Positions 1 to 58,826 of a stretch of 58,826 bases of DNA are shown here, one piece after another (position 1 is the first letter of the stretch; every line of letters starts with the position of its first letter). This stretch comes from Peptostreptococcaceae bacterium (GTDB lineage Bacteria > Bacillota > Clostridia > Peptostreptococcales > Acidaminobacteraceae), in NCBI GenBank assembly GCA_027064135.1, contig JAMOQG010000034.1:1-58826 (forward strand), read 5' to 3'. The translations under genes and the position numbers were made by a program. Under the pieces are notes generated by a model. That model worked only from the letters and a program-made list of their open reading frames with translations, ran no database searches and was not told the DNA's origin.

Positions 1-1
1 G

Positions 2-1405
2 AAAAACATTTGGACTAGTAGTGATATTATAATTGAAGGAGACGATATCGCACAACAAGGAATTCGTTTTAATATTTTCCATTTGATGCAGACTTATCAT
101 GGACATGATGCAAGACTTAATATTGGTCCAAAAGGCTTTACTGGTGAAAAATACGGTGGAAGTACATATTGGGATACAGAAGCATACTGCCTTCCATTCT
201 ACTTAAGTACATCAGATAAAAGTGTATCGAAGAACCTATTAGAATACAGATACAAACATCTTGAAAAAGCAATTGAAAATGCTCAAAAATTAGGACTTGA
301 TGGCGCATTATATCCAATGGTTACAATGAATGGCGAAGAATGTCATAACGAGTGGGAAATAACTTTCGAAGAAATTCATAGAAATGGTGCCATAGCGTAT
401 GCAATTTATAACTATATCAATTACACTGGTGACACTGATTATTTAAATACTAAAGGTTTAACCGTATTAATTGAAATTGCAAGATTCTGGGCTGACAGAG
501 TTCACTTTTCTGAAAGTAAAAAGCAATATGTTATGCATGGTGTAACTGGTCCTAATGAATATGAAAATAACGTTAACAATAACTGGTATACAAGTAAAAT
601 GGCAATTTGGACAATGAAATATACTATTGAATCAATGAAATATGTAAAAGAAACTGATTTAGAAAGTTATAATAATTTATTAAATATTATTAATTTTAAT
701 AAAAATGAAACTGCTAAATGGCAAGATATAATTGACAATATGTACTTCGGATATGATGCAGAAAAAGGCATTTTTCTTCAACAAGATGGATATCTAGATA
801 AAGAACAATTATTAGTTTCTGATATACCAGAAAGCGAATTACCACTTGTGCATAACTGGTCATGGGATAAAATCCTTAGATCACCATTTATTAAACAAGC
901 AGATGTATTACAAGGAATGTTTTTCTTTGAAGATGAATTTTCAAAAGATGAGATGAAAATTAATTTTGATTATTATGAACCACGTACAGTTCATGAATCA
1001 TCATTATCACCATGTATTTATTCAATTATTGCAGGAAATATCGGTTATGAAGAAAAAGCATATGAATTATATTTAAGAACATCTAGACTTGATTTAGAAA
1101 ATTATAATAGTGATTCAGAAGATGGCCTTCATATTACTTCTATGGCAGGAACTTGGATGTCAGTTATTTATGGTTTTGGACGATTTAGAATAAAAAATAA
1201 TCAAATAACATTAAATCCATTTACTCCAAAAAATTGGAAATCATATAGTTTTAAAATTCTTTTCAGAGATAATTTATTATCTGTCACTGTAAAAAAAGAA
1301 GAAATTGAAATTCTAATGGAAAAAGGATCAAATCTTGATATTTTAGTTTATGATAAAGAATATAAAATTGATAATAATACTCCATTAATTGTAAAAATAA
1401 AATAA
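2..1405 (+). CDS. mapA: Maltose phosphorylase-like GH65 enzyme, 5' end outside window
   Basis: The reading frame is open from the first bases of the window, upstream of any start codon, so the N-terminal part lies outside. About 467 C-terminal residues remain of a family that is usually about 750 residues. GH65 landmarks are visible: [14 protein letters not shown] near the start, then [17 protein letters not shown], and the catalytic-acid segment [15 protein letters not shown] (Glu codon 557-559). The [12 protein letters not shown] form is the one I associate with maltose phosphorylases rather than trehalose or kojibiose phosphorylases. The family splits the disaccharide with phosphate to give beta-glucose-1-phosphate and glucose in the cytoplasm. 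A hairpin terminator follows directly. Substrate assignment is inferred from the motif only. Confidence 0.85.
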
Positions 1406-1415
1406 TAACAAAAAA

Positions 1416-1445
1416 ATGGAAATACTATTGTATTTCCATTTTTGA
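1416..1445 (+). terminator. Intrinsic terminator after the GH65 gene
   Basis: A perfect 10-bp stem (ATGGAAATAC / GTATTTCCAT) with a 4-base loop is followed by a T run, 10 bases after the stop codon. Confidence 0.85.
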
Positions 1446-1727
1446 TTCCTGATAAAAGTGCAGTGAAACTATCTGATCCCATTATATTGTTAAACGCTTC
1501 GTTTCTGATATTCGTAAATATTTCTTCATCTCTGTCCTCTTTGAAAGATATTAATTTATAAATCTTGGTTAGATCCAGTATTAGGCGCCAAGTGTCACTC
1601 TTTGTATTGGTATTTTCATTTTTAAAGAAATTTTTTCAACACCACACTCAATTAGTTTCTATTTCATTCGGATTGCAACATTAATAGTTATGATCTATCC
1701 ATTATTTTTAAAAGAGAAAAATAAAAT
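1446..1727. other. Intergenic stretch with a possible decayed minus-strand reading frame
   Basis: No intact gene is visible. On the minus strand, a frame open from about 1635 downward reads as charged, protein-like sequence (for example FKEDRDEEIFTNIRNEAF), but it has no start codon and begins just after a stop. An adjacent frame just upstream also reads plausibly (IECGVEKISLKMKIP). This is compatible with a frameshifted remnant of an unidentified gene. It could also be chance. Confidence 0.3.
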
Positions 1728-3431
1728 TTAAAAATTATATTTTTGTTTCTTTCTTACTAAAGTTGAAATATCTATTTCAAGAAATTTAGCAGCTTCTTTT
1801 AGAGTTCCTTTTTCAACAATTGCATCTTTAATAAGTTTTTTTTCATAAATTCCAATTTTTTCTTTTAGTGGAAGGTGAATTAATTCTATATTATCTTCAT
1901 CTTCTACATTATCCCACTCACCTATCTGCTCTCTAAATAATTTTGAATCTATTAAAACATCATCTGCTATTAATACAAGTCTTTCTATTAAATTCTTCAT
2001 CTCTCTAATATTTCCCGGCCACTTATAAACTAAAAAATCTTTAAGACATTCTGTTGAAAAATAACAATTTGTACTATGGTGGTTATTATAATATTCTAAA
2101 AAATACTGTGCTAATGAAAGAATATCTTCTTTTCTTTTATTTAAAGGTGGAATAGTTAAACTAATTACATTTAAACGATAATAAAGATCTGCTCTAAACT
2201 TTTTTTCTGTAATCATTTTCTTTAAATCTGCATTTGTAGCAGCAATTACTCTTGCATTAAGAGGTATTTTTTTTGTTGCACCTATTCTATAAAAGTTTTT
2301 ATCATTTAGCACATTTAATAATTTCACTTGTAGCATATATGGCATTTCGCCAATTTCATCCAAAAATACAGTTCCATTCCCTGCTTCTTCAAATAAACCT
2401 TTTTTACCTCCAGATTTTGCACCTGTAAAAGCACCTTCAACATAACCAAACAATTCAGATTCAATTAAATGCTCTGGTATTGCTGAACAATTAATCTTAA
2501 TCATATCTTCTTTTGATCTTGTTTTACTTGAATTATGAATATATGATGCTAGATAGTCTTTTCCCACTCCAGTTTCACCAAGTATTAAAACTGAAGTATC
2601 AACATCTGCGAATTTCAATGCTTTCTTATATATATCTTTCACTTTTGGATTACTTGAAAGTAATAGTTCATTTTTTTTCTCATTATATTTGTTATTATCC
2701 ATCTTTTTCACATAAATATTTGAATTAGAATTAAAAAAAGATAATTTCTCATTTTTTGCAACTTTTTTCATTAAGATATCTAATTCTGAAACATCTCTAA
2801 CTACAGCAATTGTTCTTTTAAATTGTCCTTTTTCATTATTTATCATTGAGCCAGTAACAAGACATTTTTGTCCTTTATAATAATTATTTATTGTAGTAAC
2901 AGTTTGATGTGTTTCAATTACTTTCTCACAACACGAATTTGGAAGTACATCACTATTATTTAAATTTTGTACAAACTTACCTATTAACATATCTCTTGAA
3001 AGTCCCGACAAATTTACAAAAGCATCATTAACAAATAGAGTTTTCCCATAATCATCAGTAATATAAATACCATCTTCTAATTTATTTAGCATTTCATTAT
3101 ATATATATTTTTCTCTATTAAGATATGTTACTTGTTTTTCAATTTCAGAAATCATAAAAAAATCAGCAATTAAAAACATAAAATAATCTTGGTTGTTTAT
3201 TTCAACTTTTGTTTTTTTAATATAGTAATCACTATTATTTAAATTCAATTTATAAAATTCATCATAATAATCATTTTTTAACTCTTTTAAAAAATAATTT
3301 AATTTTTTACCATTAATTTTTTCTTTACTTTCGGTAAACAGTAAAAAATTACTATCACTTTCAATTATATTTAAATCTAAATCTGTTACTATACATGAAA
3401 TTTTTGGAATTTTAATATTGTTATTAATCAT
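1728..3431 (-). CDS. Sigma-54-dependent activator with PAS sensor
   Basis: 567 residues. The order is an N-terminal sensory region, a PAS domain at about residues 110-215, an AAA+ domain at about 255-485, and a Fis-type helix-turn-helix in the last 45 residues. The AAA+ domain has Walker A GETGVGKD, the sigma-54 contact loop GAFTGA, and Walker B FLDEIGEMP, so it should be an active enhancer-binding protein. It starts at ATG behind AGGGTGATTAA. It is divergent from the thiolase/CoA-transferase operon, which carries a -24/-12 promoter, so this is the obvious regulator of that operon. The ligand sensed by the PAS domain is unknown. There is no receiver domain, so it is not a classical two-component AtoC. 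Confidence 0.9.
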   Translation of the reverse strand: MINNNIKIPKISCIVTDLDLNIIESDSNFLLFTESKEKINGKKLNYFLKELKNDYYDEFYKLNLNNSDYYIKKTKVEINNQDYFMFLIADFFMISEIEKQVTYLNREKYIYNEMLNKLEDGIYITDDYGKTLFVNDAFVNLSGLSRDMLIGKFVQNLNNSDVLPNSCCEKVIETHQTVTTINNYYKGQKCLVTGSMINNEKGQFKRTIAVVRDVSELDILMKKVAKNEKLSFFNSNSNIYVKKMDNNKYNEKKNELLLSSNPKVKDIYKKALKFADVDTSVLILGETGVGKDYLASYIHNSSKTRSKEDMIKINCSAIPEHLIESELFGYVEGAFTGAKSGGKKGLFEEAGNGTVFLDEIGEMPYMLQVKLLNVLNDKNFYRIGATKKIPLNARVIAATNADLKKMITEKKFRADLYYRLNVISLTIPPLNKRKEDILSLAQYFLEYYNNHHSTNCYFSTECLKDFLVYKWPGNIREMKNLIERLVLIADDVLIDSKLFREQIGEWDNVEDEDNIELIHLPLKEKIGIYEKKLIKDAIVEKGTLKEAAKFLEIDISTLVRKKQKYNF

Positions 3432-3475
3432 TTAATCACCCTTAATATGCAAAATCGCAACTATATTTATTTTAG

Positions 3476-3493
3476 ATATGCATTTCTGCATAT
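3476..3493. promoter_or_regulatory. Candidate enhancer (UAS) for the sigma-54 activator
   Basis: A perfect inverted repeat ATATGCA-TTTC-TGCATAT lies about 60-80 bases upstream of the -24 element. Related half-sites (TATGCAAAATCGCAAC near 3447 and TTTGCAACG near 3526) occur nearby. Position and symmetry fit a binding site for the divergently encoded activator. This is inference. Confidence 0.5.
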
Positions 3494-3554
3494 GATATAT
3501 ACTATAATATTCATAAATCACTAAATTTGCAACGTTTTATTGAAATATATTATC

Positions 3555-3568
3555 GGCACGCAAATTGC
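3555..3568 (+). promoter_or_regulatory. Sigma-54 (-24/-12) promoter of the thiolase operon
   Basis: GGCACGCAAATTGC has GG and GC separated by exactly 10 bases and keeps the consensus GGCAC and TTGCA blocks. It lies 40 bases before the thiolase ATG. An in-frame upstream ATG at 3540 precedes this promoter and therefore cannot be the translation start. Confidence 0.85.
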
Positions 3569-3608
3569 AATGATAAAAATTATAATAAAAATTAATTGGA
3601 GGGAAAAT

Positions 3609-4790
3609 ATGAAAAATGAAGTTGTTATTGTATCAGCAGTTAGAACACCTATAGGTTCTTTTGGAGGATCATTAAAAAAAGTATCAGCTGTTGATTTAGG
3701 AATTGTTGCTGCAAAAGAAAGTATTAAAAGAGCTAGAATATCAGAGAATATTATTGATGAAGTTATAATAGGAAATGTACTTGGTGTAGGACTTGGTCAA
3801 AATATCGCACGTCAAATAGGAATTGGTTCAGGTTTACCGGTTGAAACTCCTGCATTTTCAATAAATAAAGTTTGTGGAAGCGGCTTAAGAGCTGTAAGTA
3901 TTGCATATCAGTTTATTCAAAATGGAGATGCAGATGTTATTTTATGCGGAGGAACTGAAAGTATGTCTAACGCTCCTTATATTCTACCTAACGCAAGATG
4001 GGGAGAAAGAATGGGCGACGGAAAAATGATTGACACGATGATTCACGATGGTCTTTATGACATTTTTAATAAATATCATATGGGAATTACTGCGGAAAAT
4101 ATTGCTGAACAATGGAATATTTCTAAAAAAGAACAAGATGAATTCGCACTTCAAAGTCAAATCAGAACTGAAAAAGCACAAGTTTCGGGAAGATTTAAAG
4201 ATGAAATTGTACCAGTAGAAATACCACAACGTAGAGGCGAAGCAATTATAGTTGATCAAGACGAATTTCCACGTCCTGGTACTACTTATGAAAAATTAGC
4301 AAAACTAAGACCAGCATTTAAAAATGATGGTACAGTATCAGCAGGAAATTCTTCAGGTATTAATGATGGATCTGCAATGTTTATTGTAATGAGTAAGAAA
4401 AAAGCTCTAGAACTTGGGATTAAACCTATGGTAACTTTAAAAGGTTTTGCTTCAGCAGGTGTTGATCCATCTATTATGGGTTACGGACCAGTACCAGCTA
4501 CAAAAAAAGCTCTTGCAAAAGTTAATTGGACAGTTGAAGATCTTGATCTTATTGAAGCAAATGAAGCTTTTGCTTCTCAATCAATTGCAGTTGCAAGAGA
4601 TTTAAATTTAAATAGTGATATCGTTAATGTTAATGGTGGTGCAATTTCACTTGGTCATCCAATTGGTGGCTCTGGTGCTAGAATACTTGTAACATTACTT
4701 CATGAAATGGAAAAAAGAGAATCTAAAAAAGGTTTAGCAACTTTATGTATAGGTGGCGGAATGGGAACAGCTATCTTAGTTGAAAAATAG
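3609..4790 (+). CDS. thlA: Acetyl-CoA acetyltransferase (thiolase)
   Basis: 393 residues, normal for biosynthetic/degradative thiolase II. It interconverts two acetyl-CoA with acetoacetyl-CoA and CoA in the cytosol. The acyl-accepting cysteine is Cys89 in [11 protein letters not shown]. The catalytic His is in [17 protein letters not shown], and the second cysteine is in CIGGGMGTA near the C-terminus. The start is chosen at ATG 3609 behind GGAGGG, because the in-frame ATG at 3540 lies upstream of the sigma-54 promoter. It is the first gene of a three-gene operon with CoA transferase subunits 11 bases downstream, suggesting acetoacetate or short-chain fatty acid turnover. Confidence 0.93.
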
Positions 4791-4801
4791 AAAGGATTAT
4801 T

Positions 4802-5455
4802 ATGAAAAAAATTAAAAGCATTGAAGAAGCACTTTCTAATATCAAATCTGGTATGACAATTATGGTTGGAGGTTTTCTTGGTGTAGGATCACCTGAATTA
4901 ATGATTGATGGAATTATTGAAAAAAACATTAATAATTTAACATTAATTGCGAATGATACAAGTTTTCCTGGTGTAAATTACGGAAAATTAGTGGAGCATA
5001 AATTACTTAAAAAAGTATATACAAGTCATATTGGAACAAATCCTGAATCTGGCAGACAAATGCATTCAGGTGAAATGGAAATCATTTTAACACCTCAAGG
5101 AACTTTAGTAGAACAAATAAGAGCTGCTGGTGCAGGACTTGGTGGAGTAATCACTCCTACTGGACTTGGTACAGTTGTTGAAGAAGGAAAACAAATTATT
5201 GAAATTGATAATAAAAGATTCATTGTTGAAAAACCTTTAAAAGCGGATGTTGCAATTCTAAGAGGTGCAAAAGTAGATAAAAAAGGAAATGTTTACTATG
5301 ATTTAGCAGCAAGAAACTTTAATCCAATTATGGCAATGGCTGCAGACCTTGTAATTGTTGAAGCTGATGAAATTGTTGAAGTTGGAGAAATCAACCCTAA
5401 CGATGTAATGACTCCTCATGTATTTGTAGATGTTATTGTTAAAGGAGGCAAATAA
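4802..5455 (+). CDS. ctfA: CoA transferase subunit A (acetate/acetoacetate type)
   Basis: 217 residues, the usual length of the alpha subunit of 3-oxoacid CoA transferases (AtoD/CtfA/ScoA). The glycine-rich N-terminal block MVGGFLGVGSPE is typical. With subunit B it moves CoA between acetoacetate and an acyl-CoA such as acetyl- or butyryl-CoA. The ribosome site is AAAGGA before ATG. The stop codon is immediately followed by the ATG of subunit B, so the two are translationally coupled. The exact acyl donor cannot be told from sequence. Confidence 0.9.
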   Translation: MKKIKSIEEALSNIKSGMTIMVGGFLGVGSPELMIDGIIEKNINNLTLIANDTSFPGVNYGKLVEHKLLKKVYTSHIGTNPESGRQMHSGEMEIILTPQGTLVEQIRAAGAGLGGVITPTGLGTVVEEGKQIIEIDNKRFIVEKPLKADVAILRGAKVDKKGNVYYDLAARNFNPIMAMAADLVIVEADEIVEVGEINPNDVMTPHVFVDVIVKGGK

Positions 5456-6100
5456 ATGAATATAAAATCAATTATTGCAAATAGAGTAGCAAAAGAATTT
5501 AATGATGGAAATTTAGTAAATTTAGGAATTGGTCTTCCTACTCTTGTAGCTAATTATGTTCCTGAAGATATTGAAGTTACTTTTCAATCTGAAAACGGTT
5601 TTGTTGGCATGGGTTCTGCTCCTGAAGAAGGAAAAGAAAACCCTAATCTTGTAAATGCAGGTGCACAATATGTAACTTTAAATCCTGGTGCAGCTTTCTT
5701 TGATAGCTCCATTTCATTCTCAATAATTAGAGGTGGACATTTAGATTTTACAGTTCTTGGTGCTTTACAAGTTGATGAACAAGGAAATCTTGCAAATTGG
5801 ATGATTCCTGGTAAGATGGTGCCTGGTATGGGTGGCGCTATGGATTTAGTTACTGGTGCAAAAAAAGTAATTGTTGCTATGACACATACCGCAAAAGGAA
5901 ATATTAAAATTATGAAAGAATGTACTCTTCCTTTAACTGCAAAAGGACAAGTTGATTTAATTGTTACTGAAATGGCAGTTTTAAAAGTAACAGATAAAGG
6001 TCTTGTATTAAAAGAACTTGGCCCTAATGTTACAGTTGAAGATGTTATTAAAAATACTGAAGCAAATTTAATTATTCCAGAAAATATCGGAAGATTTTAA
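5456..6100 (+). CDS. ctfB: CoA transferase subunit B (acetate/acetoacetate type)
   Basis: 214 residues, beta subunit. The catalytic glutamate that forms the glutamyl-CoA thioester is in the conserved SENGFVGMG segment at about residue 46. The downstream GGAMDLVTGAKKVIVAM block is also typical. The start has no gap after subunit A, and its Shine-Dalgarno AAAGGAGG (5441-5448) is inside the subunit A gene. It ends the sigma-54-controlled operon and is followed by a strong hairpin terminator. No hydroxybutyryl-CoA dehydrogenase or crotonase gene is nearby, so the operon itself covers only the acetoacetyl-CoA node. Confidence 0.92.
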   Translation: MNIKSIIANRVAKEFNDGNLVNLGIGLPTLVANYVPEDIEVTFQSENGFVGMGSAPEEGKENPNLVNAGAQYVTLNPGAAFFDSSISFSIIRGGHLDFTVLGALQVDEQGNLANWMIPGKMVPGMGGAMDLVTGAKKVIVAMTHTAKGNIKIMKECTLPLTAKGQVDLIVTEMAVLKVTDKGLVLKELGPNVTVEDVIKNTEANLIIPENIGRF

Positions 6101-6115
6101 TTAAAATTTCTAATG

Positions 6116-6152
6116 AAAAAATCTTGTAGTTTATGACTACAAGATTTTTTTT
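6116..6152. terminator. Bidirectional terminator between ctfB and clpB
   Basis: Stem ATCTTGTAG / CTACAAGAT with a 7-base loop, flanked by an A run on the left and a T run on the right. It can therefore serve both converging transcripts. Confidence 0.85.
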
Positions 6153-6154
6153 CA

Positions 6155-8734
6155 TCATTTTAGTGAAAGCTTATTATTTAATAGATAAATAGTTACTTTT
6201 GATTTTTCCTTAATTGATCCATCAATTAATCCTATTGCAAGAAGATTCTCAACCGTACTTTGAATATATCGTTTTACAGGCCTTGCTCCGAAAACTGAAT
6301 CATACGATTCATTAATAATATAATCTTTAGCTTCATCATCTAAATTTAATTCAATATTTTTATTTAAAATTCGTTTTTCAAGGTATTTAATTTGAAGATC
6401 AATTATTTCTCTAATTTCTTCCTTAGTTAATGGCTTAAACATTATAATATCATCAAGCCTATTTAAAAATTCAGGTTTAAAAAAGCTATTTATTTCTTTT
6501 CCTACACGTTTAACTGCATAATCACTCAATTCGCCATTTTCATCAATTCCTTCCAACAAATACTCAGCGCCAATATTTGAAGTCATAATTATTATGGTAT
6601 TTTTAAAATCAACTGTTCTACCTTGTGCATCTGTAATGATTCCATCATCTAAAATTTGAAGCAAAATATTAAAAACATCTTTATGAGCTTTTTCTACTTC
6701 ATCAAAAAGCACTACTGAATATGGTTGTCTTCTAACTTTTTCTGTTAATTGACCTCCATTTTCATACCCTACATAACCCGGAGGAGATCCAATAATCTTT
6801 GATACCGAATGTCTTTCCATATATTCACTCATATCAATTCTAATTAAGTTTTTTTCACTATTGCAAAGTGTTATAGCTAGTGCTTTTGCTAATTCTGTTT
6901 TTCCTACTCCAGTAGGACCAATAAACAGAAAGTTTCCAATTGGTTTCTTAGGATCTTTAATTCCAGCTCTTGAGCGAAGAACAGCTTTACTCACTTTTTC
7001 AATTGCTTCATTTTGTCCTATAATACTTTTATGAAGAATATCTGGCAAATTAAGCAATTTGTCTTTTTCTTCTTTCATTAAATTTTCAAGCGGAATGTTA
7101 GTCCATCTTGAAATAATTTTTGAAATTATTTCATCATTTACAACTTTCCTAAGTAACTTTGATTCTCTTTTTGTTTCATTTTCTTCTAATTCTTTTAATT
7201 TTTCATTTAATTTTATAAGTTTACCATATTTCAATTTTGCAACTTTTTCAAGATTATAATTTCTTTCTGCTTTTTTCATTTCATTTGTAACATTATTTAT
7301 TTGCTCTCGTATTTCTTTAATTTCGTTTATTTTATCTTTTTCACTTAACCAATTAAGTTTAAGAGTTTTTAATTTTTCTTTTTTTTCTACTATTTTTTTC
7401 TCTATTTCATTCATTTTTTTATCATTTTCTTCATTTTCTTCATTTTTTAATGCATTAAACTCAACGGTAATTCTATTTAAATCTCTAATAAGAGTGTCAA
7501 GTTCAATAGGCATTGATTCCATTTCTGTTTTTAATAACGCACACCCTTCATCGATTAAATCAATTGCTTTATCAGGAAGAAATCTATCGCCAATATATCT
7601 ATCTGATAATTTTGCTGCCTTAATAATAGCAGAATCAGAAATAGTAACTCCATGGAACAATTCATAACTTTTTTTCAATCCTCTCAAAATTGTAATTGTA
7701 TCTTCTACCGTTGATTCATTAACTTTTACTGGTTGAAACCTTCTTTCAAGAGCAGCATCTTTTTCAATATATTTCTTATACTCTTTCAATGTAGTTGCAC
7801 CTATACAATGAAGCTCTCCTCTTGCAAGCATTGGTTTTAACATATTTCCAGCATCCATTGCACCTTCAGTCTTACCAGCACCGACAACCATATGAAGTTC
7901 ATCAATGAATAAAATAATTTTACCTTCTTTTGCTTTAATTTCATTAAGTACTGCTTTTAATCGTTCTTCAAATTCACCTCTAAATTTAGCGCCAGCAACA
8001 AGAGCACCCAAATCTAATGAAAAGATGATTTTATCCTTTAAGCTTTCTGGGACATCACCTTCAACAATACGACTAGCAAGTCCCTCAATTATAGCCGTTT
8101 TACCTACACCAGGTTCTCCAATTAACACAGGATTATTTTTATTTTTTCTTGATAAAATGCGAATTATTCTTCTAATCTCATCATCTCGTCCAATAACTGG
8201 ATCAAGTTTATTCTCTCTTGATCTTTTAACCAAATCATATCCATATTTTTCTAAAACATTATAAGTCGTTTCGGGATTATCAGAAGTAACCTTTTGATTC
8301 CCTCTAATTTCACTCAAAATATCAACAAATTCTTTCAAATTGACACCATTTCTCAATAAAATATCCTTAATGCTTCTTTTTGCTTTTTTAATTAATGCAA
8401 TCATCATATGTTCAACTGAAATATATTCATCTCCCATATGTTCAGCTTCTTTAGAAGCTTGATTAAAAATATTTCTTAACCCTTGGGTAATGTTTAAATT
8501 ATTTAAACCATTTACTTTTGCAGCTTTATTCACTAAATCGACGATTTCATAATTCATATTTTTTATATTAACATTCATTTTTTCTAAAATTAATGGAATT
8601 AATCCATTATTTTCTTCTAAAAGTGACAATAAAAAATGTTCTTCATCAATAGTAGAATTATGATTATCATTAGCAATTCTTTCAGCTGTATTAATTGCAT
8701 TTATTGAGTTTTTAGTTAATTTTTCAAAGTTCAT
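6155..8734 (-). CDS. clpB: ClpB disaggregase (Hsp100 ATPase)
   Basis: 859 residues. It has an N-terminal Clp repeat domain (residues about 1-145), a first AAA+ module with Walker [10 protein letters not shown], a long charged coiled-coil middle domain (about 395-520) and a second AAA+ module with Walker [10 protein letters not shown]. No ClpP-docking tripeptide loop is obvious, in keeping with a disaggregase that works with DnaK. The ATG at 8734 sits 6 bases after GAAGGAGGT; an in-frame TTG 15 bases upstream overlaps that ribosome site and is rejected. Two CIRCE-like operators around the promoter imply heat-shock control by HrcA. Confidence 0.95.
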
Positions 8735-8755
8735 AATGACCTCCTTCAATCTAAG

Positions 8756-8782
8756 TTAGCACTCTCTGCATTCTTGTGCTAA
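8756..8782 (-). promoter_or_regulatory. CIRCE operator (proximal)
   Basis: TTAGCACTC, 9 bases, then TTGTGCTAA. The left arm is perfect and the right arm matches 7 of 9 to the CIRCE consensus bound by HrcA. It lies just upstream of the clpB ribosome site, downstream of the -10. Confidence 0.8.
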
Positions 8783-8824
8783 TTAAAGTATAAAAAAAAT
8801 ATATTACATTCTTTTTTCTTCTTC

Positions 8825-8853
8825 ATTATAATACAGTTTTAAATAAATAGCAA
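8825..8853 (-). promoter_or_regulatory. Vegetative promoter of clpB
   Basis: On the minus strand TTGCTA, 17 bases, TATAAT (-10 at 8825-8830, -35 at 8848-8853). Confidence 0.65.
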
Positions 8854-8860
8854 GATATTT

Positions 8861-8887
8861 TTAGCACTCTAACAGGCTGATTGCTAA
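8861..8887 (-). promoter_or_regulatory. CIRCE operator (distal)
   Basis: TTAGCACTC, 9 bases, then GATTGCTAA (8 of 9 in the right arm). It lies directly upstream of the clpB -35 element and after the end of the osmC-like gene, so it most likely acts on clpB as a second HrcA site. Confidence 0.75.
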
Positions 8888-8937
8888 TTTAATTTTTAAA
8901 AAAGAATCATATACATGATTCTTAATTATTTTTTATA

Positions 8938-9357
8938 TTATTTTTCAATTAATTTAATTTCGTATGTTAATTCCATTCCCTTTTCAAAAAGAGCACTAAC
9001 TCCACAATATCTTTCCTGAGAAAGTTTTACAGCTTTTTCAATTTTTTTAAGATCTAATTCTTTTCCTGTAAACTCATAAACTAAATTCATTTTTGTATAA
9101 GTTTTTGGATGTTCTTCTGTTAAATCTGCTTCTGTTTTTATTTCTAAAGAATCATATTCAGCACGCATTTTCTTTAAAATTGATGCAACATCCATTCCTG
9201 TGCAACCTGTTAAAGCAGCAATTAATAATGGTTTTGGTCTAGGACCTCTATCTTCACCACCAAATTTACTATCAGCGTCCATTAAGACTTTATGTCCTGT
9301 AATTTCTGCTTCAAATGCCATTTTGCCTTTCCATTTAGTAATATAATTTTCTTTCAT
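8938..9357 (-). CDS. OsmC/YhfA-family protein
   Basis: 139 residues, the usual size for the OsmC/Ohr fold. The two conserved cysteines are present, in LTGCTGMDV and in ERYCGVSAL; in characterised members they reduce organic hydroperoxides. The spacing and the SKFGGEDRGPRPKPLL segment resemble the YhfA-like branch, whose substrate is less certain. It starts at ATG 9357 with GGAGGG ahead; an upstream in-frame TTG overlaps that site. It sits 27 bases downstream of the Rossmann/chemotaxis fusion gene and is likely co-transcribed with it. Confidence 0.85.
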   Translation of the reverse strand: MKENYITKWKGKMAFEAEITGHKVLMDADSKFGGEDRGPRPKPLLIAALTGCTGMDVASILKKMRAEYDSLEIKTEADLTEEHPKTYTKMNLVYEFTGKELDLKKIEKAVKLSQERYCGVSALFEKGMELTYEIKLIEK

Positions 9358-9383
9358 TTTACCCTCCAATAATATTTAATTTT

Positions 9384-10154
9384 CTATAATTCATTAACGA
9401 TTAAATTTAATGACTCTGACATTACATTTTGTTCAGCAACAACATTATCCAAAGTGATTATTTCATTAACAATATTTTCATTTTCAATTCCAATTGATTT
9501 TAAAAGATTAGCAATTTCAAGAGCAAATTTAGCAGTTTCATCAGACATTTTTTGTACTTCATTTGCTACTATAGCAAATCCTTTTCCATGCTCCCCTGCT
9601 CTAGCTGCTTCAATATTTGCGTTCAATCCAAGGATTTTCATGCGCTGAGTAATTTTATTAATTGCAACAGCCAATTCATCTGTTTGATTAATGTAATCTT
9701 TTGACTCACTTGATGCATTATTTAAATTACTTGTTATTTCATTTAACACATTAATTCCTTTTGAAACATTAGTAATTTCATTTTCAAGTTTTATAGAAGT
9801 TTCATTAATAATACTTAATTTTTCATCAAGCATATTAGCGGCTTCTTTTTGCCTATCTACCATTGTTACCATTAATTCAGCTGCTTGTGAATCAATAATT
9901 GTTTTTTCACTATATTTTTTTTCTAAAATACTTTTTACTACTTCATTTCCTGTAACATCTACTAAAATATCAGCAGATGCTTGGATATCATCTATTTCAG
10001 ATGAATATTTAATATTTAACTTTTTAGCTAGAATAATTCCAGGTGAATTAAAATCTCTATCTACTACAAGTTTTATATTTATATTTTCCATTTCGTTAAA
10101 CATTTCTATTAATTTTTTACCACCATGCCCTGCACCAACAATAACAACATTCAT
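9384..10154 (-). CDS. Soluble Rossmann-fold / methyl-accepting chemotaxis signalling fusion
   Basis: 256 residues with no transmembrane segment. The N-terminal ~100 residues form a dinucleotide-binding fold with the glycine motif IVGAGHGGKKL and a VVDRDF strand-end acidic residue, like the NAD(P) domain of Gfo/Idh or homoserine/aspartate dehydrogenases, but no catalytic domain follows. The C-terminal half is a chemoreceptor cytoplasmic hairpin whose tip reads LGLNANIEAARAGEHGKGF, followed by AIVANEVQKMSDET, the region that binds CheA/CheW. The domain is short and ends soon after the tip. A cytoplasmic receptor for NAD(H) or redox state is the simplest reading, and this is inference. RBS AAAGGAG is well placed. 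Confidence 0.85.
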   Translation of the reverse strand: MNVVIVGAGHGGKKLIEMFNEMENINIKLVVDRDFNSPGIILAKKLNIKYSSEIDDIQASADILVDVTGNEVVKSILEKKYSEKTIIDSQAAELMVTMVDRQKEAANMLDEKLSIINETSIKLENEITNVSKGINVLNEITSNLNNASSESKDYINQTDELAVAINKITQRMKILGLNANIEAARAGEHGKGFAIVANEVQKMSDETAKFALEIANLLKSIGIENENIVNEIITLDNVVAEQNVMSESLNLIVNEL

Positions 10155-10535
10155 TAAATCGACTCCTTTAAAATATAATCTTCTAAAATTATAACATAAT
10201 AATTAAAAGAATCGCAAAAAAATTAATTATATTACTAATTAAAGATAACATTTTTTATTTAATTATCCCCTTTCTTCTTAAATATAATAACAAATGAAGA
10301 AGTTGAAATATTGGCAACAACAATTAAATTATATACAATAAACCATAACCAACCTACCGGTAGACTTTTAACTTCAGTAATGAATTAAGTCAGAAAAAAG
10401 TTTCTTTTTTAAAACATGCAAGAAAAGCTTATTATAGTTAATAAACGAAGCGATTTTATTAAAAACATAAAAAAATATTACAAAGAAAACTAGACACATG
10501 AAAGGTTTTTATTGTGAATATATATGGATTAATGT
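10155..10535. other. Intergenic region with a membrane-protein remnant
   Basis: No complete gene is visible. On the minus strand 10259-10384 is open and reads as the end of a membrane protein (LPVGWLWFIVYNLIVV then positive residues KKKGDN and a stop), but there is no start codon and a stop lies directly upstream. Probably a decayed fragment. Confidence 0.35.
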
Positions 10536-11822
10536 TTACCATATTTTTAAGACTTTTTCTATCGCAACAGTTGCAATCTCTAGGTCAAACTGTGTCCCTG
10601 CATTTTTTCTTATTTCATTGATTGCATCTTTTTTTGAAAGTGTTTTTCGATAAGGACGGTCAGAAGTCATAGCATCATAAGCATCTGCTATTGCAATAAT
10701 TTTTGATTCTAAAAATATATTTTCACCTTTTATACCCCTAGGATAACCAGCGCCATCACAACGTTCATGATGCTGAAAAACAATATTTGCAATATTTTCT
10801 ATTTCTTTAGTTTTTATTAGTGCTTTATAACCATCTTCAGGGTGTTTCTTTATTATTTCGAATTCAGCTTCGCTTAACTTTCCTTTTTTATTAATTATTT
10901 CATTAGATATTATTGCTTTCCCTATATCATGAACTAATCCTGCATAATAAACTTGATTAATATCTTCTTCTTCGAGATTCATATTTTCGGCAATTCTTTT
11001 AGAAATTTGTGCAACATTTACACTATGATTCTTCGTATATTTATCATGAATTTCAAGCAATCCAGTTAATGTAACAATTATGTTAGTTAATTGGTTTAGC
11101 TGAAGTTTTTGATATTTTTTTTCTGCCAATTCAAGTTGATCATGAAATCGACTTCTAATATTGGTATACTCAGATATTGCAGAAAGCATTGAAGCAACTT
11201 TAAATTTTTCTATATCTAAATCATCAATATCCACTAACTCAAAATAAAATGGATTTTCATGAATTTCTCCCTTCCAAATAACAATAGGATGAACCTCAAT
11301 AATATTAATAATCATACTACTAGTAAATCGGTGAATGTTGTATCTACATATAACTGTAACTGGGTAAAGTCCAAATATTTCATCATTTAGCATATTTTCA
11401 TATTCCATGATTTTTTCAAAACCATCTTCATAATCAAGTACCCAACTAATTTCACCTGTAATTGCCAATCCACTATATCCTTCTTGTAATGCTCTTTCAG
11501 ATAATTCTTTTAACAAACTTATCATTTTTGAGGGACTAAATTTTCCATCTTTTGAATATGCATCATTTTTATCCAGCAAAGATAACTGTCCACTGCTAAT
11601 TATCTTTTGAAAATCTATCGAATCTTCAAGATTTTTTATTAATATATCCATTTCAAGGTCACCAGAAATAACTAAACATTTTTCATTGTTATTAACTCTT
11701 GAAATTATATAATTTGCAATTATTCCAGCATTTTGTATGGCATCATTATCTTCATAGAGAAGTACCATATGATCACCTGTACTGATGCTATTCATTTTTT
11801 CTAATAAATTACTCGATTTCAT
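10536..11822 (-). CDS. MEDS-domain / HD-GYP c-di-GMP phosphodiesterase
   Basis: 428 residues. The N-terminal ~200 residues (starting around ISTGDHMVLLYEDND) match the MEDS type sensory domain first described in DcmR and methanogen proteins. A short coiled segment leads to an HD-GYP domain from about residue 245. Catalytic motifs are complete: NHS, VHDIGK, HHERCDGAGYPRG and DAYDAMTSDRPYR. The family hydrolyses cyclic di-GMP to pGpG or GMP. It lies in line with the GGDEF/HD-GYP gene 88 bases upstream on the same strand. RBS AAGGAGATATAAA precedes the ATG. The effector bound by the MEDS domain is unknown. Confidence 0.85.
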   Translation of the reverse strand: MKSSNLLEKMNSISTGDHMVLLYEDNDAIQNAGIIANYIISRVNNNEKCLVISGDLEMDILIKNLEDSIDFQKIISSGQLSLLDKNDAYSKDGKFSPSKMISLLKELSERALQEGYSGLAITGEISWVLDYEDGFEKIMEYENMLNDEIFGLYPVTVICRYNIHRFTSSMIINIIEVHPIVIWKGEIHENPFYFELVDIDDLDIEKFKVASMLSAISEYTNIRSRFHDQLELAEKKYQKLQLNQLTNIIVTLTGLLEIHDKYTKNHSVNVAQISKRIAENMNLEEEDINQVYYAGLVHDIGKAIISNEIINKKGKLSEAEFEIIKKHPEDGYKALIKTKEIENIANIVFQHHERCDGAGYPRGIKGENIFLESKIIAIADAYDAMTSDRPYRKTLSKKDAINEIRKNAGTQFDLEIATVAIEKVLKIW

Positions 11823-11910
11823 TTTATATCTCCTTCTAATAACACGGTAGTGTCCACTATTTCTTTTAAGAATTTTATCTATAAAACTCCCAGTGAATAT
11901 TTCACTATCT

Positions 11911-14196
11911 CTATTGTCCTTTCATTATACCTATAAAAGCATCTGCAATTTTGGAATCAAACTGAGTGCCTCTGTTATTTTCTAGTTCTAATAAAGCTAT
12001 TTCTTTGTCCATTTCTTCTCTATATGATCGTTTTGAAATCATAGCATGATATGCGTCTGCCACACAAATAATTCGTGCTACAATTGGAATTTCTTCCCCT
12101 TTTAATCCATCTGGATATCCTGTACCATCCCATCTTTCATGATGACTGCGAACACAAGATACTATATCGTTATTGTCTACAATTTTACATACTATATCGC
12201 TACCAGTTTTAGGATGTTCCTTTATTATTGAGTATTCTTCTTCCGTAAGTTTTCCTTCTTTTCTAATAATTGTATCAGATATTGATAATTTCCCGATATC
12301 ATGTATTAATCCACCTAGCCTAATTGCATATTTTTGTTTTTCACTTAATTTTAATTCATCAGCAATTATCATAGCAAATCTTGAAACTTCTACCGAATGG
12401 TATCCTGTATAAGTATCTTTTAAATCTACTGCACTTGCTAAATTATATATAGATTTTATTAGCACTTGATTTTTATAATTTATTTGACTATCACTTTCAA
12501 GTTTCAGTTCAATATCTGGATCATATACATAGACCCTGTTTCTTCCATTTGATTTTGCAAAAATCATTGCTTTTTCTGCTTTTGAAACAACTAATTTAGG
12601 ATCTACAGAATCTTTTGGATATTTCGCAATTCCTATTGATAAAGTAAGTGGTAAATATCCAGACAAATTTTGAAGTTCCTCATCAACAATAATTTTTCTT
12701 CTTATTTTTTCTGCTAACGCACTTGATGTTAACTCGCCATTAGCATTATTATAAATGATTGCAAACTCTTCTCCACCGAATCTAAATACAGCTTCTTTAT
12801 CATCAATAATACTTAAAATTTCATCAGCTATTCCTTTAATAATTTTATCTCCAATCTCATAACCAACTAAATCATTTATAGGTCGAAATTTATCAATATC
12901 AATAAATATTATATCAACACTTTCATTTTTCACTTTTATTCTATTACTAAAAGCTTCATAAAAATGAGTATGATTATAAAGCCCTGTCAATTCATCAAAA
13001 ATTAACGCTTTTTTTAATCTATCTTTTTCTAATTCAATAATTTTCTTTTCTGAATAAATCAAATTTTGAAATTCAATATAGTTTATTAAAGTAATAAGTA
13101 AAATTGCAACTGAATAAAATACAATCCCATAAACTCCCAATCTCATTAAGCCACCATCAAAGAAAAGTAACGAAAATGTATCATGAATTGAAGGCCCTAA
13201 AAGTAGTATGCCAGAAAAACAAATCATATAATCTTGTGGGTTTTTATATAATCTATAATTCCTACAAGAAACATATATCCAAGACATAACAGTAATTAAT
13301 AATAATAAATTTATTCTTGTAGAATAGAAACTCAATTCAATACGATTTTTCGATAATACTATCATTATTAGTATGCATACACCCATGATTTTAGCAATAT
13401 TCAATATTATTTTACTTTTATAGAGTTTTGACAATGCAATTGACATTACTATTGGTGAAATATATAACAATGATAATAGTATTTTTTTAAATAATAAATC
13501 ACTTAAAAACGGATGAGGTATCACAATATAATCTACTAAATATATTGAAATTATAAAAACACTTACCGGAAAAAGGAACATTATTTTATTATTAATTTTT
13601 GTGATTATAAATAACATGATTTCCATTGCTGACATCGCTAATAATATTGAAAGGAAAAATATATATAAATTCGAATAAATAGTTTTTAACAGATAAAATA
13701 TTTTAGTCCCTATACATGTATCACTAATAAATATTGGAATATTTCCATGGCCAATTTTATATTCTGAGTATGTATAAAAAACTAAACTATTTTCATCTTC
13801 TATTAATTCTTCAGAAATTGCAAATTTGTAGACATTATTCCATAAATTAACTCTTTCATATTTGTCGTCACCAATCATACCAATTAAATTATCATTAAAA
13901 TATATTTTATGCCATGTTCCTCTTATTCTAGGAACTATCAATAAAGCATCACCATCTATTTTATTAAACATTTCTTTTGAAATTGTAGTTTCACATTTGA
14001 AATATTTACTTTTTTCAATATCTACTTTTTGCTCGCTAAAATCGTTTTTTTCATTATTTATAATAAAATTTTCAAGGAAAATTATATTATCTCCATTTTC
14101 TTTAATAAGATATTTTACATATGATAAGCTAGATAAAATAATAGAAAACACAATAATAATAATTAAAATATAAACATTAAAAAATTTCTTTTTCAT
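11911..14196 (-). CDS. Membrane-bound GGDEF and HD-GYP bifunctional c-di-GMP enzyme
   Basis: 761 residues. An N-terminal signal anchor is followed by an extracellular sensor of about 140 residues, a block of about seven to eight hydrophobic segments (residues about 165-375, 7TMR-DISM-like topology), then GGDEF (about 400-560) and HD-GYP (about 575-760). The cyclase motif is RFGGEEFAII, compatible with activity. The phosphodiesterase motifs IHDIGK and HHERWDGTGYPDG are intact. Both making and breaking cyclic di-GMP is therefore possible, with the extracellular sensor probably setting the balance. It is divergent from the first copy of the small duplicated gene. Confidence 0.88.
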   Translation of the reverse strand: MKKKFFNVYILIIIIVFSIILSSLSYVKYLIKENGDNIIFLENFIINNEKNDFSEQKVDIEKSKYFKCETTISKEMFNKIDGDALLIVPRIRGTWHKIYFNDNLIGMIGDDKYERVNLWNNVYKFAISEELIEDENSLVFYTYSEYKIGHGNIPIFISDTCIGTKIFYLLKTIYSNLYIFFLSILLAMSAMEIMLFIITKINNKIMFLFPVSVFIISIYLVDYIVIPHPFLSDLLFKKILLSLLYISPIVMSIALSKLYKSKIILNIAKIMGVCILIMIVLSKNRIELSFYSTRINLLLLITVMSWIYVSCRNYRLYKNPQDYMICFSGILLLGPSIHDTFSLLFFDGGLMRLGVYGIVFYSVAILLITLINYIEFQNLIYSEKKIIELEKDRLKKALIFDELTGLYNHTHFYEAFSNRIKVKNESVDIIFIDIDKFRPINDLVGYEIGDKIIKGIADEILSIIDDKEAVFRFGGEEFAIIYNNANGELTSSALAEKIRRKIIVDEELQNLSGYLPLTLSIGIAKYPKDSVDPKLVVSKAEKAMIFAKSNGRNRVYVYDPDIELKLESDSQINYKNQVLIKSIYNLASAVDLKDTYTGYHSVEVSRFAMIIADELKLSEKQKYAIRLGGLIHDIGKLSISDTIIRKEGKLTEEEYSIIKEHPKTGSDIVCKIVDNNDIVSCVRSHHERWDGTGYPDGLKGEEIPIVARIICVADAYHAMISKRSYREEMDKEIALLELENNRGTQFDSKIADAFIGIMKGQ

Positions 14197-14549
14197 ATTA
14201 TCACCTCATAAGCTTCTATATACCCTAAATTTAACGTAAAAAACAAATTTCACATGAACTTAAATTTTTATATAATTAAAAAATCACTTCGTAATAGTTA
14301 ATTTAATCACTATCTCGAGGCGATTTATATAAGTTATCTTTTGACCACATTATCCGTTTTACTTAAAATTCAAATCTGAAATATCTACAGATAATTTTTC
14401 AACTTCTAATTTTTAAATTTAATAATTCTTAGACTTTCTATTATAACATTCCAGGTATCAAAAATCTGTTCGCAACAATTTAATATTTAATAATAAAACG
14501 TTTTCCTAAAGAAACATTGAAATAGATAGCGTTTTCCAGCAAATTTAAG

Positions 14550-14577
14550 TTGTAATATAATTCTAATCATGTATAAT
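14550..14577 (+). promoter_or_regulatory. Promoter of small-protein gene copy A
   Basis: TTGTAA, 16 bases, TATAAT, about 30 bases before the start codon. It is conserved unchanged in copy B. Confidence 0.65.
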
Positions 14578-14609
14578 CACAATATAAACATAAGAAAGGA
14601 AGTGAAAAT

Positions 14610-14846
14610 ATGTCAAAAACATTAAGATTAAAATACTCTAACAAAGGTATTGGTGTAAATTTCTATAGTACTATTGAAGAAAATAATTATCATGCAATTA
14701 TCGAAAGTATTAAACCATTTGTTACAAATGATACTTCATTAGGAATGTCAGATATCAAATGGGATTTAGATAATATGAAATTAGGCCATAACGATCCAAC
14801 TGCTAATATGTTATTAGAAAAAATTACTTTAAGATTAAAACAATAA
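14610..14846 (+). CDS. Unrecognised 78-residue protein, copy A
   Basis: I do not recognise the family. The product is a small soluble protein of mixed charge with no signal peptide or membrane segment, beginning MSKTLRLKYSNKGIGVNFY and ending MLLEKITLRLKQ; predicted strands at both ends suggest a compact alpha/beta fold. It is a real gene: it has a well placed AGGAAGTG ribosome site, its own promoter and terminator, and an identical protein encoded again at 16782-17018. It is divergent from a GGDEF/HD-GYP gene. A role linked to cyclic di-GMP signalling is possible from context only. Confidence 0.75.
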   Translation: MSKTLRLKYSNKGIGVNFYSTIEENNYHAIIESIKPFVTNDTSLGMSDIKWDLDNMKLGHNDPTANMLLEKITLRLKQ

Positions 14847-14849
14847 TGA

Positions 14850-14889
14850 ATGCTTTATCTCACTTAAAAAAAGGGATAAAGCATTTTTT
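14850..14889 (+). terminator. Terminator of small-protein gene copy A
   Basis: Stem ATGCTTTATC / GATAAAGCAT followed by six T. Copy B keeps the stem through G-T wobbles. Confidence 0.8.
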
Positions 14890-14941
14890 ATTGCATAAGA
14901 AACCGCTTTGAATATTACTTCAGTGACAATTACATTTTAAT

Positions 14942-16483
14942 TTAAGAAATTGACTCTGTGTAAACACTATATTGATTCCTTCCATTACGTTTTGCATTAT
15001 ATAACCCTAAATCAGCAAAATAAATCATTTCTTTTACATCTTTAGGTTCATGAACTTTATTATTTGAAATTCCAATACTTAATGTTACATTAACAGTTTC
15101 ATTATTATTTAGATAAACTTTAGATCCTTCTACTTTATCTAATATTGTTGACGCAATCTTTGTAGCTTGATCTATTGTTGTATCATTTAAAACAATAATA
15201 AATTCATCTCCTCCATATCGACTAATTTTATGTTCTTCACCTAATAAATTGATACATTGCTCACACGTATTTTTAATAATTTCATCACCAATTAAATGCC
15301 CATAGGTGTCATTTACTTTCTTGAAGTTATCAATATCAAATATTAAGCACGATACAGATATTCTTAAACTCTCATTTTTAAAAACAACGTCATGAATATA
15401 TTCTTCTATATATTTGCGATTATAAACCCCTGTTAAATAATCTTTTTGAGAAATTTTATGGGTTTTATCATATACTTTCCAAAGTTCATTATAAAGCTCT
15501 TCTAATTTTTTTGATTGCCCTTCAATTAGTGTGTTTTTATCTTTTAAGATTCTATTCCTTTCTTTCACATATTCAATTTCTTTTTTCTGTTCAGCCACTT
15601 GATGTTGTATCTCTAAACTTAAAGACAATTTATCTAATTCACTTTTTTTAATGGAATTAAGAACTTTAATGTATTTTTCTTGATAATTACTTTTCCCTTC
15701 ATAGTCCTTTAATTGATCACAAGTTCTTATTTGAGATTGATACATATCTTCTAATAAATTTAAATCTTCATAACTTTCAACAAGTTCAATAGCTTTATCA
15801 TAGAATATTCTTGCTTTGTTAAACCGTTCTTGCTTTAAATAGAAAAAAGCTTTTAAATCATAAAAAGATGCTAATTCTCTTTTATTTTGTGAAAAAGCTT
15901 TAAAAGTTTCTAATGTATCTAGTTCTTTTTTAGATTCATCGAAATTTTCTAAAAAAATTAAAGATTTAATATAATTTAATTTTACGCGAATTATTAAAAG
16001 CTCTGAATAAGGTTCAAAAGCTTCAGCAAATTCAACACCAAATGCTGCCATTTCCAAGGCTTTTTTATAATTTTTTTCTAAGTTTAAAATATGACTATAA
16101 TTACTATACCCATTACTTACTATATGTAAATGACCTAGTTCTTTCGCTAATTTAATAGATTGATCCAATGTTTTTTTACAATTTTCATAATCTTTATTAT
16201 GTAAATATAAAACAAAGAAAAAGTTAACTGAATTTAAAAAATCAGCTGGTTTTCCATCCACTTCTATTAATTTTCTATGCTTGATTAGATCTAAAAAGGC
16301 ATTTTCAATATCACCAACGTAATAATATGAAACACCACGATTCAAATAACCTGCAATTACTTTGTCGTAATCCTCTTCTTCTTTACCTTTAATAATCACT
16401 TCACTACAAAATTTAATGAGTTCTTTATAATTACCTTCTTTTCGTAATTTTGCTATTTTCTCTATTAATTCTGCTATTTTCAA
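14942..16483 (-). CDS. TPR-repeat diguanylate cyclase
   Basis: 513 residues. The first ~270 residues are helical repeats of the tetratricopeptide type (for example AGYLNRGVSYYYVGDIENAF and SFYDLKAFFYLKQERFNKAR). A coiled coil at about 285-340 follows, then a C-terminal GGDEF domain with SRYGGDEFIIVL, an active-type signature. There is no membrane segment, so it is a cytoplasmic cyclic-di-GMP synthase regulated by protein-protein contacts through the TPR array. The start is TTG at 16483 behind GGAGGGA; no better ATG is available. It lies between the two copies of the small gene and is divergent from copy B. Confidence 0.87.
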   Translation of the reverse strand: MKIAELIEKIAKLRKEGNYKELIKFCSEVIIKGKEEEDYDKVIAGYLNRGVSYYYVGDIENAFLDLIKHRKLIEVDGKPADFLNSVNFFFVLYLHNKDYENCKKTLDQSIKLAKELGHLHIVSNGYSNYSHILNLEKNYKKALEMAAFGVEFAEAFEPYSELLIIRVKLNYIKSLIFLENFDESKKELDTLETFKAFSQNKRELASFYDLKAFFYLKQERFNKARIFYDKAIELVESYEDLNLLEDMYQSQIRTCDQLKDYEGKSNYQEKYIKVLNSIKKSELDKLSLSLEIQHQVAEQKKEIEYVKERNRILKDKNTLIEGQSKKLEELYNELWKVYDKTHKISQKDYLTGVYNRKYIEEYIHDVVFKNESLRISVSCLIFDIDNFKKVNDTYGHLIGDEIIKNTCEQCINLLGEEHKISRYGGDEFIIVLNDTTIDQATKIASTILDKVEGSKVYLNNNETVNVTLSIGISNNKVHEPKDVKEMIYFADLGLYNAKRNGRNQYSVYTESIS

Positions 16484-16721
16484 AGCTCCCTCCTTGTTCC
16501 TTACAGTAGTTAAATTTATTTTATACTCTTCTGATTTTAAATATGATAATTCTTACACTTTCTTATTATAACATTTCAAAGATGGATACTTAAGAAATTT
16601 ATAGAATTTGTTGAGTAAACATTCCAGGTGTAAAAATCTGTTCATAATAATTTAACATTTAATAATAAAACGTTTTCCTAAAGAAACATTGAAATAGATA
16701 GCGTTTTCCAGTAAATTTAAG

Positions 16722-16749
16722 TTGTAATATAATTCTAATCATGTATAAT
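16722..16749 (+). promoter_or_regulatory. Promoter of small-protein gene copy B
   Basis: TTGTAA, 16 bases, TATAAT, identical to copy A. Confidence 0.65.
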
Positions 16750-16781
16750 CACAATATAAACATAAGAAAGGAAGTGAAAAT

Positions 16782-17018
16782 ATGTCAAAAACATTAAGAT
16801 TAAAATACTCTAACAAAGGTATTGGTGTAAATTTCTATAGTACTATTGAAGAAAATAATTATCATGCAATTATCGAAAGTATTAAACCATTTGTTACAAA
16901 TGATACTTCATTAGGAATGTCAGATATCAAATGGGATTTAGATAATATGAAATTAGGTCATAACGATCCAACTGCTAATATGTTATTAGAAAAAATTACT
17001 TTAAGATTAAAACAATAA
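16782..17018 (+). CDS. Unrecognised 78-residue protein, copy B
   Basis: The protein is identical in all 78 residues to the one at 14610-14846. The only coding difference I find is a synonymous third-position change in a glycine codon (GGC in A, GGT in B). Promoter, ribosome site and terminator are also retained, so both copies look expressed. It is divergent from the TPR/GGDEF gene as copy A is from the membrane GGDEF/HD-GYP gene. Recent duplication or ongoing gene conversion would explain the identity. Confidence 0.75.
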   Translation: MSKTLRLKYSNKGIGVNFYSTIEENNYHAIIESIKPFVTNDTSLGMSDIKWDLDNMKLGHNDPTANMLLEKITLRLKQ

Positions 17019-17021
17019 TAA

Positions 17022-17062
17022 ATGCTTTATCTCACTTAAAAAAAGGGGTAAAGTATTTTTTA
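17022..17062 (+). terminator. Terminator of small-protein gene copy B
   Basis: Stem ATGCTTTATC / GGTAAAGTAT, with two wobble pairs, then a T run. The rest of 17063-17333 holds no recognisable gene. Confidence 0.7.
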
Positions 17063-17333
17063 TTGTCAAAAAAGTACAATGAAAATTATAACGAGTGACA
17101 ATTTCATTTAACTAATAAAGGAAGCATAATGGCCTATCTAAAACAATCCACAGGAATTTTTTAGATACAACTTATTTTTATAAAACTTTTAAATACAAAA
17201 TATTATAATAATATATATTTATTTTATCTTTAATTTTTTAAATTTTTATAATAAAATATAAATGCAATTAAATCTTGATACAGATGCTGTTATTATTTTA
17301 GCAGTGAATAATAATAAAAAAAGAGGAGATATT

Positions 17334-17804
17334 ATGGATATTCTTAATTATTTAAAATCATTGAATATTAAATATGAAATATTTGAACATATTGCAGTTT
17401 TTACGGTAGATGAAGCTAAAAAGATTTCTACAAATATTCCTGGAGCTCATTGTAAAAATTTGTTTTTAAGAAATAGAAAAGGAAATGAACATTATTTAGT
17501 AATTTTATTAGAAGATAAAGAAATTAAACTTAAAGATTTATCTAAAGAAATAAATAGTACTAGTTTATCTTTTGCTTCAAAAGAAAGATTAAAAAAATAT
17601 TTAAATTTAGAACCAGGTTCAGTTGGCCCATTTGGGTTAATCAACGATACAAAAAACGAAGTAACAGTAATTATTGATAAAGAAATTCTAAAAAGTGAAA
17701 AAGCAACATTTCATCCAAATAGAAATACTGCAACTATTTGTTTACTATGTAATGATTTAATAACATTTATTGAGAAACAAGGTTACATTATAATCTATAT
17801 TTAA
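17334..17804 (+). CDS. proX: ProX-type prolyl-tRNA editing deacylase (YbaK/ProRS INS domain)
   Basis: 156 residues, a stand-alone YbaK/EbsC-like editing domain. The family hydrolyses mischarged Ala-tRNA(Pro) in trans. Typical features are the N-terminal helix and EHIAVFTVDEA segment, CKNLFLRNRKG, the central lysine-containing region, the LEPGSVGPFGLIND loop, and FHPNRNTATICL near the end. The start is ATG 17334 behind AAGAGGAG. An in-frame ATG at 17262 lacks a ribosome site. It stands alone between the small-gene terminator and a dead acetyltransferase. Which tRNA it edits (ProX versus YbaK type) is inferred from overall resemblance. Confidence 0.85.
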   Translation: MDILNYLKSLNIKYEIFEHIAVFTVDEAKKISTNIPGAHCKNLFLRNRKGNEHYLVILLEDKEIKLKDLSKEINSTSLSFASKERLKKYLNLEPGSVGPFGLINDTKNEVTVIIDKEILKSEKATFHPNRNTATICLLCNDLITFIEKQGYIIIYI

Positions 17805-17825
17805 AAATAATTTCAAAATACAATT

Positions 17826-18132
17826 CTATAGTGATGATTCATAACAATTCTCAAAACTTTTAACATAATTAATTGCACACTTACAAACTTCAGCGGCATA
17901 ACCATATCCCCAATAATCTTCAGCAAAATGATAAATTAATTCTACTTTATGATCCATCTTCTGTAGAATTAAATCTACATGCACCAATTAATTTTTCTTC
18001 ATACTTTAATACTACTCCGTGAACCTGAAAATTCTTTTGTTTTTACAAGTTTCTCCAAAATTTCATAATATTATAAATAGCATTCTCTTTAAGTATACGA
18101 AGTTTTAATCTTTTACTCTCTGATTCGATCAT
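17826..18132 (-). pseudogene. Decayed GNAT acetyltransferase (RimJ/RimL type)
   Basis: A start with ribosome site (GAAAGG, then ATG at 18132) opens onto MIESESKRLKLRILKENA, typical of a GNAT N-terminus, but the frame stops soon after. Further pieces follow in other frames: GVVLKYEEKLIGACRF, then YHFAEDYWGYGYAAEVC and a final INYVKS segment to the stop at 17826. The total is only about 300 bases against about 540 for an intact gene, so there are frameshifts plus an internal deletion. The rest of 17805-18294 holds only the terminator of the SLH gene. Confidence 0.8.
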
Positions 18133-18223
18133 TTTTTCCTTTCTAAACATAGAAAATAACAATATTTAAAAAATCATAAATCCCTTTAAAACACTTCAAT
18201 ATAACACTTGACATCACAAATAC

Positions 18224-18258
18224 AAAACGGAATATTCCAATAAAGGATATTCCGTTTT
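18224..18258 (-). terminator. Terminator of the SLH protein gene
   Basis: Arms AAAACGGAATA / TATTCCGTTTT with a short inner stem. On the minus strand the second arm ends in TTTT. Confidence 0.6.
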
Positions 18259-18294
18259 CAATAAATACTATAATTAATATACACAAATTAATAA

Positions 18295-19602
18295 CTAATT
18301 AGTAACTTTAATTACACCACCAGCATCTTTATCTTTGATATCTGTTAAGAATCTTGAAAACAATGTACATGCTTGAGCGCGAGTTAAAACGTCTTTTGGA
18401 TTGAAATAGCCGTCAGAGCCTTGCATAACACCATGTTCAATTGCTAAAGCAACATAATTACGAAGGTTTTCTGATACTTCATTTGCATCTGTATAAGCTT
18501 CTAGATAAGACATATCAGCATCTTCAGGATCAATTCCCATAGCTTTGATCATTGCTACCGCTACATCTTCTCTGAGCGCATCATTATTTGGCAAGAAAAT
18601 TTTAGTGCCGTCTGTTTTTTCATAAGCAGTCAAGTAATCATTGGAACTCATAATATAACCATATGCCCAGTGATTATTTGGTATATCTGTATAAATTTCA
18701 TTACTACCTGTATAAATAGGTAAATCAAATGAAAGTGCTAATAATTTAGCAAATGCGGAACGACTAAAAGCACCATCTTGTCGGAAAGTATTATCTGGAT
18801 AACCTGTAATAATACCGAGACTTACCATATGTTGCACATATTTATAAGACCAGTGTGTATTATTGAAATCTGTAAAAGTGAGCTCTGGTAAATCAGCAAC
18901 AGTAGTAATCATTATTGGTGTAGTCGGTGTACTTGTTTCACTTATCAAAAAAGATGAACTCATACCCACAACTTGATCAGATGATTCCTTAAGAAATACA
19001 CCAACTTTATAAGAGCCTTCATTTTCAGGTGCATTAAAACTCCACGTAAGGTTGGATATATCACGAACCCACTTGTACATGATATCGTGAGAATCATAAT
19101 CTGATGTAATATCAGCAGGAATAAGAGCAATCCATGCATTAGCATCAGCTACTGGTTCAGCACTAATATTAACGATAATTTCTTCAGAAGGTTTAAAAGA
19201 TTCTTTGTTTACGGAAACTAAAACATCCTTATGATAACTGCTTATAAGATCACTCATAGCAATCATTCGGTCATTTTCAGAATTTACAAAGACACCCACC
19301 TTATATTCTCCTTCTGCTTTAGGCAATTTAAAATTCCATTGATTGTTGGTAAGATCCCTAGTCCATTTATACATAATATCATGAGAATCATAATCTGATG
19401 TAATCTCACCAGGAATAAGACCAACCCAAACGCTGGAATCAGTTGGAATATCATTAAGTGTAACAGTTACATTTTCATAAGGCTGATAATTAGTTCCGGA
19501 TAGACTTATGGATGCTGTTGCGAATGTTGGAATGCTACTTACGCTAAACAATGACAACATAATAGTTAATACGAGCATCATTGACAATGCTTTTCGATTC
19601 AT
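18295..19602 (-). CDS. SLH-domain surface protein with two tandem Ig-like repeats
   Basis: 435 residues, secreted. It has a signal peptide (MNRKALSMMLVLTIMLSLFS, cleavage probably after TFA near residue 28) and two beta-rich repeats of about 95 residues that share the exact string TSDYDSHDIMYKW followed by [TV]RD. Three SLH motifs (about residues 235-430: FNNTHWSYKYVQHMVSLGI, then IPNNHWAYGYIMSSNDYL, then an EAYTDANEVSENLRNY unit) should bind secondary cell-wall polymer. The start is ATG 19602 after GGGGGA. The frame stays open for 80 codons further upstream, but no signal peptide could form from there. Function beyond wall-bound display is unknown. Confidence 0.85.
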   Translation of the reverse strand: MNRKALSMMLVLTIMLSLFSVSSIPTFATASISLSGTNYQPYENVTVTLNDIPTDSSVWVGLIPGEITSDYDSHDIMYKWTRDLTNNQWNFKLPKAEGEYKVGVFVNSENDRMIAMSDLISSYHKDVLVSVNKESFKPSEEIIVNISAEPVADANAWIALIPADITSDYDSHDIMYKWVRDISNLTWSFNAPENEGSYKVGVFLKESSDQVVGMSSSFLISETSTPTTPIMITTVADLPELTFTDFNNTHWSYKYVQHMVSLGIITGYPDNTFRQDGAFSRSAFAKLLALSFDLPIYTGSNEIYTDIPNNHWAYGYIMSSNDYLTAYEKTDGTKIFLPNNDALREDVAVAMIKAMGIDPEDADMSYLEAYTDANEVSENLRNYVALAIEHGVMQGSDGYFNPKDVLTRAQACTLFSRFLTDIKDKDAGGVIKVTN

Positions 19603-19932
19603 TTTTTCCCCCTTTGTTTTATATAGCCTCTCAGCATATGCTAAGCGTGTTTTTTCAAGGCTCCACACAAACACGTTTGTTTCATTCTCCATTTTTTTAG
19701 TTAGAGATTTTGTTCTATTAGCAGAAAATAAATCTACAAATACATGATTTGTTTTTTTTAAACTTAACATATAATCGATTTTTAAGATTAAACGTTCATA
19801 TGTTACTGCGTTACTAATGTATACCCACATGTAATAACCCAAATCACTTTTGTTACAAATTTTTAATTAACAACTAAAAATTCAACCCAAAATAGGTATA
19901 ACGTTTAAAAAAATTGGGAGAAAATAAGAAAT
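19603..19932 (-). other. Leader region of the SLH gene, no separate gene seen
   Basis: The minus-strand leader can fold: AGCCT (before TGAAAAAACACG) pairs with AGGCT around an inner CTTAGCA/TATGCTGAG hairpin, at about 19626-19664, close to the ribosome site. I checked for a cyclic-di-GMP riboswitch consensus because of the nearby signalling genes and do not see one. Confidence 0.35.
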
Positions 19933-19972
19933 GAGCTAATCATCATGCATGAAAATATGGATGATTAAGCTC
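19933..19972 (-). terminator. Probable terminator after the cyclophilin gene
   Basis: Long imperfect stem GAGCTAATCATC / GATGATTAAGCTC with one bulge. The T-rich tail on the minus strand is weak. Confidence 0.5.
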
Positions 19973-20019
19973 ACTTAATAAATCAATAATTACTTCATAA
20001 TAATTTTGATTTTATATTT

Positions 20020-20541
20020 TTAGTATTTTTCTACTTCAGGATATTCTACATCAAATAACTCTACTGTAACTGAAGTCATAATTTTATCATTCTTTGGTCT
20101 ATCTCTTCTGTCAGTTGGAGTTTCAGCTATTTTATTAACTACATCCATTCCTTCAATAACTTTACCAAATGCAGCATAATCTCCATCTAAATGTGGTGAG
20201 TTTTCATGCATTAAGAAAAATTGTGAACCAGCTGAATTTGGCATTTGACTTCTTGCCATAGATAAAACACCTGGCTCATGTTTTAACTCATTATTAAAAC
20301 CATTTGATGCAAATTCACCTCTAATTGCATAACCTGGACCACCCATTCCTGTTCCATCAGGACATCCACCTTGTAACATAAATCCTTTAATAACTCTATG
20401 GAATATTAATCCATCATAAAATTTATTTTCTATTAAAGAAATAAAGTTATTTACAGTATTAGGTGCGATTTCTGGATATAATTCTGCTTTAATTACATCT
20501 CCATTTTCCATTTCTATTGTAACTATTGGGTTTTTAACCAT
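20020..20541 (-). CDS. Cyclophilin-type peptidyl-prolyl cis-trans isomerase
   Basis: 173 residues, a single cytoplasmic cyclophilin domain without a signal peptide. Active-site blocks are FHRVIKGFMLQGG (catalytic Arg), SQFFLMHENSPHLDGDYAAFGKV and MARSQMPNSAGSQFF. It speeds up proline isomerisation during folding. The start is ATG 20541, 9 bases downstream of an ATG that overlaps the ribosome site; the chosen one has GGAG at proper spacing. It has its own transcription unit downstream of the DUF523 gene. Confidence 0.92.
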   Translation of the reverse strand: MVKNPIVTIEMENGDVIKAELYPEIAPNTVNNFISLIENKFYDGLIFHRVIKGFMLQGGCPDGTGMGGPGYAIRGEFASNGFNNELKHEPGVLSMARSQMPNSAGSQFFLMHENSPHLDGDYAAFGKVIEGMDVVNKIAETPTDRRDRPKNDKIMTSVTVELFDVEYPEVEKY

Positions 20542-20590
20542 TTTTACCATCTCCTTTTTCAGTTTTTGATTATATCATAATTTTTTTATT

Positions 20591-21007
20591 TTAAAAATCA
20601 TTTTCACTTTTTATTTTATATCCTTTTTTCATAAGTAGTTTTGCTGTACACCCCATACCATTTATCTTAACGTTTGAAAAAGTACCATCATATATTTTTC
20701 CACTACCACATGAAGGACTTCCATCTTTTAAAATAATAAGTTCAATATCATTATACATATTAATGATTTTTAAAGTTTCATTTGCACCATTAATAAAATT
20801 AGTAGATACATTTTCTCCAACTTTATTAACATAATCTCCATCTACAATCTCCACAGGTACTCTTGGAGTTGCAAGTCCTCCAAGTTGTTCAGGACAAACT
20901 ACTGTAAATTCTTTATCTTTTAAAAAATTTATTACATTTTCATTTTTATTATTCCCACCACTATATTTACAATTTACACCCATTAAACATGCACTTACTA
21001 TATACAT
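20591..21007 (-). CDS. DUF523 family protein
   Basis: 138 residues. The family pattern is clear: SACLMGVNCKYSGG at the N-terminus, CPEQLGGLATPRVPVEI, and LKDGSPSCGSGKIYDGTF, with conserved cysteines that suggest metal or sulfur chemistry. No function is established that I know of. Its ATG overlaps the mutS2 stop codon by one base, so the two are translationally coupled. Confidence 0.88.
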   Translation of the reverse strand: MYIVSACLMGVNCKYSGGNNKNENVINFLKDKEFTVVCPEQLGGLATPRVPVEIVDGDYVNKVGENVSTNFINGANETLKIINMYNDIELIILKDGSPSCGSGKIYDGTFSNVKINGMGCTAKLLMKKGYKIKSENDF

Positions 21008-23379
21008 TATTTTAAAGTAACTACAGTTACTCCTGTACCCCCTTCATTATAAGCACCATCTCTTATTTTACTAACATGATAATGACTTCTTAAAAACTCT
21101 CTAACACCCATTCTTAATGCTCCAGTTCCTTTTCCGTGTATTATTCTAGCTTCGTTTATGCTCGATAAATAAATTTCATCTAAATAAGTATCAAGTACTA
21201 GCGACGCTTCATCAACATTCATTCCTCTAATATCAATTTCACTATTTATACTTTTAACAGTTTTAGTCAGTTTCCTTTTAGGCTCAATTACTGTTTTTTT
21301 ATTTTTGTTTTTCTTTAAACTTTTTATTGCTTTTAAATTACTTTTATTAATATTTATTTTCATAGATCCAGTTTGAACAGTAATATTATTCCCATTAATC
21401 TCTAAAACACTACCTTCTTGATTTAAGCTAACAATTTTTACTAAATCACCAACATTTAATTTGTCAGGTGCTTTATGTTTTATATCTGAATTAAATATTA
21501 CTTCACTCTGCGCACCAATTTTTTCGTTTATTTCCGATTTCAATTGTTCTATTCTTTTATTATCAACTTCTATTTTTGCGTTTTTTTCAATTTCTCTAAG
21601 TTCATTAATAATTTCTTTCGATTCTGTTTTTGCATCTTTTAAAATCTTTCTTGCTTCCTCTTTTGCATCTCTAATCATTTTTCTTTTTCTATTATCAATT
21701 GTCTCTTTTTCTAAATCTATCTTTTTCTTTAATTTTTCTATCTCAATTCTTAAACTAATTGCTTCTTCTCTTTCTCTCTCAGAAATTTTTCTATCATTTT
21801 CAATATGAGATATAACTTCTTCAAATCTAACATTTTCCCTTTTTATATGAGCCTGAGCTTCATTAATAACATCTTCTGATAATCCAAGTTTTCTTGAAAT
21901 ATCAAATGCATTTGATTTTCCTGGCACACCTACTAATACTTTATAAGTTGGACTTAAAGTTTCAACATCAAACTCAACACAAGCATTTTCAATACCATCT
22001 TCAATTAAAGCATACTCCTTCAATTCATTATAATGCGTTGTTGCAACAGTTATTACTCTTTTTTCAAATAATTTCCTTAAAATACTTGTAGCAATAGCTG
22101 CTCCTTCAGTAGGATCAGTACCAGCTCCAAGTTCATCAAATAAAACTAAAGAATCAGATGTTACATTTTTTAAAATACTTACAATATTTGTCATATGAGA
22201 AGAGAAAGTAGATAAACTTTGCTCAATACTTTGCTCATCACCAATATCCGCAAAAACTTCATCAAATATGCTAATTTCAGTTCCATAGTCTGCAGGAATA
22301 TGAAGTCCTGCCATTGTCATAATAGTAAGAAGACCAACAGTTTTTAAAGTAACTGTTTTTCCCCCTGTATTAGGTCCTGTAATAACAAGTGAAGTGAAAT
22401 CTTTGCCAAGCCAAATATTTAATGGAACTACATCATTCTTACTAATTAAAGGATGTCTTCCATTAACAATTCTTAAGTTTTTTTCATTATTTACTTCAGG
22501 CATAATCGCATTCATTTCAATAGATAAATTTGATTTTGCAATAATCATATCCATTTTCTTTAATATCAACTGATTTGCTTCTAAACCATCAGAAATTTCA
22601 GCTATCATTTCAGTAAGTTCATATAAAATCCTTTCAATTTCAGCTTCTTCATCCATTTTATAACCTTTAAGTTTATTATTTAATTCAACAACAGCATTAG
22701 GTTCAATATATAATGTAATTCCACTAGCAGATCTATCATGAACTATACCTTTTATCATATTTTTATAGTTACTTTTTACAGGTACTACAAATCTATCATT
22801 TCTAACAGTAATTAAATTGTCTTGTAAATATTTTTGAGTATTTGGATTAGTAACAATATGATCAAGCTTAGATCTTATTTGCTCATTTGTCTTTCTAATA
22901 CTATTTCTTATTTTAAAAAGTTCAGGACTAGCATGATCTGCAATTTCTTCTTCATTAACAATTGCATTTGAAATATTATCCTCTAAATATTTATATGATT
23001 GAATATTGTTAACCATACTATTTACAATAGGAAATTTAATATTAGATTTTTCAATTTTAACAATATAAGCTTTCATTTTCCTTGCAGTTCTCATTGTATC
23101 ATTAACGCGTAAAATTTGCTTTATACTTAAATATGAGCCTATTTTTGCAATACTTAACTCTCTTGATAAATCATAAAATGCTCCAAAAGGAATATGCCCA
23201 TAACCATTCATTATATCTACAATTTCTTGTGTTTCTTTAAGTCTTCTTTTTACTATTTCAATATCTTTATTAATAACTATATTCTCTATTTCAGTTTTAC
23301 CAAGAGTAGACATAGCTTTTCCTTTTAACATATCTAAAATTTTATTAAATTCAAGAACTTTAATTGCTCTCTTATTCAT
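21007..23379 (-). CDS. mutS2: MutS2 endonuclease/ribosome-rescue ATPase
   Basis: 790 residues, full length. It has core and clamp domains, an ABC-type ATPase with GPNTGGKT (Walker A) and DELGAGTDPTEGAA (Walker B/D-loop), a long charged coiled coil at about 510-620, a KOW-like linker, and a C-terminal Smr domain with DIRGMNVDEA and IIHGKGTGALRMGV. The family suppresses recombination and, in B. subtilis, splits collided ribosomes. It lacks the MutS mismatch-recognition domain. It lies in a run with U32 peptidase upstream (9-base gap) and DUF523 downstream (overlap). Confidence 0.95.
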   Translation of the reverse strand: MNKRAIKVLEFNKILDMLKGKAMSTLGKTEIENIVINKDIEIVKRRLKETQEIVDIMNGYGHIPFGAFYDLSRELSIAKIGSYLSIKQILRVNDTMRTARKMKAYIVKIEKSNIKFPIVNSMVNNIQSYKYLEDNISNAIVNEEEIADHASPELFKIRNSIRKTNEQIRSKLDHIVTNPNTQKYLQDNLITVRNDRFVVPVKSNYKNMIKGIVHDRSASGITLYIEPNAVVELNNKLKGYKMDEEAEIERILYELTEMIAEISDGLEANQLILKKMDMIIAKSNLSIEMNAIMPEVNNEKNLRIVNGRHPLISKNDVVPLNIWLGKDFTSLVITGPNTGGKTVTLKTVGLLTIMTMAGLHIPADYGTEISIFDEVFADIGDEQSIEQSLSTFSSHMTNIVSILKNVTSDSLVLFDELGAGTDPTEGAAIATSILRKLFEKRVITVATTHYNELKEYALIEDGIENACVEFDVETLSPTYKVLVGVPGKSNAFDISRKLGLSEDVINEAQAHIKRENVRFEEVISHIENDRKISEREREEAISLRIEIEKLKKKIDLEKETIDNRKRKMIRDAKEEARKILKDAKTESKEIINELREIEKNAKIEVDNKRIEQLKSEINEKIGAQSEVIFNSDIKHKAPDKLNVGDLVKIVSLNQEGSVLEINGNNITVQTGSMKININKSNLKAIKSLKKNKNKKTVIEPKRKLTKTVKSINSEIDIRGMNVDEASLVLDTYLDEIYLSSINEARIIHGKGTGALRMGVREFLRSHYHVSKIRDGAYNEGGTGVTVVTLK

Positions 23380-23388
23380 TAATACCTC

Positions 23389-25695
23389 CTACAAAACGCC
23401 GCTATAAAAATGACCTTTTGTTTGATTTAATTCCATTTTATAATTATCTCTAATCATAATAAAATCTTTAGTAATTTCGTCATTTACTAAAAATAAATGA
23501 CTTTTTATTATTTCTCTCATTAGTGCTTCACTTTCAATAGTAAAATTAACTGTAAAAACATCTATTTTACTATCAAGTAAATCCCTATAATTATCTAACA
23601 TAAATAAAGTCTTCGAATAATATATTTCCATAATATTTTCATTTACAAAATGTAAATTAAACTCTTCATCAAATGAATCTTTTAGCATTAAATTACTACC
23701 TTTTTCAATAAAATTATATTTTGTTGTCATTACAGGAATATACCCATAAATTACAGCTTCAGTTTCACAATTTGCTAAATTCGAAATCTCATTCATTTCA
23801 GCTAATGATAATTCAGTCGATAAAGTAATTCTTTCAAGATTCTTTGAAGCATAATGATTTAAAGAAAGAGAATTAAAAACGTTTAACGGATAATTTCCAG
23901 TTACTATTTCATCTTTTAAATACTCAATTTGTCCAATATTTGCAACTTGAAATTTAATATTTCTATTTCTAAATTTCTCTATTTTTTTATAAGATTCAGC
24001 GTCAGTTATTCTATTAAGCGATAAATATATATTTTTACCTTCAGCAAGAACTAATGCTTCATCATATGTTTCAATATCTGAATAGTAAATACCATCAACT
24101 TGATAATCTAAAACAATATCTAATTGTTCTAAATTTCTAACATTAATAAATAATTTTTTTTCATCATTTCTTTTTTTCTTAGTTTTTCTAAGTAACATCT
24201 TTTCATTGTCTCTATTGTGCCATTTTTTTCTTTTTTCATCTAATTTTATTATTACATTTCTTCTTATTTCATTTATTTTGCTAATAGGAATGAAAATATC
24301 TTCATCCCCTGTTATTTCAATATTTGAAGCTAAATAAGGAGTACTGCCCAACTTATTTAAATTCTCAATTATTTTTTCTTTTGTTACAGGTTTATTTGAT
24401 GCTTTTTGAATAATAAAATCAAGAGTTTCAGTTACAGAATTTCCTCTTTTATCAATTGCAGTTAATATTGGATTTTTTCCAATCTCATTATTCATAAAAA
24501 AATCAATCTCAATACTTAATGATTTATCATTTAAAATCTTATCAACAGATTTATTATATTTTACATCATAAGTTTTAAATACACTTTCTCCAATAACAGC
24601 CTTTTTCATGAATTTGATTTTTACAAAATCACCTTTCATAGCTTCAGTAACTTTTTGACCATTTTTAAAAATAACTTCAATTCTTGCTCCAACAGAGCTT
24701 CCATTTCTTCTTATTTGAATCTCATCTTGTAAAACAATATCACTTTCAAGAATTAATTCTATTTGATTATTTCTTACATTTTTAATTTTACCTATATAAT
24801 AACCTGCATTTCCTGGTATGTTTTTCGTTGTAAAATCTTCTAATTTTTCATTAAAAAGGAATCCTTTAGTATAATCTCTATTGAAAACTTTTCTTAAATT
24901 ATTTTCTTTTAGGCCAGTTTTATAAGCATTTACTACTGTATAAACATATTCTTTGCTTTTCATTCTTCCTTCAATTTTTAATGAAGATATATTTAAATCT
25001 TTTAATTCATCCAAATAATCAATTGTAGATAAATCTTTAGGAGATATTAAATTTCCTGTTTTTATTGTTCTTTTACTATTATTATCAATTAGATCATATT
25101 TTTTTCTACATGGTTGAGCACATTTACCTCTATTACCACTTCTTCCACCAATAAAACTACTCATTAAACATTGGCCAGAATAAGAAACACATAATGCACC
25201 ATGAACAAATATTTCAAGCTCCACATTTGAGTTCTTTTTTATTTCTTTTATTTCTTCAATTGATACTTCTCTAGATAAAATTACTCTATCAAATCCCATT
25301 TTTTCAAGATATTTTACATCCTCTAAACTATGTGCAGTCATTTGAGTTGATGCATGAATTTCAAAATCTGGTAGTAATTTTTTTACTAAGTTAGCAATTC
25401 CGATATCTTGAATAATTAACGCATCAATATCAATTAAATATAAATACTTAATATATTTCATTATCTCTGGAATTTCATTTTCTTTAACTAAAGTGTTTAC
25501 TGTAATATATACACTTACATTTCTAATGTGGCAATACTCCACAACTTCTTTTAATTCTTGATTAGTAAAATTTTTTGCAAAACTGCGTGCTCCGAATTCC
25601 TTGCCAGCTAAATATACAGCATCAGCTCCACCTAATACTGCTCCTTGTAAATTCTCAAAATTTCCAACAGGTGCTAAAATTTCTACATTTTTCAT
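23389..25695 (-). CDS. U32-family peptidase / RlhA-like RNA hydroxylation protein
   Basis: 768 residues, the long two-part form (U32 domain plus C-terminal extension). It begins VEILAPVGNFENLQGAVLGGADAVYLA. The cysteine cluster CVSYSGQCLMSSFIGGRSGN plus CAQPCRKKY is the family signature and is thought to hold an iron-sulfur cluster. E. coli RlhA of this group is needed for 23S rRNA C2501 hydroxylation, while other members were described as collagenases; which activity applies here is not decided by sequence. A terminator hairpin sits between zapA and this gene, directly before its ribosome site GGAGG. Confidence 0.88.
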   Translation of the reverse strand: MKNVEILAPVGNFENLQGAVLGGADAVYLAGKEFGARSFAKNFTNQELKEVVEYCHIRNVSVYITVNTLVKENEIPEIMKYIKYLYLIDIDALIIQDIGIANLVKKLLPDFEIHASTQMTAHSLEDVKYLEKMGFDRVILSREVSIEEIKEIKKNSNVELEIFVHGALCVSYSGQCLMSSFIGGRSGNRGKCAQPCRKKYDLIDNNSKRTIKTGNLISPKDLSTIDYLDELKDLNISSLKIEGRMKSKEYVYTVVNAYKTGLKENNLRKVFNRDYTKGFLFNEKLEDFTTKNIPGNAGYYIGKIKNVRNNQIELILESDIVLQDEIQIRRNGSSVGARIEVIFKNGQKVTEAMKGDFVKIKFMKKAVIGESVFKTYDVKYNKSVDKILNDKSLSIEIDFFMNNEIGKNPILTAIDKRGNSVTETLDFIIQKASNKPVTKEKIIENLNKLGSTPYLASNIEITGDEDIFIPISKINEIRRNVIIKLDEKRKKWHNRDNEKMLLRKTKKKRNDEKKLFINVRNLEQLDIVLDYQVDGIYYSDIETYDEALVLAEGKNIYLSLNRITDAESYKKIEKFRNRNIKFQVANIGQIEYLKDEIVTGNYPLNVFNSLSLNHYASKNLERITLSTELSLAEMNEISNLANCETEAVIYGYIPVMTTKYNFIEKGSNLMLKDSFDEEFNLHFVNENIMEIYYSKTLFMLDNYRDLLDSKIDVFTVNFTIESEALMREIIKSHLFLVNDEITKDFIMIRDNYKMELNQTKGHFYSGVL

Positions 25696-25705
25696 AATGT
25701 GCCTC

Positions 25706-25732
25706 CAAAAAAAAAGTGGTAAAATACCACTT
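25706..25732 (-). terminator. Terminator between zapA and the U32 gene
   Basis: On the minus strand AAGTGGTA-TTT-TACCACTT followed by about nine T. The stem includes the zapA stop codon and the T run abuts the next ribosome site, so partial read-through or an attenuator is possible. Confidence 0.75.
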
Positions 25733-26303
25733 AATTACTATGTCTTTCATCAAATTCATTAATGAATTCATCCAGTTCTTGCCTAGATTCATTAATTATT
25801 TTATCTTTAATATCAATTTTTTCTTTTAAATCTTTTATTTTTTCATCTGAAGCTTTAATTTCTTCTTCTTTAAATTTAATTTCTTTTTTTAAATCATTCA
25901 CACTATCTCTAAGCTCATTAAGTCCATTTTCGTATACAGCTGAATTCTCAAAAAGAGAATTAAATTCATTTATAATTTTATTATACGCACGATTTTTTTC
26001 ATCAAATTCTTTAGTAATATGATTTAATTTATCTTTTATAACACGAAGTTCATATTCCGGATTTTCTACTCTTTTTTCAAGTTCTTTGTTATAATCCAAT
26101 ATTTTAAAATATTCATCTGCAATATTAAGTGCACCAAGAACAGCTAAAGTAACTGAATTCAGTCTTCTATTATTTGATTTAATATCTGCTATTTTTTGCT
26201 TAACAAATTCTGATACACTCTCCATATGCTCAACAGAGTCATCACTTTTTAAAGTATAATCTTTACTCATAATGTTAACAATAATTTTATTTTTATCAAC
26301 CAT
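25731..26303 (-). CDS. zapA: ZapA cell-division protein with long coiled coil
   Basis: 190 residues. The first ~90 are the ZapA domain (KIIVNIMSKDYTLKSDDSVE, then VTLAVLGALNIADEYFK). It is followed by about 100 residues of charged heptad-rich coiled coil, so it is longer than the ~85-110 residues common in other bacteria; this extended form occurs in Clostridia. ZapA cross-links FtsZ filaments at the division ring. It is the first gene ahead of U32 and mutS2. Confidence 0.85.
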   Translation of the reverse strand: MVDKNKIIVNIMSKDYTLKSDDSVEHMESVSEFVKQKIADIKSNNRRLNSVTLAVLGALNIADEYFKILDYNKELEKRVENPEYELRVIKDKLNHITKEFDEKNRAYNKIINEFNSLFENSAVYENGLNELRDSVNDLKKEIKFKEEEIKASDEKIKDLKEKIDIKDKIINESRQELDEFINEFDERHSN

Positions 26304-26379
26304 AAATACTCCTTTTATCCGTTTTCTATATTTTATCTAAAAAAACAGTTTTATTCAATAAATTTGTATAAATTTAGTC

Positions 26380-26823
26380 TTATAAATAGTAATTTGCAAC
26401 AATAATTCCTAAAATAGCACCTGCAAATACCTCTTTTGGAGTATGACCTACTAACTCTTTTAGCTCTTCTTCTAAAATCCTTTTATGCTTATATAAATCC
26501 TTTATCATTCTATTTAAAAGAGATGCCTGTTTCCCAACAGCTCTTCTAACTCCAGAAGCATCATACATCACAATTAAACTAAAAACTAAAGAAATAACAT
26601 ATAAGTCACTTCCCCATCCATGTTTTAATCCAACAGCAGTGGATAAGCCCATAACAAGAGCCGAATGTGAACTCGGCATTCCGCCAGAACCAACTATTCT
26701 TGTAACATTCACTTTTCTATTCTTATAAAAATCAGTAAATATTTTTAAAATTTGTGCAATTAACCATGCAATAAATCCAGAAAACAATACTTGATTATTA
26801 AAAATTTCTATAAAATAATTCAT
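26380..26823 (-). CDS. Divergent PAP2 family membrane protein (DUF212, YuiD-like)
   Basis: 147 residues with three to four hydrophobic segments. The conserved VGSGGMPSSHSALVMGLSTA block contains the SGGMPSSHS phosphatase-like signature, and YDASGVRRAVGKQA is the second family motif. The family is related to PAP2 lipid phosphatases; a role in phospholipid or undecaprenyl-phosphate metabolism is suspected but not shown. It lies 20 bases downstream of murF, consistent with a cell-envelope role. Confidence 0.85.
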   Translation of the reverse strand: MNYFIEIFNNQVLFSGFIAWLIAQILKIFTDFYKNRKVNVTRIVGSGGMPSSHSALVMGLSTAVGLKHGWGSDLYVISLVFSLIVMYDASGVRRAVGKQASLLNRMIKDLYKHKRILEEELKELVGHTPKEVFAGAILGIIVANYYL

Positions 26824-26842
26824 TTTTACCTCCTTCTTACTT

Positions 26843-28204
26843 CTATAATTCTTTTAAATATTCAATCAACTCTTCCATTCTTGTTCCTCTAGAACCTTTC
26901 AACAATATTATCGAATCATTTTCAACTAATTCTTTAAACTCTTTTTTTAGTTCTTCCTTATTGTTAAAATATCTTAAATCAGGGAATTTTTCTTCTTTTA
27001 ATTTTAAATACGAATATTTAACTTCTTTACCAACAAAAATAACTTTATTTATTTTTTTATTCTTTAAATATAATCCAAGTTCTTCATGAATTTCTTTAGA
27101 CATATTTCCAAGTTCTAAAATATCACTTAAAAAAGCAATTTTCTTTAAATCACCCGGTGTATCTTCAAGAGTATCAATAGCAGATTTCATTGATTCAAGA
27201 CTAGCATTATAAGTATCATTAATAACCGTAAAATTATTTACTTTAACTAATGCCATTCTTTTATCGGCATATTTATATGATTCAATTTCTTTTATTATCT
27301 CAGTAGAATTAATATCCATTAATTCACCTAAAATTACTGCTGGTAGAATTGAATAACCTAAATGATTCCCAATAGCAGTAGTATTAAAATTATATGTTTT
27401 TTCTAAAATATTCACTTTAATTTTAGTACCGTAAATTCCTTTTGAAATAAAAGAGTTTGTAATTATATCATTTTCTTTTCCATAACCAAATTTAAATGTT
27501 TTATTTTCAACTTTATGAATATTTTTGTTTAATGTTTCATCATCTCCATTATATATAACTAATCCATCTTTTTTTATATATTCAAACACTTCGAATTTAG
27601 CTTTTACAATATCATCTTTTGAGTTAAAATTGCCAACATGTGATAATCCAATATTAGTCAAAATTACATAATCTGGTTTAACAATTTTACTAAGCACTCT
27701 CATCTCACCAGCATGATCCATACCAAGTTCAATTACCAAAACTTCATCAGTTTCCTTCAAACTTAAGATTGTCTTTGAAACTCCAATTTCATTATTAAAA
27801 TTTTTATATGTAGTTAAAACATTATATTTATTTTTTAAAACATTACTAATAAATTCTTTTGTAGTTGTTTTTCCAACACTTCCTGTTACTGCAATAACAA
27901 TGGGATTTATTTTTTCTCTATAAAATTCAGCTATTTTTAAATACGCTTCTTTAGTATTCTTCACTATTATACATGGATAATCAACCTGAATTTCAGAAAT
28001 AATAAATTTCGCACCATTATCAATAGCTTTTTCTATAAAATCGTGCCCATCAAATTTTTCGCCAATAAGTGCTAAAAATACAGAACCTTTAGTAATATTT
28101 CTTGTATCCGTGCTTATTTGGTCAATAACTTCATTATCATCAATATTTATATTTTTAATTTTACAATCTAATAAATTAATTATTTCTTTTACTTTAATAT
28201 TCAT
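26843..28204 (-). CDS. murF: UDP-MurNAc-tripeptide--D-Ala-D-Ala ligase MurF
   Basis: 453 residues. It adds D-Ala-D-Ala to the peptidoglycan precursor in the cytoplasm. The Mur ligase ATP motif is VIAVTGSVGKTTTKEFI. The STDTRNITKGSVFLAL N-terminal block, TNIGLSHVGNF, and the VINDTYNASLESMKSAID segment are typical of MurF. The ATG at 28204 follows GGAGGTAAT; a longer in-frame start upstream lacks a ribosome site and runs into the neighbouring terminator. Confidence 0.94.
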   Translation of the reverse strand: MNIKVKEIINLLDCKIKNINIDDNEVIDQISTDTRNITKGSVFLALIGEKFDGHDFIEKAIDNGAKFIISEIQVDYPCIIVKNTKEAYLKIAEFYREKINPIVIAVTGSVGKTTTKEFISNVLKNKYNVLTTYKNFNNEIGVSKTILSLKETDEVLVIELGMDHAGEMRVLSKIVKPDYVILTNIGLSHVGNFNSKDDIVKAKFEVFEYIKKDGLVIYNGDDETLNKNIHKVENKTFKFGYGKENDIITNSFISKGIYGTKIKVNILEKTYNFNTTAIGNHLGYSILPAVILGELMDINSTEIIKEIESYKYADKRMALVKVNNFTVINDTYNASLESMKSAIDTLEDTPGDLKKIAFLSDILELGNMSKEIHEELGLYLKNKKINKVIFVGKEVKYSYLKLKEEKFPDLRYFNNKEELKKEFKELVENDSIILLKGSRGTRMEELIEYLKEL

Positions 28205-28265
28205 ATTACCTCCATTATAAACAATTTTAATTATACCATAAATAAGCGAACTACAGTGTTTTTTC

Positions 28266-28298
28266 AAAAAAAAATAGCCAACAAGCGTTAACTATTTT
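28266..28298 (-). terminator. Terminator of the ugpC/CdaR-like transcript
   Basis: On the minus strand TAGTTAAC-GCTT-GTTGGCTA, an 8-bp stem with G-T wobbles, followed by a run of T. It overlaps the 3' end of the regulator gene. Confidence 0.75.
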
Positions 28299-29311
28299 TC
28301 ATCCATATCTTTAATTAATAAAATTATATAAAATTTCATTGCATCTTCAAATAATTTTAAATCAAAACCAGATATTTCTTTTATTTTATTTATTCTATAA
28401 ATTAATGTATTTCTATGAACAAATATTTTTTCAGAAGTTTCAGTAATATTTAAATTATTCTTAAAGAAACTTTTAGCAGTATAAATTAAATCTTTATTTT
28501 TAAATATCTTATCATATTTTTTATTGTTTTCATTGTTTAACTGAATAAGCAAATCTTTTCTTGTACTTCCTATTAACAAAGGAATTAGAAAGTCTTCATA
28601 AAAGTATATGTCTTTTACGATATTAAATTTTTCAATCAATTTTAAAATATTGTAAACATCTTTGAGAGATGCATTAATATCGTAAAGATCTTCAACTTTG
28701 CTTCCAACAAGCAATTTAATATCTTTTGAAATATCAGTTGAAAACTCAATAAATAACATATTACATAAATTTTCAATTTCTACATCTGATTTTGAAGTGA
28801 TAATTGCAATTGACTCTGAATCCAGTATTATATTCTTATCAAATATGAAAATATTATCTATAATATATTTTGCATTTTTAATTTCACTGTTTTCAACTTT
28901 TACAATTATCAATCTATAGTGTTTTATGTCTTCGATATCAAATTCTTTTTTTAGTTCTTTATAATTTTTCTTTTTGACATTGTTAAGAATCAGTTCTCGA
29001 TAAAAATTTGCTTCTGTCATTTTATGGTTTTTATCATTAAATAATAAACTAACAACATTAAGCATTTGAATATTATCTTTTATTCCTAATAAATATCTAG
29101 GAAAATTATATTTCTTAATAAAAATGAAATCATAATTTTTTTCAGAAAAGACCTCTTTTCCTTCAAAGAATTCAGGGACTTCTATAGTGCTTCCATTTAA
29201 CTCAGTTCTATTACAATCAATAACTACTCCACTTAAATCAGTAAGAACAATGTCATTATTAATAGACGAAGCAATTTTTGAAAAAATATTTTTAATTTGA
29301 GTTAATCCCAT
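28292..29311 (-). CDS. CdaR/PucR-like transcription regulator
   Basis: 339 residues. The C-terminal PucR-type helix-turn-helix is clear (NLNITETSEKIFVHRNTLIY then RINKIKEISG). The N-terminal part resembles the ligand-sensing and GGDEF-like linker regions of sugar-diacid regulators but is poorly conserved. It lies 8 bases downstream of the UgpC/MsmX-type ATPase gene, a pairing I recall from other Clostridia. It probably controls carbohydrate uptake, but the ligand is unknown. Confidence 0.8.
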   Translation of the reverse strand: MGLTQIKNIFSKIASSINNDIVLTDLSGVVIDCNRTELNGSTIEVPEFFEGKEVFSEKNYDFIFIKKYNFPRYLLGIKDNIQMLNVVSLLFNDKNHKMTEANFYRELILNNVKKKNYKELKKEFDIEDIKHYRLIIVKVENSEIKNAKYIIDNIFIFDKNIILDSESIAIITSKSDVEIENLCNMLFIEFSTDISKDIKLLVGSKVEDLYDINASLKDVYNILKLIEKFNIVKDIYFYEDFLIPLLIGSTRKDLLIQLNNENNKKYDKIFKNKDLIYTAKSFFKNNLNITETSEKIFVHRNTLIYRINKIKEISGFDLKLFEDAMKFYIILLIKDMDEK

Positions 29312-29319
29312 ATTATCAC

Positions 29320-30408
29320 CTATTTACAAATATTCAATTCTGTCTCTTTATCAAACAAATGCACTTTTTCGCTTCTAAATTTAAATGAAATTTCTTCATC
29401 AACACTTACTTTTATATCTGGATCTATTCTTACAACCATTGATCTTCCTTCAGCTTTAGTATATACATAAGTTTCTGAACCTAACAACTCAGTTACTTCA
29501 ACTTTAGCTTTAATTCCATCAGGATCTAATATTGCATGTTCAGGTCTAGCTCCAAGTAATACTTCTTTACCAATATAACCTTTTTCTTTTACAATTTTTG
29601 CTTTATCTTCATTTAATTCTAATAAACGATCATATACTTTTGCATAAACTTTTCCATTTTCTTCAACTAATAAAGCATCCATCAAATTCATTTGAGGCGA
29701 ACCAATAAATTCAGCTACAAATTTATTTGCAGGACTATCATAAATTGTTTGAGGATCATCAACTTGTTGGATATATCCATCATACATTATACAAATTCTA
29801 GTTCCCATCGTCATTGCTTCAGTTTGATCATGCGTTACATAAACAAAAGTAGTATCCAAATCGTGATGTAGCTTACTTAATTCAGCTCTCATCTCAACTC
29901 TTAATTTTGCATCTAAATTACTTAAAGGCTCATCCATCAAGAATACTTTAGGATTTCTTACAATTGCTCTACCAAGAGCTACCCTTTGTCTTTGTCCACC
30001 TGATAATTGTTTTGGTTTTCTACTTAAAAGCGGCTCAATACCTAAAATATCAGCAGCATGTGTTACTCTTTCATCAATTTCTTTTTTAGAAAATTTTCTT
30101 AATTTTAGTCCAAATGCCATATTATCATAAACAGTCATATGAGGATAAAGTGCATAGTTCTGGAACACCATTGCAATATCTCTATCTTTAGGAGCAACGT
30201 CATTTACTTGTACATCACCTATAAACATTTTACCGCCTGTAATTTCCTCTAACCCAGCAATCATTCTTAAAGTAGTTGTTTTTCCACATCCAGACGGTCC
30301 AACTAAAACCATAAATTCTTTATCAACTATATCTAAATCAATACTTTCGATTGCTTTAAAACCATTTGGGTACACTTTGTTAATTTTCTCTAATTTTACA
30401 TTTGCCAT
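29320..30408 (-). CDS. ugpC: Multi-sugar ABC importer ATPase (UgpC/MsmX/MalK type)
   Basis: 362 residues. The nucleotide-binding domain has Walker A GPSGCGKTT, signature LSGGQRQRVALGRA, and Walker B VFLMDEPLSNLDAKL with H-loop THDQTEA. The TOBE/regulatory domain follows (ARPEHAILD). There is no permease or binding-protein gene beside it, so it is probably a shared energising subunit for several sugar importers, as MsmX is in B. subtilis. The start is ATG after GGAGGGATAAT. Confidence 0.92.
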   Translation of the reverse strand: MANVKLEKINKVYPNGFKAIESIDLDIVDKEFMVLVGPSGCGKTTTLRMIAGLEEITGGKMFIGDVQVNDVAPKDRDIAMVFQNYALYPHMTVYDNMAFGLKLRKFSKKEIDERVTHAADILGIEPLLSRKPKQLSGGQRQRVALGRAIVRNPKVFLMDEPLSNLDAKLRVEMRAELSKLHHDLDTTFVYVTHDQTEAMTMGTRICIMYDGYIQQVDDPQTIYDSPANKFVAEFIGSPQMNLMDALLVEENGKVYAKVYDRLLELNEDKAKIVKEKGYIGKEVLLGARPEHAILDPDGIKAKVEVTELLGSETYVYTKAEGRSMVVRIDPDIKVSVDEEISFKFRSEKVHLFDKETELNICK

Positions 30409-30514
30409 ATTATCCCTCCAAAATTTAGTATATATAAATTATACAACAATTTCTATATTATTTTAGTGTTAAAAAATACAAAATTTTAAATATTTATTAT
30501 AGAAAATGACAATT

Positions 30515-31105
30515 TCATTGTAATTTTATTTTTTTAGTATTAAAACATCTTGAACAAGGAGTATAATCTTCACTAATAGCATCTATTAATTTCATTTTTA
30601 TTTTACTCTTCCGTAAATAGAAACAACCATTCTTATGATATTTTTCACCAGTTTTAGTAACATAAATAATTTCATCATTCATGTTTTTAATGCTAATTTT
30701 TTTATGTAAAAATGATTTATATTCAATAGTTTTTTCAACTGGAATCACATAATTAAAAATATTAAATGAATATTTAACATTAAAACTACCTTCTTTATTA
30801 TTCAAATCATAGTCAGATTCATATTTAAAGTCAGATAAATTCTTATCAATTTCATATTTTAAATTGCTATATAATTTCTTATTAGAGTATATTTCAATAG
30901 TTTTGTCTTGCATACTAAAATCATTATTTCCATATTGCGTACAAATATTATTACTACTCATTTCAATAATGCTTTGGTATAGTGCCTGATTAATTACCTC
31001 GTTAATATAAAAGGTGTTGATAATTCCAATTAAAGAAAGTATAAGTAGTAATGTAATAAAAACACTAATTAAAGCTTCAATTGATAAACTGCCTTTATTA
31101 TTCAT
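30515..31105 (-). CDS. Pseudopilin-like membrane protein with zinc-binding-like C-terminus
   Basis: 196 residues. The N-terminus NNKGSLSIEALISVFITLLL is a class III/TadE-like pilin leader followed by one hydrophobic helix. The C-terminal ~40 residues read VTKTGEKYHKNGCFYLRKSK and later PCSRC, the Cys/His arrangement of Ada-type metal-binding segments found appended to bacterial surface or nuclease proteins. The start is ATG 31105 behind GAGGGG, overlapping the previous gene's stop. It is the last gene of a three-gene pseudopilin-like set. Function unknown. Confidence 0.7.
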   Translation of the reverse strand: MNNKGSLSIEALISVFITLLLILSLIGIINTFYINEVINQALYQSIIEMSSNNICTQYGNNDFSMQDKTIEIYSNKKLYSNLKYEIDKNLSDFKYESDYDLNNKEGSFNVKYSFNIFNYVIPVEKTIEYKSFLHKKISIKNMNDEIIYVTKTGEKYHKNGCFYLRKSKIKMKLIDAISEDYTPCSRCFNTKKIKLQ

Positions 31106-32741
31106 CAACATACCCCTCAGTAATAGTAAAATCATACAATTTAATATTTCCAGTTAATTTGTTTTTTAATTCAATCTCAACATCAATTTTATGTTTTAAT
31201 GCTAAATCATTTAAAGAATTGAGCTCATTTGTTTTTTTATAGTTTAAATCAATTATTTGAAGCATTCTATTCACAAGAGTGTTTTCATCAACCATTAATA
31301 AAAACATTCTTAAATAATCATTATAATATAAAAAAGTGTCATCATTGTGATTTTTAAAATCAATTTTAGTTCCATTTTGTATTATACCTAAATCAAGCAC
31401 AAAATCTTTATCTGATATTTTTAATAACGGTGTTCCATTTCCTGAATAAAGCTTAACAATATCAATAACAGATTCAGCACCACTCCATGCTGCAGTTAAA
31501 CCAACAGCTACAAATATTCCGCCAGCAGGAATTTTAGCTGAAGTTAAAATAAATTCCCTTTTATCATTATCAATAAACAAATGCATAAGATTCATTGTTT
31601 CTCGAATTAACATTATTTTAGAACTAATTTTAAGATTATTTATTATTGAATTACTATCACCATTTATTATATATTCAACTTCTGAATTAGTAACATAATT
31701 TCTACTATTTTTATTATAAAGTTCAAAATTTCTTATATTAGAATTAGCAACTGTTTTAAAAGTACCTAGAATATATTCATTTAAAAAAAGTTTATTAAAA
31801 TATACAAGTTTTAAACTATTATCATTATTTATTTCCAAAGTAGATTCTATTAAACCAATACCAACTTCTTTTTTTAATTCATTAATTTCGTTTTTAATAT
31901 TATTAATAACATTAATATAGCCTTCTGAATTAGATTTTATATCAACAAGTGTTTCGAATTTTTTATATTCCTCATTTAATTTATTATTAATTTCATCATT
32001 AATTTCTAACTTTAAAAGCTTTTCAATTTTGTTAATTACTTTTTCTTGTTCTTTTATCATATCATATTCATTTAAATATTCATCTTCTAGCTTTTTAATA
32101 CTATTTTCTAACATTTCACTATCACTGTTTTTAACTTCTCTTAAATATTTAATCTTTTCATCCAATTCAATAAATAAATTCGAATAATCATTTCTTATTG
32201 CATTTATATTATCAAAATTTATATGATCAGATAATATTTTCTTTTGCGTTTTTTTAATTTTATTATAATATTTGTTTTTTGAAAGTTTTGATTTAATTTC
32301 ATTCATTTTATTCATATATTTTTCTTTAATTTTATTTTGATTTGCAATATATTCAATATACTCTAATGTAACATTATTTTTAGAAAAAACTAGAATTTGA
32401 TTCATTAATAACTCTTTATTTTGTATATTTTCAGTATTATAATTAATTTTAATATCCTTGATATTATAAACATTTAAAGGAGATTTAAAATTATTATATT
32501 TAGAAATCATTATATCTTTTATCGTTTCTTTATTATACTTTTTATAAGATAAAATACCGTAACTATCATAAATATAATCATCATAATCCGCTAAAATATC
32601 TCTACTAGTTAATACTAAACTTCTTTTTATATTATTCTCAAATGATTTTACTGACAATATATTAATAAATAAAATAAAAACTGAAATTATTGCAGCAATA
32701 ATTATAATTAAAAAAATTGAAACAGATCCTCTACTATTCAT
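31098..32741 (-). CDS. DUF5702/TadG-like protein
   Basis: 547 residues. It begins with a short positive stretch then a single transmembrane helix (RGSVSIFLIIIIAAIISVFI), with SRDILADYDDYIYDSYGILS just after, which fits DUF5702 proteins of Clostridial Tad-like loci. A long charged coiled-coil-rich region (about 150-290) follows and then a C-terminal domain. The arrangement resembles TadG-type tip or minor pilins exposed outside the cell. It overlaps both neighbours by 8 bases. Confidence 0.7.
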   Translation of the reverse strand: MNSRGSVSIFLIIIIAAIISVFILFINILSVKSFENNIKRSLVLTSRDILADYDDYIYDSYGILSYKKYNKETIKDIMISKYNNFKSPLNVYNIKDIKINYNTENIQNKELLMNQILVFSKNNVTLEYIEYIANQNKIKEKYMNKMNEIKSKLSKNKYYNKIKKTQKKILSDHINFDNINAIRNDYSNLFIELDEKIKYLREVKNSDSEMLENSIKKLEDEYLNEYDMIKEQEKVINKIEKLLKLEINDEINNKLNEEYKKFETLVDIKSNSEGYINVINNIKNEINELKKEVGIGLIESTLEINNDNSLKLVYFNKLFLNEYILGTFKTVANSNIRNFELYNKNSRNYVTNSEVEYIINGDSNSIINNLKISSKIMLIRETMNLMHLFIDNDKREFILTSAKIPAGGIFVAVGLTAAWSGAESVIDIVKLYSGNGTPLLKISDKDFVLDLGIIQNGTKIDFKNHNDDTFLYYNDYLRMFLLMVDENTLVNRMLQIIDLNYKKTNELNSLNDLALKHKIDVEIELKNKLTGNIKLYDFTITEGYVDE

Positions 32742-33048
32742 CTAACCATTCCTTTATATTTTTAACATAATCTTGATAAATTAAATTATCTGTAAAATCA
32801 ATTTCATAATAATTTTGAAAAAGAGACTGATTTTCGTTAAAATATAAAAAATTTATATCTTCCGTTTTTAATTCAATATGTTTTATAAGCGCTATATCAT
32901 CTTTAATCATTTCATTATTTAATTTTATTTCAGTAAATCCTCTATAAAAAAATGTAATCATTATGCTTAATAAAATAACTATAATTCCAATAATAAAAGG
33001 TATTATAATTGCAGCTTCAATTGTATATTCACCTTTTTCATTAAACAT
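32734..33048 (-). CDS. TadE-like minor pseudopilin
   Basis: 104 residues. NEKGEYTIEAAIIIPFIIGI is a TadE-like prepilin N-terminus, with the glycine-glutamate site ahead of the hydrophobic helix. A short extracellular domain follows. It is the first gene of the set; ribosome site GGAG before ATG. No TadA ATPase, TadB/C platform or prepilin peptidase gene lies in this window. Confidence 0.7.
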   Translation of the reverse strand: MFNEKGEYTIEAAIIIPFIIGIIVILLSIMITFFYRGFTEIKLNNEMIKDDIALIKHIELKTEDINFLYFNENQSLFQNYYEIDFTDNLIYQDYVKNIKEWLDE

Positions 33049-33093
33049 ATATCGACTCCTTTTTTCAGAATTTTCTGATTTTTTATTACAAAG

Positions 33094-33117
33094 AAAAAAT
33101 CCTTAAATAGGATTTTT
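33094..33117 (-). terminator. Terminator after the EAL/HDOD gene
   Basis: AAAAATCC-TTAAATA-GGATTTTT, with the T run on the minus strand, one base after the stop codon. Confidence 0.8.
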
Positions 33118-33118
33118 A

Positions 33119-34333
33119 TTACGGCATTATATTATCTGCCCATTTAATAGATTCAAAATATATTTCGCTTAAATCATCAATTGAAATATCATTTTTTTGC
33201 AATAATTTTTCCAATTTTTCCATTTTACCTCTTTCATTTATAATTATAAGTTCAAGAACATTTGTTAACGAATTATTTTTTCCTAAGAGTGCATCTTTTA
33301 TCTCATTATCCAATGGCAAACTTTCTAATATCATATTCATATCTCTTTTTAAAATAATATTTATTAATGAAAAAACTCCTAATAAAAATAGTTTTTCTTT
33401 CTTGCCGTTCATTTTAAATTTACTTGCTAAACTTTCAGCTTGTTTTCCACGAATTAATGATTTTTTTAATAACTCATTTGGAGTTCCAACTGGTGCCATT
33501 GTTTTTAAAAAATTAAAATATATTATTTTTTTACTCTCTTTTAACCCCAATCGTGCTAATGCATTTTTTATAGAAGTAATACTATTACGAGAATAATACG
33601 CAACACTATTTACAATATTTAATAATGAAAACGTTAATGAAACATCGTTTTTAGTGATTTCTGCTAATTTATCATAACTAACTTCCTCTTTATTTAATTC
33701 CTCAATTAATTGAATATAAACACTTGAAATTGTAGTCATAACATTCGTTTCTAATATTTCCGGTTTTAAAAAGTAATATCCTTGAAACATTGTAAACCCA
33801 TGCTCTTTAGCAAATTCAAATTCCTCATACGTCTCAATTTTTTCCGCTAACAGAATTTTATTTTTCTTTTTAACAATATTTGCAGTTTTTATAATTTCTT
33901 CTTTTGAAAATTCGATGAAATCAACTTTTATTATATCTGATTGATCAAGAAGTTTTGATTTCTTTTTATCACAAATAAAATCATCAATTGCAAAAACATA
34001 TCCATTGTTTTTCAATTCATCTATAACTTCATTTATATTTTCAGCATCAAAAATATCTTCTAATATTTCAATAACTACTTCATCTTTTCTTAGAAGCATA
34101 GGTAATTTTTCTAAAATTAATTTTTCAGTGAAATTAATAAACACTTTTTTACCACCAGATAATTTATCAATACCAAAATTAACAAGTAAATCTTTTAAAA
34201 CTTCATTCGTTGCAACATTTCCATCGCTAAAATCTGCTAAATTAACATCATTAAACTTTCTAAATAATAGTTCGTATGCAATTGTCTCATGTTTTGCATT
34301 CAATATAGGCTGCCTTGCAACAACTGTTTTCAA
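33119..34333 (-). CDS. EAL/HDOD signalling protein (YuxH-like)
   Basis: 404 residues: EAL-type domain (about 1-195) and HDOD domain (about 200-390). The EAL motif reads YELLFR and the later catalytic positions are partly changed (EILED, AIDDFIC), as in the YuxH group. It is probably a non-hydrolysing sensor rather than an active cyclic-di-GMP phosphodiesterase. The start is TTG at 34333 with GGGAG 7 bases upstream, overlapping no ATG option. It follows the PAS/PP2C gene by 14 bases and is likely co-transcribed. Confidence 0.83.
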   Translation of the reverse strand: MKTVVARQPILNAKHETIAYELLFRKFNDVNLADFSDGNVATNEVLKDLLVNFGIDKLSGGKKVFINFTEKLILEKLPMLLRKDEVVIEILEDIFDAENINEVIDELKNNGYVFAIDDFICDKKKSKLLDQSDIIKVDFIEFSKEEIIKTANIVKKKNKILLAEKIETYEEFEFAKEHGFTMFQGYYFLKPEILETNVMTTISSVYIQLIEELNKEEVSYDKLAEITKNDVSLTFSLLNIVNSVAYYSRNSITSIKNALARLGLKESKKIIYFNFLKTMAPVGTPNELLKKSLIRGKQAESLASKFKMNGKKEKLFLLGVFSLINIILKRDMNMILESLPLDNEIKDALLGKNNSLTNVLELIIINERGKMEKLEKLLQKNDISIDDLSEIYFESIKWADNIMP

Positions 34334-34347
34334 ATCATCACTCCCTT

Positions 34348-35799
34348 TTATAATAATTTTATTGAAATCAAAGTAATATCATCATTAATTTTATTGAAAT
34401 AATGTTCCAAAATTTCATTTTCTACATGATCCAATAATTTTTTTTCGCTATTTTTGTTATTCTTATAATTCATCAATTCACTTTCTAATACATTTACCAT
34501 TTTTGTATACTCAATTGGAATTTCAATAATTCCATCAGTATATAAAAGTATTTCACTATCTTTAGTATATTTAATAGTTTTTGATATAAATTCAGCATTA
34601 TCAAATAATCCTATTGGTAAATTGCTACTAATTAACGAATTAACGTCTTTATTATCAATTAAATATAACTGCGGATGTCCACAATTAAAATATTCAATAG
34701 TTTTTTCTTTTATATCAATTATCAAATATACTGCGGTGCAATAATAATTACTTAATAATTCATTACCTTGAAAAACACTAATTAAACCTTTATTTATTTC
34801 TTCTAAAATATTTTTTTCGCCATTTTCTTTTTCTAATTGACTTTTAAAAATACCGACAATGACAGTTGTAATTAATGCGCTTCCAACTCCATGACCAACT
34901 ACATCTGCTAAAAGAACAACATATTTATCATTTGATATTTTATGCCATTTATATAGATCCCCACTAACATCACTAAAAGGATAATATTTTGCTTTAATTG
35001 ATATATTTTCATCATAAAAATCATCAGACAACAATTTCAGTTGAATCTTTGAAGCTATATCAGTCTCAAGTTTTCTTTCCTCTGATATAATTTTTTCTTT
35101 TGTAATATTTCTTGCGATTGATATATAATATTTATTTCTATCATTTACTATAATAGGGTAAATACTAGTATCTTGAAAATATAATGTATTATTTTTTCTT
35201 TTATTATGAAATAGTCCTTTCCAAATCATGCCAACTTCTAAAGTTTCAATCAAATTATCATAGAACATAAAACTATGTTCTCCAGATTCTAATAACTTTG
35301 GAGTTTTTCCAATTAATTCATTTTTTGAATAACCTGTTTCAGCGCAAAATGCTTCATTCACATATAAATATTTTTCTTCGGAATCATTAATTGCTATTAA
35401 ATACTTATTATTATTTATAAATTGATTAATCATTTCCGTATTATCTTTTGTTTTAATAATTCGAGTTACCATGATAATTAATTCGTCATCAATTATAGGA
35501 CAACAAATATAGTTTATAATATTCTCATTTAACAATTTAGAAACCATATCTTTATTTTTCAAAATTACTATTAACTCTTTTGAATATATCTCTTTTAAAA
35601 AAATAATTTCTTTAATTACTTTTTCAGTTTCTAATTCATTAGATAATACTATAATGACATCTATATGTAATGATTTCACTTTATTATAATCTTCAATAGT
35701 TTCAAAATGATAATAATTAAATAAATTGTTATCAAACATTTCATCGATAATTATTGTTTCATCATTATATTTTCCAATCACAGCAATATTATTTTTCAT
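34348..35799 (-). CDS. PAS and SpoIIE-type PP2C phosphatase
   Basis: 483 residues. The order is a receiver-like N-terminal fold (about 1-115) without the usual acidic pocket, a PAS domain (about 125-240: YLYVNEAFCAETGYSKNELI), and an RsbU/SpoIIE phosphatase (about 255-483) with SDVSGDLY, LADVVGHGVGSALI and LLYTDGIIE metal-binding aspartates. Such enzymes dephosphorylate an anti-sigma factor antagonist. No STAS-domain partner is adjacent. An RsbW-like ATPase is encoded about 4 kb away at 39608-40048, so a partner-switch link is conceivable but unproven. Confidence 0.85.
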   Translation of the reverse strand: MKNNIAVIGKYNDETIIIDEMFDNNLFNYYHFETIEDYNKVKSLHIDVIIVLSNELETEKVIKEIIFLKEIYSKELIVILKNKDMVSKLLNENIINYICCPIIDDELIIMVTRIIKTKDNTEMINQFINNNKYLIAINDSEEKYLYVNEAFCAETGYSKNELIGKTPKLLESGEHSFMFYDNLIETLEVGMIWKGLFHNKRKNNTLYFQDTSIYPIIVNDRNKYYISIARNITKEKIISEERKLETDIASKIQLKLLSDDFYDENISIKAKYYPFSDVSGDLYKWHKISNDKYVVLLADVVGHGVGSALITTVIVGIFKSQLEKENGEKNILEEINKGLISVFQGNELLSNYYCTAVYLIIDIKEKTIEYFNCGHPQLYLIDNKDVNSLISSNLPIGLFDNAEFISKTIKYTKDSEILLYTDGIIEIPIEYTKMVNVLESELMNYKNNKNSEKKLLDHVENEILEHYFNKINDDITLISIKLL

Positions 35800-35878
35800 A
35801 TAAACTCCCTATTCAATTATATTTTATTATATTTACCTAATATTATACCGTTAAATCATTTTTTAAAATAAATTTGCA

Positions 35879-36565
35879 TTAAAAGATTATATTTAAAATA
35901 ATTTGATATAGCAAAGGCATGAATACTGCGGGTAACATATTCCCAACTTTTATATTTTTATAATCAAGCATATTCAGACCAAGTCCAATTATTAAAAGGC
36001 CACCTACTGCAGACATATTTAAAATTACCGATTCTATCAATAATGGTTTTAAAAAACTAGAAAGTAATACAATAGTTCCTTGATATATGAAAACAGGAAT
36101 TGCAGAAAAAATCACTCCAACTCCAATAGTAGAAGTGAAAATAATTGCAGTTGTCCCATCTATAATTGATTTTGCAAAAAGTGTAGCATGATTTCCTGTT
36201 AATCCACTTTCTAAAGAACCTACTATTGCCATTGAACCAACACAATATAATAAACTAGTTGTTACAAACGATTTAGTAATTGAACTATCTGATTTATTAG
36301 ATTTTTTTTCAATAAACTTTCCTAAATTTTCAAGTTTCTTCTCAATATGTATATACTCCCCTATTAGCGTTCCAATAGTCAATGAAATTAAAACTAAAAT
36401 AATATTTTCAACTTTAATTGCATTTAAAATTCCAATTAATAGAACTCCCAATGCAATAGATTTTATTATACTTTCACTAAATCTTTTAGGTATTTTACCT
36501 TTAAACATCAGCCCTAAAATAGCACCCGAGATAATAGCTAATGCATTTACAATATCTCCTAACAT
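35879..36565 (-). CDS. DUF554 membrane protein (YqgA-like)
   Basis: 228 residues, about seven hydrophobic helices. It begins LGDIVNALAIISGAILGL and contains GNHATLFAKSIIDGTTAIIF and GGLLIIGLGLNMLD, which identify the DUF554 family; its transport role is unknown. The start is ATG 36565; an in-frame TTG 6 bases upstream is less likely. It follows a small membrane protein gene by 11 bases. Confidence 0.87.
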   Translation of the reverse strand: MLGDIVNALAIISGAILGLMFKGKIPKRFSESIIKSIALGVLLIGILNAIKVENIILVLISLTIGTLIGEYIHIEKKLENLGKFIEKKSNKSDSSITKSFVTTSLLYCVGSMAIVGSLESGLTGNHATLFAKSIIDGTTAIIFTSTIGVGVIFSAIPVFIYQGTIVLLSSFLKPLLIESVILNMSAVGGLLIIGLGLNMLDYKNIKVGNMLPAVFMPLLYQIILNIIF

Positions 36566-36576
36566 AATCAACTATA

Positions 36577-36768
36577 TCACCTTTCTTCATCATCATCTTC
36601 ATCTGGATTAAAATTACCAAAAAATATTAAAAATATTGATGTTCCTATTGAAAAACTACCTAAAAACAATCTTATATTCAAACTAACATCTATTTTGCTC
36701 AAAAAAAACAAAAAAACAATTGAAATTAACAAAAAAATAATACCTGTTTTTCTAAAATTATATTTCAT
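36577..36768 (-). CDS. Small two-helix membrane protein with acidic tail
   Basis: 63 residues, no family recognised. Two hydrophobic helices (GIIFLLISIVFLFFLS and LFLGSFSIGTSIFLIFFG) are followed by a very acidic C-terminus (NPDEDDDEER). A strong GAGGAG ribosome site and overlap with the PHP/HATPase stop codon support it as a real gene in the same transcript. Confidence 0.6.
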   Translation of the reverse strand: MKYNFRKTGIIFLLISIVFLFFLSKIDVSLNIRLFLGSFSIGTSIFLIFFGNFNPDEDDDEER

Positions 36769-38023
36769 TTTTTATCTCCTCTAGTCCCTCTGCAATATAC
36801 GATTTTAACCATACCAATACATCTAAATTAGTTATCTTTATCTCTCCAAGATGTTTTTTTATTTCTTTTGTATTTAAAGTGAAAATTTCTCTATTAATTT
36901 CATGAGTATAAATCAAATCCACATTTGAATTAGCATTTATTATAGTAATTATTGTGTCAGCCATATTACCTAATGGAGCTCTATCAATATGACTCTTTTT
37001 AAATTCTGCTGTAATTTCAGTTCCAATACCAATATTCGAATTAATAATAAATTCACCATCACAATTTTCAGCATTTGCTTTAAAAAGCGGAATACCTAAT
37101 CCAACATCTCTAGTTTCCCTTGTAGTAAAAAAAGGATCTGCTACATTTTGAACCATATATTCATCCATCCCTTTTCCGTCATCTTTTATTTTAATAATTA
37201 ATCTATCATTATCTGAATCCTCTATAATTGATATTCTAATATTTTTAGCTTCTGCAACTATTGAATTTCTTGCTATATCAAGAATATGAAGTGATAATTC
37301 TTTCATATGGCTTCCCCTTTTAATCTCATCTACGAAACACTCTATTGTTTTTTCTTTAAGCTCAATTGAATAAATCGGCTCATTAATACTTCCTAAATTA
37401 TGAGCATCAGAATTTCTTAAAATATAATATTTATTTTTAAATACTATATCTGAAAGATATTTCTTAGAAGTTTTACCTTTCGAAATTTCAACATATCTAA
37501 AATTATACTCATCTGGAATAAATCCAAGATTAGTAATAATACTTGCATAATCCCTATCAACATGAGCAGGAAATATTGCACCATCCAATTTATAAACCAG
37601 TAAATATAAATCCTTAATAGAAATATTTATTGAAGTAAGAAGTAATTCTTCTTTTTCAGCAATTACATTATCATCTTCATCAACAATTAATTGATCTCCA
37701 AATTTATCTTTTCTATTCTTAATTTTAACTCTTTCTTTTTCTAATATTGCATTAAACAATTTTGCTGAATTCATATCTTTGAAAAGGCAAACCATATGTA
37801 CTTCCTCAATTGTTTGCACTTCAACTCCAGGTATAACAACAATATTACGCTCTTTACCTATGCTCATTGCAGTTTCTACATTTAATAATGAATTATGATC
37901 AGTAATTGCTATAACATCAAGCTCTTTTAATATTGCCATATGTACAATATTATTAGGCGTCATATTATTATCTGCACACGGAGATAAGCATGAATGAATA
38001 TGAAGATCATAAAATACTTTCAT
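36758..38023 (-). CDS. PHP phosphoesterase fused to a histidine-kinase-type ATPase
   Basis: 421 residues. Residues about 1-235 are a PHP domain with all metal motifs visible: DLHIHSCLSPC, ITDHNSL, PGVEV, PAHVDRDY and NSDAHNLG. From about 240 a GHKL ATPase begins abruptly at MKELSLHILDIARNS, with N-box, DDGKGMD (G1) and GLGIPL (G2). In other Clostridia I recall these as two neighbouring genes; here they are one frame joined with almost no linker. There is no obvious histidine phospho-acceptor domain. The start is ATG 38023 behind GAGGAAG, overlapping the DRTGG gene upstream. The substrate of the PHP domain is unknown. Confidence 0.85.
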   Translation of the reverse strand: MKVFYDLHIHSCLSPCADNNMTPNNIVHMAILKELDVIAITDHNSLLNVETAMSIGKERNIVVIPGVEVQTIEEVHMVCLFKDMNSAKLFNAILEKERVKIKNRKDKFGDQLIVDEDDNVIAEKEELLLTSINISIKDLYLLVYKLDGAIFPAHVDRDYASIITNLGFIPDEYNFRYVEISKGKTSKKYLSDIVFKNKYYILRNSDAHNLGSINEPIYSIELKEKTIECFVDEIKRGSHMKELSLHILDIARNSIVAEAKNIRISIIEDSDNDRLIIKIKDDGKGMDEYMVQNVADPFFTTRETRDVGLGIPLFKANAENCDGEFIINSNIGIGTEITAEFKKSHIDRAPLGNMADTIITIINANSNVDLIYTHEINREIFTLNTKEIKKHLGEIKITNLDVLVWLKSYIAEGLEEIKNEI

Positions 38024-38351
38024 GTTCTTCCTCGTCAATAAATATTTTATAAATATCATGATGATCTAATTCTGTTTTTAAAATATTTATATTTTCTTCA
38101 TTTGCTTTTTTTACTACTTCGTTATCTATCTGAACACCATAAGGTAAAATAATACATGAAAATTCCATTAAAGATGCAACTGCTAAAATATTTAAATGAG
38201 CTTGAACAGTAATCCATGCATTACCGCTATTACCATTTGCCATAACAAAACTTAATAAATCAGAACTATATACACCGTTAATTTCTACAGTTGAATCAGT
38301 ATCTGTAATCAATTCAAATCCATAATTTGTTATTAAATTAGACACTCTCAT
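38007..38351 (-). CDS. DRTGG-domain protein (second copy)
   Basis: 114 residues, a single DRTGG-type domain (EINGVYSSDLLSFVMANGNS, IILPYGVQIDNEVV). DRTGG domains occur as regulatory parts of phosphotransacetylase and CBS proteins and may bind nucleotides. It overlaps the hydrogenase-like gene upstream by 14 bases and the PHP/HATPase gene downstream by 17 bases, so it is part of a tightly coupled set. It is a paralogue of the protein at 40041-40391. Confidence 0.82.
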   Translation of the reverse strand: MRVSNLITNYGFELITDTDSTVEINGVYSSDLLSFVMANGNSGNAWITVQAHLNILAVASLMEFSCIILPYGVQIDNEVVKKANEENINILKTELDHHDIYKIFIDEEEHESIL

Positions 38352-39594
38352 TTGACTCTCTCCTTTTTTTACTATTTAATACTACACATTTATCAATAGT
38401 AGTTTTTCCTTTTACAATATCTTCAGCAAATGCATGACAAGTTGGAGCTCCACATGCACCACAATTTATTTTCGGAAGTTTTTGAAATATTTTTTCTATT
38501 TCTCCCATTTTCTTAATAGCTTTACTAAAATCATTATCTAATTTCATTACATCTGAACCTTTGATTTCCTGATTCCATTCAATAATTTCTTTAGGATAAT
38601 CAATAAGTTTAATATCATTTTTTTCCTTTGCAACTTGAGAAAGTTTTCTTATTCTATTTTTTGCCACAAACGAATTTTCAACATTCAATGGTCCACCAAC
38701 ACAACCACCAACACAAGCATAACCTTCAAAGAAATTTAAATTTGGTAATTTTCCTATTTCAATATTATCTAATACAGAAATTACTTCATCAATTCCATCA
38801 ACAGCAATATAATCATCAATTCCCATAGAAAAACTTTGCCCGCCAACTCTACCCCAATTATAACCTTTAGAAGAAGATTTTAATAAATCTTTTTCAACTT
38901 CAATTTCATCATATAATTTTATAATTTTAGTATAAAGCTTATCAATTGCTAAAGAACCATCTACACATGATTTTTCAATTCCAATTGGAACTTTTGCACT
39001 TGTAATTTTTGCAGGACATTGTGAAATATAAAAAATACCAATTTCTTCAGGTTTAAAATTTTTCTCTTTCATAATTTTTTTTCTCATAAGCCTAGCGGCT
39101 ACTTCCATTGGAGATTCTAATTTAACAATATTGTCAATCAAACCTTGATATCTAATTTGTATAAGTCTTGTAATTGCTGGACAATATGTAGATATATGTA
39201 ATTTATCATCTTCTTTTATTACTTTCTTTTGATAGTCGCTTAAAATTTCCGCAGCATATCCAATATCATAAACATCATCAAAACCAAGATGTAAAAAAGT
39301 ATTTAACACTTTATTTAAATCATAGCCAATTGGAAATTGCCCATAAAGTGAAATCGCAGGTAATGCAACAGTGTATTTATAATTTTTTAAAATATCTAAA
39401 TTATCTGATAACGCACCTTTTGCATGATATGGACAAACTTTAAGGCATTCCCCACAGTCAATACATCTTTCATCTATTATTTTTGCTTTTCCATTTATAA
39501 TTCTTATTGCTTCAGTAGGACATCCATCAAGACAATGAGTACAACCATTGCAATAATCAGGTTCCAAAGTTACCGAATGCCAATACTTAGCCAT
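38338..39594 (-). CDS. [FeFe]-hydrogenase-like iron-sulfur sensor protein
   Basis: 418 residues. The N-terminal two-cluster ferredoxin domain (CNGCTHCLDGCP, CIDCGECLKVCP) leads to a hydrogenase large-subunit-like domain. Its H-cluster motifs are altered: L1 is TYCPAI where catalytic enzymes have a Cys pair, L2 is SQCPAK, and L3 is ACVGGCVGG. The four cluster-ligand cysteines thus seem kept while the proton-transfer cysteine is a tyrosine. A C-terminal extra cluster motif (INCGACGAPTCHAFAEDIV) follows. It is shorter than catalytic enzymes and is likely a sensor or non-catalytic protein. Start ATG 39594 after GGGGGTGG. Confidence 0.85.
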   Translation of the reverse strand: MAKYWHSVTLEPDYCNGCTHCLDGCPTEAIRIINGKAKIIDERCIDCGECLKVCPYHAKGALSDNLDILKNYKYTVALPAISLYGQFPIGYDLNKVLNTFLHLGFDDVYDIGYAAEILSDYQKKVIKEDDKLHISTYCPAITRLIQIRYQGLIDNIVKLESPMEVAARLMRKKIMKEKNFKPEEIGIFYISQCPAKITSAKVPIGIEKSCVDGSLAIDKLYTKIIKLYDEIEVEKDLLKSSSKGYNWGRVGGQSFSMGIDDYIAVDGIDEVISVLDNIEIGKLPNLNFFEGYACVGGCVGGPLNVENSFVAKNRIRKLSQVAKEKNDIKLIDYPKEIIEWNQEIKGSDVMKLDNDFSKAIKKMGEIEKIFQKLPKINCGACGAPTCHAFAEDIVKGKTTIDKCVVLNSKKRRESNESV

Positions 39595-39607
39595 ATCCAC
39601 CCCCTCA

Positions 39608-40048
39608 TTATACAACAAATTTCATATTTAATTCAGTATATTCACCAAATTTCGATTCAATTTTAAATTCATCACTACATCTTTTCATATTAGGTAATCC
39701 CATGCCAGCTCCAAAACCCAATTCTCGTGCCTTAGTTGATGCAGTAGAATAACCTTTTTCCATTGCTAAATTTGTATCTTTAATTCCAGGGCCATTATCC
39801 CTTATCTTAATTTTTATTTCATTTTTAATAATTTCAACTTCAATATATCCACCTAATGAATGAATAGCGACATTTACTTCAGCCTCATAAGTAGCAATTG
39901 CAACTCTTCTAATAAGCTTATTATCAATATTTAATTGTTTTAAAACTTTTTTTATTTTACTTGAGACTTCACCTACAATTGAAAAATCATCAGTTCCAAC
40001 AATATACTTTAATACAATACCTTCATTATTAGTTATAAAACTATTCAT
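39608..40048 (-). CDS. RsbW/SpoIIAB-like anti-sigma-type ATPase
   Basis: 146 residues, a single GHKL ATPase domain with the N-box ATYEAEVNVAIHS, G1 DNGPGIKD and G2 GAGMGLPNM. These proteins are serine kinases or anti-sigma factors in other systems. It overlaps the first DRTGG gene by 8 bases and precedes the hydrogenase-like gene by 13 bases. No sigma factor or STAS antagonist gene is adjacent. Confidence 0.85.
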   Translation of the reverse strand: MNSFITNNEGIVLKYIVGTDDFSIVGEVSSKIKKVLKQLNIDNKLIRRVAIATYEAEVNVAIHSLGGYIEVEIIKNEIKIKIRDNGPGIKDTNLAMEKGYSTASTKARELGFGAGMGLPNMKRCSDEFKIESKFGEYTELNMKFVV

Positions 40049-40391
40049 AAGAAATCCTTAACGCTTCAATTCCGTTTTTGTAAAGTACTCCTGATGCTTC
40101 AAACATTGTAAAATTAGTAGTTAAAAGAGTCATTTCTCTTTCTTTTGCTAAATCTACAACTTCCTCAGAAGGAATTTTTCCTCTTACAAAAATAATTGTT
40201 CCAAGGTCTAACATTTCTGCAGTCCTAATTACTTGATTATTAACAAGTCCAGTAAGTAATGCGGTATCTTCATTAACAAACGCTAGTACATCGCTCATTA
40301 AATCAGATGAGAAAGCATAATTTATTGAATCATCAATATTTCCAATTAAAATTTTACCATTTATTAATTCTATTACTTTGGATATTTTCAT
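40041..40391 (-). CDS. DRTGG-domain protein (first copy)
   Basis: 116 residues, one DRTGG-type domain (SKVIELINGKILIGNIDDSI, TIIFVRGKIPSEEVVDLA). It is the first gene of the coupled module that continues through the ATPase, hydrogenase-like protein, second DRTGG protein and PHP/HATPase. It begins 48 bases after tmk, so either it joins that transcript or it has a promoter I cannot place. Confidence 0.82.
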   Translation of the reverse strand: MKISKVIELINGKILIGNIDDSINYAFSSDLMSDVLAFVNEDTALLTGLVNNQVIRTAEMLDLGTIIFVRGKIPSEEVVDLAKEREMTLLTTNFTMFEASGVLYKNGIEALRISYE

Positions 40392-40439
40392 ACAACCTCC
40401 AATATAGTTATTTATTTAACAATAATTATATCACAGATT

Positions 40440-41072
40440 TTAATTGTTTTTAAAGAAATTATCAATAATAGCAATCGTATTTTCTGCAACATTTTTTATA
40501 GATTTTTCTGCATCTACAATTTGAATCCTGTCATTATACATTTCAATTACTTTCATATAACCTTCATAAACTCTATTATGAAAATCAATACTTTCTAAAT
40601 CAAGACGATCTTTAACTCTAACTTTGCTATTAGTTATTCTTTTTAAACCAACTTCTGGTTTTACATCAAGAAATATTGTTAAATCAGGCATCATATCATC
40701 AATTGCAAATTTATTAATTTCAAAAACCTCGTCAATACCAATACCTCTAGCATAACCTTGATAAGCAAGAGAAGAATCCACAAATCTGTCACAAATAACA
40801 ATCTTTCCAGCTTTCAATGCTGGAATCACTTTTTCTACTAAATGTTGTCTTCTCGAAGCAGCATAAAGAAGCGCTTCAGTTCTTTCATCCATTTCAATGT
40901 TATCTTTATTTAATATTACTTTTCTAATATCTTCTGATATATTTATTCCACCCGGTTCCCTAGTTAAAATAAAATCAACATTATTCTTAATCAAATATTT
41001 TCTTACATATTTTATTATTGTACCTTTCCCAGAGCCATCCGGTCCTTCAAATGTAATAAATTTTCCATTCAT
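40440..41072 (-). CDS. tmk: Thymidylate kinase
   Basis: 210 residues. It phosphorylates dTMP to dTDP. P-loop GPDGSGKGT, the DR(E/Y)-type segment REPGG, the lid and VKDRLDLES region, and the CDRFVDSSLAYQGYARG motif are all present. The start is ATG after GGGAGATAAAT. It lies between a decayed ABC importer and the DRTGG module. Confidence 0.95.
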   Translation of the reverse strand: MNGKFITFEGPDGSGKGTIIKYVRKYLIKNNVDFILTREPGGINISEDIRKVILNKDNIEMDERTEALLYAASRRQHLVEKVIPALKAGKIVICDRFVDSSLAYQGYARGIGIDEVFEINKFAIDDMMPDLTIFLDVKPEVGLKRITNSKVRVKDRLDLESIDFHNRVYEGYMKVIEMYNDRIQIVDAEKSIKNVAENTIAIIDNFFKNN

Positions 41073-41087
41073 ATTTATCTCCCAATT

Positions 41088-41415
41088 CTAATGAAAATTA
41101 AACATATTTTTATTAATTGTCTCAAATGCAATAGGCGGACAATATTTATCTTTAATTTTACAGTTATTAATTCCAAGACTTCCTTTTTCAATTAATTCAT
41201 AAAGAATACCTTGAATCTTATTTAATTTTGTACATCCAATTTTTCTATCTTTTATTGGCATATTAAGTTCAATATTATCAAGCACTTCAGAAGGCCTGCC
41301 GCTTAATGCTACAACTCTATGACCAATTAATAAAGCCTCTTGAATATCATGAGTAACAAAAATAATTGTCTTCTTATCATTTTTCCATAATCTTTGTAAA
41401 AGTTCAATGATATAA
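41088..41415 (-). pseudogene. C-terminal remnant of an ABC importer ATPase
   Basis: Only the last ~110 residues remain: IELLQRLWKNDKKTIIFVTH, then DIQEALLIGHRVVALSGRPS and the C-terminal tail to a stop at 41088. Walker A, signature and Walker B regions are absent. The sequence looks like the SsuB/TauB/NitT-type ATPases that pair with the binding-protein remnant immediately upstream, so one deletion probably removed the end of the binding protein, the permease and most of this gene. Confidence 0.85.
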
Positions 41416-42266
41416 TTGATTTTTCAAGCACTTTAGCTAAAAGACCTTTTAAATATTTATTACCAAGTACAGAAGCTTCTTTTGGATTATCTTGAACCCA
41501 TTTAATTGCTTCATCATATTTTTCATTAAAATATTTTACATCAAAACCATCTTTATTTAAAAGTTCATTTGACATTACAACCCCTGAAATAGGAATTCTA
41601 TGTCCAAATGTTATTTCCCATTCCTTGTCAAAATCTTTAATAATTTTAACATCATCTCTTGACATCATAATTTTTGATACAAATGGCTCTCTTAAAGAGA
41701 AAACTTCTATATCTTTTATATCACTTAAAACCATTTGTGTTAACTCGCTTAAATTTATATTCTATATCTTTATCAGAATCAACATCAGCATTATTAATTA
41801 ATATTTGATTTAACGTAAATGCAACAGGTCCACCTTTCATAGAAGTCCATAACGTTTCACCTATTAAATCATCGAATTCTTTAATTGAATCATCTTTAGT
41901 CATTAAATAAAAACTTGCTCCGTAGGTACCATTAACTAATTGAACAGGAAGTTCTTTATTATACATATTAGCTGCCTCTTGAACACTTAACATAGCAATA
42001 TTAGCATCGCCCTTTAAGATTTTTGCAGTTGCCTAATCTCTTGTTTTATGAATCTCAACATTAAAATTAGAATCATCACCAAATAAATTGTTTTCCATCA
42101 TATAAAAGAATAGAATACTGTTTGCTGAAAATGATGTTGTTATTATTAATTCCTGTTTTTCACCTTTAATTTCGCTTTCTGTTTCTTTCTTAGTACATCC
42201 TACATTTATTACCATAGCTAAAATTATAGTAAATATTAAAACCCTTTTTTCATTACTTTCCTCCAT
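41416..42266 (-). pseudogene. Decayed SsuA/TauA/NMT1-type substrate-binding lipoprotein
   Basis: Pieces in order: a lipoprotein signal (VLIFTIILAMVINVGC, lipobox VGC), a stretch to HKTRD followed by an in-frame TAG (42033-42035), continuation in the same frame (LSVQEAANMYNKELPVQLVN), a frameshift near 41721-41734, and a C-terminal piece to LAKVLEKSI where the ATPase remnant begins. The natural start is probably ATG 42253 after GGAGGAAAGTA, but the A run after it appears one base short, so a third lesion is likely at the start. Substrate unknown. Confidence 0.85.
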
Positions 42267-42288
42267 TTATATACTTCATTTGCTAATT

Positions 42289-42307
42289 GATAACGATTAT
42301 CATTATT
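42289..42307 (-). promoter_or_regulatory. Fur-like iron box
   Basis: GATAACGATTATCATTATT matches the 19-base Fur consensus at 16 positions by my count. It lies 22 bases upstream of the decayed lipoprotein gene, where it would overlap the promoter. A related metal regulator (Zur/PerR) is an alternative. Confidence 0.6.
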
Positions 42308-42400
42308 GTTGCATATTTATTTAATCAAAAGTCAATATAAATCTCCTTATTATTATAACATTAATCAAAATAATTTCTTTAAATATTTTTTAAAACACAA

Positions 42401-42431
42401 AAAAAGAGAATTAATAAAAATTCTCTTTTTT
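42401..42431. terminator. Terminator after focA
   Basis: AAAAAGAGAATT / AATTCTCTTTTTT around a short loop, with A and T runs on both sides. It ends the formate operon and could also act for the plus strand. Confidence 0.85.
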
Positions 42432-42443
42432 AATGATTTATAA

Positions 42444-43226
42444 TTATTTTTTTCTTCCAAATAATATATAATATAAACCTGGTACAACAATTGCTCCACC
42501 TATAATATTTCCAATTGTAACAGGTAGCAAGTTATTCATAATCATAGTACCCCAAGTTACATTTCCACCTAAGAACATTCCAACTGGAATAAAGAACATA
42601 TTTGCAACACTATGCTCATATCCTGATAATACGAACAACGTAATTGGGAACCATAATGCAAATATTTTACCAGTTACATCTTTAGCAGCAAATGAAATCC
42701 AACAAGCTAATACTACTACTATATTACATAATATACCTCTAAACATTGCTGCAGAAAAACCAAGACCAACTTTTGCTTCTGCAATTTTAATCGCTTTTTC
42801 ACCAATTGCATTTACTGTATCACCATTTCCCCATAAATGAGCTTGATAGATTAAAAATGCCATAAATACCGATCCTATAAAGTTTCCTATATAAACTGGA
42901 ACCCAGTTTTTAAGAACATGTCCAAATCCATATTCACCTTTAAACATACCTAAAGTCATTAAGTTATTTCCAGTAAATAATTCAGATCCAGCAAGTACAA
43001 CTAACATGATACCCACTGGGAAAATAGCAGCACCTAAGAATTTACCTAAAGCTGGTAAAGTTGAAAGTCCCCATAATACTACAGCGCCTGCAGCACCAAA
43101 AGCAATGAACATACCTGCTAATATTCCTAAAACTAATAAATTTACAGTACCTTTAGAACCTTTTGCTTTACCCATTTTTACAGTAACATCAGCTACTTCA
43201 GCTGGACTTAACATTAATTTTTCCAT
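42444..43226 (-). CDS. focA: Formate/nitrite transporter family channel
   Basis: 260 residues with six transmembrane helices. Family motifs are LAGMFIAFGAAGAV, AGSELFTGNNLMT and SGYEHSVANMFFIPVG. Context strongly favours formate as the substrate: it is the last gene of the formate dehydrogenase operon, starting 1 base after the fdhD stop. ATG 43226 is preceded by AAAGGA at good spacing; an ATG 9 bases upstream is too close to it. Confidence 0.9.
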   Translation of the reverse strand: MEKLMLSPAEVADVTVKMGKAKGSKGTVNLLVLGILAGMFIAFGAAGAVVLWGLSTLPALGKFLGAAIFPVGIMLVVLAGSELFTGNNLMTLGMFKGEYGFGHVLKNWVPVYIGNFIGSVFMAFLIYQAHLWGNGDTVNAIGEKAIKIAEAKVGLGFSAAMFRGILCNIVVVLACWISFAAKDVTGKIFALWFPITLFVLSGYEHSVANMFFIPVGMFLGGNVTWGTMIMNNLLPVTIGNIIGGAIVVPGLYYILFGRKK

Positions 43227-43227
43227 T

Positions 43228-44022
43228 TTACACATCCTTTTTAATTTTCATATCAACAACACTATATTTATCAGAATAAATATTAAATCTATTCTTTCTT
43301 GAAAACCCAATAAGGGTTATTTCCAACTTGTCAGCTATTTCCTTTGCTTTACTAGTTACTGCAGATCTTGATATTACAATTGTTATTCCTGCCTTAACTG
43401 ATTTAATTAGCATTTCAGATGAAATTCTACCACTTGTAAAAATAATCTTATTTGATAAATCTATATTTTTAATTAAAGATTCTCCAACTATTTTATCAAT
43501 AGTATTATGTCTTCCGATATCCTCATGAAACATAATCATTTTTTCTGAATCCCATAAACTTGAATTATGAACTCCGCCCGTTCTATTAAAAAGTCCAGAC
43601 ATTTCCATTAAAGAATTTTCCATTTCAGCAATTTTTTCTAATGAAATATTAGAAAAAAAATTATGTGAAATTTTTAACTCATCGAATTCTTGATTTGCCA
43701 TCGTTCCATTTCCACAACCAGATGTTTTAGTTCTATTTGAATGTTTACACGTTAAATCAATTTTATTATGTGTATATATAAATGCATTATTATTTTTGTT
43801 TATAACAATTTCTTCTATATCTTTATAATTCTTAATAATTCCTTCCGAAAACAAATAACCCACAGCTAAATATTCTAAATTGCTTGGAGTACACATTAAA
43901 GTTATTAATTTCTCATCATTAACGTATATTTCAAATGGAAATTCTACTATCAATTCATCAACAACATCTTCAAATTTATCAACTTTAAATTTACATATTT
44001 GCATATTTTGAATTACGTTCAT
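43228..44022 (-). CDS. fdhD: Formate dehydrogenase sulfurtransferase FdhD
   Basis: 264 residues. FdhD passes sulfur from a cysteine desulfurase to the molybdenum/tungsten centre of formate dehydrogenase. The conserved features are LMCTPSNLEYLAVGYLFSEG, the cysteine loop RTKTSGCGNG (one Cys rather than the E. coli pair), GGVHNSSLW and FHEDIGRHNTIDKI. The start is ATG 44022 after AAAGGAA, overlapping the mobA end by 32 bases, so the two are coupled. Confidence 0.92.
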   Translation of the reverse strand: MNVIQNMQICKFKVDKFEDVVDELIVEFPFEIYVNDEKLITLMCTPSNLEYLAVGYLFSEGIIKNYKDIEEIVINKNNNAFIYTHNKIDLTCKHSNRTKTSGCGNGTMANQEFDELKISHNFFSNISLEKIAEMENSLMEMSGLFNRTGGVHNSSLWDSEKMIMFHEDIGRHNTIDKIVGESLIKNIDLSNKIIFTSGRISSEMLIKSVKAGITIVISRSAVTSKAKEIADKLEITLIGFSRKNRFNIYSDKYSVVDMKIKKDV

Positions 44023-44623
44023 AATGATTTCCTTTTCTATGATATTTATCAAGTTCTTTAACATCATTTAAATTAACAAACATATCCCAATTATAACTAA
44101 AATCTCTTGCAATATCTTCTTCAATAAATTTCACATCAGAGTTTTCTAAAAATTTATTAATACTTCTTTCATTTCCATCAAAATACTTTTCAATTTTACT
44201 AATAAGTTCTTTTGAATAAACTGCATTAAATGGTTCAATCCAATTTTTGTATTTTGTTATAACAGCTTCGCAAGAATTGTCATTTTCAACAATATTCATA
44301 ATGTAATCAATATAATCATGGTTTATATTTGGCATATCACATGCAATAATATAACTATACTCTGATTTCGAATATTTAAGACCTGTATACACTCCACCAA
44401 GAGGGCCAACATCTTTTATTATATCTGAATACACTTCAATTTCTTCTAAATCATATAATTTAGGTGTATTCGAAATTATAATTATTTGCTTAAATTTTGG
44501 TTTTAATTCTTCTATTATTTTATCAATTAAATATTCATTATTAATTTCAATTAATTGTTTATCAAAACCCATTCTTTTGCTTTTCCCACCTGCTAAAATA
44601 ATTGCCGTATCACATATATTCAT
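43991..44623 (-). CDS. mobA: Molybdenum cofactor guanylyltransferase
   Basis: 210 residues. It attaches GMP to molybdopterin to make the guanine-dinucleotide cofactor used by formate dehydrogenase. Nucleotide-binding signature LAGGKSKRMGFDKQL, then DVGPLGGVYTGLKYS and ACDMPNINHDYI. ATG 44623 follows AAAGGAG. It lies between the catalytic subunit and fdhD, dedicating cofactor finishing to this enzyme. Confidence 0.9.
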   Translation of the reverse strand: MNICDTAIILAGGKSKRMGFDKQLIEINNEYLIDKIIEELKPKFKQIIIISNTPKLYDLEEIEVYSDIIKDVGPLGGVYTGLKYSKSEYSYIIACDMPNINHDYIDYIMNIVENDNSCEAVITKYKNWIEPFNAVYSKELISKIEKYFDGNERSINKFLENSDVKFIEEDIARDFSYNWDMFVNLNDVKELDKYHRKGNHYERNSKYANM

Positions 44624-44639
44624 ACAATACTCCTTTAAC

Positions 44640-44669
44640 AGTGAATCCATTTATAAGAATGGATTCACT
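44640..44669 (-). other. Perfect 12-bp inverted repeat between fdhF and mobA
   Basis: AGTGAATCCATT, six bases, AATGGATTCACT, ending about 6 bases before the mobA ribosome site. There is no T run, so it is more likely an mRNA processing or stability hairpin, or a translation control, than a terminator. Confidence 0.7.
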
Positions 44670-44680
44670 ATAATTTATTA

Positions 44681-47368
44681 TTACAATTTTTCAATTTTTA
44701 CAGCACACACTTTATATTCAGGTATGTCAGTAATTGGATCAAGAGCTGCATTTGTCAATCTATTTGCTGCTGCTTCGGCAAAATGGAATGGCATAAATAC
44801 TACATGATCTTTTATACGTTTAGTAATTTTAATATTAACTTCAATTTTTCCTCTTCTAGAACTAATTGCAACTAATTCATCATCTTCTAACTTTAAGCCT
44901 TTAGCAGTTAAAGGAGAAATTTCAATATAACTCTTGCTAACCATATTGTTTAAACCTTCAACTTTTCTTGTCATTGTACCAGTATGATAATGATATAATA
45001 CTCTACCGGTAGTAAGAACAAGATTATATTCAGGATCTACAACTTCAGCAGGTTCTTTATATTCTACAGCAGTAAATTTACCTTTTCCTATTGCAAATTC
45101 ACCTTTATGCAAATATTTTGTTCCTGGATGATCTTTAGTTGGACATGGCCATTGTAATCCTACTTTTTCAATTCTATCATATGTTATTCCACCATATTGC
45201 GGAGTTACCATAGCAATTTCTTCCATAATATCATTTGCTGAATTAAAGTTGTTTTCATAACCCATTTTTTTCATGATATCATTAATAATTACCCAATCAG
45301 CTTTTGCTTCTCCAGGAGCATTAACTGCTTTTCTTACTCTTTGAATTCTTCTTTCAGTATTTGTAAATGTACCCTCTTTTTCTGCAAAACAAGCCGCTGG
45401 TAAAACAACATCTGCTTTTTCTGCTGTTTCAGATAAGAAAATATCTTGAACAACTATAAAATCGAAATTATCAAATGCTTTTTCAATATGATTCAAATCC
45501 GGATCAGATACCATCGGATTTTCTCCCATGATATACAAGAATTTAACATCTCCACTTATTCCACCATCCATAATTTTAGGAATTGTTAATCCAACTTTAT
45601 CGCTTAAACCTTCTACATTCCAAGCTTTTTCAAATTTTGCTTTCATATCTGCATTAGTAACTTTTTGATATCCAGGATACACATTAGGAAGTGCACCTAA
45701 ATCACAGGCACCTTGTACATTGTTTTGACCTCTAAGCGGATTAATTCCACCTGACTCAATACCAACATTTCCACAAAGCATTCCTAAGTTAGCAATACTC
45801 TTAACATGATTAGTTCCATCAGATTGTTGAGTAATACCCATTGCATAATAAATACCAGCTTTATCAGCTTCAGCATAAATCCTTGCAGCTTTTCTAATAT
45901 CCTCTGCATCAACGCCACAAATTCTTGCGCCTTCTTCAACAGAAAATTCTAAAATTGTTTTTTTCATATCTTCAAAATTAACTGTTCTGCTTTCAATATA
46001 TTCCTTTGCATATAAATCTTCTGAAATAATTACATTCATCATTGCATTTAATAAAGCAACGTTTGAACCAGGATTTATTTGTAAATATACATCTGCATAA
46101 TTAGCTAATTCAATTTCTCTTGGATCTGCTACTACTAATTTCGCACCATTTCTAACAGCCTTTTTCATAAAAGTACCAATAACTGGATGATTTTCAGTTG
46201 TATTTGTTCCTATTACAAATAAAGCATCTGTATTTTCAATTTCACCAATACTGTTTGTCATAGCTCCGCTACCTAATGTTGTTGCAAGACCTGCAACTGT
46301 AGTAGAATGTCAGAGTCGCGCACAGTGATCAACGTTATTCGTTTTAATTACACCTCTAAATAATTTTTGAAGAATGTAATTCTCTTCATTCGTACATCTT
46401 GCAGAAGATAATGCTGCAAATGAATCTGGTCCATAATTTTCAAGAGTACTTGTCATTTTTGAAGCAATTAAATCATATGCTTCATCCCATGATGATTCAA
46501 CAAGTTTACCTTTTTTTCTTATTAAAGGCATTTTTAATCGATCATCGCGGTCAATGAATTTATAACCAAATTTTCCTTTAACGCATGTAATACCTTTATT
46601 AATGCTATCTGCTGGTGCATCAATTCTAACCACTTTGTTATCATGAACAACTAATTCTAATTGACATCCAACTCCGCAGTAAGTACAAGTAGTTTTAACT
46701 TTTTTATCAATATCCCAATTTCTAAATTTAGCATTAGTTTTTTCCATTAATGCGCCTGTCGGACATACAGATACACAAGTTCCACATGATACACAATCAG
46801 AAAGAAGCATTTCTTTTTCAAAAGGATGTGATATATGTGTGTGATGTCCACGTCCACTAAATGTGATTGCTCCAACGCCTTCTAATTCACTACATGCTCT
46901 AACACATTTGCCACATAAAATACATTTATCTTCATCAAATATATAAAATTCATTTGTTTTATCTACATGATTTGAAGAATATTTGATATATGGACCATCT
47001 AATGGATCTATATCATGTTCATAACATAAATCTTGTAAATCACAATTACCAGCTTTATTACAAGTTAAACAATCATAATTATGATCTGCCCATAATAACT
47101 CTAAAGTTGTTTTACGCGAATTAACAACACGATCAGAATTCGTTTTTACTACCATCCCTGCTCTTACAGGAGTACTACATGATGTAACAAGACTTCTTGC
47201 TCCTTCAACTTCAACCACACACATTCTACAAGCTCCAGATGGTTTTAATCTATCATCATGGCAAAGAGTTGGTATTCTATAACCATTTTCTCTTGCAGCT
47301 TCTAAAATAGTATAATTGCTTGGTACTTCAATTTTATTACCATTTATAGAAATTTCTATTTTTTTCAC
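44681..47368 (-). CDS. fdhF: Selenocysteine formate dehydrogenase catalytic subunit (NuoG-like N-terminus)
   Basis: One gene of about 895 residues read through an in-frame UGA at 46310-46312 (after VDHCARL, before HSTTVAGLATTLGSG), where the family has catalytic selenocysteine. N-terminal electron-transfer region: 2Fe-2S domain (GACRMCVVEVEGA), His-Cys cluster (HNYDCLTCNKAGNCDLQDLC), two 4Fe-4S clusters (CILCGKCVRACSE, CVSCGTCVSVCP), then the molybdopterin domain starting at CTYCGVGCQLE. It oxidises formate to CO2 and passes electrons to the NuoF-like partner. GTG 47368, 7 bases after GAGGTG, is preferred over ATG 47374, which touches the ribosome site. Confidence 0.95.
46281..46312 (-). promoter_or_regulatory. 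Selenocysteine codon and bacterial SECIS hairpin
   Basis: The UGA lies at 46310-46312. Downstream in the mRNA is GTTGCA-GGTCT-TGCAAC, a perfect 6-bp stem with a GGU-containing loop at the expected distance. It closely resembles the apical part of the E. coli fdhF SECIS that SelB binds. Confidence 0.92.
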
Positions 47369-47413
47369 AAACATTCACCTCTTTATTAGTTTATCTGGCT
47401 AGAAAATGCTTAA

Positions 47414-49204
47414 TTATTTTAAAATAATTGCATTTACAGGACATTTTTCAATACAAGCTCCACACTTAATACATAGATTTTGATCAATTACATGCATTTC
47501 TTTTCTACTTCCAGAAATACAATCAACAGGACAAACTTTTGTACAAGCTGTACATCCAATACATTTATCTGTAATAGTAACCTTTAATAACGCTTTACAA
47601 ACTCCTGCTTCACATTTTTTATCTTCAATATGAGAAATATATTCATGCCTAAAATTCTTAATTGTTGATAATACTGGATTTGGCGCTGTTTGACCCAGTC
47701 CACAAAGAGATGAATCTTTTATATTAACAGCTAAATTTTCCAATCTAGCAATATCTTCAATTTCTCCTTTACCATCACAAATTTTATTTAAAAGTTCGAG
47801 CATTCTTTTTGTACCTTCTCTACAAGGTGTACATTTGCCACATGATTCATCAACTGTAAAATCTAAAAAGAATCTTGCTACGTCTACCATACAGTTATCT
47901 TCATCTAAAACTATCATTCCACCTGATCCCATCATAGAACCAAGTCTTACTAAATTATCATAAGTGATTTGCTCATCAAGATGTTTATAAGTTAAACATC
48001 CACCAGATGGTCCGCCAGTTTGAACAGCTTTAAAAGCTTTACCATTTGGAATTCCACCACCAATATCGTAAATAACTTCTCTTAAAGTCATCCCCATTGG
48101 TATTTCAACTAAACCTGTATTATTAATTTTTCCACCAAGAGCAAATACTTTTGTTCCAGGTGATTTTTCTGTACCAATAGATCTAAACCATTCTGCTCCA
48201 TTTAATATTATTTGAGTAATATTTGCATATGTTTCAACATTATTTAATAACGTTGGCATTTGGAAAATACCTTTATTAGCTGGGAATGGTGGTCTTGGTC
48301 TTGGCATTCCTCTTCTTCCTTCTATTGATTCAATAAGCGCTGTTTCTTCTCCACATACAAATGCTCCAGCTCCTAATCTTATTTCTAAATCAAATGAAAA
48401 ATCAGTACTAAATATATTATCACCAATTACTCCAAGTTCCTTAGCTTGTGCTAATGCTATTTCAAGTCTTTCTACTGCTATTGGATATTCTGCTCTAATA
48501 TAAATAAATCCTTTTGAAGCTCCAATTGCATATCCAGCAATTGCCATAGCTTCTATTACAGAATGAGGATCTCCTTCTAAAACTGATCTATCCATAAATG
48601 CACCAGGGTCACCCTCATCAGCATTACATGCAACATATTTTTCTTTACCGATAGCATCAAGAGTAAATTGCCATTTAAGTCCTGTTGGAAATCCACCGCC
48701 ACCACGACCTCTTAATCCTGATTTCTTAATTTCATCAACAACTTCTTGTTGTGTCATTTCTGTTACAACTTTACCTAATGCTTTATATCCATCAAAAGCA
48801 ATATATTCTTCAATTACTTCTGGATTAATAACACCACAATTTTTTAAAACAACTCTTTTTTGTTTTTTATAAAATTGTACTTCATTTACTGATTTTATAA
48901 CATCTCCCTCAAGTGCTTGTTTAAATAGTAAATCTTTTACAATTCTACCTTTATATAAATGTTCTTCCGTTATTCTTTCTATATCCTCAACTTTTACATG
49001 ACTGTAAAAAGCACCTTCAGGGTAAACTACAACAATTGGACCGGCTTCACATAAACCAAAACAGCCTGTTTTAACTACTTTTACTTCTTTATCTAATCCA
49101 AATTTTTTAATGCATTCCTCAAATTTTTCATGTATTGATATTGAACCTGATGAAGTACAACCAGTTCCACCACAAATCAAAACATGTGATCTTACTAAAC
49201 TCAT
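47414..49204 (-). CDS. NuoF-like NADH-binding flavoprotein subunit (FdhB/HydB type)
   Basis: 596 residues. An N-terminal thioredoxin-like 2Fe-2S domain (ICGGTGCTSSGS, KTGCFGLCEAGP) precedes the NuoF core, with the FMN/NADH glycine-rich stretch RGRGGGGFPTGLKW, NADEGDPGAFMDRS and the cluster motif ESCGKCTPCREGTKRM. Two C-terminal 4Fe-4S motifs (CIGCTACTKVCPV, CIKCGACIEKCPV) follow. This is the layout of flavin-based electron-bifurcating hydrogenases and formate dehydrogenases; electrons from formate can reach NAD and, if bifurcating, ferredoxin. Confidence 0.92.
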   Translation of the reverse strand: MSLVRSHVLICGGTGCTSSGSISIHEKFEECIKKFGLDKEVKVVKTGCFGLCEAGPIVVVYPEGAFYSHVKVEDIERITEEHLYKGRIVKDLLFKQALEGDVIKSVNEVQFYKKQKRVVLKNCGVINPEVIEEYIAFDGYKALGKVVTEMTQQEVVDEIKKSGLRGRGGGGFPTGLKWQFTLDAIGKEKYVACNADEGDPGAFMDRSVLEGDPHSVIEAMAIAGYAIGASKGFIYIRAEYPIAVERLEIALAQAKELGVIGDNIFSTDFSFDLEIRLGAGAFVCGEETALIESIEGRRGMPRPRPPFPANKGIFQMPTLLNNVETYANITQIILNGAEWFRSIGTEKSPGTKVFALGGKINNTGLVEIPMGMTLREVIYDIGGGIPNGKAFKAVQTGGPSGGCLTYKHLDEQITYDNLVRLGSMMGSGGMIVLDEDNCMVDVARFFLDFTVDESCGKCTPCREGTKRMLELLNKICDGKGEIEDIARLENLAVNIKDSSLCGLGQTAPNPVLSTIKNFRHEYISHIEDKKCEAGVCKALLKVTITDKCIGCTACTKVCPVDCISGSRKEMHVIDQNLCIKCGACIEKCPVNAIILK

Positions 49205-49223
49205 ATTTGCCTCCTCTGTTCAA

Positions 49224-49589
49224 TTACTTTTCGTAAGCACCAATAGTATACTTTGACACAACATTTCCATTAACTATATGATTTGCAACTACCTCTCTAG
49301 CTTTTTCAGCAGTCATATTAACATAAGTTACTTTTTCACCATTTTGATATACTTCAAATATTGGTTCTAATCTACATATTCCTATACAACCAGTTTGAGT
49401 AACTTCAACATCAACTAATTCTCTTTTATTTACTTCCTCAACTAATGCATTTAACACCGGCCTAGCACCTGCAGAAATTCCACATGTTGCCATTCCAACA
49501 ACAATTCTAACTTTTTTATCAGAATTTCTTGTTGATACTTTTTTAAGCGCTTTTTCTCTTATTTTTGCCAATTCATCTAAAGATTTCAT
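49224..49589 (-). CDS. 2Fe-2S thioredoxin-like ferredoxin subunit
   Basis: 121 residues, a stand-alone domain of the same fold as the NuoF N-terminus. Cluster cysteines are in GMATCGISAGARP and TQTGCIGICRLEP. Such small subunits accompany NAD-linked hydrogenases and formate dehydrogenases. It lies between the NuoE and NuoF genes with gaps of 12 and 19 bases and a strong GGAGG ribosome site. Confidence 0.9.
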   Translation of the reverse strand: MKSLDELAKIREKALKKVSTRNSDKKVRIVVGMATCGISAGARPVLNALVEEVNKRELVDVEVTQTGCIGICRLEPIFEVYQNGEKVTYVNMTAEKAREVVANHIVNGNVVSKYTIGAYEK

Positions 49590-49601
49590 ATAAACCTCCT
49601 A

Positions 49602-50090
49602 TTATAAGTATTTTGCCATTATTGTACTAACGTCTGAAAGTTCAACTCTTCCAAAAACTTCTTCACCAATTGTCATTACAGGCGCTAAACCACATGCCCC
49701 TATACATCTTGTTGCTTCTAAAGTGAATTTCCCATCAGGTGAAGTGTTTCCTACTTTTACATCAATAATTTTTTCAATTTCATCAATAATATTTTGAGAA
49801 CCTTTAACATAACAAGCTGTTCCTAAACAAACACTAACTACGAATTTACCTTTTGGAACAAGTGTAAATCTAGAATAAAATGTTACAACACCATAAATTT
49901 CAGCAAGAGGTACATTCATTTTTTCTGAAATAACCTTTTGCACTTCATATGGAATGGCTCCAAATATGTTTTGTGCAGCGTGTAACGTTGGCATCAAAGG
50001 CCCTTTTCTTCCTTTATTGGCTTCAATCACCTCATAAAGCTTTTCAAAGTTCTCTTCTGTCAAGATACTTTCAATTAATTCTTTAGACAT
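49602..50090 (-). CDS. NuoE-like 2Fe-2S subunit (FdhC/HydC type)
   Basis: 162 residues. Cluster motif CLGTACYVKGSQ plus RCIGACGLAPVM, and the N-terminal HAAQNIFGAIPYEVQ helix region, as in complex I 24-kDa subunits. It pairs with the NuoF-like subunit to form the NADH module. It is the first gene of the formate operon, starting with ATG after GAGGAGGAAG. Confidence 0.92.
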   Translation of the reverse strand: MSKELIESILTEENFEKLYEVIEANKGRKGPLMPTLHAAQNIFGAIPYEVQKVISEKMNVPLAEIYGVVTFYSRFTLVPKGKFVVSVCLGTACYVKGSQNIIDEIEKIIDVKVGNTSPDGKFTLEATRCIGACGLAPVMTIGEEVFGRVELSDVSTIMAKYL

Positions 50091-50185
50091 AATTTGCTTC
50101 CTCCTCTATAACTAATTATTTATGTTTAAATAATATCTTTCCTTGTAGTAATTTTCACATATTATGACAAAAAAGTCAACTATAT

Positions 50186-50203
50186 TTGATATTTTTTTCA
50201 CAA
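50186..50203 (-). promoter_or_regulatory. Weak Rex-like operator upstream of the formate operon
   Basis: On the minus strand TTGTGAAAAAAATATCAA: the left half is a full Rex half-site and the right half only partly matches. A nearby TTGAC-TTTTTT-GTCAT inverted repeat (about 50164-50179) is another candidate operator. No convincing -10 element was found. Otherwise 50091-50343 holds nothing recognisable. Confidence 0.3.
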
Positions 50204-50343
50204 ATATTTACTTATTTAAATATTTTAACCTGCTTTTCTTGTAAATTAAACATATACTTAATTTTTATAAAATATTTTTTGATATACTTTTAACAAATTT
50301 TATATCAAATTACCTTTTATAAAATTTCATTCTTTTTTTAATA

Positions 50344-51249
50344 TTATTCATTAAGAAGTCTTTTTTCAAGTTCAACAGCTGCATTAAAGCCCATGCTTTT
50401 CTGTCTATGATTTATTGCTGCAGCTTCTACAATCATTGCAAGATTTCTTCCTGGTTTAACAGGTATATTAAGTTTTGAAATTTTGATATCTAATAATGAA
50501 GTATGTTTATCATCTAATCCTAATCGATCATAATTTTTCTTTTTATCCCATTCTTCAAATTCAATAACTAAATCAATCTGTTTTTCTTCTCTAACAGAAC
50601 CAATACCATATAACCTAGAAATATCAATAATACCTATACCTCTTAATTCTAATAAATTTCTTATTATCTGTGGCGCTTCTCCTATTATATGTTCTTCACC
50701 GATTTTTCTAATTGTTATTGCATCATCTGCTATAAATCTATGACCTCTTTTTATTAATTCAAGCGCCGTTTCAGATTTACCTATTCCACTTTTCCCAAAT
50801 ATTAAAATACCAATTCCATAAACATCAAGTAATACACCATGTACTGTTACTGTCTTAGCTAATGCTTTATCAAGAAATTCAGATGATTTTGAAATAAATT
50901 TAGTAGTTGTATATTTTGATTTCAATATTACAACATCCTTTTCTTTAGCTTCTTCAATAAATTCATCAAATACTTTTAAATTCCTTGTAAATATTAAGCA
51001 TGGTATTTTATAACTCATAAGTTTCTTTGCAATACTTCTTCTTCTATCTGAATCTAATTTTTCTAAATAAGACCATTCAGAATTTCCAACAACTTGAATT
51101 CGTTGTTCAGAAAAATGTTCATAATATTCAACAAGTTGAAGACCAATTCTATTCACCTCACTTGTAACAATTTTTACATTTTTTGTATTAGTTACTATCT
51201 CTTCTAATTTAATTACTTCAATATATTTCTTAATTTTTACTGATTGCAT
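50344..51249 (-). CDS. hprK: HPr kinase/phosphorylase
   Basis: 301 residues. It phosphorylates HPr on Ser46 and so drives carbon catabolite control with CcpA. Walker A is FGKSGIGKSETAL, the catalytic segment HRFIADDAI follows, and the family signature is IRNLLELRGIGIIDI. The C-terminal KPGRNLAMIVEAAAINHR helix is present. ATG 51249 after AAGGAG is preferred to the GTG 6 bases earlier. It lies 9 bases downstream of uvrC. Confidence 0.95.
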   Translation of the reverse strand: MQSVKIKKYIEVIKLEEIVTNTKNVKIVTSEVNRIGLQLVEYYEHFSEQRIQVVGNSEWSYLEKLDSDRRRSIAKKLMSYKIPCLIFTRNLKVFDEFIEEAKEKDVVILKSKYTTTKFISKSSEFLDKALAKTVTVHGVLLDVYGIGILIFGKSGIGKSETALELIKRGHRFIADDAITIRKIGEEHIIGEAPQIIRNLLELRGIGIIDISRLYGIGSVREEKQIDLVIEFEEWDKKKNYDRLGLDDKHTSLLDIKISKLNIPVKPGRNLAMIVEAAAINHRQKSMGFNAAVELEKRLLNE

Positions 51250-51258
51250 ATCCACTCC

Positions 51259-53088
51259 TTAACTATTAAAAAAATTATAGACATTTTTTGCAGTTTTTTT
51301 ATTTATTCCTTCTACTTCACATATTTCTTCTACTGTTGCTTTTTTAACATTTTCAATATTTTTAAAATATTTCATAATCATTATTTTTCTTGTTTCACCA
51401 ATACCATTAATTTCATCTAATACAGATTTGGTCATATTTCCTCTTCTAAGACTTTTATGATAATTGATTGCAAATCTATGCACTTCTTCTTGTATTTGAT
51501 ATATAAGTTTATATGCATAATTATTTTTATTAAAATAAATTTCTTCATTATCAAAATAAAGACTTCTTGTTTTGTGAAAATCATCTTTTACCATTCCACA
51601 GACTGGTATATCAATGTTTAAAGCATATAATACTTTTTTTACTACATTAACATGGCCTTTTCCACCATCTATTAATAATAAATCTGGAAATACATTGAAT
51701 TTACCATTTTCATTATCTCCATTTTTTATTTCATTTAATCCTCTGCTAAATCGCCTAAATAAAACTTCTTGCATGGAAGTATAATCATCGCTTCCTTCGA
51801 CAGTTTTAATTTTAAATCTACGATATGCATTAGTTTTTTTAATTCCATTTTCATACACAACCATTGAACCCACAGAATAAACGCCATAAATATTGGAAAT
51901 ATCATAAGCTTCCATTCTTTTAATATTTTTTAAACTTAATAAATTCTTAAGTTCTTTTAAAGCATTATTTGTAAATTTCTTTTCAAAATTAACTTTTTCT
52001 TCAAATTTAATAAGATATTCTTTAGCATTTTTTGTTACAAGATCAATTTGCTTTTTCTTCTCTCCAATTTTAGGTATTATTAATGAAACTTTTTTTCCTT
52101 TATTCATTGAAAGCCATTCTTCAATTGTAACTTTATCTTCAATTTCTTCTTTAATAAATATTTTTTTAGGTATAAATGTTGCGCCAGAATAAAATTGTAT
52201 TATAAAAGAACTTAAAATATCATCTGCTTTGTCTTTATCAAATGTAAACTTATCTCTTCCAATTAAATTTCCGCCTCTAATAAAAAATACCATTACACAA
52301 ATTTTATTTTCACTTTCATAAAATGAAATAACATCGTAAATTTCACCTTTAACGGAATTGATTTTTTGTTTTTCCTTCAATTCTTTCATTGCTTTAAGTT
52401 TATCTCTATATTCAGCTGCCAATTCAAAATTTAAATTAATTGCAGCTTCTTTCATGTTTTTTTCAATTTTTTCAATTAATATATTTTGATTTCCATTTAA
52501 AATTTCAATTATTTTTTCTATTTTTTTCATATATTCTTTTTCATCAATATTTCTAATACATGGCGCTAAACATTTTCCAATATGACTATTTAGGCAAGCT
52601 CTATCAAGTTTTTTAGATAAATCTTTATTACATTTTCTTATTTTAAAAATATTATGAATTGCCTCTAGAGTAGTATTGACTGCATAAACACTTGTATACG
52701 GTCCAAAATAGAGGGAACCATCCTTTTTGAACTTTCTCGTCATAATTACCCTAGGAAATTTTTCTTTTAAAGTAATCGAAATATATGGATATGATTTATC
52801 ATCTCTTAAAAGAATGTTAAATTTAGGCAAATGTTTTTTAATTAAATTTGCTTCTAAAATTAAAGCTTCCATTTCAGTATCTGTTATGAAATACTCAAAT
52901 TCATATATGTTTTTAATCATTGTTTGGACTTTTAATCGTTTTGAATTAAAACTCCTAAAATATGATTTTACTCTTTTAGATAAATCCTTTGATTTCCCAA
53001 TATATATAATTGTTCCTTCCTTATCCTTCATAATATATACTCCAGGAGATTTTGGGAGTTTTGCAATTTGCTTTTCAATATCAAACAT
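51259..53088 (-). CDS. uvrC: UvrC excision nuclease subunit
   Basis: 609 residues, full length. GIY-YIG endonuclease at the N-terminus (SPGVYIMKDKEGTIIYIGKS), zinc/cluster cysteines near 150-175, UVR motif binding UvrB (NLNFELAAEYRDKLKAM), RNase H-like second nuclease (LLIDGGKGHVNVV) and a C-terminal helix-hairpin-helix pair. It makes both incisions in nucleotide excision repair. It is separated from uvrBA by one convergent membrane-protein gene. Confidence 0.96.
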   Translation of the reverse strand: MFDIEKQIAKLPKSPGVYIMKDKEGTIIYIGKSKDLSKRVKSYFRSFNSKRLKVQTMIKNIYEFEYFITDTEMEALILEANLIKKHLPKFNILLRDDKSYPYISITLKEKFPRVIMTRKFKKDGSLYFGPYTSVYAVNTTLEAIHNIFKIRKCNKDLSKKLDRACLNSHIGKCLAPCIRNIDEKEYMKKIEKIIEILNGNQNILIEKIEKNMKEAAINLNFELAAEYRDKLKAMKELKEKQKINSVKGEIYDVISFYESENKICVMVFFIRGGNLIGRDKFTFDKDKADDILSSFIIQFYSGATFIPKKIFIKEEIEDKVTIEEWLSMNKGKKVSLIIPKIGEKKKQIDLVTKNAKEYLIKFEEKVNFEKKFTNNALKELKNLLSLKNIKRMEAYDISNIYGVYSVGSMVVYENGIKKTNAYRRFKIKTVEGSDDYTSMQEVLFRRFSRGLNEIKNGDNENGKFNVFPDLLLIDGGKGHVNVVKKVLYALNIDIPVCGMVKDDFHKTRSLYFDNEEIYFNKNNYAYKLIYQIQEEVHRFAINYHKSLRRGNMTKSVLDEINGIGETRKIMIMKYFKNIENVKKATVEEICEVEGINKKTAKNVYNFFNS

Positions 53089-53174
53089 TTTATCATCTTC
53101 CTATAGATTTTTTTATTAAAAATATAGTATTATTATATTTTTTTTGGTAAAATTACTCACGAGGAGTGATACAC

Positions 53175-53831
53175 ATGAAAAATTCATTTAGATCAATTTC
53201 TTTTATTATACCATTTTTAACAATAATTTTATTAATTACTTTTATAGTTCCATTTATACCTGGAATAGAAAACGGAGTTTTATTTTTTTCTCTTTTAGTA
53301 TTTTTAATTATAATTATATTCCCACTAATGCAAGGAATAATAAGATATGTTTATTATAAAAAATACTTAATAAAAAGTAATTTTTATTTTTCTTTAAAAA
53401 TAGGTGAAACAAAAACTTTTCAAAGAGTACTTTATTATTTGTTAGTAATACTTGTATTAATTTATCCTATAGTAGGCAGAGAATTCAATTTTAAAAATTT
53501 AACTTCTACAAATATAATTGTTACTTTAATATTTTTAGTACTATCTGAAATTATGCTTTATTTTTCATTTTCTAAAATACATATTAATTTTATGAAAGAT
53601 AATATATTAATTTTAGGTTCTGATTTCAGAATGGATTTGCCAATGGGTAATCCAATAAAATCAAATTCTGGAATTTATTTCTATAATGAATTTGAAAATT
53701 ATTCTTTTAATAAAAATATTTTAACATTATATCTTAGCGAAAACGATAAAATTAAAGCAAAACTGCCAGATAATTTAAAACCTCAAGTAATTGCATTTCT
53801 TGAAAATAAAAAAATTAATGCAAAAAGATAG
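53175..53831 (+). CDS. Unrecognised four-helix membrane protein
   Basis: 218 residues, no family recognised. Four hydrophobic segments occupy the first ~130 residues (SFIIPFLTIILLITFIVPFI; a second around VFLIIIIFPLMQG; VLYYLLVILVLIYPIV; NIIVTLIFLVLSEIMLYF). They are followed by a cytoplasmic or external domain of about 85 residues resembling a small PH-like beta fold. ATG 53175 is spaced correctly from GAGGAG; the upstream GTG is inside that site. It is the only plus-strand gene in the repair region. Confidence 0.65.
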   Translation: MKNSFRSISFIIPFLTIILLITFIVPFIPGIENGVLFFSLLVFLIIIIFPLMQGIIRYVYYKKYLIKSNFYFSLKIGETKTFQRVLYYLLVILVLIYPIVGREFNFKNLTSTNIIVTLIFLVLSEIMLYFSFSKIHINFMKDNILILGSDFRMDLPMGNPIKSNSGIYFYNEFENYSFNKNILTLYLSENDKIKAKLPDNLKPQVIAFLENKKINAKR

Positions 53832-53851
53832 TCTATTTTGACTATCTTTTT
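53822..53851. terminator. Bidirectional terminator between the membrane gene and uvrA
   Basis: AAAAAGATAGTC / GACTATCTTTTT, a 12-bp stem with a 6-base loop. The stop codon of the plus-strand gene lies inside the stem. Confidence 0.85.
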
Positions 53852-53864
53852 AAGTATATAAATT

Positions 53865-56687
53865 CTATTTCATAAGACATTTTTTCAAATACATTCCTGT
53901 ATATGAATTTTTGTTTTCCGCTACTTCCTCCGGTGTTCCTTTAGCTATAATTTTCCCTCCATTATCTCCACCATCTGGTCCTAAGTCAATAATATAATCA
54001 GCAGATTTAATTACATCTAAATTATGTTCAATAACCACAATAGAATTACCTTCACTAACAAGACGATCAAGCACTTCTATTAGCATATGTACATCAGCCA
54101 TATGGAGCCCAGTAGTTGGTTCATCTAAAATATATAATGTTTTTCCTGTTGAACGTTTTGATAATTCTCTTGCTAATTTAATTCTTTGAGCTTCTCCACC
54201 AGAAAGTTGTGTTGAAGGTTGCCCTAATTTAATATATCCTAGTCCAACATCAAATAATGTTTGAAGTTTCACTTTGATTTTAGGAATATTTTTAAAGAAT
54301 TCCAAAGCCTCTTCAACCGTCATATCTAAAACTTCGGCAATATTTTTATTTTTATATTTCACTTGCAATGTTTCTTTATTATATCTTTTTCCTTTGCAAA
54401 CATCACATTCTACATATACATCAGCTAAAAAATGCATTTCAATCTTTAAAAGTCCATCTCCTCTACATGCTTCACAACGTCCACCTTTTACATTAAAACT
54501 AAATCTTCCTTTTTTATAACCGCGTTTTTTCGCTTCAGTAACCATTGCAAAAATATCTCTAATATCATCAAATAATTTTGTATAAGTTGCAGGGTTTGAT
54601 CTTGGCGTTCTTCCGATTGGAGATTGATCAATATCAATTACTTTATCAAGAAATTCAAGCCCTTTAATCGAATCATATTCCCCCGGCCTAACAGTTGATC
54701 TTCCAATCTCTTTAGCTATAATTTTATAAAGTGTTTGATTAATCAATGAAGATTTGCCTGATCCAGAAACACCTGTTATGCATGTGAAAATTCCAAGCGG
54801 AATATCAACATTTACATTTTTTAAATTATTCTGTCTTGCACCTTTTAATTTTAATACTTTATCAAATTTCCTTCTTTTTTCAGGAACTTTAACTTTTAAT
54901 TTTCCTGATAAATACTTACCTGTAATTGAAGCTTCATTATTAATAATATCTTCAGGACTTCCAATAGCAATTATTTCACCACCATGTTCTCCAGCATAGG
55001 GCCCCATATCAACAACAAAATCTGCATCTGTAATTGTTTCTTCATCATGTTCTACAACAATTAATGTATTTCCAACATCTGTTAAATTTCTTAAAGATTT
55101 TAAAAGCATTCTATTATCTTTTTGATGAAGTCCAATACTAGGTTCATCGAGAATATAAAGAACACCAACAAGTCCTGATCCTATTTGCGTAGCCAATCTA
55201 ATTCTTTGAGATTCACCACCTGATAACGTTCCAGCACGTCTTGCAAGTGTAAGATAATTTAATCCAACATCAATTAAAAACTTTAATCTTCCTTTTATTT
55301 CTTTTAATATTTCTTCACCAATAATCATTTCATTTTTAGAAAGAGCTACATTATTAAAAAACTCATATAAATCTTTAATTGACATTTCAACAATTTCGCT
55401 AATATTTTTATTATTAAACGTCACAGCAAGTACTTCAGGTATTAATTTCTTACCTCCACAAACTTTGCATTCATTTAACGACATATATTTCTTTATTCTA
55501 TCTCTAGAATAATCTGAATTTGTTTCAATATATCTTCTTTCAAAGTTATTTACAATTCCCTCAAAACTAGATTCTCTTTCTTGCTCGCCTTCAGCAAAAT
55601 GACTATTAAAAGTAAATTTAAATTTTCTTTTTGTACCATAAAATATTTCTTTTTTTGCTTTTTTAGATAATTTTTTAAAAGGTGTATTTTCATCAAAACC
55701 ATGAAATTCAACTATACTTTTTACTATAGATCTATAATAAGTATTATCCTGACTATTTTTATACGGATCAATTGCACCTTCCTTAACAGATAATTCATCA
55801 TTTGGAACAATTAAATCCGGATCAACTTTCAATTTAAAACCTAAACCACTACATTCAGGACATGATCCATACGGCGTATTAAATGAAAACATTCTTGGTT
55901 CCATTTCAGTTATTCCTGCTCCATGAATCGGACAAGCAAAATTCGTATTATAAAGTTTATCTTCACCATCAATAACATTTACAACAAGCCTTCCATCAGT
56001 TAAATTAAGTGCAGTTTCTACTGAATCAGCAAGCCTATTTCTAATGCCATCTTTTATTATTAATCTATCTACCACTACATCAATATTATGCTTTATGTTT
56101 TTATCAAGTTCAATTTCTTCATTTAAATCAAATATTTCACCATTTATCCTTACACGAACATAACCTTCTTTTCGTAGTAAATTAAGTTCATTTATATGTT
56201 GCCCTTTTCTACCTATTATTACAGGCGAAATTATTTGGATTCTTGTTTTCTCTTTAAATTCCATAATATTGTCAACTATTTGATCAATACTTTGAGATGA
56301 AATTTCTCTTCCACATTCTGTACAATGTGGCACTCCAATTCTTGCAAATAAAAGTCTTAAATAATCATAAATTTCTGTAACAGTACCAACAGTTGATCTT
56401 GGGTTATTATTAGTTGTTTTTTGATCAATTGAAATTGCTGGTGATAACCCCTCAATATATTCAACATGCGGTTTTTCCATTTGACCAAGGAATTGTCTAG
56501 CATAAGAAGATAAACTTTCAACATATCTTCTTTGCCCTTCAGCATAAATCGTATCAAAAGCCAATGATGATTTTCCAGAACCGCTTAATCCTGTAATTAC
56601 AACAAATTTATCCCTCGGAATTTTAATATCAATATTTTTTAAATTATGTTCCTTTGCACCTTTTATTTCGATAAATTTTTTACTCAT
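53865..56687 (-). CDS. uvrA: UvrA damage-recognition ATPase
   Basis: 940 residues, full length, two ABC ATPase halves. Walker A motifs are [12 protein letters not shown] and [12 protein letters not shown], signatures LSGGESQRI and [12 protein letters not shown], and zinc-finger cysteines CTECG, CSGLGF and [14 protein letters not shown]. It loads UvrB at DNA damage. ATG 56687 overlaps the uvrB stop by 8 bases, so a coupled uvrBA operon is clear. Confidence 0.97.
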
Positions 56688-58647
56688 CTTTACCTTCCTT
56701 GATAGTTTTAATTCTATCTCTAATTTCTGCTGCTTTTTCAAATTCAAGGTTTTCACTATAAGCATACATTTTACTTTCTAATAAACTTATATAATTATCA
56801 ATTTCTTCTTTCGATAAATCAATATTATATTTAGCTTTTTCCTCAGCTACTTCAGTTATTCTTATTAATTCCTTAATATTTCTTTTAATTGTTTTTGGAA
56901 CAATATTGTTACGTTCATTATGTTTTTCTTGAATATTTCTTCTTCTATTTGTTTCATCAATAGCTTCATTCATTGCTTTTGTCATTTTATCAGCATATAA
57001 AATAACTTCACCATTCACATTTCTAGAAGCTCGCCCAATAGTTTGAATTAATGAACGTTTAGACCTTAAGAATCCTTGTTTATCTGCATCTAAAATTGCA
57101 ACCAAAGAAACTTCTGGAATATCTAGCCCTTCTCTTAAAAGATTTATTCCAATTAAAACATCAAATACACCTAATCTTAAATTTTGAATTATTTCTACTC
57201 TTTCAAGAGTATCAATGTCAGAATGAAGGTAATTAACTTTTAATTCCATTTTTAGAAAATATTCAGTTAAATCTTCAGCCATCTTTTTAGTCAATGTTGT
57301 AATTAAAACCCTTTCGTTTTTCTCTATTCTTTTTAAAATCTCACTATATAAATCATCAACTTGTCCTTTTATTGGCCTAATATAAATTTCAGGATCAACA
57401 AGTCCAGTTGGTCTTATAATTTGTTCTACTACTTTTTCAGAATGCTCTATTTCATAATCACCAGGAGTTGCCGAAACTAAAACTGCTTGATTTAGAAGGC
57501 TTTCAAATTCATTAAAATTAAGTGGTCTATTATCAATAGCTGAGGGCAATCTAAAACCATATTCAATTAAATTTGTTTTTCTAGACTTATCTCCAAAAAA
57601 CATACCACCTATTTGCGGTATGGTTACATGTGATTCATCTATTACAACTAAAAAATCATCTGGGAAATAATCCATTAAAGTAAACGCTCTACTTCCAGGT
57701 TCTCTTCCAGCAAGTATTCTTGAATAATTCTCTATTCCTTGGCAAAATCCAACTTCTCTTAACATTTCAATATCGTAATTTGTTCTTTGTGAAATTCTTT
57801 GGGCTTCAATTAATTTATCATTGTTTTTAAAATATATTTCTCTTTCTTTAAGTTCAATTTCTATATCCTTAATTGCTTTTTCAATTTTTTCTTTACTTGT
57901 AGCATAATGAGAAGTAGGAAATATAGAAATATGTTTTCTATAACCAATTATTTCTCCAGTTAGTGCTTTAATTTCAATTATTTTCTCAATTTCATCACCA
58001 AAAAGTTCAATTCTTATTGATATTTCATTTTGAGCTGCAGGAAATATATCAATAACATCTCCCCTAACTCTGAAAGTACCACGTCTAAAATCAATATCAT
58101 TTCTATCATATTGAATATTTACAAGTTTTTCAATTATTTCATCTCTGCTTTTAATCATACCCGGCCGTAATGAAAGAACTAAATTTTTATAATCAATAGG
58201 ATTTCCTAAACCATAAATACATGAAACAGAAGCAACAATAATTACATCATTTCTTTCATAAAGAGAAGCAGTTGCTGAATGCCTTAATTTATCAATTTCT
58301 TCATTAATTGATGAATCTTTTTCTATAAATGAATCTGTTGCTGCTATATATGCTTCAGGTTGATAATAATCATAATAGCTTACAAAATATTCAACAGCGT
58401 TATTCGGAAAAAATTCCTTAAATTCATTATATAATTGTGCAGCCAAAGTTTTATTATGTGCAATTACAAGAGTAGGTTTTTGAACATTTTCAATTACATT
58501 AGCAATAGTAAACGTTTTTCCTGAACCTGTAACTCCTAAAAGTGTTTGATATTTTTCATTATTATTAATTCCTTCTGTTAATTGCTTAATAGCATCAGGT
58601 TGATCACCAGTAGGCGAATATTCAGATACTAGCTTAAATTTATTCAT
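56680..58647 (-). CDS. uvrB: UvrB excision repair helicase
   Basis: 655 residues. Walker [16 protein letters not shown], the beta-hairpin region [12 protein letters not shown], helicase motifs including IDESHV and QTIGRASRN, and a C-terminal UVR motif ([17 protein letters not shown]) for UvrC contact. ATG is preceded by AAAGGGGG. It is first in an operon with uvrA, behind a consensus promoter containing an SOS box. Confidence 0.97.
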
Positions 58648-58670
58648 TACAAGCCCCCTTTAATCACAAA

Positions 58671-58699
58671 ATTATATCAAACATATATTCGTTTGTCAA
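58671..58699 (-). promoter_or_regulatory. Consensus promoter of uvrBA with embedded SOS box
   Basis: On the minus strand TTGACA, 17 bases, TATAAT. The spacer holds CGAATATATGTTTG (58678-58691), which matches 12 of 14 positions of the Gram-positive LexA/DinR box, so LexA would block RNA polymerase directly. Confidence 0.85.
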
Positions 58700-58715
58700 A
58701 TCCATGTATTAATAT

Positions 58716-58826
58716 GCAAAATAATGACCACCCGTAAAACGGGTGGTTTTCTCTACCCCTATAAGGGGATATTACCGGCTAGCGCCTAAAGACGCTAGCT
58801 TTCACTTCCCGTTCAAGCTACAAAGC
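58716..58826. mobile_element. Probable edge of a mobile element (stacked hairpins)
   Basis: Three hairpins in about 110 bases: ACCACCC-GTAAAAC-GGGTGGT, CCCC-TATAA-GGGG and GCTAGCG-CCTAAAGA-CGCTAGC, then CCCGTTCAAGCTACAAAGC to the window end. GC content jumps compared with the flanking DNA. The pattern resembles subterminal hairpins and guide-RNA regions of IS200/IS605-type elements in Clostridia, but no transposase or TnpB is inside the window, so identity is tentative. Confidence 0.4.

Follow-up and report, generated by a model that had tools for sequence, protein, structure and literature searches.

The window analysed in this study is a stretch of 58,826 nt from a Peptostreptococcaceae bacterium (assembly GCA_027064135.1, contig JAMOQG010000034.1, positions 1 to 58,826). 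Its minus strand carries five ORFs running from 40391 to 36758, and neighbours overlap or nearly touch in the ORF calls. The overlapping five-gene architecture placed at 36758–40391 by the first-pass annotation was thus confirmed in both ORFs and domains. The first gene (40041..40391) encodes DRTGG-A, a protein of 116 aa with conserved SDLMSD, LTGL, and RGK motifs. It overlaps by 8 nt with the gene of a SpoIIAB/RsbW-like ATPase (39608..40048; 146 aa; HATPase_c_2), whose E55..N59, D84xG86xG88, and G111FGAGMG117 boxes were intact (119 relatives). After a 13-nt gap, counted from the corrected start at ATG 39594 instead of TTG 39618, follows the gene of a 418-aa homologue of group D/M2e-type [FeFe]-hydrogenases, here called HydS-like (38338..39594; Pfam Fe_hyd_lg_C 5e-24, FeS 1e-15, and two [4Fe-4S] domains). 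The DRTGG-B gene (38007..38351; 114 aa) overlaps with it by 14 nt, and the last gene (36758..38023) overlaps with DRTGG-B by 17 nt when its start is set at ATG 38023, the start common to relatives. This last frame joins a PHP phosphoesterase (first 239 aa; Pfam PHP 4e-9) to a second HATPase (last 182 aa; HATPase_c 9e-12).

The HydS-like protein has two N-terminal [4Fe-4S] motifs, an H-domain, and a C-terminal Cx2Cx4Cx16C motif. It lacks Cys299 and a PAS domain, and Met353 is replaced by Ser, in agreement with the Ser/Thr criterion (PMC8163306). These features belong to the group D/M2e "putative sensory" set of Land 2020 (PMC8163306), and by its sequence the protein fits this known putative sensory [FeFe]-hydrogenase of TamHydS type. 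Since it matches the published group D/M2e (PMC8163306, PMC3561251, PMC10407848), the HydS family is not new, and the earlier view of an uncharacterised kind of hydrogenase-like protein was not sustained. The features listed in the first-pass annotation were all found: the four H-cluster cysteines (C138/C193/C294/C298) in the H-domain, Tyr in place of the missing proton-relay Cys, and the extra N- and C-terminal clusters. A total of 122 loci were compared, namely 120 loci of relatives, the sister genome HSG29 (the one hit of a genome-contig scan with a single protein), and the window. In the tree, all 122 HydS relatives formed one clade against group A HydA; 15 of the 16 cluster cysteines were invariant in 122/122 sequences, and the other was kept in 121/122.

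The numbering of group D followed PMC10407848 and PMC11803613, and the spacing between positions 252 and 289 matched exactly. In this register, A137, S191, E252, E289, and L291 of TamHydS correspond to Tyr137, Ser191, Gln253, Glu290, and Tyr292. The pocket residues of the HydS-like protein are therefore Y137, S191, Q253, and Y292, and Lys196 is kept. The group D proton path Glu252/Glu289/Ser249/Asp265 reads Q253/E290/V250/D266 here; the four residues are reported as well conserved in group D, not as a strict criterion (PMC10407848). Because this path is only half kept (2/4), the HydS-like protein was filed as a variant of group D/M2e. TamHydS variants E252V/D retain <0.01% of H2 oxidation (PMC10407848); these are the variants with data, and the substitution found here is Gln. 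The Gln252 form made up a single clade of 41 rows with a support of 96 (FastTree). Its confinement to one clade indicates essentially one event, not repeated evidence, and repeated independent origin of Gln252 was rejected, with two changes on the tree. Glu252 was paired with Ala at position 299 in 75/80 sequences, and non-Glu with non-Ala in 41/42. The Tyr-Gln-Tyr pocket as a consequence of HydEFG loss was also rejected, because HydF is present in most relatives with that pocket.

The partner proteins kept their characteristic residues. The PHP metal ligands H8, H10, D42, H43, E68, H76, H154, D206, and H208 were kept in 114/114 sequences, and N14, D42, G44, G46, G69, and G71 of the second HATPase were invariant. 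The second HATPase has a gene of its own in most relatives, and its fusion to PHP was seen only in the window and HSG29. The junction contains an internal Shine-Dalgarno-like AAAAGGGG followed by ATG, a possible own start near 37306, so that a separate second ATPase could also be made. The first ATPase matched the SpoIIAB profile at 4e-14, and its E55/N59 pair and ATP boxes were invariant; against the anti-sigma F equivalog TIGR01925 it scored 52.6 bits, with 135 required. The window DRTGG-A and DRTGG-B scored below the gathering cut-off of Pfam PF07085, which was matched by 18/18 sampled relatives of each DRTGG set at E<0.01. These proteins had been put forward as nucleotide-binding, a claim that found no support, as the analysis turned up no sign of nucleotide binding. 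A domain search of all five module proteins found no DNA-binding domain.

The five genes form a strict unit. The complete set, in fixed order, was found in 104 of the 110 relatives with enough flank; taken singly, DRTGG-A was present in 109 of these loci, the ATPase in 109, DRTGG-B in 108, and PHP in 104. Median intergenic gaps in relatives were about 0 to 16 nt. Group D hydrogenases occur widely among Clostridia: HydS, called across a score gap from 277 to 134 bits, was found in 99 of 196 genomes sampled. The DRTGG-A family was also found in 99; both occurred in 97 and either without the other in 4. DRTGG-A was thus present in 97/99 HydS genomes vs 2/97 genomes without HydS (Fisher 7e-51, relatedness not corrected). 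Co-occurrence of the five families, the check proposed with the first-pass annotation, was therefore far beyond chance. The dN/dS between the window and HSG29 was 0.087–0.131 across the module genes (0.087 for the HydS-like gene), indicating purifying selection. Distance correlations between genes within the module were 0.55–0.68, no higher than that of HydS with NuoF (0.735), and therefore add nothing beyond synteny. At one locus (L058, 10546–14033), riboflavin genes are inserted between HydS and DRTGG-B (RibD by Pfam, the others by eye). In the literature searched on DRTGG or PHP proteins with hydrogenases, no description of the five-gene unit was found; the Calusinska 2010 survey, which possibly shows the unit, lay outside this search.

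The neighbourhood of the module differs from that of its relatives. In its usual extended form the order runs DRTGG-A, ATPase, HydS, DRTGG-B, PHP, NuoE, HAT, Fdx2, NuoF, HydA, and same-family relatives have the order uvrC, NuoE, Fdx2, NuoF, HydA, tmk, module. The window has the order uvrC, hprK, NuoE, Fdx2, NuoF, FdhA, mobA, fdhD, focA, tmk, module, with all of the following on the minus strand. The NuoF/Fdx2/NuoE diaphorase genes (47414..50090) are orthologous to those of the relatives' HydABC operon. The formate dehydrogenase gene FdhA (44681..47374), a single selenoprotein gene with TGA as Sec355 (CARLUHS), stands where relatives have HydA. Thymidylate kinase (tmk, 40440..41072) is the family-typical upstream neighbour and was not counted in the module. 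NuoF of the window shares 80% identity with its counterpart in the relative G222, in which both HydA and FdhA come next. This identity and the synteny suggest that the enzyme partner was swapped from a hydrogenase to the selenocysteine FdhA, and that the diaphorase and the module stayed. From G222 we infer the direction of the swap, which was probably a loss of HydA.

Among 105 loci with >6.5 kb downstream, HydA was nearby on the same strand in 61, Rnf/Nqr without HydA in 10, PyrDK in 7, FDH without HydA in 2, and another or no visible context in 25. The tie to NAD-linked hydrogenases in Clostridia, claimed in the first-pass annotation, was supported. The shared theme of the contexts is NAD(H)/ferredoxin/flavin redox enzymes, not H2. 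Elsewhere, a module adjoins a xanthine-dehydrogenase-like molybdoenzyme and an NAD/Fe-S oxidoreductase (L070, 1293–6460), in genomes with an Asp-Gln-Tyr pocket. In G192 (L123, 4559–10230), a module-less HydS-like gene is the first gene of an Nqr-like operon (NqrB/RnfD family to NqrF-like) and occupies the position of NqrA/RnfC, and DRTGG-A lies elsewhere in that genome, away from this gene. Between focA and tmk, the window holds a broken ABC transporter (41100–42260; solute-binding and ATPase pieces, permease gone), at the place of which locus L048 has longer open frames. An EAL-HDOD protein and a PAS-SpoIIE phosphatase (33119–35799, the latter at 34348–35799), both fast-evolving, are encoded beside the module in this genus. 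They were rejected as module parts, being hardly found beyond this genus.

The source genome is 97.9% complete in a 158-contig assembly. The HydS-like protein was its sole match to the [FeFe]-hydrogenase domain PF02906; neither HydE, HydF, or HydG nor a [NiFe] hydrogenase was found above the cut-offs in this genome. In the relative G127 (97% complete), too, HydS is the only PF02906 protein, and none of HydF, HydG, and HydE scored over the cut-off; its HydS keeps Glu252, and its unit stands at the head of a NuoEF-Rnf cluster. Three further Fe_hyd_lg_C proteins are encoded in the sister genome HSG29 (86% complete). HydF was detected in 77/99 HydS genomes vs 55/97 others, and most of the 22 HydS carriers without it have other [FeFe]-hydrogenases. 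HydEFG likewise escaped detection in many Clostridia that carry several canonical [FeFe]-hydrogenases, so that missing maturases alone are no proof that an H-cluster is absent. At least two canonical-scoring [FeFe]-hydrogenases, with HydF and HydG not above the cut-off, were counted in 13 near-complete Clostridia: G057 (1 contig), G148, G233, G234, G050, G099, G121, G142, G091, G157, G195, G013, and G089. Possible reasons are a different route of maturation, maturases that have diverged strongly, or gaps in those genomes. As far as checked, the Gln252 clade and the persistence of the module without hydrogenase and maturases are new observations; the place of FdhA where relatives have HydA, with Rnf/Nqr or PyrDK beside the unit elsewhere, also appears to be new.

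With moderate confidence, we read the module as a conserved post-translational redox-signalling unit for NADH/ferredoxin enzymes, which in this bacterium would lack a complete H-cluster and take electrons, not H2, as its input. In this organism, what the four "H-cluster" cysteines bind is most likely an ordinary [4Fe-4S] cluster that lacks the [2Fe] subcluster. Points against this reading of the module are that the assembly is in 158 contigs, HydEFG also go undetected in genomes with canonical hydrogenases, HydF is commoner among HydS carriers than in other genomes, HydA is adjacent in 61/105 loci, G127 keeps Glu252, and HSG29 has three further Fe_hyd_lg_C proteins. We infer the signal, output, phosphorylation, and target to be as follows. 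The HydS-like protein would sense the redox state by means of its [4Fe-4S] clusters, with electrons of reduced ferredoxin/NADH as the input here. Its change of state would pass to the SpoIIAB-like kinase, the two DRTGG adaptors, the PHP phosphatase, and the second HATPase. Together, these proteins would determine how far the neighbouring NuoEF-type enzyme is phosphorylated or active; this enzyme would be HydABC in most relatives, formate dehydrogenase in this bacterium, and Rnf in others. Post-translational control is favoured because no DNA-binding domain was found in the module proteins. Of the two inputs offered by the first-pass annotation, hydrogen or redox, redox is the better supported: H2 sensing is unlikely here because HydEFG, a second [FeFe]-hydrogenase, and a [NiFe] hydrogenase all went undetected. 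A broader and rather speculative extension is that the clostridial "sensory hydrogenase" module is at bottom a ferredoxin/NADH sensor with a phospho-switch, and that the entire Gln252 clade gave up H2 chemistry; a hydrogenase fold would then have become purely an iron-sulfur redox sensor, which kept functioning once FDH had taken the place of HydA.

An ordinary group D H2 sensor, with a full H-cluster and H2 perhaps supplied by neighbours, would require that HydEFG were missed or that maturation takes another route. TamHydS of the same group works with an inserted H-cluster (PMC8163306), the four cysteines and Lys196 are kept, relatives with the Tyr-Gln-Tyr pocket usually have HydF, and HydEFG are undetectable in many hydrogenase-bearing Clostridia. 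This reading is nevertheless unlikely, given a nearly complete genome with neither kind of hydrogenase nor HydE/F/G detected, the loss of Glu252 and Ser249, and Tyr at both residues flanking the bridgehead amine. The kinase could instead hold a sigma factor or STAS antagonist, with PHP or the SpoIIE phosphatase (34348–35799) reversing its action. The SpoIIAB profile match, the invariant E55/N59 pair, four STAS matches elsewhere in the genome, the PAS-SpoIIE gene two genes downstream of the module, and the serine phosphatase HfsC encoded alongside group C HfsB (PMC11837493) are consistent with such a transcriptional output. It was considered quite unlikely: the module contains no STAS or sigma gene, and the SpoIIE homologue was matched near the module at three loci only (the window, HSG29, and L056) and diverges fast (57% identity), which the module does not.

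The HydS-like protein might also be no sensor at all, and belong to the NuoEF-type enzyme as a subunit for electron transfer or assembly, with the ATPases as chaperone-like maturation factors. The position of HAT among the catalytic subunit genes (NuoE-HAT-Fdx2-NuoF-HydA), the module-less gene heading the Nqr-like operon of G192, and the HydS-NuoF correlation agree with this idea. It was judged improbable, as the module also occurs near PyrDK and the molybdoenzyme without NuoEF, and the kinase/phosphatase content points to signalling. A decaying remnant left after hydrogenase loss, which the missing HydA and the ruined transporter between FocA and Tmk might suggest, is hardly credible against the low dN/dS of all module genes and the retention of every Cys and catalytic residue.

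The results suggest that the HydS module here senses the redox state of the cell instead of H2. Work in vitro on group D hydrogenases has treated them as H2 sensors, and they are not known to have a partner or output. A module thought until now to sense H2 is intact in a bacterium without detectable hydrogenase or metal-centre machinery, and in this natural case the choice between H2 sensing and redox sensing can be tested directly. The fixed set of five genes points to the likely partners of group D HydS, and the module could show how NADH and ferredoxin are kept in balance during fermentation in bacteria.

In CBS-DRTGG pyrophosphatases, nucleotide is held by the CBS domains. The DRTGG-A profile matched the sequence of these enzymes (PDB 3l2b/3l31) at E 2e-4, whereas the window DRTGG proteins are single-domain and without CBS domains. 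The first ATPase resembles SpoIIAB/RsbW anti-sigma kinases in its HATPase_c_2 domain, E(x3)N, and G1 and G2 boxes, but falls below the SpoIIAB equivalog cut-off, and the module holds no STAS or sigma gene. The window shares the NuoE-Fdx2-NuoF genes and the synteny with uvrBAC and tmk with the HydABC bifurcating hydrogenase operon, but has selenocysteine FdhA in place of catalytic HydA. Kinases between M2e and bifurcating hydrogenases were already noted by Carere 2012 (PMC3561251). Group C (M2f) proteins TmHydS, HfsB, and RaHydS also have an altered-pocket H-domain, an extra C-terminal cluster, and phosphatase/kinase genes nearby; unlike them, the window module has no PAS domain and has a SpoIIAB-like kinase, DRTGG, and PHP instead. 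The window protein is like TamHydS of Thermoanaerobacter mathranii (group D/M2e) in its cluster motifs, H-domain, and Met353 to Ser replacement and in its lack of PAS and Cys299, and relatives stand with HydABC and an ATPase. It differs from TamHydS in Gln for Glu252, Val for Ser249, and Tyr for both Ala137 and Leu291, and its gene adjoins formate dehydrogenase in a genome where hydrogenase and maturases were not found.
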